DNA of 48,269 bases from Nitrososphaerales archaeon (lineage in GTDB: Archaea; Thermoproteota; Nitrososphaeria; Nitrososphaerales; Gagatemarchaeaceae): NCBI GenBank assembly GCA_030038395.1, contig JASHOZ010000065.1, positions 1-48,269 of the forward strand, in the 5' to 3' direction. The notes below the pieces were generated by a model that was not told the DNA's origin, made no database searches, and saw only the letters and a program-made list of their open reading frames with translations. Position 1 is the first letter of the stretch; every line of letters begins with the position of its first letter. A program made the translations under genes and the position numbers. This document shows positions 1-48,269 of the stretch, piece after piece.

Positions 1-421
<421 letters not shown>

Positions 422-826
422 CGATTATCGAGGAGTACGACCACGCATTTCTGCGAGGTGTAAAGCACAACCCATGTCAGATCCAACCAATGAAGTCAGA
501 TCTCCACTTTGTGCGCGCATCTGGAGGTCGTGCGTTTTCATCGCGTTGGGGCTATGCCCTTTTGCTTAAGGCAGACGCCGCCAATTAATGCGCAAAACGA
601 CACGCGGTCCAGGGTTCGTATATATGCGTTCGTATGCTAAATCGACACAGGGCAGGCAAGTGCGCGCCTCGAAATATAGAGGGATTCTCAGGCGACCGGC
701 AACGAGTGGCAACACCTGTGCGGGGGCGGAATGCGCCTCTCGTAGAACTCAAGGAGCATCGAGATCTCGACGACCTGTCTCCAGCCTCGCTCGATGGCCC
801 TTGCGTGCAATCCTTACTGTCTGAGG
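422..826 (-). other. 16S rRNA leader and intergenic region, no gene seen
   Basis: This stretch lies between the 16S gene and the downstream end of the oxidoreductase operon. Its left half should be the transcribed leader of the 16S rRNA (promoter at 618-627). I see no convincing protein gene: the short frames here have no recognisable composition. Confidence 0.5.
618..627 (-). promoter_or_regulatory. TATA box, probable 16S rRNA promoter
   Basis: On the minus strand GCATATATAC is a good archaeal TATA box. Transcription would start near position 596 and run through a leader of about 175 nt into the 16S gene. Inferred from position and sequence only. Confidence 0.5.
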
Positions 827-2893
827 CTATACGCGCATATCCTCGAGGAGTTTGTCGATGTTGGCCAGAGGAGTTCCGTCCGCGCGTGCGATCTCCTGGT
901 CTGCTGGCGGGTTTGTCTTGTACGACGGCATCCTCGAGGCGAGGCGCCCCTCGTACGTGGTCACGAACTCATTCTGATAGAAGACACCGATGGGCGTGTG
1001 GTCCCCGAACTCGAATGACTTGAGGACTGCTTGCTGGACCTTCTTTTCCATCTCCTGTTCATCAGGATTGTGGACGATTCCATCGTATCCCGTCTCCTCC
1101 AGCTTGTATGTCCTGGGCTGTGGCTTGCCGGCGGCGTCGAGGTTGCCCTCGCCTGCCCAGTACTCCTTCGTCTGGACGTCGTTGTAGGTGGGACACGGCT
1201 GCAGAACGTCGAGGAACGCGAACCCGTTGTGACGGATGCCTTTGATGATGAGGTCTTTCAGGTGGCGCACGTCATACGAGTATCCTCTGGCTACGAATGT
1301 GTAGCCTGAAGCTATGGCCAGCATTAGTGGGTTGATTCCTTGGTTGACGTTGGGGAGTGGGAGAGACTTCGTCTTCATCCCGAGCTTCATCGTTGGAGCT
1401 GCCTGGCCCTTGGTCAGCCCATAGACCTCGTTGTCGTGGATGATGTACAACATGTCCAGGTTACGCCTCCCCGAGTTTACGAAGTGCCCGGCGCCGATTC
1501 CCATCCCGTCGCCGTCGCCTCCTACGTCTATCACCTCGAGGTTGGGGTTGGCCAGCTTGATGCCCGTGGCGAATGGGAGTGACCTGCCGTGGAGGGTGTG
1601 GACACCATATGTCTTGATGAAATGTGGAACCTTGGAAGAGCAGCCTACTCCAGAGACGACCACGGTGCGGGACGGGTCTACGTTCATCTCCGCCAGGGCC
1701 ATCTGGACGGCGTTTAGGATGCCGAAGTCCCCACAGTTCCCCGATGCAGTAACGCTTGTCACGAAGGTATGGGCGGTGTCGTCCATCGTGAGGTCGTAAA
1801 CCTGGCCGTCGAACTGGAACGTCTTAATCTGCGACACCGGAAGGTAAGCCCTCCCGTTTCTCAGGACAGATGACCGCTTGTCACGGGCCTTCACTCTGCG
1901 TGACTTTGCTCCAACAATCTCGGCCAGCCTGTTGTAGTCGCGCCAGTAGCTCACGTAGAGTCTGTAAGCGGTCATGTGATTGTCATGAGCTGCCTCGGTC
2001 TGCATTATCGGTATGATGCCCTGCCTAAGGAGGAGCATCTTCACCTGCTCTGCCAAGACCACCGAGGTCGTGGTGTATCTCGCCCTGAACTTCCTGAAGT
2101 CGCCGTCGCCCCTCCAGATGCCACTAAGGAGGGCTGACTGCTTCTCAATAGGCAGCAACATGAAGTTGTGAGGGATGTGCTTCTCTTCCGCGCTCGCGCC
2201 GAAGATGGACTCGAAGAGCTCAGAGAGGTAGGACGAGTTGAACACCAGGTCGACACCATTGCTGCCTTCCTTCGCGTCCAGCCTGCCGTGCAGCCCAAAG
2301 AGCGACTCCATCAGGGCACTCACGTCGGAGATGTACTCTGTTTCGCCCTTGTCGAAGCTGTAGATTAGCGCTCTCTTGTGAGAGCTCCCCTCCGCTATGT
2401 AGTAGCCTGCTAGCCGGAGGAAGTCCACGCTCAGTGGAACCACGCGCGGAAGAGGCCGGCTCCTGGTGTCCTTCGCCCTTCTGACGTGAGCGATGTTGAA
2501 GCTCTCCGTATCGACTACGGCCTGCATGACTGGGAACACGAGGTAGTCACCGACCTTCAAGTCGGAAGCCTCGACCTTCTGCTCGACGAACTCGATGTTG
2601 TGCCTGTGCCGCCCCTCAGTTCTCTGGACCGCCACGAAGGGGTGCTCTGGGGTTGCTTTGATTTCGCCGAACGACTTGACCCGGACGCTGTACATTGGTC
2701 CGGAATAGTGGTGTCTGATCTTCGCCCCAACGGGCTTGAACTCACCGGCCGCTGTGAGGACCCTGTCGCCTGGCTTCACGTCCTGTATCTGTTTGACCGA
2801 GGGGTTGGAGACGACCAGAGTTTCCCCCGTGACGCACCCGGGACACCAGTCGTTGTGCGCCGTCGTCTTCAGGTCTGATAGCTTAAGCGCCAT
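827..2893 (-). CDS. 2-oxoacid:ferredoxin oxidoreductase, beta subunit, interrupted by an intein
   Basis: The mature extein (about 321 residues) is the thiamine-diphosphate-binding beta subunit of a 2-oxoacid:ferredoxin oxidoreductase, which oxidatively decarboxylates 2-oxoacids to acyl-CoA with ferredoxin as acceptor. The N-terminus reads HNDWCPG, then an intein, then CGDFGILNA, so the family motif WCPGCGDFGILNA is rebuilt by splicing. Further along are GVGCSSKVPHF, the TPP motif region GGDGDGMGIGAGHF and DNEVYGLTKGQ. The precursor is 688 residues. The ATG at 2893 overlaps the end of the upstream alpha-subunit gene by 11 nt, so the two are one operon and probably translationally coupled. Family known; substrate (pyruvate, 2-oxoglutarate or broad) cannot be told. 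Confidence 0.95.
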   Translation of the reverse strand: MALKLSDLKTTAHNDWCPGCVTGETLVVSNPSVKQIQDVKPGDRVLTAAGEFKPVGAKIRHHYSGPMYSVRVKSFGEIKATPEHPFVAVQRTEGRHRHNIEFVEQKVEASDLKVGDYLVFPVMQAVVDTESFNIAHVRRAKDTRSRPLPRVVPLSVDFLRLAGYYIAEGSSHKRALIYSFDKGETEYISDVSALMESLFGLHGRLDAKEGSNGVDLVFNSSYLSELFESIFGASAEEKHIPHNFMLLPIEKQSALLSGIWRGDGDFRKFRARYTTTSVVLAEQVKMLLLRQGIIPIMQTEAAHDNHMTAYRLYVSYWRDYNRLAEIVGAKSRRVKARDKRSSVLRNGRAYLPVSQIKTFQFDGQVYDLTMDDTAHTFVTSVTASGNCGDFGILNAVQMALAEMNVDPSRTVVVSGVGCSSKVPHFIKTYGVHTLHGRSLPFATGIKLANPNLEVIDVGGDGDGMGIGAGHFVNSGRRNLDMLYIIHDNEVYGLTKGQAAPTMKLGMKTKSLPLPNVNQGINPLMLAIASGYTFVARGYSYDVRHLKDLIIKGIRHNGFAFLDVLQPCPTYNDVQTKEYWAGEGNLDAAGKPQPRTYKLEETGYDGIVHNPDEQEMEKKVQQAVLKSFEFGDHTPIGVFYQNEFVTTYEGRLASRMPSYKTNPPADQEIARADGTPLANIDKLLEDMRV
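1736..2836 (-). mobile_element. Intein with LAGLIDADG homing endonuclease domain
   Basis: Residues 20-386 of the precursor (367 aa) form an intein. It begins with Cys1 (CVTGETLV), has the block B motif TPEHPF at residues 81-86, two dodecapeptide motifs of a LAGLIDADG endonuclease (LAGYYIAEG at 161-169 and LSGIWRGDGDF at about 257-267), and a C-terminal block VYDLTMDDTAHTF ending in Gly-Asn before Cys+1. The penultimate residue is Gly, not the usual His. The frame is open throughout, so both splicing and homing domains look intact. The insertion site is at the second cysteine of the WCPGCG motif, a cluster-ligand position in this family. Confidence 0.93.
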
Positions 2894-4862
2894 GTTTCAA
2901 CACGAGTTTCTTAGGGGCTTTCCCTTCGGAGATAAGCTTGACCGCGCCGTAAATCTCCTCGCACGACATCGGCCTCCCATTGTACTTCACGACGAGTTGC
3001 TCCACGGGGATGCATGTCCGCTCGCGCAGGATGCCAATCAGCTGACCGGAGTAGTTCATTTCGATGCCTACGACCTTCTTCGACTTCGACAAGACCTTTT
3101 TGACATATTCCGTAGGGAATGGGTGCACCAGTCTTATCTGGACGAAGTTGACCGTTATCCCGTCCTCCTTGAGCCACTCCATTGCGTCGAGTATCGCCCC
3201 CTTGGTCGAGCCCCAGCTGACGACCGTTATGTCGGCCTCTTCCGGTCCGAAGAAATTGACCCTCTCTTCCATGGGTATCTCCCTATCTGCCAGGTCGACC
3301 TTACCCATCCTCTTCTCCATCATCAGGTCACGGTTGGTGGGGTCCTCCGAGATGTGGCCGCGCACGTCGTGTTCGTCTCCAGTGTTCCAATAGACGCCAC
3401 CCCTCGTGCCTAGCGGCGGACGCGGTGAGACTCCGTTGGGAGTGTGAGCAAACCTCATGATTTCTCCATTGACAGCGTCAGTAACAGGCCCTCTTACGAA
3501 GAGGCCCCTGTCTATCTTGACCTTGTTGACGTCGAACTTGGGCTGAGTGGCGTCCGAGTTGGCGAGCGCCTTGTCGACCATGTGGATGACTGGCGTCTGG
3601 TAGATCTCCGAGTAGTTGAAGGCCCTGACCGTATCGTAGAACGACTCTTCGAGATCGCCGCTCGCAAGGACGAGCCTAGGGAACTCTCCGTGTCCCGCGT
3701 GGAGTGCGAACCTCAGGTCGCCCTGCTCGTGGCGCGTCGGGAGTCCGGTGCTTGGTCCTCCCCTAGAATACAGCGTGATGACGACTGGGACTTCGTTCAT
3801 CCCCGCATATCCCAAACCCTCAGCCATGAGAGAGAATCCTGGGCCGGACGTCGAGGTGGATGATCTGACGCCTGCAAGTCCGCCGCCTATCGCCATGGTG
3901 ACGGCCGCGATTTCGTCCTCCGACTGCACGACCGCTATGTTCCCCTTCTGTTTGAGAGCCGCGACCTCGGCGACCTGGGGGCTCTCCTGAGCCGCAGAGC
4001 CGTCGAGCAGTATCTCGGCGTGCCCTTCGAGGAACTCGCTCTCGTCGCTCGCGGGGGTAATCGGGTAGTAGGTCTGAAGCCTGCAGCCTGCGAGCTCCTT
4101 GGCGAGCGCGACGGTGGAGTTGCCTCTGACGAAGAGCCTGACCTCGCTGGTCTTCACCGGCTCTAGCTTGTAGGCGAAACTTCCGTCGAACTTCTGGTTC
4201 ATGTATTCGTAAGCGGCAGCGACGGCAGCCACGTTCATCTCGACGACCTTGGGCTTCGAGCGGAACCAGTTCTTGAGCGCCTCCTTGACCATGTTCTCGT
4301 CGTAAGACACCAGCGCGAAAGATGCGGCAACCGCCATGACGTTGAGCATCCGCTGCAGGGTGCTGAGAGAGGTCTCCCCGAACTTCGCGCCAACCTCCTT
4401 GAGTAATGCGTTGTAGGGCACTGGGTAGATGTGGACGCCCCTCCTGCGGGCAAGCTCGAGTATGCCCCTGACGTCGGCCGAAAGGCCTGCCCTGGCAAGC
4501 TCACCGTTCAGCGTGGACCTCACGTCGGCTTCGACCGTGGGCACCTGGTCCAGCCTCTTGGCGTCCTGGTCTGGGTCGTAGATTATCGCTCCCTCCTGCC
4601 TCACCTCCAGCGCGTGCCTGAAGATCGTCTCCTCTTCGAAGGTCGCCAGCATGTCGACCGTATCGACGTGGGAACGAATCGGGGTCTTCGAGACTCTGAC
4701 TTGGAAGTAGCTGTGCTCACCTTTGATGTTAGAGTAGTATTCCCGCTTGCCAAAGACGTACAAGCCTCCGGTGGCTGCGGCTCGAGCGAAGATGTTCGCC
4801 GAGGTGTCGACTCCGCTCCCCTGGACTCCGCCTATCATCCACGAGAAGTCGTTCCTCTTCAT
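2883..4862 (-). CDS. 2-oxoacid:ferredoxin oxidoreductase, fused gamma-alpha subunit
   Basis: A 659-residue subunit with the gamma domain at the N-terminus (GGVQGSGVDTSANIFARA, REYYSNIKGEHSYFQVRVS) followed by the alpha (pyrimidine-binding) domain (YYPITPASDESEFLEGH, NIAVVQSEDEIAAV, STSGPGFSLMAEG, TRHEQGDLRFALHAGHGEFPR). This gamma-alpha fusion is the usual archaeal arrangement. It partners the intein-bearing beta subunit whose ATG overlaps its 3' end by 11 nt. I place the start at the ATG at 4862 (MKRNDFSWMIGG) because a TATA-like TTTAAG lies 28-33 bp upstream, fitting a leaderless transcript; a longer frame begins at 4916 but its extra residues look untranslated. Confidence 0.94.
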   Translation of the reverse strand: MKRNDFSWMIGGVQGSGVDTSANIFARAAATGGLYVFGKREYYSNIKGEHSYFQVRVSKTPIRSHVDTVDMLATFEEETIFRHALEVRQEGAIIYDPDQDAKRLDQVPTVEADVRSTLNGELARAGLSADVRGILELARRRGVHIYPVPYNALLKEVGAKFGETSLSTLQRMLNVMAVAASFALVSYDENMVKEALKNWFRSKPKVVEMNVAAVAAAYEYMNQKFDGSFAYKLEPVKTSEVRLFVRGNSTVALAKELAGCRLQTYYPITPASDESEFLEGHAEILLDGSAAQESPQVAEVAALKQKGNIAVVQSEDEIAAVTMAIGGGLAGVRSSTSTSGPGFSLMAEGLGYAGMNEVPVVITLYSRGGPSTGLPTRHEQGDLRFALHAGHGEFPRLVLASGDLEESFYDTVRAFNYSEIYQTPVIHMVDKALANSDATQPKFDVNKVKIDRGLFVRGPVTDAVNGEIMRFAHTPNGVSPRPPLGTRGGVYWNTGDEHDVRGHISEDPTNRDLMMEKRMGKVDLADREIPMEERVNFFGPEEADITVVSWGSTKGAILDAMEWLKEDGITVNFVQIRLVHPFPTEYVKKVLSKSKKVVGIEMNYSGQLIGILRERTCIPVEQLVVKYNGRPMSCEEIYGAVKLISEGKAPKKLVLKHGA

Positions 4863-4887
4863 CGAGGACGACGATTGGACGGCGGGC

Positions 4888-4912
4888 CGTTTAAGAGTAT
4901 GGCATATATAGT
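4888..4912. promoter_or_regulatory. Divergent promoter region of the oxidoreductase operon and the AbrB-PhoU gene
   Basis: Two TATA elements sit between the divergent genes. On the plus strand CATATATAG (about 4903-4911) is some 27 bp before the ATG at 4935. On the minus strand CTTAAAC (about 4889-4895) is some 29 bp before the ATG at 4862. Both spacings fit leaderless transcripts. The regulator gene could therefore control the neighbouring operon; this is inference. Confidence 0.5.
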
Positions 4913-4934
4913 GCATTCTAGTATATAGTCTCGC

Positions 4935-5963
4935 ATGGACGAAGTGCGGAAAGTGCAGAAGGTCGGCTACTCCACGCTGACTGTGTCGATACCGAAGAAG
5001 TTCGCCAAACAGATTCGGCTGGCTGAAGGTGGCAGCGTCATCTTCAGAGAAGAGGCCGACGGAACGCTGCGGCTGATTCCAACCACAAACGCCGCGACGA
5101 ACAGCAGGGCCACAGTCAGGGCCGATCTAATTGATGACAGCGAGATGCTCAGACGGCTCATAGTCGGGCTGTACGCCTTAGGCTACGACACCGTGGAGGT
5201 GTACAGCAAGGAGCCGCTGGGGCGTCTGAGGAACGATGTGACAGTAGAGACGGTCAAGAGGCTCAGGGGGCTTGAAGTCGTCGACTCCAACGACAACCGA
5301 ATCGTCGCCCAGAGCTTCATGGACCCGACCAAATTCCCGGTCGACTCTCTGCTGAAGCGACTCCAGATTCTGGTCGTGAAGAGCCTGGAGAACGTGTTGG
5401 AGGCACTCGACCTGAAAAATACTGGAAGCCTCAACGAGGTCAAGAGGGTCCAAGACGAAATCGACGAGTTGTACTGGCTCATAGTGAGGCAGCTGCTCGT
5501 CGCGCTGAACCGAAGAGAGCTTGCCGCCGGCATCGGAATCGAGTCTCCTCTGCACGCAACGGGCGACAGGGTGTGCGCGAAGACGCTCGACGAGATAGGG
5601 AGCATAGTCCTAGACATGGCAGAGGAGCTGATTAGACTCAGGGGTCTGGGAACGGTGATGGACCCGCGCGTGTTGAGGGACATCAGGAGACTGGGAGCGA
5701 AGACGCGTGAAGCTTTCAACACGACAGTCGCCGGCCTGCTGACCCCCGACATCAATCTGATAGAGAAATCTGCCGCGCTGGTCAGAGAGGCGATAGAGCT
5801 GGAGTCGGGAGTCACGCGCGGGATGCTCGAGTCAGGGAAGGCAGGATATGCGGGTGTGATTGCGTCGCAGTTCGCGCAACTGGCGCGCTACTGCAACATC
5901 ATAATCGAAATCGCGTTGCACAGGTTGCTCAGAAGAAGCAGCAGGGCCGTTACGATTCAGTGA
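4935..5963 (+). CDS. AbrB-domain / PhoU-domain phosphate-uptake-type regulator
   Basis: 342 residues. The first ~45 form a SpoVT/AbrB-like DNA-binding fold (VQKVGYSTLTVSIPKKFAKQI, with the typical G-x-S/T-L-x-V-S-I-P-K core), followed by helical PhoU-type repeats (for example ENVLEALDLKNTGSLNEVKRVQDEIDELY and later DIRRLGAKTREAFN). Archaeal proteins with this layout are annotated as phosphate uptake regulators that sense transport status rather than bind phosphate directly. It is transcribed divergently from the oxidoreductase operon with a TATA box 27 bp upstream of ATG. No phosphate transporter is nearby, so the regulon is unknown. Confidence 0.85.
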   Translation: MDEVRKVQKVGYSTLTVSIPKKFAKQIRLAEGGSVIFREEADGTLRLIPTTNAATNSRATVRADLIDDSEMLRRLIVGLYALGYDTVEVYSKEPLGRLRNDVTVETVKRLRGLEVVDSNDNRIVAQSFMDPTKFPVDSLLKRLQILVVKSLENVLEALDLKNTGSLNEVKRVQDEIDELYWLIVRQLLVALNRRELAAGIGIESPLHATGDRVCAKTLDEIGSIVLDMAEELIRLRGLGTVMDPRVLRDIRRLGAKTREAFNTTVAGLLTPDINLIEKSAALVREAIELESGVTRGMLESGKAGYAGVIASQFAQLARYCNIIIEIALHRLLRRSSRAVTIQ

Positions 5964-6041
5964 CCCTGGCGCTCGCTCATGCGACGGCTCCGACGGCAGC
6001 GGATAGGTTCTTTATCGCACGCTGACCAGCCGGGAGCCCAC

Positions 6042-6149
6042 GCGGGGGTAACGAAGCCTGGTTAAACGTGCAGGACTCAAGATCCGAGGAGCTTCGGAAG
6101 AGGGATCCTGTCCCTTAGGGGTTCGTGGGTTCGAATCCCACCCCCCGCA
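6042..6149 (+). tRNA. tRNA-Leu(CAA) with a 23-nt intron
   Basis: The acceptor GCGGGGG pairs with CCCCCGC, the D stem is ACG/CGT, the anticodon stem CAGGA/TCCTG closes the loop CTCAAGA (anticodon CAA), and a long variable arm TCCCTTAGGGG precedes a T arm with GGTTCGAATCC. The anticodon stem forms only after removing about 23 nt at 6082-6104, at the canonical 37/38 position. The mature length is 85 nt, right for a class II tRNA. CCA is not encoded. Confidence 0.93.
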
Positions 6150-6352
6150 CTCACTAGTAGTGCGGACGTCTCTAGCTATGCTGAGAGCGATCCGGACAAG
6201 TCTTAGGAGATTCTGTTGAATGCCAAACAAACCCAGCCCAGATTTCGTCAGGAGCGAGACAAATCAGAAGGCGTTGCTTAGAGTGGACTGAGTCGCGGTC
6301 ACGAACGTGTAGGCTTAACTATCGGTCTGACCATGAAGACCAGACATTATGC

Positions 6353-6598
6353 TTGAGGCTGCGTAACCGACATCAACCCCAACGCAACAGACGAATTCTA
6401 TTGATAGCAGTTGCAAGCGTCATCGCCTTCTCCCTCTTCTTCTTCCTGGCGCCGGTGCTTGAGTTCCAAGCCCAGGTCTGCACTCCGAACTCCCTCCCCA
6501 ATTACGAATCAATCTCCTTCCGCCTCTTCAACGTAGGGGAGGTCTACTACGCTCGTACGCTTTATTGGAGGTCTCAAGCTTTCACCTTCTGCGATTGA
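6353..6598 (+). CDS. Hypothetical exported or membrane-anchored small protein
   Basis: 81 residues from a TTG. A basic N-terminus (MRLRNRHQPQRNRR) is followed by one hydrophobic segment at about residues 15-34, then a short outside-type tail ending ARTLYWRSQAFTFCD with two cysteines. This layout is plausible for a secreted or anchored peptide. No family recognised. A weak TATA-like CTTAACTA lies near 6314. It may be a real small gene or the remains of a longer one. Confidence 0.3.
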   Translation: MRLRNRHQPQRNRRILLIAVASVIAFSLFFFLAPVLEFQAQVCTPNSLPNYESISFRLFNVGEVYYARTLYWRSQAFTFCD

Positions 6599-6722
6599 GC
6601 GTCACGCTAAACTTTTGGGGCAATATTTTTTCCATGCTGTACGGCTCTGTCAAGTTGACGCCCCCGAAAGGTCCTGGATGGACCTCTGATGCTCGGGCCT
6701 CCCGTCTCTCGTCCTGACGACG

Positions 6723-7127
6723 TTGTGGAAGTACCTGAAGACGACGGCGATTAACGGAACAGTGAATGAGTTCGTGTTCGCCTTCGGCGGGTTGAATTCA
6801 GTCGGTTTTCAGTGGCAAGTCGGGTCGTGGCATTACGCAGAAGGGGTGTCATCGAACTATCCGCAGACAGACTTCTATCAAGCAGAGGGAATAATGGAGA
6901 GCCCCTTAGCGCCTGCGAAGATGGTGGAGTGGTCACCAAGCCCGAACACGATGACGGGGTGGTGGGAGACAGGGCAGTGGTGTGGATGCACATATCAGGG
7001 TGGGAATCTTGGGAGTTCTTACACCGTAGCTCTCCATCATCTTACCACCACAGGAACTTCCTCAGGAACCGAAGTAGCCTATGGATCCATCGTTTCGTAT
7101 TATCAGTTCTCTGATACATTCGCATGA
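6723..7127 (+). pseudogene. Hypothetical secreted-protein fragment
   Basis: A 134-residue frame with protein-like, Trp/Gly/Ser/Thr-rich composition (for example GFQWQVGSWHYAEG, MTGWWETGQWCGCTYQGG) typical of extracellular beta-rich domains. It begins only at a TTG shortly after an in-frame stop and has no signal peptide, so it looks like the C-terminal remnant of a longer exported protein. No family recognised. Confidence 0.3.
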
Positions 7128-7297
7128 TGCATGATTACTGAATATCCTTTTGCGACAAGTCTGCCTTGTAACCTGTCACTTGGAACCCGAACCCCGAGTG
7201 AAGAGGAGCGCCCCGTGCATCCTAGAACGGCAAGAGTTGTTTGACGCTCACGCGCTCGGTGGAATTCGTTCCTGTGGGCAGTGTTCTTCCCACACCG

Positions 7298-7315
7298 GAC
7301 CCAGCATGCTGGGTC
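7298..7315. repeat. 18-nt perfect palindrome downstream of the pilin-like gene
   Basis: GACCCAGCATGCTGGGTC is self-complementary over its whole length. A second, 5-bp-stem hairpin (GTGGG/CCCAC, 7274-7293) lies beside it. They sit 40-80 bp past the stop of the minus-strand pilin-like gene, so they could mark transcript ends, or belong to the degraded insertion. Confidence 0.5.
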
Positions 7316-7358
7316 AAAGTCCCACCCCCCCGCACCAAGCTCATCTAGAGAGGAGGGT

Positions 7359-7850
7359 CTAACTCCAGGTTCCAGACCAGGTCACAGTCGACCCATCACT
7401 CAAAGGAATCGAGCCAGTGGCAGATGAGCCGATCAGTGGCTCGGTTCCGGTGACGGCACACGTGAATGCGACCCCAGATGACCCAGCCGTGAGCGATGTC
7501 GCGCTGTTGGCGCCGGTAGTCGGCACGCCGCCTACGCTGATTGTGCAGGTGTTAGCGAGAACTTCGGCGTTTCCCGATCCGGTGTTGGTGAGAGACAGCG
7601 TGCATACTAGGCTCCCTCCACTCGAGGTGCAGGAGTCTACGGTGGCACTGACCTCGGGCGAAGAGTAGTAGCCGCCTTGGTCGGTGGCGACTGCGGAATT
7701 GACCACGCTGTAGGCATCGCTGGCGGCGTTTTGGGAGGCCGAACCCTGGCTACTGAAGTAGAATCCGTAGAGCGCGGCCCCAATCATCACTGTAATGGCG
7801 AGGAGTATGACGACCGCGGTCAGCTCGGAGAGTCCTCGCATGCTTGCCAA
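7359..7850 (-). CDS. Type IV pilin / archaellin-like protein
   Basis: 163 residues. The N-terminus MASMRGLSELTAVVILLAIT is a class III signal: a short charged leader, a cleavage site just before Leu-Ser-Glu, then an uninterrupted hydrophobic helix to about residue 32. The rest is Ser/Thr/Gly-rich and beta-like, with one C-x10-C pair (residues about 73-83) and further cysteines, as in archaeal surface pilins. PibD/FlaK-type peptidase processing is expected. A TATA-like element (CATATAC on the minus strand, about 7874-7881) lies ~27 bp upstream of the TTG at 7850, favouring this start. Whether it is a pilin, archaellin or adhesin subunit cannot be decided. Confidence 0.75.
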   Translation of the reverse strand: MASMRGLSELTAVVILLAITVMIGAALYGFYFSSQGSASQNAASDAYSVVNSAVATDQGGYYSSPEVSATVDSCTSSGGSLVCTLSLTNTGSGNAEVLANTCTISVGGVPTTGANSATSLTAGSSGVAFTCAVTGTEPLIGSSATGSIPLSDGSTVTWSGTWS

Positions 7851-7936
7851 GTCGTGGACAATTCCTCCCGCCGAGTATATGAAGGTGAGTCCTACAACGG
7901 AGACCTCTTTATCGCCGAAGTTTGATTGCTGAACAG

Positions 7937-9220
7937 TTGGCAGCGGACGGTGACGATCCGGGGTCCGAGAGATCCTCGCTTCGCAAGGTCATTACGGTAC
8001 GCCACGCGGTGGCGATCTATCTCGCTTCAGTCCTGGGAGCAGGCATACTGGTTGTCCCAGGACTGGCGGCCCGCGCCGCTGGGGCAGGTTCGCTCCTCGC
8101 ATGGTTGCTCCTCGCGGTAGCCAGCTACCCGTTCGCATACACCTTTTCTCGGCTCTCGGCCCGCAATCCCGAGTCGGGCGGCATCTACTCCTTCGCCAGG
8201 GAGGCGTTCGGAGAACGCGTCAGTACCATGACCGCGTGGCTCTTCGTGGCGTGGGTTGTCCTTGGCGCGCCTGCGGTAACACTCGCCGCTGGCTCCTACC
8301 TGGCGTTTGCCCTGCCAATTTCCGGTCCTGAAATCTTCGTCGTGGCCTCCGGGATCATTGTCGCGGCGTTTGGGATCAATCTCTTGGGAATCAGGTTGAG
8401 TGGAAACGTTCAGGTCGCGATCGTCGTTTGTATGGTCTCCGTCCTCGTCCTCGCGGTGATCACATCCATCCCTCATGTGATGACGTCCAACTTTGTTCCC
8501 ATATTGCCGGGAGGAGTCCCGTCGGTGGGCGTAGCGAGCGCGCTGATATTTTGGTCGTTCCTTGGTTATGAGAACGTGTCTAACGTGGCCGAAGAGTTCG
8601 AAGACCCGAAACGAGACTTCGGGAGAAGCGTCACGCTCAGCGTCCTCCTGATTGGTGCACTCTACCTCGCCATCGCCTTCACTGTGGTGGGCACAGGCGC
8701 CTATCGGATGGGTGGGGGTGTGACTCCCTTCGCCGAGATGATGTCAAATGCACTTGGCTCCTATGGAGGAGTCGCAGTCTCGTTGTTCGCGGTGGGTGTG
8801 ATATTCTCGACCGTGAACGCCTATACAGCGGGGATGGCGAGGGTCGTATACGCTGCCGCGAAGGAGGGGAGCCTGCCAAGAGCTCTGGCTTCGGTTGACG
8901 AGCGGAGAGGCGTGCCTCGTCGCGCGCTCGCCGCTCTTTTCGCGATGATCATGCTAAGCTTGACTGCGTTCTACGCATTGCAGGTCAATCTGCAGTCGGC
9001 GTTCCTCACCACGAGTGGGGCCGCCATTCTGACTTACGTGGTGGGCTCAGTCGCAGGAATAAGGCTGCTCGGGGAGAAGGGGGCCCGCAGGATTATCCCA
9101 TGGGTGTCACTGGGAGTTTCATTGGCAGTGCTGCCGTTCATAGGTCCTCTTGTCGTGGTGAGCCTGGCGGTAGCCGCCGCGGGGCTCCTGTTCGGAGTCG
9201 CGCGGCACCTTGGAGACTGA
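7937..9220 (+). CDS. APC-family amino acid permease
   Basis: About 427 residues with roughly twelve hydrophobic segments. The first transmembrane helix has the APC substrate-binding signature ASVLGAGILVVPGLAA, followed by SYPFAYTFSRLSARNPESGGIYSFAREAFGE, the conserved loop of amino acid/polyamine antiporters. The later ENVSNVAEEFEDPKRDFGRS is also typical. It probably imports or exchanges amino acids at the cytoplasmic membrane; substrate unknown. I prefer the TTG at 7937 since a TATA box (CTCTTTATC, centre about 7910) is 27 bp upstream; an in-frame TTG at 7922 is possible. Confidence 0.88.
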   Translation: MAADGDDPGSERSSLRKVITVRHAVAIYLASVLGAGILVVPGLAARAAGAGSLLAWLLLAVASYPFAYTFSRLSARNPESGGIYSFAREAFGERVSTMTAWLFVAWVVLGAPAVTLAAGSYLAFALPISGPEIFVVASGIIVAAFGINLLGIRLSGNVQVAIVVCMVSVLVLAVITSIPHVMTSNFVPILPGGVPSVGVASALIFWSFLGYENVSNVAEEFEDPKRDFGRSVTLSVLLIGALYLAIAFTVVGTGAYRMGGGVTPFAEMMSNALGSYGGVAVSLFAVGVIFSTVNAYTAGMARVVYAAAKEGSLPRALASVDERRGVPRRALAALFAMIMLSLTAFYALQVNLQSAFLTTSGAAILTYVVGSVAGIRLLGEKGARRIIPWVSLGVSLAVLPFIGPLVVVSLAVAAAGLLFGVARHLGD

Positions 9221-9222
9221 GG

Positions 9223-9450
9223 TCAGCCATGGACGGACCAGCCATTGTCTCCGAAGGAGTTTCGCGCCGCACACTGCTTCTCTTTCGTGAATTCCTTCAG
9301 GGTCTCCCCGCGCCATGGCAGAAATGTACCTGACCACAAGTCTCCGGGACGCCGCTCGGTAGGACTCCTGCAGACAGCGACGCCCTCGAGCACATCCGCG
9401 TCGTATTCGAACGTCCAGCCCTCATCGTTGTCGTACCCTGAACGTGCCAC
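9223..9450 (-). CDS. Hypothetical small protein
   Basis: A 75-residue frame (MARSGYDNDEGWTFEYDADV...) with acidic N-terminus and protein-like composition, convergent with the permease gene. No family, membrane segment or clear promoter is visible. It is the only plausible gene in the 400-bp gap 9221-9621; the remaining part of that gap (9451-9621) shows nothing I can interpret. Confidence 0.25.
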   Translation of the reverse strand: MARSGYDNDEGWTFEYDADVLEGVAVCRSPTERRPGDLWSGTFLPWRGETLKEFTKEKQCAARNSFGDNGWSVHG

Positions 9451-9621
9451 CTCTCGATAGAACCCCGGGGAGTTGCACCGTCTGACGCGGACGGCAGAGG
9501 CCTAAGCTTCGCAAAAGGGCGACCGTCTCCGGCTTTGACTCTCGTATGGACCGCATCCCTTCCGACGAACTGAACGCGCTGACTCGGCCCAAGAAGTGAG
9601 ATTGTGCGATGCCCGGGATGC

Positions 9622-10596
9622 CTAGACTTTGACTCCGAGGACCTGCTCGATGATGTCTGACACCGTGATCATCCCGACCATCTCTATGCCTTCATAGACG
9701 AAGCTTATCGTGGACCCCGCATCCTGCATCTTCTCCATCACGGACGCGACTCCTTCGTCTCTTGAGACGCGCGCAGGCTGTATCATGTATTCGGTTGCTG
9801 GTGCGTCGAGGTGATCCCTTCCGATGGCCTTCGACAAGGAGCGGAATGTGACTGCGCCGATGTACGCCTTCCTCTGGGGGTCGTAGACGGGCATCCGGGG
9901 ATGGCCCGCCTTCCCCATCGCCTTCAGGGCGTCGAGCACGGTGGCGTTGCTCTCGACATGGACTATGTCGGAGATCGGGGTGCTCACTTCCACGGCGGCG
10001 CTCTTCGAGGAGGCCAGCGCCGTTCTGAGGAGCCGACCCGCATCAGGCTCGATGTGCCCCGCCTTCTCGAGGGTTGCGACGACATCCTCGAATTCGTCTA
10101 CGAGGTCAATTTCCTTGTAACCCCCTTTTCCGACGAGACGCTCAGACAACGACCTGGCCAGCGAGGTCATCGGGACAGCGACGGGGGCGAGCACGTCCAT
10201 CAGGACCACGGTGACGGGAGCCAGGAACATGGACATGCGGAGGGCGTTTTCAATCCCTATTGCCTTGGGAAGAAGTGACAGGAGTATCATGATTACTAGC
10301 GACCCGCCGACGATGCTGTAGACCCAGCCAATCGGCCCGAAGTACTCCGATAGGACCAGCCCGATGCTGCTGGCCAAGACGACGTTCGAAATGGTGTTGA
10401 TGAAGGCGACTACGCTGACGAGCCTCGTCTTCTCGTTGACGATTACTAGGGCCTTCGCAGCGCGTGTCGACCCCGCGTTGATTTCTGAAGTGAGCGAGAA
10501 GGGACGGAGGGTGAGATAGGTGGCCTCGATGAGTTCGCACCAGAACGACACGTACACCGCGACAGCTAGCGCAACTAGGGCTACTACCTCGACCAA
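9622..10596 (-). CDS. CNNM (DUF21) and CBS-pair membrane protein, CorC/HlyC-like
   Basis: 324 residues: about four hydrophobic segments in the first ~160 (CNNM transmembrane domain), then two CBS repeats from about residue 200 (EVSTPISDIVHVESNATVLDAL and PARVSRDEGVASVMEKM). Relatives act in magnesium or cobalt homeostasis, with the CBS pair sensing adenine nucleotides. The usual N-terminal leader is short. It starts with TTG 30 nt after the UMP kinase gene and may be co-transcribed with it. The ion handled is not known. Confidence 0.85.
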   Translation of the reverse strand: MVEVVALVALAVAVYVSFWCELIEATYLTLRPFSLTSEINAGSTRAAKALVIVNEKTRLVSVVAFINTISNVVLASSIGLVLSEYFGPIGWVYSIVGGSLVIMILLSLLPKAIGIENALRMSMFLAPVTVVLMDVLAPVAVPMTSLARSLSERLVGKGGYKEIDLVDEFEDVVATLEKAGHIEPDAGRLLRTALASSKSAAVEVSTPISDIVHVESNATVLDALKAMGKAGHPRMPVYDPQRKAYIGAVTFRSLSKAIGRDHLDAPATEYMIQPARVSRDEGVASVMEKMQDAGSTISFVYEGIEMVGMITVSDIIEQVLGVKV

Positions 10597-10626
10597 GCTC
10601 GACGACTCTCCAGCCTTCGGTCGCTG

Positions 10627-11292
10627 TCAGGTGACGAGCGTCCCGATCTTCTCGCCTCGGACGGCTTTCAACACTCCGCGGGGTTCCGAGCCATTGAAGA
10701 CCACCAGCTTGATTCTCGACGCGAGCAGCTGGTCGACGGCGATAGGGTCGACGATGCTGTGGATTCCTGGTTTGTGAGTCCCGCCAAGAATCTGCTTCAT
10801 GCGCTCGTACGATGTTCTGTCCAGCTTCCTCGCATTCCTGTCGACTCTGGGGTCAGCCGTATAGACTCCGTCCATGTCCGAAGCCTTGATGATCAGATTC
10901 GCGTTCCACCTCTGCGCTACAATCGAAGCAACCGTGTCTGTCGTGATCCCCGGCCGCAGTCCTCCCATCACCGCCACCCTGTTTCGCGCCAGCCTCTGGA
11001 GCATTCCGTCAATGGAGGTGGGGACAGAACTCACTCCGCCAAGTTTCATCGCGACGAGCCGCGCATTGAGCCTTGAGACGTGTATCGCGATGGTATCCTG
11101 TTGGTAGGGCGAAAGCCCCATCTGCCTCGCTGATTTGATGTAGTCCCTAGATGCGGGACCACCTCCTACAACGACCCCGAGCGAGTGCCCCTCGCGGTTG
11201 AGCTCGGAGACCACGTCCGCGTAGGCGTCAACCACCTTCGCCGATGGGGGCGATCCAAGCACGGAACCGCCGATCCTCAACACCGCCTTCAC
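10627..11292 (-). CDS. pyrH: UMP kinase, archaeal type
   Basis: 221 residues of the amino acid kinase fold. Visible are the N-terminal phosphate loop LRIGGSVLGSP, VVGGGPASRDYI, the regulatory/uridine region VMGGLRPGITTDTVAS, and the ATP-site stretch KASDMDGVYTADPR. It phosphorylates UMP to UDP in pyrimidine nucleotide synthesis. Length matches archaeal enzymes (about 220-225). The GTG at 11292 gives the family-like MKAVLRIGGS; a GGAGGTG sequence runs into this codon, so a start three codons later is an alternative. A TATA box lies at 11327-11336. Confidence 0.93.
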   Translation of the reverse strand: MKAVLRIGGSVLGSPPSAKVVDAYADVVSELNREGHSLGVVVGGGPASRDYIKSARQMGLSPYQQDTIAIHVSRLNARLVAMKLGGVSSVPTSIDGMLQRLARNRVAVMGGLRPGITTDTVASIVAQRWNANLIIKASDMDGVYTADPRVDRNARKLDRTSYERMKQILGGTHKPGIHSIVDPIAVDQLLASRIKLVVFNGSEPRGVLKAVRGEKIGTLVT

Positions 11293-11326
11293 CTCCTCTT
11301 GCCTCTAGTCTTCGGAGTGTGACAGG

Positions 11327-11336
11327 TTTTATAAAT
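11327..11336. promoter_or_regulatory. TATA box shared by UMP kinase and aRF1 genes
   Basis: TTTTATAAAT is nearly symmetrical and the only strong TATA box between the divergent genes. Leftward transcription would start near 11304, rightward near 11358. The aRF1 mRNA would then have a ~65-nt leader with GGGGAGGT (11409-11416) 6 nt before its TTG start. Confidence 0.5.
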
Positions 11337-11422
11337 GGGTAAGGGAGAATCAGTCCATCTCGATGAAAGCCCGCCTCGGTCAATCGCGAAGTCCGTCTGA
11401 CTGACAGAGGGGAGGTCCCGCA

Positions 11423-12673
11423 TTGTCTACAAAGGCCGACTCGGTGAAATTATACAAAGTCAAGAAGCTCATAGCGGAGCTCGCGAGCAAGGAGGGGAGG
11501 GGGACGGAGCTCGTCACGCTGTACATTCCTCCGAGGAAGCCTATCCACGAGGTCATCGCGAACCTTCGCGAAGAGTGGGGGACGGCTGGTAACATAAAGT
11601 CCGACACGACGAGAAACCACGTCCAGGACGCCCTGACCCGAGCGATGCAGAGGCTCAAGCTCTACAGGACGCCCCCGGAGAACGGACTGGTGATATTCTG
11701 TGGCGCGCTGCCGACAAATGGGCCCGGGAGCGAAGTCATCAACCTGTACGAAATCTCGCCTCCCAAACCCGTCACTGCCTACCTATACCAATGTGATGAC
11801 CACTTCCACCTCGAGTGGCTCAGGGACATGCTGCGCGAAGAGAAGGTCTTCGGAATAATATCAATCGACGCGAGCGAGGCTGGGCTCGGCATACTCAGCG
11901 GCGACAGGCTGGAGATCTCCGATGTGATGACATCGGGGGTGTCTGGCAAGACTAGGAAGGGGGGTCAGTCTGCCAGAAGATACGAAAGAGGGAGGGAGAT
12001 GGAGCTCACCTACTACTACCACCGCGTCGGCGAGCATGCCACCCGCGCCTTCATCGATAATGCCAAGGTGACCGGGATGATAGTGGGCGGGCCCGGTCCT
12101 ACAAAAGAAGACTTCCTGAAGGGGGATTACCTTCACTACGAGCTCCGGAACAAGGTGCTCGTGGTGCTCGACACCTCATACTCCGGAAGAGAGGGAGTCA
12201 GGGAGCTGGTGGAGAAGGCGTCAGACACGCTGGCGGACGTGAGACTGGTGGAAGAGAAGAAGCTCGTGCAGAGGTTTCTGTACGAGGTCAACAGGCCTGG
12301 AGGCCTCGCGGTCTACGGTCTGCCGAGAATCATCGACGCTCTCCAGAAGGCCAACGTCGAGGTGATCGTTGTCTCCGACGACCTCGATACGGTGAAACTA
12401 GAGGCCAAGTGCAAGAAGTGCGGCAATGTGAAGTCGGAAGTGGCCCAAGCGCCAGCCAAGATTCAGGAGAAGCAAGCGATGATTTCCACACCGTGTGAGA
12501 AGTGCGGTGGCATGGAGTTTGACGTGACAGAGAGAGACATAGTAGACATCCTAGAGGAGATGGCGTTCGAGGTGTCGTCCAAAGTGGAAGTCATATCGTC
12601 AGGTACAGAGGAGGGGAAGATGCTCGGAACATTCGGCGGAATCGCCGCCATACTGCGATACAGAACGTCGTAG
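11423..12673 (+). CDS. prf1: Peptide chain release factor aRF1
   Basis: 416 residues, the normal length of archaeal class I release factor. The stop-codon recognition motif NIKS is in GNIKSDTTRNHV (about residues 56-67); the peptidyl-tRNA hydrolysis motif GGQ is in RKGGQSARRYERGRE; the C-terminal domain has two CxxC-type zinc pairs (CKKCGN and CEKCGG). It recognises all three stop codons and releases the peptide. It starts with TTG, preceded by GGGGAGGT at a good spacing, one of few genes here with a clear Shine-Dalgarno leader. Confidence 0.97.
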   Translation: MSTKADSVKLYKVKKLIAELASKEGRGTELVTLYIPPRKPIHEVIANLREEWGTAGNIKSDTTRNHVQDALTRAMQRLKLYRTPPENGLVIFCGALPTNGPGSEVINLYEISPPKPVTAYLYQCDDHFHLEWLRDMLREEKVFGIISIDASEAGLGILSGDRLEISDVMTSGVSGKTRKGGQSARRYERGREMELTYYYHRVGEHATRAFIDNAKVTGMIVGGPGPTKEDFLKGDYLHYELRNKVLVVLDTSYSGREGVRELVEKASDTLADVRLVEEKKLVQRFLYEVNRPGGLAVYGLPRIIDALQKANVEVIVVSDDLDTVKLEAKCKKCGNVKSEVAQAPAKIQEKQAMISTPCEKCGGMEFDVTERDIVDILEEMAFEVSSKVEVISSGTEEGKMLGTFGGIAAILRYRTS

Positions 12674-12777
12674 CCGCTCTCTCCCGCATTGGCCAGATGG
12701 AGTGGCCGGGCCAGCTCTCCTTCCACCTTAGCTCACCAACCTTTTTGAAGACGGGACCGCAGAAATTCCGTCTTCCG

Positions 12778-13245
12778 ATGAGCGACCCGGTGCCGCCAGT
12801 CGACAAGCCGACGCACGGGATGGTCGACGCCGACTTGAAGGGGAACACCCTGAGAGTCTACGTCTACGCGCTAAAGAAGCGGAAGGTGGGGGTCAGGGAG
12901 GTCCAGCGGGCGCTGCTCCTCTCGAACCCCTCGCTTGCCCAATACCATCTCAACAAGCTGAAGGAAATGGGTCTCGTCCTCGAGAACGGCGGTGAGTACG
13001 CGGTCTCCGACGAAGTCCAGGTCAACGTGATGCGCAACTTCCTGAGGGTTGGGACGCTCATAGTCCCCAGATTCGTCTTCTACGCGGTGTTTACGAGCGT
13101 CTTCGCAGTGTATCTCACACTCACTGGCCTCCCCTACTTCCAGTATGTTCCTCTGCTCGCATGGTTCTCCGGATCACTCGGACTTGCAGGCGTCGCATTC
13201 TGGTACGAGGCCTTACGGGCGTGGCGGTCCGCCCCATCTGTCTAG
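12778..13245 (+). CDS. Membrane-anchored winged-helix regulator
   Basis: 155 residues from the ATG at 12778 (MSDPVPPVDKPTHGM). Residues ~18-85 form a winged-helix domain (LRVYVYALKKRKVGVREVQRAL, NPSLAQYHLNKLKEMGLV). Two hydrophobic segments follow (FVFYAVFTSVFAVYLTLTGL and PLLAWFSGSLGLAGVAFW). Such wHTH-plus-two-TM proteins are common in archaea and are assumed to be membrane-linked transcription regulators. Start chosen because a T-rich box (CTTTTTGAAG, ~12741-12750) sits about 30 bp upstream; a longer frame starts at 12697. Confidence 0.7.
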   Translation: MSDPVPPVDKPTHGMVDADLKGNTLRVYVYALKKRKVGVREVQRALLLSNPSLAQYHLNKLKEMGLVLENGGEYAVSDEVQVNVMRNFLRVGTLIVPRFVFYAVFTSVFAVYLTLTGLPYFQYVPLLAWFSGSLGLAGVAFWYEALRAWRSAPSV

Positions 13246-13303
13246 TCGGCTGCCGAGAGGCTTTCTTCTTTAATATGTAGGGCCACATTACCAACACCGT
13301 CCG

Positions 13304-14518
13304 ATGATAAGGATAGGCCTCATCGGGAAGACAAACGCGGGGAAGACGACCCTGTTCAACTCTATGACGCTGCTTTCAGGGGAAGTCTCGAACTACCCGT
13401 TCACGACCAAGACCCCCGAGACCGGCATCACCAGCGTAGTAACACCGTGCGTACATGGAGAATTCGGCGTCGAAGACCGCCCAGTAAATTCGAAGTGCGC
13501 CGACGGGTGGAGGTTCATTCCAGTCGAGGTCACCGACCTCCCCGGCCTGATCAAAGGAGCGTGGATGGGGAAGGGACTCGGCAATCAGTTCCTCAGCGTG
13601 GCGGCGCAGTCAGACGCGCTGTTGCATGTGGTCGACGCCTCCGGGAGCGTGGATAAGGATGGCAAGATATCCGAACCCGGAACAGGCGACCCGATCGCGG
13701 ACTTCGACGACGTCGAGCTTGAGCTTGTCCAATGGTACGCGAAGCTGTTCTCGCAGAACCTCCCAAAGATCTCGAAGCTGTCAAAGACGCCTGGCTACGG
13801 GGTCCCGAGCGCGGTCGAAGAAGTCATGCAGGGGATAGGCGTGCGCAGGGAACACGTCGCGAAGGCAATGAACGATGTAATGCTAGGAGACAAGCCCTTC
13901 GACTCTTGGACAGAGAAAGAGATCCAGAGCTTCTGTTGGTCTCTGAGGGAAGTGTCGAAGCCGACGTTGATAATCGCCAATAAGATGGACCTCCCCTTTG
14001 CCGCAGACAACTTCCGCAGGCTCAGGGAGAAGTACAAGGGGCTCATCGTCCTGCCCACCAGCGGCGAGGCCGAGCTGACGCTGCGACGGGCGGAATCAAG
14101 AGGGCTGATCAGATACGTGCCCGGTGAAGAGCGGTTCGAAATCCTCCACCCTCAGGACCTCAACGACGCGCAGCGGACGGCGCTCGCATACATCAGAAGG
14201 AAGGTGTTCGGCGAGTACCTCAGGACAGGGGTGCAATTCGGTCTGAACATAGCTGTCTTCAAGCTCCTCAAGATGAACGCGATCTATCCGGTGGCCGACC
14301 CCGAGAAGGTTGCCGACAAGCAGGGTCGGGTGCTCCCCGACGTCTATCTTCTACCGTCGGGATCTACCGTGGAGGACCTCGCCAGGACGGTCCACACCGA
14401 CCTGCCGAAGGGGCTCGTGTATGCCATGGACGTGAGAACTGGGTTGCATCTCCCCGCCAACTACGTCCTCCGCGACAGGGACGTCCTCTCGATAGTTTCG
14501 ACGGCCAAGCACGGCTAG
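13304..14518 (+). CDS. YchF-type (Obg family) GTP/ATPase with TGS domain
   Basis: 404 residues. P-loop GLIGKTNAGKTTLFN at the start, switch region NYPFTTKTPETG, G3 motif DLPGLIKGAWMGKGLGNQFL, and NKMD at about residues 225-228 for base recognition. The C-terminal ~80 residues form a TGS domain (VLPDVYLLPSGSTVEDLARTVH). Archaeal members of this YchF/Drg-related group are ribosome-associated. The TATA box CTTTAATATG (13267-13276) lies ~30 bp before the ATG, so the transcript is probably leaderless. Confidence 0.9.
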   Translation: MIRIGLIGKTNAGKTTLFNSMTLLSGEVSNYPFTTKTPETGITSVVTPCVHGEFGVEDRPVNSKCADGWRFIPVEVTDLPGLIKGAWMGKGLGNQFLSVAAQSDALLHVVDASGSVDKDGKISEPGTGDPIADFDDVELELVQWYAKLFSQNLPKISKLSKTPGYGVPSAVEEVMQGIGVRREHVAKAMNDVMLGDKPFDSWTEKEIQSFCWSLREVSKPTLIIANKMDLPFAADNFRRLREKYKGLIVLPTSGEAELTLRRAESRGLIRYVPGEERFEILHPQDLNDAQRTALAYIRRKVFGEYLRTGVQFGLNIAVFKLLKMNAIYPVADPEKVADKQGRVLPDVYLLPSGSTVEDLARTVHTDLPKGLVYAMDVRTGLHLPANYVLRDRDVLSIVSTAKHG

Positions 14519-14556
14519 CAAGACCCTTAAGGGTCGGAGGGCACTGGAAAACCCGT

Positions 14557-15537
14557 TTGCGCTACGGTGGACCCTTGCTGTCCGACCTCGAACTCCGATA
14601 CCCATTCGCGCCCAAGTCGCGGAGATTCTTCGAGGCAATCCCTGTCGAGGAAGGGTTAGCGAGCAGGGACGTGCTCTCCCAGACCGAGAGCAGACTTCTC
14701 AACGCTCTCGGCCGAGCGAGATACGTAACCCACATGTCGGAGCTCATCGAGTTTTCGAGTTTCTTCGCCGCGGCGTTGGTCGCGAGCCAGGACGCAGTCC
14801 TCGCTTCGCGCTTTTCGAAGAACGAAGCAGAGCGGGCAAGGCAGCTCTTCATGAGGGAGGAACCTTCCGGCAAGGCGGCCGCCATGTCCGAGTGCTTCGG
14901 GCTGATAACGATGACAGCGACTGCGACCGAGGACAGGCCACGGTATGGGTTCCCATTCGAGGACTACCTCTCTCTGGCGTCCAAGTACGAGCTCACGAAA
15001 GCGCAAACGTGGAAGCTTGCGAGACAGGCGCTCGAAAAGGGGACAGTGCACATGAACGACAACCTGGTGAACGACCTGTTCGGGGATTGCGCCCAAGCCG
15101 CCATACTTGACGGAGTGAGGAATCTCAGGAAGGCGCCATTCCCAAAACAACTTCAGCAGGTAAAGAGCAAGGTGCTCCAGTACGTGCCTGCGCAGCGGGC
15201 GCGGACGGGGAGAGGGTACACATACGTCGAGGAACTCTTCAAGCACCCCGTCTCGGATGGAAGGCACAGACTGATCTGGCTCATCCTTGCACCGTATCTG
15301 GTCAACGTGAAAAAAGTCGAAGACGAAGAAGCGATAGAGAAGATAAGGGCCTTCGTGTCTGTCGCCGGGGAGACGGGGGGGCTGAAGCGGTTTGCGGAGT
15401 ACAACGTGCGTAGGGCCCGCAGGAACGGCCTGCTCCCCCCGACGTTCTCCAACCTGAAGGCCGAGCACCCAGACATCTACGCGTTACTCCCTAAGGAGGT
15501 CGTGGTTTGGGAGGAGACGCGCAAGCCGAAGCCGTGA
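14557..15537 (+). CDS. priL: DNA primase large (non-catalytic) subunit PriL, apparently without Fe-S cluster
   Basis: 326 residues. The N-terminal half matches PriL (LELRYPFAPKSRRFFEAIPVE..., AALVASQDAVLASRFSKNEAERA), the helical domain that binds the catalytic subunit PriS and helps initiate primers. The C-terminal domain has HPVSDGRHRLIWLILAPYLVNV (about residues 227-248), which resembles PriX, the Fe-S-free relative of the PriL C-terminal domain found in Sulfolobus. Only two cysteines exist in the whole protein, so the four-Cys cluster of normal PriL cannot form. TTG start with TATA-like CCCTTAAGG ~29 bp upstream. The PriX comparison is from memory of the family. Confidence 0.75.
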   Translation: MRYGGPLLSDLELRYPFAPKSRRFFEAIPVEEGLASRDVLSQTESRLLNALGRARYVTHMSELIEFSSFFAAALVASQDAVLASRFSKNEAERARQLFMREEPSGKAAAMSECFGLITMTATATEDRPRYGFPFEDYLSLASKYELTKAQTWKLARQALEKGTVHMNDNLVNDLFGDCAQAAILDGVRNLRKAPFPKQLQQVKSKVLQYVPAQRARTGRGYTYVEELFKHPVSDGRHRLIWLILAPYLVNVKKVEDEEAIEKIRAFVSVAGETGGLKRFAEYNVRRARRNGLLPPTFSNLKAEHPDIYALLPKEVVVWEETRKPKP

Positions 15538-15670
15538 CTGAACCGCGAGGCCGAGCATGACAACCGAACCTATGACTGCTTAAATCACAGTTGGCCACAG
15601 GTGCGCAAGGCGGGTGAGTGGGCCTCCACCCGATCCGCCCTACAAACCACGGTGTCGGGGGAGTGAAAGA

Positions 15671-16375
15671 GTGAGTAAGCCAGAGGGGGTACCAGTCTCT
15701 GAGGTGTTTCTTAGCGTGCAGGGGGAGGGCGTACACGCAGGCACGCCCAGTGTATTCGTACGAACCTACTTCTGCAACCTGACCTGCTCCTGGTGTGACA
15801 CGAAGTACACGTGGCTGAACCAAAGTGCCTCGAGACCAGGCTTGGACTACCGTGCGATGGGCGCCGACGCCCTGTTACAAGCGGTCGTGAAGTACGGCTG
15901 CAGTCATCTGGTGCTGACCGGAGGCGAGCCACTCATCCACCAGGAGAGCCTCTCGGGGGTGCTGGCCCGCTTGCGGCAAGAGAATTTCTACATAGAGGTA
16001 GAGACGAATGGCACGGTGACACCGAGCCCCGAGATGCTAAGGCAGGTCGATTGTTTCAACGTCTCGCCGAAGACGTCGAACAGCGGCGTCGAAGTGAAGG
16101 TGAGAGCTCGCGCTGCCGCCCTGCGAGTGTTGATAGACTCAGGGAAAGCATGGTTCAAGTTCGTGGTGAGCGAGCGGAACGATATCGACGAGATAGAGGA
16201 GATGATCTCTTCGTTCCGCATGCCCCGAGAGAAGGTCATGCTGATGCCGGAAGGAACCGACAGGGACACGCTCCTTCGTCGCGGCGAGTGGCTGGCTGAG
16301 GTCTGCAAACAGAGAGGGCTTCGCTTCTCACCGCGTCTGCAGATCCTGCTCTTCGGAAACAAGAGGGGGACCTGA
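15671..16375 (+). CDS. queE: 7-carboxy-7-deazaguanine synthase (radical SAM)
   Basis: About 234 residues. The N-terminal SEVFLSVQGEGVHAGTPSVFVR leads into the QueE-type radical SAM cluster motif CNLTCSWC (C-x3-C-x2-C), and HLVLTGGEPLIHQ binds SAM. It turns 6-carboxy-tetrahydropterin into 7-carboxy-7-deazaguanine on the way to preQ0, the precursor of archaeosine in tRNA. The GTG at 15671 has GGGGGAG just upstream; a longer GTG start at 15614, near a TATA box (CTTAAATC, 15579-15586), is an alternative. The stop overlaps the next gene by one base. Confidence 0.93.
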   Translation: MSKPEGVPVSEVFLSVQGEGVHAGTPSVFVRTYFCNLTCSWCDTKYTWLNQSASRPGLDYRAMGADALLQAVVKYGCSHLVLTGGEPLIHQESLSGVLARLRQENFYIEVETNGTVTPSPEMLRQVDCFNVSPKTSNSGVEVKVRARAAALRVLIDSGKAWFKFVVSERNDIDEIEEMISSFRMPREKVMLMPEGTDRDTLLRRGEWLAEVCKQRGLRFSPRLQILLFGNKRGT

Positions 16376-17148
16376 TGGTGGGTGGCGCGGCGGAGCGTCC
16401 CGCAGTCCTTCTGACCTCAGGCGGAGTCGACTCCGTAACCACTGCATACTACGTGAAGCGCCGGCTCGGCGCGCCGAAGATGGTTCTGGTCTTCGCCGAC
16501 TACCGCCAGCGCACCTACCAGTATGAAAAGGCGTGCGTCGAAGCCGTCGGCGAGGCACTCGGCGACCCGGTGAAGCTCGTAGATCTCAGATGGCTGGGGG
16601 AACTCAGCACGAGCCTCCTCACCAAGGCTGACACCCCAATCCCCGCGACGAAAGACGAGGATCTTTGGGACTCGAAGAAGGCTGCCGTGCGGATACTGAA
16701 GTGGTGGGACGTAGTCAGGAACCTGCAGCTAATCACCGTGGGACTGGCGCATGCCGAGTCGATCGATCTGAACCGGTATCTATCGACGGGGGAGCGCGAA
16801 ATCTGGGACGTGCATATCGGGATTCGGAGGGAGACGCCCATCGCCATGAAAGACAACACGCCCGAGTTCCTAGAGCTGATGGACAGAGTGGCGCAGCAGG
16901 CCACTCACTTCGGTGACTATCACGTCAGGGCTCCCCTGATTGGCTTCGACAAGGACAGGGTGGTCCGACTAGGGGCTGAGCTGGGGGTACCGTGGGAGTA
17001 CACGTACAGCTGCTACGCTGGCTCCGGCTTCAGAGAAGTGGATGGCCATAGGCTGCCTGTCCACTGCGGCGCATGCTCGAACTGTCGCAGGCGGAAGCTC
17101 GCCTTCAAGGGCGCCGGAGTCGATGACCCTTCACTCTACGACGTCTGA
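16375..17148 (+). CDS. queC: 7-cyano-7-deazaguanine (preQ0) synthase
   Basis: 257 residues. The PP-loop LTSGGVDSVTTAYY is at the N-terminus and the C-terminal zinc site reads CYAGSGFREVDG...CGACSNCRRRK, matching QueC. It uses ATP and ammonia to make preQ0 from 7-carboxy-7-deazaguanine. Its ATG shares the A of the queE stop (TGATG), so the two steps are translationally coupled. Tgt and archaeosine synthase are not in this window. Confidence 0.94.
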   Translation: MVGGAAERPAVLLTSGGVDSVTTAYYVKRRLGAPKMVLVFADYRQRTYQYEKACVEAVGEALGDPVKLVDLRWLGELSTSLLTKADTPIPATKDEDLWDSKKAAVRILKWWDVVRNLQLITVGLAHAESIDLNRYLSTGEREIWDVHIGIRRETPIAMKDNTPEFLELMDRVAQQATHFGDYHVRAPLIGFDKDRVVRLGAELGVPWEYTYSCYAGSGFREVDGHRLPVHCGACSNCRRRKLAFKGAGVDDPSLYDV

Positions 17149-17267
17149 AGACGTTGCCCGTCGTGAACGCGAGGCGTCGTGCGAGGTCAGTTAAAGCATG
17201 AAAGCGGGGCTCCGTCAGGCGAGAAACCGTCGCAACTTCATATAGGTCAAGGTGCAGCTAAGGCCGC

Positions 17268-19607
17268 TTGCAGCCGCAGTTCTCGGCCAAGCTGGAGGCT
17301 ACCTCGTGGGACCCGAAGTTGGAGGCCGAGCTGAGACAGATATGGGAATCTGAGAATCTATTCGAATTCGTTCCAAAAAGCAACAAAAAACTGAATTTTG
17401 TGATGGACACGCCCCCGCCGTACCCTTCGGGGAGGCCGTGGCATCCAGGAGCGCTGACTCAGTATTCTCAGATCGACATGATCGCGCGCGCCGCCAGGAT
17501 GAGAGGGCTTGAGGTCATGTACCCCGTCGGAATCGACAGGAACGGGCTTCCTGTGGAGATCTTCGCTGAAAGGAAGTACAGGGTCCAGATGAGGAAGACG
17601 CCGCGGGAGGAATTCATCAATCTCTGCAAGCACGCGCTCGACGACTTGGAGGCTTACATGGTCGGGCTGATGAAGACTTTGGGGATATCAGGGGACTTCA
17701 GGAACAAGTACAGGACAGACTCCGAAGAGTACAGGAAGCTTACGCAGTGGTCGTTCATCGAGCTTTGGAGGAAGGGACTTGTGTATCTGGCGAACAGACC
17801 GAACAACTATTGCGTCGACTGCAACACGACCATAGCTGACGCCGAAATCGAATATGAGGAGCTGCCCACTTACCTCGTAACGAACAGGTTCACGGTGAAG
17901 GGGACGGGGCACGAGCTCCTCGTTGCGACCACTAGGCCTGAGCTATTGGCGGCGTGCCGAATGGTCCTTGTCAACCCTGGCGACGTCCGTTACAAGAAGC
18001 TGATCGGGAAGACGGCAGTCGTCCCAATCTACGGCAACGAGGTCCCGGTCAGGGCACACAAGAGCGTGGACCCCAAGTTCGGAAGTGGCGTCCTGATGGT
18101 CTGCAGCTACGGCGACTACAACGACGTCCTGATGTTCAGGGAGTTCAAGCTGGAGGAAGTCGTCGCTATAGACATCGATGGGAAGCTGACAGGGGTGACG
18201 GGCAAGTACGCCGGGCTCGCCGTGAAGACCGCAAGGTCGCAGATAATACAGGACCTGCAGGAGATGGGACTGGCTGCGAAGGTCGAACAGATACAGCACA
18301 GGACCCCGCTCTGCGAGCGGAGCAGGACGCCCATCGAGATCATACCGATGGAGGAATACTACCTGAAGCAACTCGACTTCAGGCCGGCGATACGGAGGAT
18401 GGCGAAGAACATCGAGTTCTTCCCCGAGATGCACAGGCAGATACTGCTGGACTGGATAGACACACTCACTACCGACTACCCGATTTCAAGACGCAGATAC
18501 TACTCCACGGAGATACCGGTCTGGCATTGTAGCAAGTGCGGCACCCCGCACCTGCCAAAGCCGGGAAAGTACTACAGGCCGTGGAGGGATGAGGCCCCGT
18601 TCAAGAAGTGCAAGAGGTGCGGGAACACGAAGTTCACCGGGGAGACCAGGACATTCGACACATGGATGGACTCGAGCCTGTCCCCACTGTTCGTCACGAA
18701 GTACTTCAGCAACAAGAAGTTCTTCGCCTTGACATATCCAGCGGCCGTGAGAGTGCAGGGAAAAGAGATCGTGAGGACCTGGCTCTACTACACCATGCTG
18801 AAGTGCCACCAGATGACAGGGAGGGCGCCGTTCAGGCAGGCCTGGATTGGAGGACTCGGGCAGGACGCACAGGGGAGAAAGATGAGCAAGAGCCTCGGCA
18901 ACGTGGTGGACCCCGAACCGATACTGGCCAGATTCGGTTCCGATGCCTTCAGGTTCTGGGGGGCGTCGGAGGCGGGACTAGGGTATGACTTCCGCTTCAG
19001 CGAGGAGAGAATCGCCGGCGCGGGCAAATTCCTCACGAAGCTGTGGAACACATGCAGGTTCATCAGCTTCTTCCCGCAACCGGAGACGGCCACTCTGACT
19101 TGGACCGACAAATGGATGCTCAACGAGTTGGGGAAGCTGATAGAGGAGTGCACGAGTGCGTACGAGGGTTACGACGTGTTCACGGTGTCGACCAAGGTGA
19201 GGGAGTTCCTCTGGAACGTCTTCGCTTCGAATTATCTGGAGATGGCGAAGGGGAGGGCATACGGAGACGGCTCGACGAAGGGCGAACAGGAAGCGGCGTG
19301 GTACACGCTGCACGAGACCATGAAGAGCTTGCTGCTCCTAATCGCTCCCATAGCACCGTTCATCACGGACTACGCGTGGCGGAGGCTGTATGGCGAAAGT
19401 AGCGTCCATCTCGAGAGAATGCCGAAGCCCCAGAGGTTTGATGTGAGTGAGAAGGTGGGACAAAGCATACTTGAGTTCAATGCGCAGGTCTGGAAGGCAA
19501 AGAAAGACAAAGGGCTGGCCCTCAAGGACCCTATCAGCGTCAGGATACCTGCAAGCCTCGTCCACTTCGAGAAAGATCTTGTCAGGATGCACCACCTGAC
19601 AGACTGA
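17268..19607 (+). CDS. valS: Valyl-tRNA synthetase
   Basis: 779 residues, class I synthetase. The HIGH-type signature appears as PPPYPSGRPWHPGAL, the editing (CP1) domain includes LLVATTRPELLAACR, and KMSKS is exact in GRKMSKSLGNVVDPEP. Zinc-type pairs CSKC and CKRC lie in between. It charges tRNA-Val and edits threonine. The sequence is of the archaeal ValS type with a relatively short C-terminus. A TTG start has a TATA box (TTCATATAGG, 17237-17246) ~27 bp upstream, fitting a leaderless mRNA. Confidence 0.94.
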   Translation: MQPQFSAKLEATSWDPKLEAELRQIWESENLFEFVPKSNKKLNFVMDTPPPYPSGRPWHPGALTQYSQIDMIARAARMRGLEVMYPVGIDRNGLPVEIFAERKYRVQMRKTPREEFINLCKHALDDLEAYMVGLMKTLGISGDFRNKYRTDSEEYRKLTQWSFIELWRKGLVYLANRPNNYCVDCNTTIADAEIEYEELPTYLVTNRFTVKGTGHELLVATTRPELLAACRMVLVNPGDVRYKKLIGKTAVVPIYGNEVPVRAHKSVDPKFGSGVLMVCSYGDYNDVLMFREFKLEEVVAIDIDGKLTGVTGKYAGLAVKTARSQIIQDLQEMGLAAKVEQIQHRTPLCERSRTPIEIIPMEEYYLKQLDFRPAIRRMAKNIEFFPEMHRQILLDWIDTLTTDYPISRRRYYSTEIPVWHCSKCGTPHLPKPGKYYRPWRDEAPFKKCKRCGNTKFTGETRTFDTWMDSSLSPLFVTKYFSNKKFFALTYPAAVRVQGKEIVRTWLYYTMLKCHQMTGRAPFRQAWIGGLGQDAQGRKMSKSLGNVVDPEPILARFGSDAFRFWGASEAGLGYDFRFSEERIAGAGKFLTKLWNTCRFISFFPQPETATLTWTDKWMLNELGKLIEECTSAYEGYDVFTVSTKVREFLWNVFASNYLEMAKGRAYGDGSTKGEQEAAWYTLHETMKSLLLLIAPIAPFITDYAWRRLYGESSVHLERMPKPQRFDVSEKVGQSILEFNAQVWKAKKDKGLALKDPISVRIPASLVHFEKDLVRMHHLTD

Positions 19608-19638
19608 GATGCGACTGCCCGACCTCTTCCCAGGCCGT

Positions 19639-19758
19639 TCACTCTGTTGGGAGGGGGATCAGGCAACTGGCGCAGGTCCGATAGGATACCTCAAGGCTGT
19701 TGGTGGGGTCGATGACGCGGTTGCACCACACGCAGCGTTCGAGTTCGTAAGTCTGCAA
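19639..19758 (-). CDS. 39-residue zinc-ribbon peptide
   Basis: A short minus-strand frame encodes MQTYELERCVWC, then NRVIDPTNSLEVSYRT, then CASCLIPLPTE. Two CxxC knuckles 16 residues apart are the pattern of a zinc ribbon. The TTG at 19758 is 27 bp from a TATA box on the same strand (TGTTAAATA, 19781-19789), which strongly supports a leaderless start; an in-frame TTG at 19767 is possible. Function unknown: it could bind nucleic acid or be a subunit of a larger complex. It is convergent with valS. Confidence 0.6.
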   Translation of the reverse strand: MQTYELERCVWCNRVIDPTNSLEVSYRTCASCLIPLPTE

Positions 19759-19848
19759 TGGTTCCAAGCTTGGAGGTTCATATTTAACATACGGCTCTAA
19801 ACGATGGGGCGATAGTAGATTGACGAACTTGTCAAGTCCGCGGAACGG

Positions 19849-20670
19849 TCAGTGACTCGAACCTTGGCCTCCGCCGATCGAACGATATTCCTCGTCAGAG
19901 AAGCGCACAGAGACTGATGACGCGTCATCCTGCATGTGCGCCGGATCTGAGGCCTTCGGTATGGCAACCACCCTGTCATCCCGCGTCACCCAGTTCAGCA
20001 TCACTTGTGGAGGGGTCATTCCGTATTTCGCGCAGACTCGCTCGGGTATCTTGCCGTGCGGGACGCGCCCCCTTGCGAGAGGAGAATACGCGATTAGGGT
20101 GAGTCCGGCCCTCCGGCAGAACGGGAGGACGTCAGCCTCGGGAGCCCGTTGGACTAGCGAGTACTCCACCTGGTTGGAGACGAGCTCGTTGTTGGAAAGA
20201 GCGTCCTGTGCTTCTTCCGTCTGGCTCACGCTGAAGTTGCTGACGCCGATGTATCTCACCTTCCCTTCGCGGACCAGTCTTTCCATCGCGGCCATGGTGT
20301 CGCGTATGGGCACATGGGGGTTTGGCCAGTGGACCTGATAGAGATCGATGTAGCGCGTCCCCAGTCTCTTGAGGCTCCGGTCGCATGCCGCGATGACGTC
20401 GTCGTGGCGCAGGTTGTCGGGGGATACCTTGGTCGCAATGAGGACCCTCTCTCTCGACCCGTCGACGGCTTCGGCGACGACTTCCTCTGACCTCCCGTCA
20501 GCGTATACTTCCGCAGTGTCAATCAGGTTGCAGCCGAGTTCGATGCCTCGCCTAAGCGCTTGGACCTGGCCTGCCCGTTCGGCAGGGGTCGAATAGACGC
20601 CAATCCTCCACGTCCCCATGCCTATTGTCGAGATGCGTTCGCCTGTCCTTCCCAGTTGGCGGAACTCCAT
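19849..20670 (-). CDS. Aldo/keto reductase
   Basis: 273 residues with a near-complete TIM barrel: FRQLGRTGERISTIGMGTWRIG at the start, catalytic Asp and Tyr in LIDTAEVYADG, Lys in LIATKVSP, His in YQVHWPN, and the NADPH region AIPKASDPAHMQDDA at the end. It should reduce carbonyl compounds with NADPH; substrate unknown. The ATG has GATTAAATC (20694-20702 on this strand) ~29 bp upstream, so the start is well supported. Confidence 0.92.
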   Translation of the reverse strand: MEFRQLGRTGERISTIGMGTWRIGVYSTPAERAGQVQALRRGIELGCNLIDTAEVYADGRSEEVVAEAVDGSRERVLIATKVSPDNLRHDDVIAACDRSLKRLGTRYIDLYQVHWPNPHVPIRDTMAAMERLVREGKVRYIGVSNFSVSQTEEAQDALSNNELVSNQVEYSLVQRAPEADVLPFCRRAGLTLIAYSPLARGRVPHGKIPERVCAKYGMTPPQVMLNWVTRDDRVVAIPKASDPAHMQDDASSVSVRFSDEEYRSIGGGQGSSH

Positions 20671-20710
20671 AGTGACGCGGGCCGGTCCCCGTTCGATTTA
20701 ATCTTCGCCG

Positions 20711-20739
20711 CCCGTGGCTCAAGCGTAAAGAGCCACGGG
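20711..20739. repeat. Inverted repeat overlapping the tRNA-Thr 3' end
   Basis: CCCGTGGCT and AGCCACGGG form a perfect 9-bp stem with an 11-nt loop. The right arm is the 3' acceptor strand of tRNA-Thr(TGT), so the precursor RNA can form a hairpin competing with the acceptor stem. Confidence 0.6.
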
Positions 20740-20804
20740 TGGGACTCGATCCCACGACCACCTGCTTACAAGGCAGGTGCTCTACCAGGCTGAGCTACCG
20801 TGGC
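20731..20804 (-). tRNA. tRNA-Thr(TGT)
   Basis: On the minus strand the acceptor GCCACGG pairs with CCGTGGC; D arm GCTCAGCCTGGTAGAGC; anticodon stem CCTGC/GCAGG with loop CTTGTAA; T stem GTGGG/CCCAC. No intron and no encoded CCA. The T loop begins with A (ATCGAGT) instead of T, which is unusual. Confidence 0.94.
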
Positions 20805-20849
20805 CTAACGCTGGCGCCCATCGCTGTGCTTATCTCCTTTATCCGCGCC

Positions 20850-21230
20850 TCAGCCGTCCTTGGTCAGGACTTCGAAGACGTCCCCCGCGATTGCGCTCAG
20901 ATAATCCCCGAACTCTTCGTCGCTGAACTCTAGGATGTCAATCCTCCCCGTCTTGGCGGCTATGCTGAAACTCAGAAGGTGGTAACACGTCTCTTCCTTT
21001 CCGCCCGAGACCCGGAAGAAAAAGTTCCCACAGGAGCAGTACGGCTTCGACGGGTCGATGAACTCGTCGCCAAGCGTTCCGACCACGCTCAAGATTTGCC
21101 TCCGGCTTGGAAGGAAACGACACTCCTTGACGCCGCCGGAAAGGACTGTGTCGATGGCCTTCTCGAACTTCCGACCATGCCTTGAGAACTCGCTCGCATG
21201 ATCGGCGAGCGCTTTCCTTTCGGCGTCCAA
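20850..21230 (-). CDS. SWIM zinc-finger protein
   Basis: 126 residues. The SWIM pattern C-x-C-x(n)-C-x-H is visible as YCSCGNFFFRVSGG followed by CYHLLSFSI (about residues 64-85). SWIM domains bind DNA or proteins; some partner recombinases. It begins with a TTG 4 nt after the stop of the Dpo4 gene, so the two are almost certainly one transcript, which points to a DNA-repair role. That role is inference. Confidence 0.75.
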   Translation of the reverse strand: MDAERKALADHASEFSRHGRKFEKAIDTVLSGGVKECRFLPSRRQILSVVGTLGDEFIDPSKPYCSCGNFFFRVSGGKEETCYHLLSFSIAAKTGRIDILEFSDEEFGDYLSAIAGDVFEVLTKDG

Positions 21231-21234
21231 GCGC

Positions 21235-22335
21235 TCAGGTGCCCCGCTCGGTATACTCGGAAAGAGAAGTCTGGTCGGCAGCGTCGTTCAGCTCCGATAC
21301 CCTCACGCCGACTCTCCTGAGGTCCTTGTCGGTGGACTCGACCAGCTCCTGCAGGAGCGCGGGGGCGTACCTGCTGATGAGGTCCGCGTCACTGACTGGC
21401 GCGTCGAAGCTCTTGCTCTTTGTCTTGGTAGAGAGGTCCGTCAGGATGCCAATCGTCGAGATGGTCCTGAAGGACTTGCCGGACCCGGCGAGCCTTTCCT
21501 TCACCGACGCTAGACCCTGGGCGAGCTGGCCCAGTGCTTCCTCAGGGTCCCGCGTGTCCCGCCTGAGTGTCACTATCCGGCTGAACTGGGTGGGTCCCTG
21601 ACCAGGGGCGACGACGTCAGCGTCGTTTCCGTTGGCCGCGGCGAAAAGGTAGGAGGCGAGTTTCCTTCCGAACCGTTCCTCAAGCAGTGATGCGTCACTC
21701 CGCGACAGTTCGCCGATGGTCTTCACACTAATCTCGGCCAGCGTCGTCGCGGTTTTCGGACCGACTCCGTACAGACGTATGACCGGAATGGGGTCGAGGA
21801 AGGCCTGTGTGAACTCAGGCATCACCGTTACCAGTCCGCTCGGTTTGGCGGAGTCCGACGCCAGCTTCGCCACCGCCTTGCTCCTGCCGAGCCCCACTGA
21901 TGAAGTCAGCTTTTCGGCTTCGAGGATTGCTCCCTTCATCGTCTGCGCCGCAGTTGTGGCGGCATCGAAGTCGCACTGGGACGACTCGGTGAGGTCGAAG
22001 AAGGCTTCGTCTATGCCTGTCGGCTCGAACGCGTCAACGTGCTCCGCTACGATGGCCATCACCCGCTCTGAGACGGCCTCATACTTTTCGTGGTCCATCC
22101 TGATTATCGCCGGGTCGTGACCTTCAAGTCTCTTCTTGGCCGTAACTATCGGCATGCCCGAACTTACTCCGAGGGCCCTCGCGACATAATTCGCCGTGCT
22201 GACGACTCCACTGTCGGTGGTCCTCCCAGAAAAGACGCAGACGGCGACCGGCCTCCCTTTGAGCGATGGATTGAGCACCTCTTCCACCTGGGCATAAAAG
22301 TAGTCCAGGTCGACATGGCCTATCACCCGAGCCAA
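21235..22335 (-). CDS. dinB: Y-family DNA polymerase IV (Dpo4/DinB)
   Basis: 366 residues. VDLDYFYAQVEE holds the first catalytic Asp, GIDEAFFDLT the second acidic pair, and GLGRSKAVAKLASDSAKPSGL and YGVGPKTATTLAEI (helix-hairpin-helix) follow. It copies damaged templates. The C-terminal tail QTSLSEY resembles a PCNA-binding box (Q-x2-L-x2-aromatic), though only one aromatic is present. TTG start with CCTTAAGC ~29 bp upstream. Followed directly by the SWIM protein gene. Confidence 0.94.
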   Translation of the reverse strand: MARVIGHVDLDYFYAQVEEVLNPSLKGRPVAVCVFSGRTTDSGVVSTANYVARALGVSSGMPIVTAKKRLEGHDPAIIRMDHEKYEAVSERVMAIVAEHVDAFEPTGIDEAFFDLTESSQCDFDAATTAAQTMKGAILEAEKLTSSVGLGRSKAVAKLASDSAKPSGLVTVMPEFTQAFLDPIPVIRLYGVGPKTATTLAEISVKTIGELSRSDASLLEERFGRKLASYLFAAANGNDADVVAPGQGPTQFSRIVTLRRDTRDPEEALGQLAQGLASVKERLAGSGKSFRTISTIGILTDLSTKTKSKSFDAPVSDADLISRYAPALLQELVESTDKDLRRVGVRVSELNDAADQTSLSEYTERGT

Positions 22336-22406
22336 GCGCGTTGAAGTCGGCCCGATTCAGCTTAAGGCGTTTTGGTCGGAACCGCGGGGTGCTTTGGCGA
22401 AAGTGG

Positions 22407-22521
22407 TGGGGTCGGCCGGATTTGAACCAGCGATCTTCAGCGCCCGAGGCTGAAAGCCTAGACCAGACTTGCCCCAGAAGCTGAGCAGTAGACTCAGCCA
22501 CTTGGTCTAGCCGACGACCCC
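22407..22521 (-). tRNA. tRNA-Pro(CGG) with an intron in the D loop
   Basis: Acceptor GGGGTCG/CGACCCC, T stem GCTGG/CCGGC with TTCAAAT loop, anticodon stem TCAGC/GCTGA with loop CTCGGGC (anticodon CGG). A normal D arm (GGCTAGACC joined to TGGTCTAGGCT) appears only if about 38 nt, 22463-22500, are removed. The exon ends flanking the insert pair over 8 bp (CTAGACCA/TGGTCTAG), giving the long helix expected for a splicing endonuclease substrate. Spliced length 77 nt. The exact cut sites are uncertain by a few bases. Confidence 0.85.
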
Positions 22522-22546
22522 TCGTCCGCGCCTTCGTGAAGGTCAT

Positions 22547-22555
22547 CTTATATCC
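22547..22555. promoter_or_regulatory. TATA box shared by tRNA-Pro and the next plus-strand gene
   Basis: CTTATATCC is centred 28-29 bp from both the tRNA-Pro 5' end (22521) and the TTG start at 22579. No other TATA box fits either gene, so one element may serve both directions. Confidence 0.45.
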
Positions 22556-22578
22556 TATCGCGGAAAAGTCGTCGTGTC

Positions 22579-23301
22579 TTGGCCCAGGGAAGCGTACGCC
22601 GCAAGAAGCGCGGCGGGCGCAGTCGATACTATCTGGCAGCGGGCATCCTGGTGGCTGTCGTGGTCGTGGGCGCGGTGGCCTGGCGGGCATACCAGTCTCC
22701 CTCCAAGGCTGGCGACGGCGGCAAGCCAGTCATCCTCTATATCGACCAAGGGAACGGAGTCGTCAACGCCACCAATTTCGACATGATGGCCAGCTTCGCG
22801 GTCTCACACGGCTTCAACACGCTGTTCTTCCAAGTCTACAGGGAGGGAGTCCTCCTATTCACTCAACAAGAACTGGCCACCTTCGTGAGCGACGCCCACG
22901 CAGAGAACATCAGCATCTTCTTCTCGCTGTACATGACGAACTCGTCACAGCAGATTCCCGTGGTGGCGCTGGAGGCGGGGGAGAACGGCGTGAGCTTGGA
23001 CATGTCGACGCTCAGCCTCGCTTCTCAGGTCTCCCTTCTCGCAGAGCTGAAGTCAGAATACGGCGGGCAGACGGCGGTGACGACGACCGACATGACTTCG
23101 ACCCTGGCGCCAGACCTGCTCGTACTGGAGACCTACGCGGCCAGCCAGCAGTCGTACATCAGGCCGGGCGTCATAGGGAGCGTGGGAGTCTTCGAGACGT
23201 CGAACGAGACGGAGTACCAGTCGGAGTTTCAGTATGCCCTTCAGCACAGCGACGGAGTCATGGTCTTCGACTATGCCGGCCTGTTGAAGAGCGGATACTA
23301 G
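22579..23301 (+). CDS. Membrane-anchored extracytoplasmic protein of unknown function
   Basis: 240 residues. A basic start (MAQGSVRRKKRGGRSR) precedes one transmembrane helix at about residues 18-37, then a single soluble domain outside the membrane. The domain has alternating strand/helix motifs such as VILYIDQGNGVVNATNFDMM and HGFNTLFFQVYREG, suggesting a barrel like those of carbohydrate-active enzymes, but I see no catalytic signature I can name. TTG start, leaderless from the shared TATA box. Confidence 0.7.
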   Translation: MAQGSVRRKKRGGRSRYYLAAGILVAVVVVGAVAWRAYQSPSKAGDGGKPVILYIDQGNGVVNATNFDMMASFAVSHGFNTLFFQVYREGVLLFTQQELATFVSDAHAENISIFFSLYMTNSSQQIPVVALEAGENGVSLDMSTLSLASQVSLLAELKSEYGGQTAVTTTDMTSTLAPDLLVLETYAASQQSYIRPGVIGSVGVFETSNETEYQSEFQYALQHSDGVMVFDYAGLLKSGY

Positions 23302-23336
23302 GCCCTGTTAAATACAGAAACACTCTGCGGAAGAGA

Positions 23337-23696
23337 GTGGACGTCGACACGGTGCTCGGTGCTGCCGACCCGTCTGTGCGCCAGCTCGCGCAGGGAGTGC
23401 GGGAGGTAATCAGACGCTCATGCCCCGAGCTCGACGAGGTGGTCAAGTGGGGTGCGCCGAACTACACTCTGGGCGGCAGGCTCGTCGCGTGCATAATGGT
23501 CTATGATGACCATGTCAATCTGGGGTTTTTCCAGGGGGCGAAGCTCAAGTCAGCGAGGCTGGAAGGGACAGGCAAAGGCCTGAGGCATGTGAAGGTCAGG
23601 CGCGCCACCGACATCGATGAGAAGGAGTTCAGGCGACTACTGAAGGCGGCGACGAAACTGGCCGCCAAACAGTCGCCGAGTCGAGTCAATAAATAG
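23337..23696 (+). CDS. DUF1801-type small protein
   Basis: 119 residues starting at a GTG, MDVDTVLGAADPSVRQLAQGVREVI..., with the family core VVKWGAPNYTLGGRLVACIMVY and HVNLGFFQGAKL. DUF1801/YdhG proteins are small alpha-beta proteins of unknown biochemical role. TATA box TGTTAAATAC (23307-23316) is ~26 bp upstream, fixing the start. A much longer frame containing it reaches back through the previous gene but its N-terminal part is not protein-like. Confidence 0.75.
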   Translation: MDVDTVLGAADPSVRQLAQGVREVIRRSCPELDEVVKWGAPNYTLGGRLVACIMVYDDHVNLGFFQGAKLKSARLEGTGKGLRHVKVRRATDIDEKEFRRLLKAATKLAAKQSPSRVNK

Positions 23697-23718
23697 CGGC
23701 ACGCCTCTTTCCCATGGG

Positions 23719-23952
23719 ATGACATCGTGTTGTACGACCGGAAGCTGCGGCAGTGACTGTCTGCAACTGACGGACAGGGAGGCCTTTGTCTGTTCCACAA
23801 TTTGCGAGAGCGGCGAACCTCTCAGCTTCTCCGCGATTAGGGGAGCAGCCGGGTACCATCAGGAAGTCCTGACGCGAATCCTTAAGCGGCTTCTGAACTA
23901 CGGCGAGATAGAGAAGACAGACGGCAGGTACAGAAGGAAGACCAGTCAATAA
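23719..23952 (+). CDS. Small Cys-rich winged-helix protein
   Basis: 77 residues. The N-terminus MTSCCTTGSCGSDC carries four cysteines in eleven residues; two more (C25, C29) follow. Residues ~16-70 look like a winged helix (LSFSAIRGAAGYHQEVLTRILKRLLNYGEIEKTDG). This is the size and layout of a metal- or redox-sensing DNA-binding protein. TATA box CAATAAAT (23687-23694) is ~28 bp before the ATG. The next gene encodes an even more Cys-rich peptide 27 nt downstream. Function inferred from cysteine content only. Confidence 0.65.
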   Translation: MTSCCTTGSCGSDCLQLTDREAFVCSTICESGEPLSFSAIRGAAGYHQEVLTRILKRLLNYGEIEKTDGRYRRKTSQ

Positions 23953-23979
23953 GAGACCCGCGGAAGGGAAGGGTGCCGG

Positions 23980-24066
23980 GTGAGAGAGTTGCAATGCTGT
24001 TGTAGCTGCTGCGGATGCGGCTGTTGTAGCCCGCAGACCGAAGCATCGGGAAAAGAGCCTGAGTAG
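23980..24066 (+). CDS. 28-residue Cys-rich peptide, metallothionein-like
   Basis: A short frame from GTG reads MRELQCCCSCCGCGCC, then SPQTEASGKEPE. Eight of eleven residues from 6 to 16 are cysteine, in the pattern CCC-S-CC-G-C-G-CC. Such density is a sign of a metal-thiolate peptide. It follows the Cys-rich winged-helix gene at 27 nt on the same strand, so they may be an operon of sensor and metal binder. It is too short for certainty; translation is not proven. Confidence 0.5.
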   Translation: MRELQCCCSCCGCGCCSPQTEASGKEPE

Positions 24067-24086
24067 GCGACCTCCATGAGCACCGG

Positions 24087-24818
24087 TCAGGGCGCGCTGA
24101 TCATCCGGATGCTGATGACGTAGACAGGATTGACAGGTTCCTGTTGGGTCCCTCCCCCTGCCATGTTTACCTCCTCGGTGGGCCAGCTCCCGAGGGCGTT
24201 GACGACGCTCGTCCCGTTGATCACCTTTCCGAACACGGCGTAGTTCCCATTGAGCGAGGTGTTGTTGGCTAGGTTGATGTAGAACTGAGAGCTCCCGCCG
24301 ACCCCTTCCCCGGTGCTCGCCATCGCGAGGTAGTATTCGTCGTTCAACAGCGACGGGTTGTCCTCGAACGGTATCTTGACGCAGGCGCTGGTGTACCCCC
24401 ACGTGTCCCTCGATCCGCCGCCGTCCTTCGTCGTAGGGTCACCGGTCTGTATCACGAAGCCGGGCACTATGCGGTGCCAGACCAGCTCGTTGTAGAACCC
24501 TTGGTCGACGAGGTGCACGAAGTTGGTAACGGTCGTGGGCATGAGCGAGTAGAACAGTTCCACATCGAACGCGCCCTCGGTTGTGTTGATTTGCGCGTAC
24601 AAGATGGCGGGTGTGCTGGAGTTTGCGGTGATCGAGGTCACCGTCGTCGTGACGCAGCCGCTGGTCGAAGAGCCGGTGCCGTACCCCTTGCCGAAGGGGC
24701 CGAGCCCAGCCGAGTACGCGTAAGAGGTGCTGGCGGCTATCAGGACCGCTATCACGGCGATGGTGATGTAGGCCTTGGCGTGGCTCTCCTTCTTGCGCCG
24801 CCCAGGCTTGTCCACCAT
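24087..24818 (-). CDS. Cyclophilin-type peptidyl-prolyl isomerase, membrane-anchored
   Basis: 243 residues from the ATG at 24818 (MVDKPGRRKKESHAK). A single hydrophobic segment at about residues 18-38 and a Ser/Thr/Gly-rich linker lead to a cyclophilin domain: VTNFVHLVDQGFYNELVWHRIVPGFVIQTGDPT, then a shortened GGSSQFYIN and NGNYAVFGKVINGTSVV. The anchor implies that it folds proteins outside the cell membrane. The usual catalytic Arg is present (WHRIVPGF). A longer frame starts at 24956 but lacks support. Confidence 0.88.
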   Translation of the reverse strand: MVDKPGRRKKESHAKAYITIAVIAVLIAASTSYAYSAGLGPFGKGYGTGSSTSGCVTTTVTSITANSSTPAILYAQINTTEGAFDVELFYSLMPTTVTNFVHLVDQGFYNELVWHRIVPGFVIQTGDPTTKDGGGSRDTWGYTSACVKIPFEDNPSLLNDEYYLAMASTGEGVGGSSQFYINLANNTSLNGNYAVFGKVINGTSVVNALGSWPTEEVNMAGGGTQQEPVNPVYVISIRMISAP

Positions 24819-24910
24819 AGCGTTATGCCTATTCGGACAGCCAGAAATAGGATTCGGTCGAGGGTCGTGAAAGAGAGCCTTTATAGCACGAATGGCGCAA
24901 GATAAAACCG

Positions 24911-25195
24911 ATGTCTGAAGAGAGAAAGACCGTGATAGTCGGCCAGTCGAAGCCAATTCTGAACTACGTGACCGCCTGCATCACCATGTTCAACGGGGGC
25001 GCCCGTCAGGTGGTACTCCGCGCAAGGGGGGAAGCCATCAACGTCTCTGTCGAGGTCTATCAGGTGCTCAAGAAGCGCTTCATGAGCAACGTCGAAATCT
25101 CGAACATCGTCATCGATGGCGAGAACGTCACGGCGAGGGACGGGAGGCAGCTCAATCTGCCCGTCCTTGAGATAGAGCTCTCAATACCCCAGTAA
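24911..25195 (+). CDS. albA: DNA/RNA-binding protein Alba
   Basis: 94 residues, normal for Alba. The N-terminal VIVGQSKPILNYVTACITMFN holds the conserved lysine loop that binds nucleic acid (S-K-P in place of K-K-P), followed by VVLRARGEAINVSVEVYQVLKKRF and LPVLEIELSI. It is an abundant archaeal chromatin and RNA-binding protein. TATA box CTTTATAGC (24878-24886) is ~29 bp before the ATG. No histone gene is seen in the window. Confidence 0.95.
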   Translation: MSEERKTVIVGQSKPILNYVTACITMFNGGARQVVLRARGEAINVSVEVYQVLKKRFMSNVEISNIVIDGENVTARDGRQLNLPVLEIELSIPQ

Positions 25196-25234
25196 GTATT
25201 TTAGCGCCTTTCTTCTGACTGGCGAAGGTTCCTC

Positions 25235-26587
25235 GTGCAGCCCAGAAAGTTTGCGAAGGTAGCCACCCCCCTCCCGGGCAAGAAAGGGGCGGACGTCGTC
25301 AAGAAGACCGCCCAATACGTCTCACCGTCGATATCCAGATTCTACCCGCTGGTGGTGGAGTCGGCCCACGGGTCCATCGTGAAAGACGTAGACGGGAACC
25401 AGTTTATTGACATGGCGGCAGGCATCGCGGTCCTCAGCACGGGTTCGACTCATCCGAAGGTCGTGGAGGCCATAAGGAGGCAGTCGGAGAAGTTCATCCA
25501 CTACTCCTACACCGACTTCTACTACGCCAATATCGTGGAGCTCACGGAGAGGCTCCTCCCCCTCATCTCTGGTAGTTTCCCCAAGATGGCATACTACGGT
25601 AACAGTGGCGCCGAAGCGATAGAGGCGGCGATGAAACTGGCGCGCAACTACACGAAGCGGCCAATCTTCTTAGCCCACTCCGGATCCTTCCACGGTAGGA
25701 CAATGGGGGCGCTGACCCTCACGGCGAGCAAGCCGATGCAGAGGAGGGGTTCCCTCCCGCTCGTCCCCGACGCCGTCCACTTCCCGTTCCCATACTGCTA
25801 CCGGTGCCCCTGGAAGCAGACCTTCCCCGAGTGCGACTACTACTGCGTAGACTACTTCAAAGAGCAGTATCTCGAGAAGTTCGTCCCTGTGGACGAGGTC
25901 GCCGCTTATTTCTTCGAACCGATACAGGGAGAGGGAGGGTACGTCGTCCCGCCCCCGGATTACTTCCACAAGATGGAATTCCTCAGGGACGAGGGGGTGC
26001 TATTCGTATCCGACGAGATCCAGACGGGTGTCGGGAGGACGGGGGAGTTCCTCGGAATCGAGAATTTCGGGGTGACCCCCGACATCGTGACGATAGCCAA
26101 GGGAATCGCCTCGGGCCTGCCCCTCGGTGCGATGATTGCGAGGGCGGACGTGATGAAGAGCTGGAAGCCGGGGCAGCACGCCTCCACGTTCGGCGCGAAC
26201 CCCGTGGCGGTCGAGGCTGCACTGGCGACGTTGGAGATTATCAGGTCAGAGCGACTGTTGGAGAACGCCAAGAGACAGGGTGGGAAGGCGATGAAGAGAC
26301 TACTTGAGTGGAAGGAGAAGTACGAGATCGTAGGTGACGTACGCGGCCTCGGGCTCTTCATAGGCGTAGAGATCGTCAAGGACAAGCGCAGCAAGGCGAG
26401 AGGGGAGGACGAAGCGAAGAGGATAATCGACTACTGCTTCAAGCACGGCGCGCTCGTCATAACGGCAGGCCGAAACACGCTTCGGATAATCCCGCCGCTG
26501 ACCGTCTCCGAGGAAGAGTTCACTGAGGGGCTGGACATTCTTGAGGAGGGCGTCGCGCAGGTGAACTCGGCCACGGTCAGAGGGTAG
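25235..26587 (+). CDS. Class III (PLP-dependent) aminotransferase
   Basis: 450 residues. Signature regions of acetylornithine/ornithine/4-aminobutyrate aminotransferases: YGNSGAEAIEAAMKLAR, SGSFHGRTMGALTLT, FFEPIQGEGGYVVPP, VSDEIQTGVGRTG and the PLP lysine in TIAKGIASGLPLGA. A cysteine-rich insert PYCYRCPWKQTFPECDYYC is as in archaeal members with broad or ornithine/GABA-type specificity. GTG start. It lies 3 nt before the RPA gene, so the two are co-transcribed, with no obvious functional link. Exact substrate not determined. Confidence 0.92.
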   Translation: MQPRKFAKVATPLPGKKGADVVKKTAQYVSPSISRFYPLVVESAHGSIVKDVDGNQFIDMAAGIAVLSTGSTHPKVVEAIRRQSEKFIHYSYTDFYYANIVELTERLLPLISGSFPKMAYYGNSGAEAIEAAMKLARNYTKRPIFLAHSGSFHGRTMGALTLTASKPMQRRGSLPLVPDAVHFPFPYCYRCPWKQTFPECDYYCVDYFKEQYLEKFVPVDEVAAYFFEPIQGEGGYVVPPPDYFHKMEFLRDEGVLFVSDEIQTGVGRTGEFLGIENFGVTPDIVTIAKGIASGLPLGAMIARADVMKSWKPGQHASTFGANPVAVEAALATLEIIRSERLLENAKRQGGKAMKRLLEWKEKYEIVGDVRGLGLFIGVEIVKDKRSKARGEDEAKRIIDYCFKHGALVITAGRNTLRIIPPLTVSEEEFTEGLDILEEGVAQVNSATVRG

Positions 26588-26590
26588 GCA

Positions 26591-27994
26591 ATGTATGAAT
26601 TCGAAGGTCTAGTCGGCGAACTGCTACAGACTCACCCTGAGCTCGACAGGGAGGAGGTGATGCGGCGGATAGGGAAGAAGAAGGAGACTGTCGGAGCAGG
26701 CTATCTCACCGACCAGGGCGCGCTGTTCCTGGTCGCGGGCGAGCTCGGAGTCTCTCTGCGAAAGCCCGAATCAGCCAGCGACACGCCAATCAAAGACCTC
26801 TACATCGGGAGCAACGACGTCAACGTGGCTGCCAGGGTGCTCGCAGCCTATCCCCTCGCGGCCTACAAGAAGAAAGAAGGCGGCACAGGGAACTATCGGA
26901 GGTTCGTCCTCTTCGACGGCCAGCACTCGGTCAGGCTGACCGCCTGGGACCAGGCGGCGGAGGGGACCGTGACGGCGGGCATCACAATGGACACCCCGAT
27001 ACGAGTGACGAGTGGGTACGTCAAGCAGGGACTGGATGGGAAGCCCAACCTGAACCTAGGGAGGAAGGGCAGAGTGGAGGTCCTGTCGGACGAAAAGGTC
27101 GTCGCCAAGCTTCCCACGGTGTCGTCGGTCGCTGAGAAGCTGGCGCCCGTCTCCGAAGAAAGGCAGCTCATGGCCCTCCAGTGCTCCGTGAGCTCGGAGC
27201 CGAGATACAACGAGTTCGTGAGGGCCGACGGGTCGGAGGGGTCGCTGTACCAGTTCACGGTCGTCCGCGAAGGGGGGAAGGCGGAGTCGAGGGTGGTCAT
27301 CTGGAGTCCCTCCGCCCGCCCCGAGCTGCGGAAGGGGCAAAGAGTCCTGATCACGAACCTACGAACGAAGCGCTCGTCGGGCGGAGACTTCGAGTTTCAC
27401 GGAGATGCCGGGAGCGCGGTGGCGTTCGTGCCGAGCGGGCCCGCCGTGGAACTCAGAGTCGCGGCTTCGGGCGAGAGTTCGTCCGGCACCCTGCTCATGG
27501 CGGTGGACAGCAAGGGACGAGTATGGGCGGTGGAGAAGGAAAGGGAGGGACGGGAACCCGCGTCGGGAGAGGTCATCAGAGTCGTCCCTGACAGCGAGAG
27601 CGGCGACAGACTGTACTGCAAGTCCAAGGGCGCGCTGAGCGTGTCCGAGGCCAGCCCCTTGCCGGACCTTGAAGCCTTGGCGACGAAGCTGCGCGACGCC
27701 AAAGACGAGGGCCGCATGGTCATGGTGGAAGTGATCGCCCTCTCGCCCGGCGTAGCCGAAGACGTCGGACTGAAGGATGGTACCACCGTGAGGAAGGGAG
27801 AGCTTACCGTCGGGGACGACACGTGGGAGATGAAACTGGTCGGATGGAGGGACCTCTCATCCAAGGTGGAGGACATTCAGCCGGGACAGAGGCTCAGGGT
27901 GGTGGGCGTCACGCCGAAGACGAACAAGATGGGCACCTGCGTGCTTCAGATGTCAAACCTGACTGTGGTCGAGAAGCTGAGGGAGCGTTCTTAG
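26591..27994 (+). CDS. rpa: Replication protein A (single-stranded DNA-binding)
   Basis: 467 residues with several OB-fold units: KDLYIGSNDVNVAARVLAAYPLAAY with FVLFDGQHSVRLTAWDQAAEG, a second around residues 190-270 (ESRVVIWSPSARPELRKGQRVLI), and a C-terminal one (TWEMKLVGWRDLSSKVEDIQPGQRLRVVGV). This is the archaeal RPA type that coats single-stranded DNA in replication and repair. No zinc finger is evident. Overlaps by 4 nt the convergent small membrane-protein gene. Confidence 0.88.
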   Translation: MYEFEGLVGELLQTHPELDREEVMRRIGKKKETVGAGYLTDQGALFLVAGELGVSLRKPESASDTPIKDLYIGSNDVNVAARVLAAYPLAAYKKKEGGTGNYRRFVLFDGQHSVRLTAWDQAAEGTVTAGITMDTPIRVTSGYVKQGLDGKPNLNLGRKGRVEVLSDEKVVAKLPTVSSVAEKLAPVSEERQLMALQCSVSSEPRYNEFVRADGSEGSLYQFTVVREGGKAESRVVIWSPSARPELRKGQRVLITNLRTKRSSGGDFEFHGDAGSAVAFVPSGPAVELRVAASGESSSGTLLMAVDSKGRVWAVEKEREGREPASGEVIRVVPDSESGDRLYCKSKGALSVSEASPLPDLEALATKLRDAKDEGRMVMVEVIALSPGVAEDVGLKDGTTVRKGELTVGDDTWEMKLVGWRDLSSKVEDIQPGQRLRVVGVTPKTNKMGTCVLQMSNLTVVEKLRERS

Positions 27995-28137
27995 CTCTTC
28001 GAACGTCTGAGGGCCTCGTATTCGTAGACGAATATCACTACGAGCGCCACGACGAATAGTACTATCATCGTGGTGGCTAGGAAGTTGTAGTAGCTGTCTA
28101 CGCTCAGGAAGGGCAGAAACAACTTTTGTCGCTCCAC
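27991..28137 (-). CDS. Small single-span membrane protein
   Basis: 48 residues from a GTG at 28137 (MERQKLFLPFLSVDSYYN...). One strongly hydrophobic helix (MIVLFVVALVVIFVYEYEAL) fills residues ~25-44 with a basic C-terminus RRSKS. A TATA-like CTTATTAC is near 28150-28157, roughly 16 bp upstream of this GTG and 32 bp upstream of a TTG at 28122, so the start is unsure. No family recognised. Confidence 0.45.
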   Translation of the reverse strand: MERQKLFLPFLSVDSYYNFLATTMIVLFVVALVVIFVYEYEALRRSKS

Positions 28138-28202
28138 AGGGGGACGCGTAATAAGCGTTTGCAGACCGTTTCTCGGCCCGTAGGGCTTCGAACGGAGCCG
28201 AG

Positions 28203-28330
28203 TGCCGGGGGCGGGACTCTCGTCGTTGGATTCGAGCCCGCGATCTCCGGATTTCGCATCCGAGCTTGGATTATGAGTTACGCCCACATGAGCGTGCCCG
28301 GCGCAATAGGCCAAGCTGTGCTACCCCGGC
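28203..28330 (-). tRNA. tRNA-Met(CAT), elongator type, with three apparent introns
   Basis: Acceptor GCCGGGG/CCCCGGC; anticodon loop CTCATAA; T loop CTCGAAT. The normal stems appear only when three inserts are taken out: 28279-28297 (19 nt, between 30 and 31), 28253-28271 (19 nt, canonical 37/38) and 28216-28229 (14 nt, between T loop and 3' T stem). The spliced molecule is 76 nt with anticodon stem CCGGA/TCCGG and T stem GCGGG/CCCGC, all perfect. The third intron is short and its ends are ambiguous by a few bases. The T loop starts with C rather than T. Confidence 0.85.
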
Positions 28331-28443
28331 ACAGAACGTACGCCGCCCGGTGGTGATTAAAAGACTCGTGGTGCGCTTCAGTCCGGTCACAATTCTTCCT
28401 TCGCTTCAACGATTAAAAGTGGCGTCCGGCCGGTCTGGCCAGA

Positions 28444-28520
28444 GCCGCGGTAGCTCAGCTGGTTAGAGCGTTGCCTTGGTAAGGCAAAGGTCGTGAGTCC
28501 GAATCCCACCCGCGGCTCCA
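28444..28520 (+). tRNA. tRNA-Thr(GGT), CCA encoded
   Basis: Acceptor GCCGCGG/CCGCGGC; D arm GCTCAGCTGGTTAGAGC; anticodon stem TTGCC/GGCAA with loop TTGGTAA; T stem GTGAG/CCCAC with TCCGAAT loop. Discriminator T followed by encoded CCA. TATA-like GATTAAAAG (28408-28416) lies ~30 bp upstream. No intron. Confidence 0.94.
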
Positions 28521-28531
28521 TCGCAGTGTCT

Positions 28532-30799
28532 CTATGATAACGGAGCGCTCTTCCGCGACCTGTACATGGACAGGAGTCGCGTCTCCGTGCATTCCGGGTC
28601 GAAAGGCTCGAGGATGGATGCGCACGTCCTCGCGAGCAGCTCTATGTAACGCGCTGCGTCATATGAGCTCCTTCCGTCCCAAGCGTCGAGCGGGGTGGCC
28701 CTCCTCGAGTCCCGTCCCTTGTAGTCGGTGATGACATAGCGCATTCCCTCGCCGGCGTGGAGCTTGACCCCCTCCCCTTCCAGAGTGCGCATCGCTGTGC
28801 TCTGCACGGTGCTGACGCGGTATTCCGATGGGTCCTTCGAGAGGTTGGTTGTGAAAGCTAGCTCGGCCGCAGGGACCTCGTGTCGCTCCAGAGATTCGGC
28901 GCACCTGAGGAAGACGGCGACGCAGTCGGGGACCTTCGACGCGGCCCCGGCCTTCGAGTCTGCTTGCGCGAGGAGCCTGATGATTTCCATCTGCCATTCC
29001 TTGAACGAAGGAGGCGTGTCGTGCCGCCGCGCCTCGACCCCGCGGACCTTGAGCTGTCCGTCCATCCGTACGCCGAAATATCTGTTCAGAACAGGGATTG
29101 CCGGATTCTCCCGCGACGGAAGAAAGACGATCCACTTGTACTCGCCCTCGAATGAGAGTGGGAACCCCGTACGTTCCTCGATTTCTGACCGTAGCTGCTG
29201 ATACTCGCGGTGCTCCGTAGGCTTCTCGTCTTTCTTCTTCAGCCATAGAGAATCGACTATGCCGTGCATCAGCCGGAACCCGCGCGCCTCGGCCATCCTC
29301 ATTGCGTCTACCAGAATCTTCCTGTCCCATGCGCAGACCGCGATGTGCGCGTCAATCCTCCCGAACTTCGCGTTGTTGTACCCCAGGTATCCGAAACTGC
29401 AGACCCCCAGCCACTTCATGATCTCCTGGCATGCGTCGTATCTCTCGTAGTTTGAGATGTGCTTCGCCGCGGCCTTCAGCTCCTTGTACCTGCGCCTCTT
29501 CATGACCACAATCTCCATCGCCTTCGGGACTAGGCCCTTCCTCCTCTCGCATACGTTCCAGCCGAGCTCCGGAACCCGGTTCTTCGAATCTAGACAGCAC
29601 CGGCACTTCACGGTCTCCGCTGAGATGTTCTTCCTCAGCATTATGTTGGGGTAGAGGGAGCTGAAGTCGAACTCCCCCACCCCTTCACACACGCCCATGA
29701 TGGGTTCGAAGATGAACCCGCCCCTGTCAGCGACGAGCAACTCTCTTCGGTCCTTGACGACTTCGGAGAGGGTCGGCTTCCACGGGACGAGCAGCTCGCT
29801 TCTCGAAGCGTGGTAGAACTGCAGGCTCGACAGGGCCTTGCCTATGCTCGCCCTGCTGGCCGTGTGCATGGGCATCCTGCAGACCCTGCTGAGTTCGAAG
29901 AGGCCTGCGAAGCCGGCTTCGCCGTAGGCGAATGAGGAATTGACGTCGATGTGTATCCTGCCATAGAGCTTGATCGAGGACGGCTTGTACAGAATCTTGC
30001 CGTAGCTAAAATAAGACGTGCCGTCCTTGGTGGGGAGCCTCAACGCGTTTTCGTCTCTGTCGAGCCTGAGCTGGCCGGCCATTCCGTGCGCTTCTGCCCG
30101 TTTGATTAGGTATGGAAGGAGGAACGTGTCGCCGTCTTTCGTGAGCACGAAATCCGGGTCGATCCTCCGCATCTCCCTCACCAAGCTGAGCAGCCTGTCA
30201 GGCTCGTCGCCTTCGCTGATCACGATCTTCTCGCGTTCGTGCGCGAGGATAATCTTTCCGACCATGTCGGTGAACCGGGGGATTCTCCCCAGCTTGGCGA
30301 CTTCGACGTCGACTTTCAGGCTGGTCATGCGGGGTAGCGGGTATTCGCATGCCGTCTCGTCGTCCAAGAGCTTCCACTGCAGCTCGTCGCCCGTCTGGGT
30401 CACCTCGCAGTAAGCCAGCGGAAAGACCCCGTGCTCGTACAGGTAGCTCTGGTTGGGCGGGATGTCGACGTTGTAGAGCCTGAACGCCCCGAACGGACCC
30501 ATAGTCTCTATCCTGCTTGCGACCTGCTTGGCCCTCCTCGCGTCTCTAAGCCTCGCCTCGACCACCGTGGACATGGCCGTGTCGGTGATTCTCTCGAACT
30601 TCGAGACTTCCCGCGTCAGGACGAAATCAGAGCTCGCCACTCGGAGCGGTACGGCGAGTTCAGAGATGTCGTCGGCAGCTATGAATACCGACGGGGACCA
30701 GCGGTCCACCAGCCTGTGCGTGCGGCCGTCCTCGCCCTTGAACCAGACGACCATCTCTCCAGGGCCGCCAGGATAGAGGTCAAACAGCCAGCCCCGCAT
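28532..30799 (-). CDS. B-family DNA polymerase with altered motif C (PolB2-like)
   Basis: 755 residues. Motif A is intact (DFSSLYPNIM, residues 378-387), the motif B region reads CSFGYLGYNNAKFG (467-480), but motif C is GIVDSLWL (513-520) where replicative enzymes have GDTDS: the first Asp is lost, the second kept. In the exonuclease domain only Exo I (VDVEV, 163-167) looks normal; the Exo II position reads DGDTFLLPYL, and no Exo III Y-x3-D is seen. A KCRCC...VC cysteine cluster (398-417) follows motif A. This fits the archaeal PolB2 group, linked to damage tolerance rather than bulk replication. It overlaps the upstream small gene by 20 nt as last gene of a four-gene operon. Confidence 0.85.
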   Translation of the reverse strand: MRGWLFDLYPGGPGEMVVWFKGEDGRTHRLVDRWSPSVFIAADDISELAVPLRVASSDFVLTREVSKFERITDTAMSTVVEARLRDARRAKQVASRIETMGPFGAFRLYNVDIPPNQSYLYEHGVFPLAYCEVTQTGDELQWKLLDDETACEYPLPRMTSLKVDVEVAKLGRIPRFTDMVGKIILAHEREKIVISEGDEPDRLLSLVREMRRIDPDFVLTKDGDTFLLPYLIKRAEAHGMAGQLRLDRDENALRLPTKDGTSYFSYGKILYKPSSIKLYGRIHIDVNSSFAYGEAGFAGLFELSRVCRMPMHTASRASIGKALSSLQFYHASRSELLVPWKPTLSEVVKDRRELLVADRGGFIFEPIMGVCEGVGEFDFSSLYPNIMLRKNISAETVKCRCCLDSKNRVPELGWNVCERRKGLVPKAMEIVVMKRRRYKELKAAAKHISNYERYDACQEIMKWLGVCSFGYLGYNNAKFGRIDAHIAVCAWDRKILVDAMRMAEARGFRLMHGIVDSLWLKKKDEKPTEHREYQQLRSEIEERTGFPLSFEGEYKWIVFLPSRENPAIPVLNRYFGVRMDGQLKVRGVEARRHDTPPSFKEWQMEIIRLLAQADSKAGAASKVPDCVAVFLRCAESLERHEVPAAELAFTTNLSKDPSEYRVSTVQSTAMRTLEGEGVKLHAGEGMRYVITDYKGRDSRRATPLDAWDGRSSYDAARYIELLARTCASILEPFDPECTETRLLSMYRSRKSAPLS

Positions 30800-31046
30800 T
30801 CCTCTCGACCTTCATCTTCTCGATTTCACCGGCCAGGCGTACGATGGTCTTGTGCTGCATCAGCAGCAGGCTCATGAAGAGCGCTTCGCTCAGGAAAGGC
30901 GAGCCTCTCGCCTGCATCGCGGGGAAATATTCGTAACAGAGCCTGAGCATCTCGTCGAACAGCTCCTTGTCTTCTGTTCTCAGTGCGTTTGCAAAGCGTC
31001 CCCATTCTCCAAGTTCATCGATGACTTCGGCGTCGAAGAGCGTCAT
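30780..31046 (-). CDS. Small helical protein B of the PolB2-like operon
   Basis: 88 residues, all-helical in appearance: VIDELGEWGRFANALRTEDKE, then FDEMLRLCYEYFPAMQARG and FLSEALFMSLLLMQHKTIVRL. It is clearly related to the preceding gene product (shared EW-x2-F-x2-AL, FD-x-ML, and a His-Lys followed by a helical tail). ATG overlaps the upstream stop (ATGA) and its 3' end overlaps the polymerase gene, so it is translationally coupled. No known family recognised; likely a structural or adaptor subunit of the polymerase complex (inference). Confidence 0.75.
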   Translation of the reverse strand: MTLFDAEVIDELGEWGRFANALRTEDKELFDEMLRLCYEYFPAMQARGSPFLSEALFMSLLLMQHKTIVRLAGEIEKMKVERNAGLAV

Positions 31047-31312
31047 TTCCCGTCGCCTTTCTGCCCGAGTTCAGAGACATGCAGAAGAGAACGCGCGAGC
31101 ATCTTGTAATGATGGAAGATTATCGCCATGCCCATCCCTTCGAATCTTGATGGCCTGGTGGCTGCGGACGAGGCCGAGAGGTACAGCCTAGCGGTGCCGA
31201 GCATGTCGTCGAAGACTGCCCTGTCGTGCTTCGGGAGGGCTGCCCTGAACGCGCTCCATTCCGCTATCTCCTGAGCCTCGGCTATCCTGAACGACGGCGT
31301 CGTCCTTCCCAT
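31043..31312 (-). CDS. Small helical protein A of the PolB2-like operon
   Basis: 89 residues from ATG at 31312 (MGRTTPSFRIAEAQEIAEWS...). Aligns by eye with small protein B: EWSAFRAALPKHDRAVFDDML against EWGRFANALRTEDKELFDEML, and a C-terminal helix with HHYKMLARSL against MQHKTIVRLA. The ATG overlaps the RadA-like stop (TGATG) and the stop overlaps the next ATG. I chose this start over a longer frame that reads back into the RadA-like gene in another phase. Function unknown. Confidence 0.7.
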   Translation of the reverse strand: MGRTTPSFRIAEAQEIAEWSAFRAALPKHDRAVFDDMLGTARLYLSASSAATRPSRFEGMGMAIIFHHYKMLARSLLHVSELGQKGDGK

Positions 31313-32244
31313 CAGCAGGGTGCCCCCCGCTTCGCAGACTTCAGGAGCTGGTTCAGCGTGAAGTTGGAAGTCGTCGGCGGCTTTGTGGGATGCTTGACGA
31401 GCCCGGCCTGCACCCTGTCGCGCGACGATGTCAGCGAGATTCCGACGTCGGCCCATTCCATGACGGCGTCGTCGTGTCCGTTGGGCGACGCGAGCGCGAC
31501 TACGACCAGCGAGTGCTTCAATCGTCCAATCCCGTCTTTGATCGATTTCAGGAGCCACCTTGTCTCCCTCTCTTCCTGCTCGGGTTCGCTGAACGTGCCA
31601 AGCGGATCCGAGATCACGACGAGTTTAGCCGCATGGTCTTCAACGGCGTCGGCCAGGCGTCTTGAAACGAAGTCTGCGAGCTGGTAGTTTGTGAAGATGC
31701 GGCAGGTGGCTACCCTCCTCATCGCCACGGCAGGCTTCAGGCCGCGCCACTTTGCGAATAGAGAAAAGAGATACAGGTCTGACCGGTTCCCGCCGTCGAT
31801 GAAAAAGACCGTGGAGTCTAGGCCGCCCATATCTAGCGGGAGTTGGGCCCTGAACGTCATCAGTTCCGCCACGGCAGGCGCAGCGTCGCCTTTCATGACT
31901 ATCAGGCGCCGGGATGAAAGCGGCCTCATCATCGAATCCAGCTGTGGAAAACCCAGCGAGAAGTGCGGAAGCGACGAAGCCAGATAGAACTCCGGGCGCA
32001 CTGTTCGGATGGTCGCAGTCTCTGTTGGGCTGAAACCAGGCCTGGTCACGGGCGCCTGTAACAGCCTGCGTCCTGCGCCACCTTCCAGCTCGCGTCCGCA
32101 TCCGCGGCAGCATCTCCGGAACGGTTGGACGGCTTCGTCAGTCGACCTCGGGCTTATCTCGGTCAGAGGGATTCTGGCGCAGCTTGCGCAGTAGCATTCG
32201 GAGCGCTCCCAGTAGTCTCCTTGCTCGAGAACGTGGTGGAGCAT
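31312..32244 (-). CDS. RadA/RecA-like protein without a functional Walker A
   Basis: 310 residues. An N-terminal zinc ribbon is likely (C17-x-C19-x2-C22 and C45-C46-x2-C49). The core resembles the RecA fold of RadA: GFPQLDSMMRP, strand LIVMKGD, QLPLDMGGLDSTVFFIDGG, and LVVISDPLGTF as the Walker B strand. Where RadA has a GxxxxGK[TS] P-loop, this protein has GDAAPAVAEL (119-128), without Lys or Thr/Ser, so ATP hydrolysis is unlikely. It opens the four-gene PolB2-like operon; a TATA box (ATTATATT, 32270-32277) is ~29 bp upstream. A structural role like bacterial ImuA is my inference. Confidence 0.75.
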   Translation of the reverse strand: MLHHVLEQGDYWERSECYCASCARIPLTEISPRSTDEAVQPFRRCCRGCGRELEGGAGRRLLQAPVTRPGFSPTETATIRTVRPEFYLASSLPHFSLGFPQLDSMMRPLSSRRLIVMKGDAAPAVAELMTFRAQLPLDMGGLDSTVFFIDGGNRSDLYLFSLFAKWRGLKPAVAMRRVATCRIFTNYQLADFVSRRLADAVEDHAAKLVVISDPLGTFSEPEQEERETRWLLKSIKDGIGRLKHSLVVVALASPNGHDDAVMEWADVGISLTSSRDRVQAGLVKHPTKPPTTSNFTLNQLLKSAKRGAPC

Positions 32245-32269
32245 GGCCTTTGGTTTGAGGCCCCTTTGG

Positions 32270-32277
32270 AATATAAT
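32270..32277 (-). promoter_or_regulatory. TATA box of the RadA-like/PolB2-like operon
   Basis: ATTATATT on the minus strand, ~29 bp before the ATG at 32244. It is the only promoter-like element upstream of the four overlapping genes, so they are probably one near-leaderless transcript. Confidence 0.5.
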
Positions 32278-32386
32278 GCGCGAGAGACTGTAAGCGATTT
32301 TGGCGAAGGGAGACGCACGAAAGTGTCGAGGTGAAGAATCAGGTTACCAAGATTTTTAACTCAAATTCTGAGCGTGCCGAGACGGC

Positions 32387-32471
32387 GCGGGGGTCGCCCA
32401 GCCTGGTCAACGGCGCGAGGCTCAGGACCTCGTCCCTCAGGGGTTCGTGGGTTCGAATCCCACCCCCCGCA
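32387..32471 (+). tRNA. tRNA-Leu(CAG)
   Basis: Class II tRNA. Acceptor GCGGGGG/CCCCCGC, anticodon stem CGAGG/CCTCG with loop CTCAGGA, variable arm TCCCTCAGGGG, T arm GTGGGTTCGAATCCCAC. No intron, CCA not encoded. The 3' part is nearly identical to the tRNA-Leu(CAA) in this window. A TATA-like ATTTTTAAC (32352-32360) lies ~30 bp upstream. Confidence 0.95.
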
Positions 32472-32623
32472 CTTCATGCCATTGGTCAGAATCCCGGTGT
32501 GTCAGAAGCTCCGCAGCTAGCAATTGGTGAAAGTCCCAGATTGCGGGTCCGTCTCTGGCTGCCTGCCTGAAGAAATATGCAAACACATATTTGCCCTCTC
32601 GCTACTTCTCTAACTCACTGCAA

Positions 32624-33181
32624 ATGGTTGGCGAGGATGAGGAACAGCTTCGACTGTTACCTACCGACAAACTCGCATCGCATGAAGAGCAAGTGGCGAT
32701 ACCGCTCCCGCCGGAGGAAGTGTACGCGCGGCTGAATGGCGCTTCGCTCGAGAGCGTCCTGCGAGGAACAGACCGCATCCCTGCAGTAGTTAGCACCAAG
32801 CCCCTCAACGACATAGTGTTTCCTAATCGGGGGGCGCGTCGGCGGGTGATGCTCGCCGACAATAGCACCGCTGTCGAAGAGGTGATCGAGAACACGCCGA
32901 ACGAGTACTTTTCGTACAAGGTCTGGGGCTACACGCTCGCAGCGGCCCGTCCCATCAAGTACGGAAAGGGAGAATTTTGGTACCTGCCGGCCGGCAAAGG
33001 TCAGACTACTCTACGCTGGCGCTATTCCTTCAAACTGCGTGGCAGTCGCTTCCCAGGTGTGTTGGGGCCATTCGGGCGTTTTCTGTTCACAAAGGTCTTC
33101 CTTGATCGTACATATGCACCTTTCATGAAGTCGAGCCTGGAGACGATTAGGCGGTACGCCTTGCAGTCAGACGCACGCTAG
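32624..33181 (+). CDS. SRPBCC/START-like lipid-binding fold protein
   Basis: 185 residues from ATG at 32624 (MVGEDEEQLRLLPTDKL...). The order of strands and the motifs VAIPLPPEEVYARLNG, VMLADNSTAVEEVIENTPNEYFSYKVWGY and TTLRWRYSFKLRG, with a long C-terminal helix (MKSSLETIRRYALQ), are those of polyketide-cyclase/START-like proteins, which bind hydrophobic ligands. Function unknown. An earlier in-frame TTG at 32591 is possible. Isolated between tRNA-Leu and the ABC transporter. Confidence 0.65.
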   Translation: MVGEDEEQLRLLPTDKLASHEEQVAIPLPPEEVYARLNGASLESVLRGTDRIPAVVSTKPLNDIVFPNRGARRRVMLADNSTAVEEVIENTPNEYFSYKVWGYTLAAARPIKYGKGEFWYLPAGKGQTTLRWRYSFKLRGSRFPGVLGPFGRFLFTKVFLDRTYAPFMKSSLETIRRYALQSDAR

Positions 33182-33502
33182 CTCGATGAGAGTTTGTGAC
33201 CGGAGACAGACTTCACGTGATCGGTGCCGCAGAGCGGTTAGCTTTCGGGGTCCTAGACGACCAGTGACTCGAACCCATCGAACGAAAATACGCTAGCCGA
33301 ATCTAACCGGCCGTCTGCCCCGGTCGCTCGACCCCAAGCCTCAACGCTCGACTCGACGGAGTCCTGTCATAGAGCAATGGTGCAAATCTGCGACACTTTG
33401 CTTGAGAGTGGAAAGCGTCTACAAAGAGCATCGGGCGAGGTGTTGAGCCCGTCCGGGCCCGCTTACCGAAAGCCGTTTGTGGGCATAGCGCAGGCCGTTG
33501 GA
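33182..33502. other. Intergenic region, no gene seen
   Basis: About 320 bp. A tRNA B-box-like GGGTTCGAGTC occurs on the minus strand (about 33267-33277), but I could not build acceptor, T and anticodon stems around it on either strand. An in-frame ATG for the ABC ATPase lies at 33377, but the 42 residues it would add show no domain character. Confidence 0.4.
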
Positions 33503-34462
33503 GTGAACTTGGATAGCGCTGTGGAGACGTTCAACCTGACGAAGGCGTATGGTGCGGTCAAAGCCCTCGATGCTCTGAACCTCAAGGTGAGACGGGGTGA
33601 AATCCTTGTCCTTTTGGGGCCGAACGGCTCGGGGAAAACAACGTTCCTGAACCTCATCTCCACGGTGCTCCGGCCGACGGGCGGCACCGCGACCGTCATG
33701 GGGTTCGACATAATCAAACAGCCGCTGAAGGTCAGAGAGACGATAGGAATATCGTTCCAGGAGCCCCGCGGCTTCTGGCGGCACAAGCCCTACCACATCC
33801 TGTCGTTCCACGCCGCCATCTACGGCCTGAGGGGGAAGGAGAGGACCGAAGTGGTCGAGCAGACGCTGAAGGACTTCGACCTCTGGTCGTCGAGGAACAA
33901 GAGGTTCATGGAGCTCTCTGGAGGGCAGGGGAAGAGGCTCGAGGTGGCGAAGCTCTTCGTCAACCGCCCGAAGGTGGCGGTCTTCGACGAGCCCACGGCG
34001 ATGGTCGACCTCGACGGGAAGAGGATGATATGGGACAGAATCAGGGCGCTTCGGGAGCAGGGCTCCACCATCGTCGTGGCGACGAATGAGGTGAGGGAGG
34101 CGGAGTATCTCGCCGACAGGATTAGCATCATGAAGGGAGGGAAGGAGGTGGTAACCGAAGACCTCAGGACGCTGAAGGACAGCATCAGCGGCGGCGACGT
34201 GGTGGAGGTCGGAATGAGCCCCGCCATAACGACGGGCGCCATGAAGGCAATCTCGGAAGTCCCCGGGACTGTGAGGGTCACGCAGGTCTCCGAGAGCGTG
34301 CTCAACGCGTTCGTCGACAGGTCGGAGGACTGGCTCCCTCTGATGATGGCTTCGATGCAGGCGTTCAGCGTAAAGATCACCTCGATCAGGGTCTCCGAGC
34401 CCTCGCTCGACGACGTCTTCATCCACTATACAGGGAAGGAAATCGTGAAGGCGAATGCGTGA
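33503..34462 (+). CDS. ABC transporter ATP-binding protein
   Basis: About 319 residues. Walker A GPNGSGKTT, Q-loop ISFQEPRG, signature ELSGGQGKRLEVAKL and Walker B VAVFDEPTAMVDLDG, then the switch-His region replaced by TIVVATNEVREAEYLADR, where the usual His is Asn. The C-terminal ~90 residues are the regulatory domain of drug/polysaccharide-type exporters. It forms an operon with two ABC-2 permeases by overlapping ends. GTG start chosen from domain boundaries. Substrate unknown. Confidence 0.9.
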   Translation: MNLDSAVETFNLTKAYGAVKALDALNLKVRRGEILVLLGPNGSGKTTFLNLISTVLRPTGGTATVMGFDIIKQPLKVRETIGISFQEPRGFWRHKPYHILSFHAAIYGLRGKERTEVVEQTLKDFDLWSSRNKRFMELSGGQGKRLEVAKLFVNRPKVAVFDEPTAMVDLDGKRMIWDRIRALREQGSTIVVATNEVREAEYLADRISIMKGGKEVVTEDLRTLKDSISGGDVVEVGMSPAITTGAMKAISEVPGTVRVTQVSESVLNAFVDRSEDWLPLMMASMQAFSVKITSIRVSEPSLDDVFIHYTGKEIVKANA

Positions 34463-35213
34463 ACTCTTCACGCTTCTGGGCTACGAACTCAGGGAGACGT
34501 TCGACTCCATCCCGTGGACAGTCTACTTCTGGTTCTACTTCGGGTTCCAGTACTTCGTCTATGGCCAGCTCGTCTCGAGGCTCGTCGTGTCTCTCAGCAA
34601 CTACTACGTCTACTACGGCACCGGCCTGCTTATCATCATGACCTTCAACATCGCGTCCTGGTCCGGGAGGCGCTTCGTGGAAGGTGCCCACGAAGGAAGG
34701 CTGCGGTACATACTGTCGCTACCCATCAGGCGCAGCGGCCTCTTCGTCGAACAGCTCCTGCTCGGGCTGATAGCGAATCTGGTGAGAATCGGGCCGCCGC
34801 TCGTCCTCGTGCTGTGGTTGAACGGGATGCCCCCCGTCGCCCTGCTCACATCCACCGTCGTGCTACTGTCGATGAGTGTGGGGATAATGGGCATAATGAT
34901 CTCCTTGTCGTTCATCGCCTTCAAGTCCTTCGACATCTACAGCGCGATAGTGGCGTCGGCCAGCGCCATCCTGATACGTTTCAGCACCGTGCTGTACCCG
35001 CTCGCCTTCATGCCGTCCGCCTACGCGTCGGTCGCCCGGTTCAACCCCCTGACGTACGGCTCGGACCTGCTCCGTAACGTCATGAATATCGATGTGAGCC
35101 AGCTGCTGAATCCCGGGATGGCCGGCGTAGTGGTCGCAGCCGTGGGGGTGGTGACACTCACACTGGGAGTGGTCTTGGTCCCGAGGACTCTAGAGGGCGT
35201 CAAGTCGTCATGA
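34455..35213 (+). CDS. ABC-2 type transporter permease, first subunit
   Basis: 252 residues, six hydrophobic segments, starting MRELFTLLGYELRETFDSIPW. The cytosolic RRFVEGAHEGRLRYILSLPIRRSGLF and the late VARFNPLTYGSDLLRNVM are typical of ABC-2 membrane subunits. Overlaps the ATPase gene by 8 nt and the second permease by 4 nt. It should form a heterodimer with the next product. Confidence 0.88.
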   Translation: MRELFTLLGYELRETFDSIPWTVYFWFYFGFQYFVYGQLVSRLVVSLSNYYVYYGTGLLIIMTFNIASWSGRRFVEGAHEGRLRYILSLPIRRSGLFVEQLLLGLIANLVRIGPPLVLVLWLNGMPPVALLTSTVVLLSMSVGIMGIMISLSFIAFKSFDIYSAIVASASAILIRFSTVLYPLAFMPSAYASVARFNPLTYGSDLLRNVMNIDVSQLLNPGMAGVVVAAVGVVTLTLGVVLVPRTLEGVKSS

Positions 35214-36001
35214 GCAACATCAGGCGGATGCTGCAGATAACGCGCGTAGACCTGTCGTACTTCTTCAGGACGAAGTGGCTGATAGGCACGCTCATAGGCC
35301 TGAACGTCACGGACATGCTCGTCGTCGGCATCGTGTACAAGGGGATGATGCCTGTCTCGGTCGAGGGCGTACTCAACTACTTCCAGTTCTATGCCCCTGG
35401 GGTCGTAATAACGGGGCTCTTCTTCGCTTCATTCGACGTCGGGCGGAGAGTCCACCTCGGCCTTACAGAAGGAGTGTCGCAGTACTACCTGACGCTGCCG
35501 GTCAGCCTGAACGAGGTCGTCCTCGCTCACCTCCTCTCCGCCGGCCTGGGAGGGGCCATCTACGCCAGCATCCTGACGCTCGTCTCCGCCGCGCTTATAC
35601 CTCAGCTTCTCTCACTTTCAACCCTCGCGCTCATCCCGTTCATGTTCGTCCTCTCGATGGGGCTGGCGGGGATTGCGGCTGTCCTGAACCTGTTCTCGAA
35701 GACTGGCGACAGATACTTCACGTTTGCAGACGGGATTCAGACGGTCATGGTCAGCATGAGCACGGTCGCCTATCCGCTTTCAATCGTCAGCTCGTATTTT
35801 CCCTCCCCTGTCGTGACAGTGATCAAGCTGAACCCCCTCAGCCAAGGCGCCGAGGCTCTCCGGGCGATAGTCAACGGCGCGCCGGTGAACTCGGGCTTCA
35901 ACATCCCCACGCTTCTCGTTACATCGCTGGTGCTCTTGGCCGCGGGTGTAGTTTCGTATAGGCACGTGTTCACGAAGCTCAGGGACGTCGGAAAGATCTA
36001 G
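35210..36001 (+). CDS. ABC-2 type transporter permease, second subunit
   Basis: 263 residues, about six transmembrane segments. Starts MSNIRRMLQITRVDLSYFFRTKW and carries the same landmarks as its neighbour (RRVHLGLTEGVSQYYLTLPVSLNEVV, VIKLNPLSQGAEALRAIV). The ATGA overlap with the first permease gene shows tight coupling. Last gene of the transporter operon; the convergent wHTH gene ends 4 nt away. Confidence 0.88.
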   Translation: MSNIRRMLQITRVDLSYFFRTKWLIGTLIGLNVTDMLVVGIVYKGMMPVSVEGVLNYFQFYAPGVVITGLFFASFDVGRRVHLGLTEGVSQYYLTLPVSLNEVVLAHLLSAGLGGAIYASILTLVSAALIPQLLSLSTLALIPFMFVLSMGLAGIAAVLNLFSKTGDRYFTFADGIQTVMVSMSTVAYPLSIVSSYFPSPVVTVIKLNPLSQGAEALRAIVNGAPVNSGFNIPTLLVTSLVLLAAGVVSYRHVFTKLRDVGKI

Positions 36002-36005
36002 CAGG

Positions 36006-36371
36006 TCACTTCTGGGGGGTAGGCGCCGCCGCGGGCGCGGGTCTCTCCGGTGGTTTCTGCTGTACGGGCTGCCCCGTGATTACCGCGAGCGCCGACCTGC
36101 CCAGGTCGGTGAGGCGGTAACGGGCAGGGCCGCCGAAGAGGTCGACGGAGTAGTCTATGAAACCGAGAGAAGTGAGCTGTCGTACTGCCCAAAAGGTCAT
36201 CCAGTTGGAGCTGTCGGCGGTCAGTTCGTCCAGTTCGGAGTTGCTGAGTCCCTCTTTGCTCTTGACCAGCGCCTTCATCGCGCGGACCAACGTCGGAGAA
36301 GCCGCCACCATCATCATCGTCTTCCTTTGGGCCTTTTCGTCTGTTGGCCAGACCCAGAGGCCCGCGTCCAT
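36006..36371 (-). CDS. Winged-helix transcription regulator
   Basis: 121 residues from ATG at 36371 (MDAGLWVWPTDEKAQ). The winged helix spans about residues 28-95 (TLVRAMKALVKSKEGLSNSEL, NWMTFWAVRQLTSLGFIDYS, GGPARYRLTDLG), followed by a Pro/Ala-rich tail. TATA box ATTTATCAA (36395-36403 on this strand) is ~28 bp upstream, which rules against the longer frame. It is convergent with the ABC exporter; a role in its control is possible but not shown. Confidence 0.75.
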   Translation of the reverse strand: MDAGLWVWPTDEKAQRKTMMMVAASPTLVRAMKALVKSKEGLSNSELDELTADSSNWMTFWAVRQLTSLGFIDYSVDLFGGPARYRLTDLGRSALAVITGQPVQQKPPERPAPAAAPTPQK

Positions 36372-36501
36372 GAATCTTCGTCGCGCCGCGGTCGGTTGAT
36401 AAATGCTCTGAGCACCGCCGTCGCCTCCTTTCACGCGCTTGTCAACTGTTTTTTGTCAGGCATGACAAGTAAAGCCTGACGCTCACTCCACTTGGTAACG
36501 C

Positions 36502-36768
36502 ATGGAAGTCGTCACCGAATACGCCGACCAAAGGACAGAGCTCGAGGAGAGGATCAGGTCGCTCGAAGCCGAGAAGGCTTCGCTCCTTTCGGGCATAGCC
36601 ACGCTGAAGGCGAGGATAGCGACGTACGAGTTGGAGAGGTCTGCCACCCAGCTGGAGAGCGAGGTGGAAGCGCTCCGAACGGAGAAGGCTGTGCTCGATG
36701 AGAAGGCGGCGGCCTACGAGGCAGAGGCTGGGTACGACATTCCGCCCACTACGGGCGGAGGCGTCTAG
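36502..36768 (+). CDS. Small coiled-coil protein
   Basis: 88 residues. Residues ~8-75 form one continuous heptad coiled coil rich in Glu, Leu, Lys and Ala (RTELEERIRSLEAEKASLL...), ending in a Gly-rich tail (PPTTGGGV). TATA-like AAGTAAAG is ~28 bp upstream. It is convergent with another coiled-coil gene that has a zinc ribbon. No family recognised. Confidence 0.65.
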   Translation: MEVVTEYADQRTELEERIRSLEAEKASLLSGIATLKARIATYELERSATQLESEVEALRTEKAVLDEKAAAYEAEAGYDIPPTTGGGV

Positions 36769-36771
36769 GAC

Positions 36772-37197
36772 CTAGCGGAGCCTCGAAGCCCTCTGCTCGA
36801 GTTCGCCCTTTTCTTTCCGCAGGTAACTCACGAAGCTCTCGAGCTCTGAGAGCTTCTCCATAAGGCGCTTCAGGTCGTTCTCCTTCGCCGTCCTGTCCAT
36901 GGCGGTCTCCAGTTCCCTCTGCTGCTCGGCCATCCCCCGCACCCTCGTGTTAAGATCCTCGTTGTCCTTCTTGACGGCTGTCAGCTCGCCCTGAATCGAC
37001 TTCAGCTGCTCCTCGGCGACAATCAGGTATCTTTGCCTGCTGATGACCGTCGGAAACTTGGTGTCGCACCTCGAGCACGTGTACATGCCTACCTTCCTCT
37101 CCGTCATCCCGCGCTCCCCCTTCGAAGGCTCGACGATTACCGAGAATGTCCTTGTCGGGAGGGCTTCCTTGTTACCGCACTTCGGGCAGTTCGGCAA
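36772..37197 (-). CDS. Zinc-ribbon coiled-coil protein
   Basis: 141 residues from a TTG at 37197. CPKCGNKEAL and, ~38 residues later, CSRCDTKFPTVI form a zinc ribbon; from about residue 55 to the end is a long coiled coil (EEQLKSIQGELTAVKKDNED...). TATA box CTTTAAC (37223-37229 on this strand) sits 29 bp from the TTG, so the leaderless start is well supported; a longer frame to 37320 is not. Possible nucleic-acid or scaffold protein; function unknown. Confidence 0.7.
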   Translation of the reverse strand: MPNCPKCGNKEALPTRTFSVIVEPSKGERGMTERKVGMYTCSRCDTKFPTVISRQRYLIVAEEQLKSIQGELTAVKKDNEDLNTRVRGMAEQQRELETAMDRTAKENDLKRLMEKLSELESFVSYLRKEKGELEQRASRLR

Positions 37198-37231
37198 ACG
37201 CTGGTATGGCGCGCCCGAATGTGTTAAAGGT

Positions 37232-37516
37232 TTACTGCTCGCGGATTGACTCGAGCTCCGAGACAGCCGACCAGAGCGTGACCCTGGCGAACGACGGCAT
37301 GTTCGGGTCCTGCGCGACATCGTCCAGCAGGCTGATCGCGTTCGCCGCCCTCACAGCCATGCTCTGCTTTTGGTCCTGGAGCATCAGTATCGAGTCCTTG
37401 ACCGTCTTCCTGATGTTGCGCGGGGTTATGTTCGAGTCGGCTATCTGGTTAAGGCTCACCGTGGCCTTCGCGAGTTTGGCACTGTTCTCCTCCTGCTTCT
37501 TCAGCTTGGCGCTCAT
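37232..37516 (-). CDS. UPF0147 family protein
   Basis: 94 residues from ATG (MSAKLKKQEENSAKL). The core SNITPRNIRKTVKDSIL, VRAANAISLLDDVAQDPNMPSFARVTLWSAVSELESI matches UPF0147, a small helical archaeal family of unknown role. It lies just upstream of the zinc-ribbon coiled-coil gene on the same strand, but that gene has its own TATA box within this gene's 3' end region. Confidence 0.85.
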   Translation of the reverse strand: MSAKLKKQEENSAKLAKATVSLNQIADSNITPRNIRKTVKDSILMLQDQKQSMAVRAANAISLLDDVAQDPNMPSFARVTLWSAVSELESIREQ

Positions 37517-37666
37517 TCTTTCAGACCTTGGTCGAGTTCGTCCACGGTTTCGTGGGAATAAGTGTTTTTCGTCACTCGGGCGTTGCAAGTGGCGGCTACA
37601 GCCCATGCCGGCCTGGGCACTCCGCCGTAGGCCGTCTTTTATACGACGTGGCAGCGGATTGTGACT

Positions 37667-38014
37667 GTGAGCAGGCCCGAAGCAGGGAGAATGAAGGCGG
37701 CCGTCGAGTTGGTCAGGAAAGGCGGGACGATGCTCGCTGAGCCGTGCTCGAAGTGCGGAGGCGTAAGGGTGAGCTACCATGGCAGGGTATACTGTACCGG
37801 GCACGAGGACCTATCGGCGGTGGTCGCCGCGGAGTCGGTCCCGGTCGAGACGGTGATGGCTGGCCTCAGGGACGTCCTGATTTCGAAGCTTAACGATGCG
37901 GCGTCGCAGCTGGCGCAAGAGAAGGACGCGGTGAAGCAGGAGCAGCTCGCGACGCTCCTGGCGAAGTACTACGACCTCTTGGAGCGCATGAGAGAGAAGC
38001 GGCAGAGCCCTTAA
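37667..38014 (+). CDS. SSSCA1/UPF0148-type zinc protein
   Basis: 115 residues. Helix MKAAVELVRKGGTMLAEP, then the zinc motif CSKCGGVRVSYHGRVYC-TGH, as in archaeal relatives of the Sjogren syndrome/scleroderma autoantigen 1 family; the rest is helical and charged. TATA box TTTTATAC (37637-37644) is 26 bp before the GTG at 37667; a GTG at 37661 is also in frame. Divergent from UPF0147. Function unknown. Confidence 0.75.
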   Translation: MSRPEAGRMKAAVELVRKGGTMLAEPCSKCGGVRVSYHGRVYCTGHEDLSAVVAAESVPVETVMAGLRDVLISKLNDAASQLAQEKDAVKQEQLATLLAKYYDLLERMREKRQSP

Positions 38015-38039
38015 ATCCGAACACGCCCCTTTCGTACCG

Positions 38040-38564
38040 GTGGGTCCGAAGCTTGGGCAGAAGGCCCCGAAGTTCTCATTGCCGGACGCCGACAACAACA
38101 TGAGGTCTCTTGATGAATTCCTGGGACAGGGTCCCGCGGTGCTGGCTTTCTTCCCCTTCGCATTCTCCGGGGTATGCGACAAGGAGATGTGCACGTTCAG
38201 GGACGGCTTCGGCGCGCTGCAGGAGGCCAAGGCGAGCCTCATAGGAATCAGCGTGGACAGCGTATACGCCCTCCGGGCATTCGCACGGACGTACAACCTG
38301 CGGTTTCCCCTCCTGAGCGACTTCAACAAGAAAGTGACGAAACTCTACGGCGTGCTGCAGGACTCCTGGGCGGGGTTCGACTACAGGGGGATGGCCAAGC
38401 GCTCAGTCTTCGTCATAGACAGCCGAGGGATGCTCAGGCACAAGTGGGTCGCTGACTCGCCTTCCAACGAGCCCCCCTACCAAGAAGTCCTGAGGGCGGC
38501 AGAGAAGGCTTCGTCCCAGCCCAGCATCTTTATACGGGCGAAGGGCTCCGCCAGTCGTAGATGA
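38040..38564 (+). CDS. Peroxiredoxin (AhpC/TSA, BCP/AhpE type)
   Basis: 174 residues. LGQKAPKFSLPDADNNMRSLDEF opens the thioredoxin fold; the peroxidatic Cys is in PFAFSGVC (the P-x3-T/S-x2-C motif) and a second Cys five residues on (CDKEMC) could resolve it. It removes hydrogen peroxide and organic peroxides. GTG start with CCTTAAATC ~27 bp upstream. The next gene, an A-type Fe-S carrier, overlaps by 4 nt, a sensible pairing for oxidative stress. Confidence 0.92.
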   Translation: MGPKLGQKAPKFSLPDADNNMRSLDEFLGQGPAVLAFFPFAFSGVCDKEMCTFRDGFGALQEAKASLIGISVDSVYALRAFARTYNLRFPLLSDFNKKVTKLYGVLQDSWAGFDYRGMAKRSVFVIDSRGMLRHKWVADSPSNEPPYQEVLRAAEKASSQPSIFIRAKGSASRR

Positions 38565-38917
38565 CGCAGGAGACGGCGGTCAAGCCGATAGTCCAGCTCA
38601 CCGACAGGGCTGCCGAGGAGCTGAAGCTGTACCTCGCGCGGCAGGGGAAGCCGGGGGCCGCGCTCAGGATATTCGTCACAGCCGGAGGGTGCTCGGGGCT
38701 CTCCTACGGGATGGTCGTGGACGACAAGCTGACGGACGATGACTTCGTGATTGACGAGCAGGGCGCGAAGGTGGCGGTGGACAGGTCTAGCGCCCCATTC
38801 ATCGCCGGTTCGACGATAGACTACAAGACCGAGAAGCTGATGGGCGGGGGCTTCGTGGTCAGCAACCCGAACGCGGTTTCTACCTGCGGCTGCGGCGAGT
38901 CGTTCAAGACGGCCTGA
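38561..38917 (+). CDS. A-type iron-sulfur carrier (IscA/ErpA/HesB family)
   Basis: 118 residues, family length. Cluster ligands are the Cys in TAGGCSGLSYGM and the C-terminal CGCGESF. It carries Fe-S clusters to target proteins; the oxidoreductase and QueE encoded here are possible clients. Coupled by ATGA overlap to the peroxiredoxin gene. Confidence 0.95.
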   Translation: MTQETAVKPIVQLTDRAAEELKLYLARQGKPGAALRIFVTAGGCSGLSYGMVVDDKLTDDDFVIDEQGAKVAVDRSSAPFIAGSTIDYKTEKLMGGGFVVSNPNAVSTCGCGESFKTA

Positions 38918-38981
38918 GTTTCAGCTTCCGGACCACAAGTCTGCCCTGCTTGGGGCGCGACTGTCCCGTCTGAGCGCAAGG

Positions 38982-39109
38982 CGCCGGGGGTAGGATTCGA
39001 ACCCACGAGACCCGAAGGTCACGGGCTGACTGGTCGTATGATCTCGAGTTGCGGACCCGCTTTGTCGCCTTACGGGTTGCCCGCGCATTAACCACTCTGC
39101 CACCCCGGC
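38982..39109 (-). tRNA. tRNA-Ser(CGA) with two introns
   Basis: Class II tRNA on the minus strand. Acceptor GCCGGGG/CCCCGGC, T arm GTGGG-TTCGAAT-CCTAC, variable arm TGACCTTCGGGTCTC. The anticodon stem CGGGA/TCCCG around loop CTCGAGA forms only after removing 39050-39079 (30 nt, between 30 and 31) and 39026-39040 (15 nt, in the 3' anticodon stem, 39/40 or 40/41). The spliced length is 83 nt. Neither intron is at the canonical 37/38 site. Confidence 0.87.
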
Positions 39110-39356
39110 CGAACAGGCCGACGTACCAGCCTCTATAATTTCTTTGAGTCAGCAAGGCCGAATGCGAACCTGCGCGTCCGAACCTTGACGCAGAGGGCAT
39201 GGATACCCCGTTTTCAAGCTGGTTTTCGCCGCCGACGGCGCGACGCCGGCGGAGAGACTGCTGCCAGTCACCCGAGAGCGGGGGCCGTGGTGTCGAGTCC
39301 TACGACGGCGACTGCCGCCCACGTTTAAATCGAATCATGGTCCGGGGCAGAAAGGC

Positions 39357-39800
39357 ATGAAGGCTTCTCTGATATGGTCCAGCCCGAGGCCGGAGATGAC
39401 CATAGCCGTCGCCATGAGGAGGTGCTACAGCACGAAAACGATTGAAGAAATCGAGGTGGAGCTGGAGAAGAAGGGCCCCGAGTACTGGAGGTTTCTCCTC
39501 ACCAAGTGCCTGCAGGACAAGTCCCTCGACGTGCTCGAGCACTTCACCATGTCGCTCCTGCTCGAAGGGATGGCGGAACCCGAGATGAGCGCCGTGCTGC
39601 GCAGGTTCCAGTTCATCAGGGCAGCCGACCTCGGCGGCTCTGGCTGGCTCGTGTCTGTGAACGCGCGCACTCTTGTAGAACTCTGGAGAGACAGGGGCGG
39701 GAGACCGCTTGCGGAGCCTATCGTCGCCGAGCTTCGGAGACAGAACGTGAGCCCGCTTTTCAACGACCTGGCGTTCGGTGAGGGCGCGGTTGCGGGTTAA
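39357..39800 (+). CDS. ThyX-like protein lacking the RHR motif
   Basis: 147 residues. The landmarks AMRRCYSTKTIEEIEVE, DVLEHFTMSLLLEGMAEPEMSAVLRR and WLVSVNARTLVELWRDRGG follow the order of FAD-dependent thymidylate synthase ThyX, but the FAD/dUMP motif RHRx7S is missing where it should follow the VLEH helix. It overlaps the next gene, a ThyX with that motif, by 23 nt. Probably a degenerate paralogue acting as partner subunit. TATA box GTTTAAATC ~30 bp upstream of the ATG. Confidence 0.7.
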   Translation: MKASLIWSSPRPEMTIAVAMRRCYSTKTIEEIEVELEKKGPEYWRFLLTKCLQDKSLDVLEHFTMSLLLEGMAEPEMSAVLRRFQFIRAADLGGSGWLVSVNARTLVELWRDRGGRPLAEPIVAELRRQNVSPLFNDLAFGEGAVAG

Positions 39801-40320
39801 GCTCCTATACAGCACGGACCTGAAAGCCATCGAGAGGGCGCTGGAGGCCAAGGGCGCGCACTTGGACACGGACGTCCTCATGGACCACGTAGTCTACATG
39901 TTCGAAATCGAGGACTGCAGCAGGGTCACGACGCACCAGCTAGTCCGGCACCGCGTCGCGTCCTACGACCAGGAGTCGCAGAGGTTCTCGGCCGCCACGA
40001 AGGAGGGCGTGGTGACTCCCCCAAGCATCTCCGCGAACGAGGCGGCTCTCGATGCGTATGAAGACGGCCTGAAGGCCGTCTACTCCGCGTATGAGAAGAT
40101 GGTCGCCGCGGGAGTCCCGAAGGAGGACGCGAGGTACATACTCCCGACGGCCATCAAGACGAAGCTCGTCATGACGGTCAGCGCCCGGAGCCTGATGCAC
40201 ATCGTCTGGCAGAGGACCGCGCTGCAAGCCCAGTGGGAGATCAGGGAGCTCGCCGCTCAGCTGCACGGCCTGGCGCGAGGCGCCACGCCTGAACTGTGGG
40301 GAGAGATCGTAGAGCGGTAG
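39778..40320 (+). CDS. thyX: FAD-dependent thymidylate synthase ThyX (short form)
   Basis: 180 residues, shorter than usual ThyX (about 220-250). The motif RHRVASYDQES (57-67) is the exact RHRx7S signature; SQRFSAATKEGVVTPPSI, YILPTAIKTKLVMTVSARSL and RTALQAQWEIRELA follow. It makes dTMP from dUMP using methylenetetrahydrofolate and NADPH. The N-terminal region is divergent (no CYS...VLEH helix as in the neighbour), so active enzyme may need the upstream subunit. GTG start inside the previous gene. Confidence 0.88.
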   Translation: MRARLRVKLLYSTDLKAIERALEAKGAHLDTDVLMDHVVYMFEIEDCSRVTTHQLVRHRVASYDQESQRFSAATKEGVVTPPSISANEAALDAYEDGLKAVYSAYEKMVAAGVPKEDARYILPTAIKTKLVMTVSARSLMHIVWQRTALQAQWEIRELAAQLHGLARGATPELWGEIVER

Positions 40321-40322
40321 CG

Positions 40323-41651
40323 ATGGCCAACACGTTCGGGACGGCTGGCGTCAGAGGCGTGTTCAACGAGACACAGTCGCCTGAGCAGGTCTATCGGCTA
40401 GCCGAGACGGTCGCCTTCGCCTCAGGGAGAGGGGCGTACGGGGTCGGATGGGACGGGCGTAAGGTCTCGGCCCTGCTCGCCAGGACCGTCTTTTCGGCTG
40501 TAACCGCGGTCGGGAGCGACGCGTGCGCGTTCGGCATGGTGCCGACGCCCGTGCTGGCCTTCGGTACGAGAGGACGCGGGTGCATCAACGGCTTCTCGGT
40601 GACGGCGTCGCACAATCCGGCGGAGTTCTCAGGCGTCAAGGTCTTCAACGCAAAGGGAATGGAACTCCCGGCCTCGGATGAGGAACGGATAGGGCGGGCG
40701 CTCGCGGTAGACGTCATGAAGCCTTCGGGCGTCTTTGGGAGGATCGTCCCCGATGAGCGCGTGCTCGGCGAATATGTGAATGCGGTGGTGGCGCGCCATG
40801 GCGCCGCTCTCAGGCGCCTGAGGATAGCGGTCGACTGCGCCAACGGGGCAGGCGCCCTGGCGACGCCCAGGATACTGAAGGCCCTCGGCCACCATGTCAT
40901 CCCTGTGAACGCGCAGGTCTCATGGAGGTTCCCGGCGCGACCCCCTGAACCGACGGCCGCCAACCTGGCGGACTTCTCGCGCCTCGTCCCCGAACTCAAG
41001 GCAGACGTGGCGTTCGCGCACGACGGGGACGCCGACAGGCTCGTCGTGCTCGACCCGCTCGGCAGAGTGCTCCCTGACTCCGTCCTCACCGTCCTTGCGC
41101 TGCGCGCGCTGAACCTCCCACGGGGCGGGGTAGCCGTGATCTCCGAGAACTCGTCCAACGCGGTCGCGGAAGAGGCGGAGGGGCTCGGCCTGCGCGTCAA
41201 GAGGAGCAGGGTCGGGAAGACGTTCGCGCTCTTGGAGGCCGAGCAGGGGGTCTTCGCCTCGGAGCCGAGCAAGATAGTCGACCCCTCGTGGGGCCTGTGG
41301 GAGGACGGAATCAACGCGGCGGCGATGATCGCGACGCTCATAGCGAGCGACATGAGGGTGCTTCGCAGCGTGACGGAGAAGACGGAGTGGAGATACCGTC
41401 AGGTAAGCCTTGACGCTGCGGTGTCCATGCCCGTCCTCAGAGCGAAAGCGCGCGAGGCGTTCAGGAAGTACAGGATAAAGGAGGAGAGGGAGCTGGACGG
41501 GCTGAAGCTCGTCCTGGCCGACGGCGCCTGGGTCATGTTCAGGCCCTCGGGGACGGAGCCTAAGGTCAGGCTGTACTGTGAAGCGAAAGACGTGCAGCAC
41601 CTTGAGGCCATAGTCAGCCTCGCAATCCAGTGCGTCGAATCCGCTAAATAG
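40323..41651 (+). CDS. Phosphohexomutase (phosphoglucosamine/phosphomannomutase family)
   Basis: 442 residues from ATG at 40323, two nt after the thyX stop. FGTAGVRGVFNE is the family N-terminus, the phosphoserine loop is TASHNPAEFSGVK, the metal loop is DGDADRL, the sugar-binding loop is SEPSKIVDPSWGLWEDG and the phosphate-binding loop FRPSGTEPKVR. It interconverts hexose 1- and 6-phosphates. GlmM and ManB are hard to separate; the metal loop DGDADR is common to both. Confidence 0.9.
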   Translation: MANTFGTAGVRGVFNETQSPEQVYRLAETVAFASGRGAYGVGWDGRKVSALLARTVFSAVTAVGSDACAFGMVPTPVLAFGTRGRGCINGFSVTASHNPAEFSGVKVFNAKGMELPASDEERIGRALAVDVMKPSGVFGRIVPDERVLGEYVNAVVARHGAALRRLRIAVDCANGAGALATPRILKALGHHVIPVNAQVSWRFPARPPEPTAANLADFSRLVPELKADVAFAHDGDADRLVVLDPLGRVLPDSVLTVLALRALNLPRGGVAVISENSSNAVAEEAEGLGLRVKRSRVGKTFALLEAEQGVFASEPSKIVDPSWGLWEDGINAAAMIATLIASDMRVLRSVTEKTEWRYRQVSLDAAVSMPVLRAKAREAFRKYRIKEERELDGLKLVLADGAWVMFRPSGTEPKVRLYCEAKDVQHLEAIVSLAIQCVESAK

Positions 41652-41672
41652 CGTGGAAGGTTCCGAGTCCAC

Positions 41673-43187
41673 GTGCCGAACAGGGCCGTGAAGAGGGTCC
41701 TCGCCGCTGGATACATGCTCGATGCGAAAGCGTTCGACATGATCGAAGGCGCGCCGGCTGACGTGGACGTGGAAGGGGTCGTCGACAGGCTGCTGGAGCG
41801 CAAGGGGAGGGGCACGGAAACGGGTTCGAAAGTGATAACCGAAGCCGACGTGTCAGAGGCGATGCCGAGCGAGCCGCTCGAGCCTGGCGGGGCGTCCCCC
41901 AAGGACCTCCCCGACGAGCCGTCTGAACTCGAGGTGGTCACCGACCCGACCCTGTCCATCGCCCCTGCCGAAGCCACCGTAGGGTTCAACAGGCTCTTCA
42001 ACGACAGGTACCAGCGGCTCTATGGCATCCTGAGGAGCCGCCCCGATGCGAAGGGGATGGTGACCGTCTCTGAGGCGAAACGGCTCCCGGCGAACAAAAA
42101 GGCCAAGGTGGCCGGCCTGCTCTCCGACCGGTCGACCAGGAAGGGCAACGTCGAGCTCACAGTGGACGACCCCACAGGCAACATGCGGGTGATCTGCCAG
42201 GACGAGAACGTCGAACAGGCGGCGCACAGGCTCCCCTTCGACGGGATGGTGGTGGCCGAAGTCTCCCGCGGGAAGACGGGACAGTTCTACGCGGACTCGG
42301 TCATGCTCCCGGACATCCCGGGGCGGAAGACGCCGTCGTCATCGCACAGGGTCTACGCCATCCTCCTCTCCGACCTTCACATAGGCAGCAAGATGTTCCT
42401 CGGAAACGACTTCGCCAGGTTCGTGCAGTGGATCAACGGCGGGCTCGGCGACGACGACATCGTGAGCCGCGTCAAGTACCTCGTAGTGGCAGGCGACCTC
42501 GTCGACGGCGTGGGGGTCTACCCGGGCCAGGAGTTCCAGCTCGCGGAGAGGGACCCGAAGAAGCAGTACGAGATGGCCGCGAGGCTTCTTCGGCAGGTGC
42601 CCGCCCGCATCCAGATAGTCATCTCCCCCGGCAACCATGACGCCGTCAGGCAGGCCCTCCCCCAGCCCGCGGTCCCCCCCGACCTCGCCGAGTCGCTCTA
42701 CTCGATGGAAAACGTCAGGTGGGTCGGGGACCCGGCGTACGTCAGGCTGCACGGGACCACCTTCCTGATCTACCATGGCAAGAGCCTGGACGACGTGATA
42801 GCCACCACCCCCGGGCTGCGATACGACGACCCGACGGAGGCGATGAAGCTCCTGCTCAGGGCGAGGCATCTTTCGCCGACGTACGGGAAGAGGACGGCGC
42901 TGTCCCCGGAGCTGCGCGACTTCATGGTGATTGACCAGGTCCCCGATGTCATGCATGTCGGGCACGTCCACACCTATGGCGAGCTTGAGTACCGGGGGAC
43001 CCTCCTCGTCAACTCTGGGACGTGGCAGGCGCAGACCGACTTCCAGTCCAACATGGGTCTCGACCCCACGCCCAGTATCATACCCATCCTGGACCTCTCC
43101 ACGATGAGGGTCTACAGGCGCAACTTCGGCGCTGCGGGCTATCAGCCGTATCCAGGCTCCGCGGAGAAGGCGTCGGTACCGGCCTGA
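41673..43187 (+). CDS. polB: DNA polymerase D small subunit (DP1), 3'-5' exonuclease
   Basis: 504 residues. An N-terminal helical and linker part (1-110), an OB-fold (GNVELTVDDPTGNMRVIC), then the calcineurin-like phosphoesterase domain with its metal motifs LLSDLHIGS, VVAGDLVDG, SPGNHDAVRQA, YHGKSLDD and HVGHVHTYG. All are intact, so proofreading activity is expected. The large subunit DP2 is not in the window. GTG start with GCTAAATAGC ~27 bp upstream. It sits next to orc1/cdc6 and the origin, a known archaeal arrangement. Confidence 0.95.
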   Translation: MPNRAVKRVLAAGYMLDAKAFDMIEGAPADVDVEGVVDRLLERKGRGTETGSKVITEADVSEAMPSEPLEPGGASPKDLPDEPSELEVVTDPTLSIAPAEATVGFNRLFNDRYQRLYGILRSRPDAKGMVTVSEAKRLPANKKAKVAGLLSDRSTRKGNVELTVDDPTGNMRVICQDENVEQAAHRLPFDGMVVAEVSRGKTGQFYADSVMLPDIPGRKTPSSSHRVYAILLSDLHIGSKMFLGNDFARFVQWINGGLGDDDIVSRVKYLVVAGDLVDGVGVYPGQEFQLAERDPKKQYEMAARLLRQVPARIQIVISPGNHDAVRQALPQPAVPPDLAESLYSMENVRWVGDPAYVRLHGTTFLIYHGKSLDDVIATTPGLRYDDPTEAMKLLLRARHLSPTYGKRTALSPELRDFMVIDQVPDVMHVGHVHTYGELEYRGTLLVNSGTWQAQTDFQSNMGLDPTPSIIPILDLSTMRVYRRNFGAAGYQPYPGSAEKASVPA

Positions 43188-43200
43188 CAGTCGGCGCCGG

Positions 43201-44394
43201 TCAGGTGATTGTGCCGAATGTGGTGTCTTCGGACAGCGTCTTCTCCAGCGTCTCGCTTCCGATGAGCAGGTGGATCCTCTTCGTTCTCCCCCGCCTCCCC
43301 TTGCTCACGACGGACGCCTCGATCAGGCCGAGCAGGTCGAGTTCCGCCAGTATCCCGCTGACCCGCCGCTGCGTGAGCGCTTCGAGGCCCGTCCTTCTGC
43401 AGAGGCCGTTGTAGGAGAGGTAGAGCTCCCCCGTGTTCGTCCCCTCCCTGAATCTCGAGACTGCGAGCAGGACGGCTTTGTTCTGCACCGGGAGGGAACG
43501 GATGGCCTCCTCGACGCGGTCGTGTTCCATCTTGTCCGAAGCCCGCCTGATGCAAGTCTCGTCGATTTCCTTGAGCCCCTCCCGTTCGGCGACCTCGCCG
43601 GCTATCCTCAGCAGGTCTATGGCCCGTCTCGCGTCGCCGTGCTCAGAACCGGCCATCGCCGCGCAGAGGCTCACCGCAGCGGGGGACGCCGCCTTCGGGC
43701 TGAACGCCATCTGTGCCCTCTCCGTCAGTATCTCCCTGAGCTCATCGACCGTGTACGGCGGGAACACGAGCTCCTCCTCGCTCAGACTGCTGAGGACCCT
43801 GGGGTCGAGCTCGTCCTTGAACTTCAGGTCGTTGGAGATGCCCACCAGCGACAGGAAGCCCGGCGCGAGCCTGTCCCCCGACCTCGTGAGCTCGTAGAGG
43901 AGGTTGTCGCCGTACGCCTTGACGAGGTAGTCGATTTCATCCAGGACGAGTATGACCTGCTTGCTGCTGGCCCTCACGCTGTCGCAAATCCTCTCGATGA
44001 CCTCGCCGATCGAAAGCCCGGTGAACGGTATCTGCTTGTCGACGGGTAGGTCCACGAACTTTGCGAGCTCGGCCAGCGTCCTATACTCGGTCGCGGATAT
44101 CCGCGTGTTGACGTATGCGGAGATGAGCGCGCTGGAGCCTGCCTCCGCCTTCAGCTTCCCGAGGACGTACCGCGTGACGGCCGTCTTCCCTGTCCCAGTC
44201 TTCCCGTACAGGAGGAGGTTGGACGGCTTCGAGTCGTGGAGCACGGGGGCCAGGACCTCGGCCACCGCCCTGGTCTGCTCGTCGCGGAAGGGCAGGCTTT
44301 GTGGGATGAAGTCGGGACTCAGGGCCTTCCTGTCCGTGAATAGCGGCTTCCCTTGTTTTGCCCTGTGGAAGATCTCGTCGATGCTGCGGGGCAA
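43201..44394 (-). CDS. cdc6: Orc1/Cdc6 origin-recognition protein
   Basis: 397 residues. AAA+ core with Walker A YGKTGTGKTAVTRY, Walker B LVLDEID (in VILVLDEIDYLV), sensor 1 ISNDLKF and sensor 2 GDARRAIDLLRIAGE, then a C-terminal winged helix (LCRRTGLEALTQRRVSGILAELD). It binds ORB repeats at the origin next door and loads MCM. TTG start at 44394; the TATA box GCTTAACTA (~44417-44425) is ~27 bp upstream and adjoins the first ORB-like repeat. Confidence 0.96.
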   Translation of the reverse strand: MPRSIDEIFHRAKQGKPLFTDRKALSPDFIPQSLPFRDEQTRAVAEVLAPVLHDSKPSNLLLYGKTGTGKTAVTRYVLGKLKAEAGSSALISAYVNTRISATEYRTLAELAKFVDLPVDKQIPFTGLSIGEVIERICDSVRASSKQVILVLDEIDYLVKAYGDNLLYELTRSGDRLAPGFLSLVGISNDLKFKDELDPRVLSSLSEEELVFPPYTVDELREILTERAQMAFSPKAASPAAVSLCAAMAGSEHGDARRAIDLLRIAGEVAEREGLKEIDETCIRRASDKMEHDRVEEAIRSLPVQNKAVLLAVSRFREGTNTGELYLSYNGLCRRTGLEALTQRRVSGILAELDLLGLIEASVVSKGRRGRTKRIHLLIGSETLEKTLSEDTTFGTIT

Positions 44395-44398
44395 TTGG

Positions 44399-44416
44399 AT
44401 TCAGTGGAAACACTGG
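44399..44416 (+). repeat. ORB-like element 1, next to the cdc6 promoter
   Basis: ATTCAGTGGAAACACTGG. The core TTCaGTGGAAAC is recognisable and its right part touches the cdc6 TATA box, so bound Orc1/Cdc6 could block its own transcription. Confidence 0.6.
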
Positions 44417-44449
44417 TTAGTTAAGCCCTCCGCCCCCATGTTTCGGATG

Positions 44450-44462
44450 TTTCCAGTGGAAA
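44450..44462 (+). repeat. ORB-like core element 2
   Basis: TTTCCAGTGGAAA, the core repeat with symmetrical flanks, without a G-run directly after it. A G-run (GGGGGCGG on the minus strand) is ~15 nt away on the left. Confidence 0.6.
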
Positions 44463-44482
44463 GGCCTTGGCGGAGCTGGTGT

Positions 44483-44492
44483 CTTCCAGTGG
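44483..44492 (+). repeat. ORB-like half element 3
   Basis: CTTCCAGTGG; only the left part of the repeat is conserved. Confidence 0.45.
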
Positions 44493-44606
44493 TGATAACG
44501 GCCTGCTCTAGGAGCGCGAACGAGTCGACATATACACTGAGGTCGACTACGGATGGCTTCTACTGAACTTGACGCTGACCTCCAGGCGACTCCCGAACGG
44601 CGCGAC

Positions 44607-44628
44607 CTCCAGTGGAAGCACAGGGGGT
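44607..44628 (+). repeat. ORB element 4, full form
   Basis: CTCCAGTGGAAGCA followed by CAGGGGGT. It agrees with the archaeal ORB layout of dyad plus downstream G-string and with the opposite-strand copy at 44741-44761. Confidence 0.85.
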
Positions 44629-44740
44629 GGGGGGTCGCAGTGAAGCTCTGTGAACCAAGTGCAAGCCGGGCCAAGTCACCAGCCAAGGGGCCACAAAGGA
44701 GGCTCGTACGTCCATGCGGAACGGAAAGAGGCTGATTCCG

Positions 44741-44761
44741 ACCCCTCTGTTTCCACTGGAG
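44741..44761 (-). repeat. ORB element 5, full form, inverted
   Basis: On the minus strand CTCCAGTGGAAACA followed by GAGGGGT. It points toward element 4, giving the pair of facing ORBs often seen around an unwinding element. Confidence 0.85.
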
Positions 44762-44787
44762 CCAGTATTCTGGTTTTCATTTTTTCG

Positions 44788-44799
44788 ATCCAGTGAACC
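44788..44799 (+). repeat. ORB-like half element 6
   Basis: ATCCAGTGAACC, a weak match lying just right of the AT-rich tract. Confidence 0.4.
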
Positions 44800-44912
44800 G
44801 CTGTGAACAGGCCGTCGGCTCTCAACACGCTGTCAAGAAAACTGCGGCTCGAGTTCACAAGTTCACACTAGGGGTTGATTTAACGCCAGAGCGCGCAGGC
44901 GAGGGGACACCT

Positions 44913-45311
44913 TTGCGCAAGCGGGTCAAGATTGAAGTCGACGACGGAGAGGGGACTAAGTACACACTCGCGCTCGAAGGGAAGGTATCTCGGGACAAGC
45001 TGATGAAGGCGGTCGACATGCTGGAGGTGATGGACGTGCCGATCGACCATCCGCACAGGGCGCCCGACCAGGGCACCTTCTTCGGGAAGGTCATGACGCT
45101 CTTGGAAACCGAGTTCGCGGCGGGCGACTTCTCATCTTCCGACGTCGCGCGAAGCTTCGAGGAAAGGTACGACCAGCCCGTCAAGATGAGCACGATCTCG
45201 ACCTACCTGACGCGCCTCGCCGACAGGGAGTACATCAAGAGAGAGCGGTTCGGCAATTCATGGGTGTACCGGCGAGTCTATCTGAAGCCGACGCAGGTGG
45301 CAGAACGGTAG
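44913..45311 (+). CDS. Winged-helix protein next to the origin
   Basis: 132 residues from a TTG (MRKRVKIEVDDGEGTKYTLAL...). A beta-rich N-terminal part is followed by a winged helix (FSSSDVARSFEERYDQPVKMSTISTYLTRLADREYIKRE, with a wing GNSWVYRRVYL). TATA-like GATTTAAC (44876-44883) is ~33 bp upstream. The position beside oriC, facing away from cdc6, suggests a role in origin control, by analogy only with winged-helix initiator WhiP, from which it differs in size. A longer frame starts at 44793 inside the origin. Confidence 0.65.
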   Translation: MRKRVKIEVDDGEGTKYTLALEGKVSRDKLMKAVDMLEVMDVPIDHPHRAPDQGTFFGKVMTLLETEFAAGDFSSSDVARSFEERYDQPVKMSTISTYLTRLADREYIKRERFGNSWVYRRVYLKPTQVAER

Positions 45312-45706
45312 AGTACGCAGCGATTAGGGACGCGAAGCTTGTAGGTTTTTGCAGTTGTGGTCAAAACTAGGAAAGGTCCCACACACTCGGCTCTCTGAAT
45401 GGACCCGAAAGAGACTGACTGTCCAAAGGGCAGTGCGCCAAATCTAGAGGGTTCCAAGTCAGCAAGAATTCGTCTCCTTCGCTCTGCAAAGAGCCAAGCC
45501 GTCAACAAAGCCGCAAGCGTACCAATGGAGGCTGGGAGAATCCCTATCCCGCCAACGAGTACAAATACGAGTGCGGAAAACACCACAATTAGACTGACTA
45601 GCTGGGGAAGAGTCGGCATGCGAACGAACAGAATCTGCACGTCGGTGAAGAGGTAGTCATGAAGAATCCAATCCTTGACATGAACGTAATCACGACTACC
45701 AGACAT
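45278..45706 (-). CDS. Two-span membrane protein with PH-like tail, possible immunity protein (third copy)
   Basis: 142 residues. Two hydrophobic segments (SLIVVFSALVFVLVGGIGIL and SIGTLAALLTAWLFA), then a short soluble domain (VSFGSIQRAECVGPFLVLTTTAKTYKLRVPN) similar in layout to those of the two neighbours at 45878 and 47063, but cut short at the C-terminus. Its 3' end overlaps the convergent winged-helix gene. Last of a series of related genes. Confidence 0.5.
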   Translation of the reverse strand: MSGSRDYVHVKDWILHDYLFTDVQILFVRMPTLPQLVSLIVVFSALVFVLVGGIGILPASIGTLAALLTAWLFAERRRRILADLEPSRFGALPFGQSVSFGSIQRAECVGPFLVLTTTAKTYKLRVPNRCVLYRSATCVGFR

Positions 45707-45877
45707 GGTTGAATGACCCCCAAATCCCTATGCCCGTTTCACGAACCTCGCGCTCCACAGCACGAACTGTGACCGAGATGACAACTATCCATCCACCTTT
45801 CCCACTCAGTGCGCCAAATCCTAGGTGCGACTGCCAATACCGGAGATGAGCTGATGATATCGCGAGTGTGAACACAC

Positions 45878-46453
45878 TCACACCACAAAATCACCTCGGA
45901 CGCCAATCTTCATACCTAGCCACTTTCCCAAGTCCACTCCTAGCCTTTTCGAGTAGGGGTTCTGCGTAAGAACAATCGGACTTGGGCTGTCTCCTAGGAA
46001 TATGCGGGTATGGCGCTGAGGTGTCCAGAAGGAAGTTGACTCTAGGGTCTCCACCCTCATGATATCGCCGTAAGTGAAATCATCGGAAAAGCGCCTCCCT
46101 GAAACTACAAAGTGAGTATCATAGAAGCGTGCACTTTGTACTCGAATTCGCCAATACCTGAAGAAGCCGTAAAAGAAGAACAGCCCCATGATGAGTGGTA
46201 GTGTAGCGCCGATGTAACCATACGGGAGAAGTAATGTCCCCCCAACAGCAATTGAGAACAGTCCGGCGCCCATAATGAAGAGGCCTATTACAGGAGCCCT
46301 CAGTGAGAATGCGAACACCGGAGTATTTCTTTCGTTAGGGGATTCGGAACGCGAATGAGGCTCACTCTCGTAATCGCGAATTGCCTGCCGATAATGCATT
46401 GCAGTCTTTGTGGGGTTCTCGCAGGCCATCCCCAGCGAAAATCGTCGACTCAA
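45878..46453 (-). CDS. Membrane protein with PH-like domain, candidate immunity protein for the RHS tip
   Basis: 191 residues (TTG start; an ATG eight codons in is an alternative). After a polar N-terminus come two hydrophobic segments (APVIGLFIMGAGLFSIAVGG and ATLPLIMGLFFFYGFF) and a C-terminal domain with YDTHFVVSGRRFSDDFTYGDI and a final DLGKWLGMKIG. This tail aligns with that of the 47063-47500 product. The start overlaps the stop of the RHS toxin-tip gene by 4 nt (TTGA), the coupling seen in toxin-immunity pairs. Immunity function is inference. Confidence 0.6.
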   Translation of the reverse strand: MSRRFSLGMACENPTKTAMHYRQAIRDYESEPHSRSESPNERNTPVFAFSLRAPVIGLFIMGAGLFSIAVGGTLLLPYGYIGATLPLIMGLFFFYGFFRYWRIRVQSARFYDTHFVVSGRRFSDDFTYGDIMRVETLESTSFWTPQRHTRIFLGDSPSPIVLTQNPYSKRLGVDLGKWLGMKIGVRGDFVV

Positions 46454-47019
46454 CCGTACGTCTCCATCAGTCGCATCACCACTGCTTCAGCTACCTGCGC
46501 AGCACCTTCAATGCCCCCAGCTTTGAGAGCATTTTCCGGAGTGGCGTGGGCACCATCTTCGTAGTCGTAAGACGCCATTGCCATGAACGCTGCTGTCAAG
46601 CCGAACGTAGCGATTGTCGACGGCACGGCCACTGGGAGAAGGACGCCTGCGGACGAAAATGACCCAGTCCAAGCCGCTGCAGCAGCAATTCCGACCACCA
46701 CGGTCAAGTCAAGCACGCACTCCGTGACAATGACTGCACCAAACTGGCCGCTCCAATTGATGGCAAAGTGTGGAGACTCGGAGTCGGTGTTCGCAGTTGA
46801 AGATATGACAAGGGCAACGAAGTCTTTTACAGCCTCGACGAAATCACTCCAGTTGTCCCACCACGAATGCCCCGTCGGATCCATGTACGTCACCGGACTA
46901 TCCCTCACATACGCATACCTGTTCAGGCTGAGAGGGACATCCACATCCCCAGAGTACGAGTCTTGTTGTATGAATCTCTGTAACTGAGGGGAGTAGGAAC
47001 TTGACCCCATTAAGTACAC
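46450..47019 (-). CDS. RHS-repeat core C-terminus with polymorphic toxin tip (orphan cassette)
   Basis: 189 residues. It opens with the RHS-associated core motif (YSPQLQRFIQQD, PLSLNRYAYVRDSPVTYMDPTGH), the signature of the C-terminal end of the RHS cage where the toxin begins. The following ~140 residues are a tip with two hydrophobic stretches and a tail ATPENALKAGGIEG...RLMETYG. No full RHS shell precedes it (in-frame stop just upstream), so it is an orphan tip cassette or truncated gene. GTG start. The tip fold and target are not recognised. Confidence 0.65.
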   Translation of the reverse strand: MYLMGSSSYSPQLQRFIQQDSYSGDVDVPLSLNRYAYVRDSPVTYMDPTGHSWWDNWSDFVEAVKDFVALVISSTANTDSESPHFAINWSGQFGAVIVTECVLDLTVVVGIAAAAAWTGSFSSAGVLLPVAVPSTIATFGLTAAFMAMASYDYEDGAHATPENALKAGGIEGAAQVAEAVVMRLMETYG

Positions 47020-47062
47020 GCCACCTTACAAGAGTTCTGTAAGCACTGTACCAAACCTTGAC

Positions 47063-47500
47063 TCAGGCAGGACCAATCTTGGTGTTTAACCATGCATACA
47101 GGTCTGTGTTCAAGCGCCTGTTCCGGGGATTTCCCGGCACGAACAAGTGACTGCCATCCTTCAAATCAACCCTGATTCGTGCAGACGGCGTGATTACGGC
47201 AAAATGCCCCTCCTTCATTGTCAGCCCAGCCACGTCCGAATAGCTGACTCTCCTATTCAGCTTCAGTCTCCCACATTCTACATGGCCATCATAGAAGACG
47301 AAGGTCCAATCCCTGTCACTGGCTGCGACTACACAGAGAGGTCCGAAGACGAGTGCGACGACAAGCCCGGTTATACCAATCTCGGAGTGAACATCGTTGA
47401 CGAGGTTCGAATACGCGATAGCGGAGAAAACGAGAGTAGCAATCGCGAATCCCATCACCAATCCTCCAGTCGATGCGGCGAATACGGGACGCTGCTTCAT
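47063..47500 (-). CDS. Membrane protein with PH-like domain, candidate immunity protein
   Basis: 145 residues. Two transmembrane segments (GLVMGFAIATLVFSAIAYS and GITGLVVALVFGPLCVVAA) and a C-terminal domain (FVFYDGHVECGRLKLNRRVSYSDVAGL...NRRLNTDLYAWLNTKIG) that aligns with the 45878-46453 product, including the final L-x2-WL-x2-KIG. It follows the 47585 toxin-tip-like fragment by 84 nt on the same strand. Role in immunity is inferred from position and duplication. Confidence 0.55.
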   Translation of the reverse strand: MKQRPVFAASTGGLVMGFAIATLVFSAIAYSNLVNDVHSEIGITGLVVALVFGPLCVVAASDRDWTFVFYDGHVECGRLKLNRRVSYSDVAGLTMKEGHFAVITPSARIRVDLKDGSHLFVPGNPRNRRLNTDLYAWLNTKIGPA

Positions 47501-47584
47501 GCCATTTCCCTGAGGGTTCTCAAGACCTCCGCTCTGCCGCCTGCCCTGGATAGGAGTTGACGTTGGAATCTAAGCAACTCATTC

Positions 47585-47836
47585 CTATGTGATTCGCTCC
47601 AGAGTGTGCATCAAGTCTAAGATGGCCTCTAGAATGGGTTCTGCGCCCTGTGTGACTGCCTCCTGGGGCGTCGCGTTCGGTCCTGCCCGCAGTGTGTAGG
47701 TCTCAGCCTGAACGGTTGCTTCGCCGGAGTACAGGATTGCAGGAAAGAAGGCAGCCAGTGTAGCAGAGAAAACGACTGGTGCAGCTGGAGGAAATGTGGC
47801 ACTCGAAGCCAGGGAAACTTGCGATGGGGTTGCCAC
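47585..47836 (-). CDS. Second toxin-tip-like fragment
   Basis: 83 residues from GTG. A hydrophobic stretch (APVVFSATLAAFFPAILYSG) and a tail ATPQEAVTQGAEPILEAIL, followed by LMHTLERIT, that matches the tail of the RHS tip at 46450-47019 (ATPENALKAGGIEG...). The frame stays open further upstream to a stop at 47915 but without a good start, so this may be the end of a decayed toxin gene. Confidence 0.4.
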   Translation of the reverse strand: MATPSQVSLASSATFPPAAPVVFSATLAAFFPAILYSGEATVQAETYTLRAGPNATPQEAVTQGAEPILEAILDLMHTLERIT

Positions 47837-47914
47837 AGCTCCTGCCCTGCCTCCGCCCGCGAGTTTGAGTGACTCATAACCTTCTCTTTCTGGACCGGCA
47901 GCAATCCAGTTTCG

Positions 47915-48269
47915 TCATTCGACTGTCTTGGCAGTCTCGTTCGAGTCCCACCCCAGCTTCTTCAAAAGGTCGTACAGCTTCTGGAGATTCATTGGCCCGA
48001 GGGACATCCAAGTTTCCGTGTCGATTGGGTGGAAGACATCTGCCTTATACAAATCGCCATCTCTAAGGATTCCCAGAGGGACGAGGGACCGCCTTGCTGA
48101 ACAATTTGGGCCGCCAGTCAAACTTCCATCTCGGCACGTGGTTGTCATCAAGCAGTTGGACTGTCATGAAGTACGCGCGCACGACTTCACCAATCCTCGA
48201 TGTGCGAATCACCTTTCCAAGCGCAGGGGTATAGATTGGGCTCGCTTCGGAGGAAATGAAAGCTTCGAG
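47915..48269 (-). pseudogene. Frameshifted gene, cut by the window edge
   Basis: On the minus strand, one frame from the edge reads ISSEASPIYTPALGKVIRTS and on through VPRWKFDWRPKLFSKAV, then stops; a second frame continues from about 48100 with LGILRDGDLYKADVFHPIDTE and ends KLGWDSNETAKTVE at 47915. Both parts look like real protein and join naturally, so one base appears lost or gained near 48080-48100. No family recognised. A sequencing error is possible. Confidence 0.5.

Follow-up and report, generated by a model that had tools for sequence, protein, structure and literature searches.

The window (the whole stretch of archaeal DNA analyzed, 48,269 nucleotides in length) carries on its minus strand four genes that encode an inactivated RadA homolog (iRadA), two small proteins (PPB2a and PPB2b) and a PolB2 DNA polymerase (Table 1). 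An earlier reading of this DNA, made from the sequence only, had described serial overlap of these genes behind one TATA box, and all four open reading frames are indeed present with the overlaps as claimed. At the TGATG junction, the iRadA stop codon TGA (31314-31312) and the PPB2a ATG at 31312 have one A in common; at the ATGA junction, the PPB2b ATG at 31046 is overlapped by the PPB2a stop codon (31045-31043); and the PolB2 ATG at 30799 lies inside PPB2b, which creates a 20-nt overlap. The iRadA, PPB2 and PolB2 genes are adjacent and on one strand from 28532 to 32244, the arrangement by which a mutasome operon is recognized. The operon is flanked by tRNA-Thr and tRNA-Leu genes, and the mobile-element origin that these flanks suggested was rejected, since in many relatives the operon likewise has the tRNA-Leu sequence immediately upstream and the tRNA flank is therefore old synteny. 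On the opposite strand, under 1 kb away from the operon's 3' end, is a gene for an RPA-like single-strand DNA-binding protein, assigned by the replication factor A families.

Table 1. Positions of the mutasome operon, its promoter elements and other features of the window.
Feature	Position	Strand	Description
RPA-like single-strand DNA-binding protein gene	26591-27994	plus	
tRNA-Thr	28444-28520		operon flank
PolB2 DNA polymerase	28532-30799	minus	755 aa; motif A DFSSLYP; motif C IVDS
PPB2b	30780-31046	minus	88 aa; PPB2a paralog without MGRT arm
PPB2a	31043-31312	minus	small protein with MGRT arm as defined in PMC11791011
iRadA	31312-32244	minus	310 aa; RadA homolog without Walker A; N-terminal CxxC...CxxC, putative zinc ribbon
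TATA box TTATAT	32271-32276	minus	49 nt downstream of box start; 32 nt before iRadA ATG
Promoter box CACTTTCGTGCGTCTCCC	32308-32325	minus	includes hexamer ACTTTC (32324-32319)
tRNA-Leu	32387-32472		operon flank
Orc1/Cdc6, Orc1-1 type	43201-44394	minus	~11 kb from mutasome operon; best match Sulfolobus Cdc6-1
Cluster of TTTCCASTGGAA repeats	44399-44762		adjoins Orc1-1-type gene

The protein assignments of the sequence-only reading, namely a RadA-like pseudo-ATPase, two small paralogs and a PolB2-like polymerase, all held under closer analysis. For iRadA, both a RadA profile and a fold match were obtained, and no Walker A motif is left. Searched as a single sequence, iRadA has diverged too far for a Pfam assignment (Rad51 at E 0.005, under the cut-off), and the 17-sequence profile searched against solved chains matched Pyrococcus-type RadA at 2.3e-11 and crenarchaeal RadA (2bke) at 5e-8. 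Its AlphaFold model (mean pLDDT 73, with a core mostly >80) matches RadA/Rad51/Dmc1 folds at 2.5e-14. In place of the RadA helical domain, the N-terminus is a low-confidence region of the model containing the CxxC...CxxC pattern, of which C19, C22 and C46 are invariant in 17/17 sequences. This putative zinc ribbon is a difference from the published mutasome, whose main-text description (PMC11791011) makes no mention of one. At five loci of relatives (L046, L054, L055, L056 and L068), a full-length RadA with Walker motifs is encoded directly beside the iRadA-PolB2 operon or within ~2 kb of it, and several of these genes represent a second type of RadA that differs from the common one.

PPB2a and PPB2b (88-89 aa) matched no Pfam family, and profiles built on each of the two find both. 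PPB2a starts with MGRTTPSFR, the arm named in PMC11791011, and PPB2b has no such arm; more generally, a [MVL]GR[TA] start is present in every full-length PPB2a and in no PPB2b. In the PPB2 tree all 26 armless copies fall into one clade (support 100/100, on a short alignment), which indicates that armed and armless copies have both been retained since one duplication. Such long coexistence side by side argues for a division of labor within one trimer. Since only one of the three PPB2 arms is inserted in the PolB2-iRadA cleft in the published model (PMC11791011), we prefer a mixed arrangement, and on this analysis the PPB2 trimer is probably mixed, with one armed subunit. At two loci (L042 and L066) the PPB2 genes are broken over several frames and PolB2 is still open, reflecting either decay or assembly error.

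The polymerase is a true B-family enzyme (Pfam DNA_pol_B, 1.5e-21), with a second, weak Pfam match to an exonuclease domain. Motif A (DFSSLYP) is intact, and in motif C (IVD = residues 514-516) IVDS replaces DTDS, so that the first Asp is lost and the second retained. Ile-(Val/Ile)-Asp instead of Asp-Thr-Asp, a hallmark of PolB2, was found in 36 of the 41 polymerases in our motif table. According to the same table, the Exo I DxE residues are present in the window's PolB2 and variable among relatives, Exo III is degenerate, and the exonuclease motifs are decayed in most relatives. The D(K/R) loop motif that contacts the PPB2 arm reads LDRD in the window's enzyme, and its R248 is invariant in the alignment (A1). 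A candidate PCNA-binding motif at the C-terminus (ETRLLSMY) was discarded as weak and not conserved. In some relatives, PolB2 carries an intein in motif B, before CFGYLG (L051:4670-8545, L070:1709-5752 and L069:5196-8201); by Pfam these measure ~537 aa with a LAGLIDADG endonuclease in L051 and L070, and ~204 aa without an endonuclease in L069. The RadA and second Orc1 reading frames are also much enlarged in the genus of these carriers, probably by inteins.

A search for the polymerase over 151 genomes of the window's GTDB order returned relatives in 149, many of them weak matches that are other B-family enzymes, and gene neighborhoods were counted in 40 fetched PolB2 loci of this order. The sequence-only reading had expected the small proteins and the RadA-like protein to co-occur with this polymerase type, as they do: iRadA and PPB2 are encoded near PolB2 at 34 of the 40 loci. 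At 28 of the 40, both PPB2 copies are present and the order is iRadA-PPB2a-PPB2b-PolB2, a recurrence among homologous loci that indicates the arrangement is not due to chance. Fusions of iRadA to PPB2 were seen at 5 of the 40, and at 6 of the 40 (L044, L053, L062-L064 and L069) no recognizable partner was found within ~5 kb of PolB2. Among the Nitrososphaeraceae, PolB2 lacks a recognizable iRadA or PPB2 within ~5 kb at L053, L062, L063, L064, L415 and L428. Five loci (L055-L058 and L068) represent a second PolB2 lineage in the order, with an intact DxD and an iRadA-PPB2 fusion, in agreement with the published TACK group. A search inside these fusions gave no MGRT-like string, unlike those reported in the mutasome paper. 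The relatives that carry names are MAGs of Thaumarchaeota and Nitrososphaerales; Candidatus Gagatemarchaeum stordalenia (L403, the contig of G130) is a member of the window's family.

Operons of this kind have been described before. Makarova (2014; PMC4104785) reported a conserved operon of PolB2, arCOG07300 and an inactivated RadA and suggested a complex, and Timinskas (2025; PMC11791011) named PPB2 and iRadA, modeled the heteropentamer PolB2:iRadA:PPB2(3), noted PPB2 duplications with the MGRT arm on one copy only, and compared the mutasome with Pol V (UmuC-UmuD'2-RecA). The Sulfolobus islandicus enzyme, Dpo2, can be induced by DNA damage and gives rise to targeted mutagenesis (PMC7390963), so the role of PolB2 in the Sulfolobus damage response, which the sequence-only reading had invoked as published knowledge, is indeed in the literature; PMC8764526 describes Dpo2 as an extender in translesion synthesis. 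The operon in the window shares with the PolB2 mutasome operon (arCOG07763/04294/08101, arCOG07300 and PolB2/Dpo2) the same genes in the same order, iRadA-PPB2-PolB2, the same PPB2 duplication with one MGRT arm, and the same loss in motif C. A further published trait, an orc1/cdc6 gene within a few genes (an enrichment rather than a requirement), is absent here, the nearest Orc1 gene being 11 kb away. Judged by its sequence, the operon is one more sequenced copy of an archaeal damage-tolerance machine that had been described before. The damage-tolerance or mutagenesis complex proposed for it earlier thus fits the published PolB2 work, but had already been put forward in 2014 and 2025. The operon provides a clear example, from a non-model lineage near Gagatemarchaeum, of a mutasome known mostly from models.

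The earlier comparison with the bacterial ImuA-ImuB-DnaE2 mutasome stands as an analogy of logic, in that a RecA-fold protein, an adaptor and an error-prone polymerase are encoded together, but no ImuB or DnaE2 homolog is present. ImuB is a Y-family-like protein and DnaE2 belongs to family C, whereas the polymerase here belongs to family B, and there is no homology between the systems except the distant RecA fold. The predicted complex also resembles Escherichia coli Pol V, where a low-fidelity polymerase, a small helper oligomer and a RecA-family protein come together in one complex under damage control; it differs in that the polymerase family (Y) and helper of Pol V are unrelated to those here, and RecA is an active ATPase.

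With the operon itself of a described type, the part worth following is its promoter box. The consensus CACTTTCR-N5/7-CTCYCYC lies upstream of iRadA, is common to the loci of the genus, and precedes a TTAWAT box by ~50 nt; 16 other mutasome promoters have TTAWAT at a comparable distance. We found no earlier description of this box in the literature. The pattern CACTTTCGNNNGNCTCCCT has a single match in the window, at the mutasome promoter box, and the strict pattern CACTTTCGN{3,6}TCTC has 2 sites in the 1.49-Mb assembly (reversed control, 0): one at the mutasome operon and one ~60 nt before the assigned start of the canonical radA. A two-block matrix whose training set was 17 mutasome promoters only was also run over both strands of radA and lhr loci from the genus, ~4 kb per locus. 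For radA, 10 of 13 genomes had their top match no more than 220 nt upstream of the gene, and for lhr this was so in 20 of 22; at the other 5 radA or lhr loci the upstream site ranks second. Because related promoters are not independent, these counts, like all others given here, overstate significance. The distance from box to TATA is 49 nt at the mutasome operon and ~28 nt at radA and lhr. The matrix was applied to the radA and lhr loci. The regulon of the window's own genome was sampled by patterns, and there sepF and pcna, whose domains were tested on the proteins of relatives, have the box in front of them too. Gagatemarchaeum and further genera of the family lack the mutasome box, which is confined to the window's genus and one neighboring genus.

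A further place where the element recurs is a second orc1/cdc6 gene. ACTTTCR-N-CCTCT or a close variant precedes its start in nearly all complete loci of the genus; in the window's own genome the gene lies at G000:C48 (L300, L342) and carries the box in its own promoter. The hexamer is absent at one divergent second-orc1 locus (L323), and genomes whose second orc1 has the box do not carry it at their origin-linked Orc1 genes. The best solved relative of the second Orc1 is 1fnn, and that of the Orc1 encoded in the window is given in Table 1. The latter was rejected as a damage regulator, as it is of the Orc1-1 type, sits beside origin-like repeats and lacks the box; together with these repeats it is likely to mark a replication origin. 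In several relatives as well, PolB2 and an Orc1 gene are 8-28 kb apart. Across the phylum, a sample of 29 Orc1-2-like promoters included 12 with ACTTTCR-N4-8-CYC (shuffle mean 0.06, antisense 0), 10 of the 12 from one family.

These observations recall the Sulfolobales. The UV-inducible ups promoters of S. acidocaldarius require A(N)TTTC, which also occurs at cdc6-2 (PMC5817253), and Orc1-2 leaves a footprint on ANTTTC at its own promoter (PMC9738581). In both lineages the hexamer (ACTTTC here) lies upstream of a TATA box, precedes a second, non-initiator orc1/cdc6 gene, and has DNA repair genes among its targets. From the primer sequences in PMC5817253, the upsX promoter reads ATTTTCAAACCACACTCTCTGTATATTTT, so the CTCTC half is also present in Sulfolobus upsX, 8 nt downstream of ATTTTC. 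On the other hand, the box described here is longer and two-part, with a larger and variable spacing to TATA (~21 nt in upsX); the Sulfolobales hexamer is placed 39-44 nt before the transcription start, a distance for which the box-to-TATA spacings given above are the known counterpart here. The gene set also differs (radA, lhr, the PolB2 operon, pcna and sepF), and the regulator here is a candidate.

Overall, we consider it probable that the operon encodes a PolB2 translesion-synthesis mutasome under a damage-activated, Orc1-2-type regulon. The regulon is inferred from the promoter box, whose presence at the mutasome operon, radA and other replication and repair promoters points to SOS-like control. 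The operon promoter would be activated by DNA damage or replication stress. The signal would act on the ACTTTC-containing box, and its most likely carrier is the second Orc1/Cdc6 protein, whose own gene has the box and which is a putative counterpart of Sulfolobales Orc1-2. The four overlapping cistrons would be translated in a coupled fashion. In the PPB2 trimer, probably mixed, the MGRT arm of one armed PPB2a would reach between PolB2 and iRadA, the remaining places being taken by armless PPB2b. Unable to use ATP, iRadA would dock on PolB2 in the way that successive RadA subunits dock on each other, and would thereby deliver PolB2 to primer ends, either at stalled forks or at RadA filaments. 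There PolB2 would extend primers that are mismatched or blocked by a lesion, with mutations as the price.

A less likely alternative accepts the PolB2 mutasome and assigns the box to a growth or cell-cycle (replication) regulon, in which replication and division genes are made in one phase. The box does occur at pcna, sepF and a cdc6-like gene besides radA and lhr, and UV-repressed and unregulated genes of S. acidocaldarius also have the hexamer (PMC5817253). However, lhr and radA are repair genes, and PolB2 and its partners are damage-induced in the Sulfolobales (PMC11791011, PMC7390963). We think it unlikely that the box is simply a strong core-promoter type of the genus, either an extended BRE or an upstream activator, with no common regulator. 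Its second half is C/T-rich and near the TATA box, as that account would have it, and the loose pattern gives 12 sites in the window's own genome, not more than the reversed control, so that weight is placed only on the strict pattern and the matrix test. Yet the two strict sites against none in the control, the several-fold excess of CACTTTCRN{4,8}YCYCYC over control in 12 genomes, and the lack of a box at origin-linked Orc1 genes all speak against this account. Least probable of all is that a largely inactivated PolB2 acts with iRadA as a regulatory or structural factor that remodels stalled forks, a possibility raised in PMC4104785 and in keeping with the lost Asp of motif C and the decayed exonuclease motifs of most relatives, because motif A and the second Asp are retained in the window's PolB2, Dpo2 is needed for targeted mutagenesis (PMC7390963), and PMC8764526 presents it as a translesion extender.

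If the box is a damage element under an Orc1-2-type regulator, as we favor, it would explain how Nitrososphaeria coordinate damage tolerance, name a candidate regulator for this response, and extend the Orc1-2 damage response beyond the Sulfolobales. Although we lean somewhat against so broad a claim, it is conceivable that an SOS-like Orc1-2/ACTTTC regulon is common to Sulfolobales and Nitrososphaeria, and hence ancestral to much of the phylum, with the PolB2 mutasome, radA, lhr, orc1-2, pcna and sepF as its Nitrososphaerales targets.

Several other promoters share these or comparable elements. Recurrent box targets include genes that we read as NurA-like (no Pfam match), and a conserved 175-aa protein (MASSETDVKRAAETKLWLEGR...) has an ACTTTC box with an AT-rich, TATA-like stretch in 7 genomes of the genus (L267, L281, L293-L296 and L298). 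The promoter of a PadR-type regulator also matches the strict pattern and may be either a chance hit or a true member. In one genus of the Nitrososphaeraceae, the mutasome operon, a second radA and a radical-SAM gene are linked by a different C-rich box, CCCCCTCCCCC-N-GTGC; ACCCCCTCCCCC-N-GTGC occurs at L049, L080, L352, L355, L356, L358 and L359, and the radical-SAM gene resembles photoproduct lyases.
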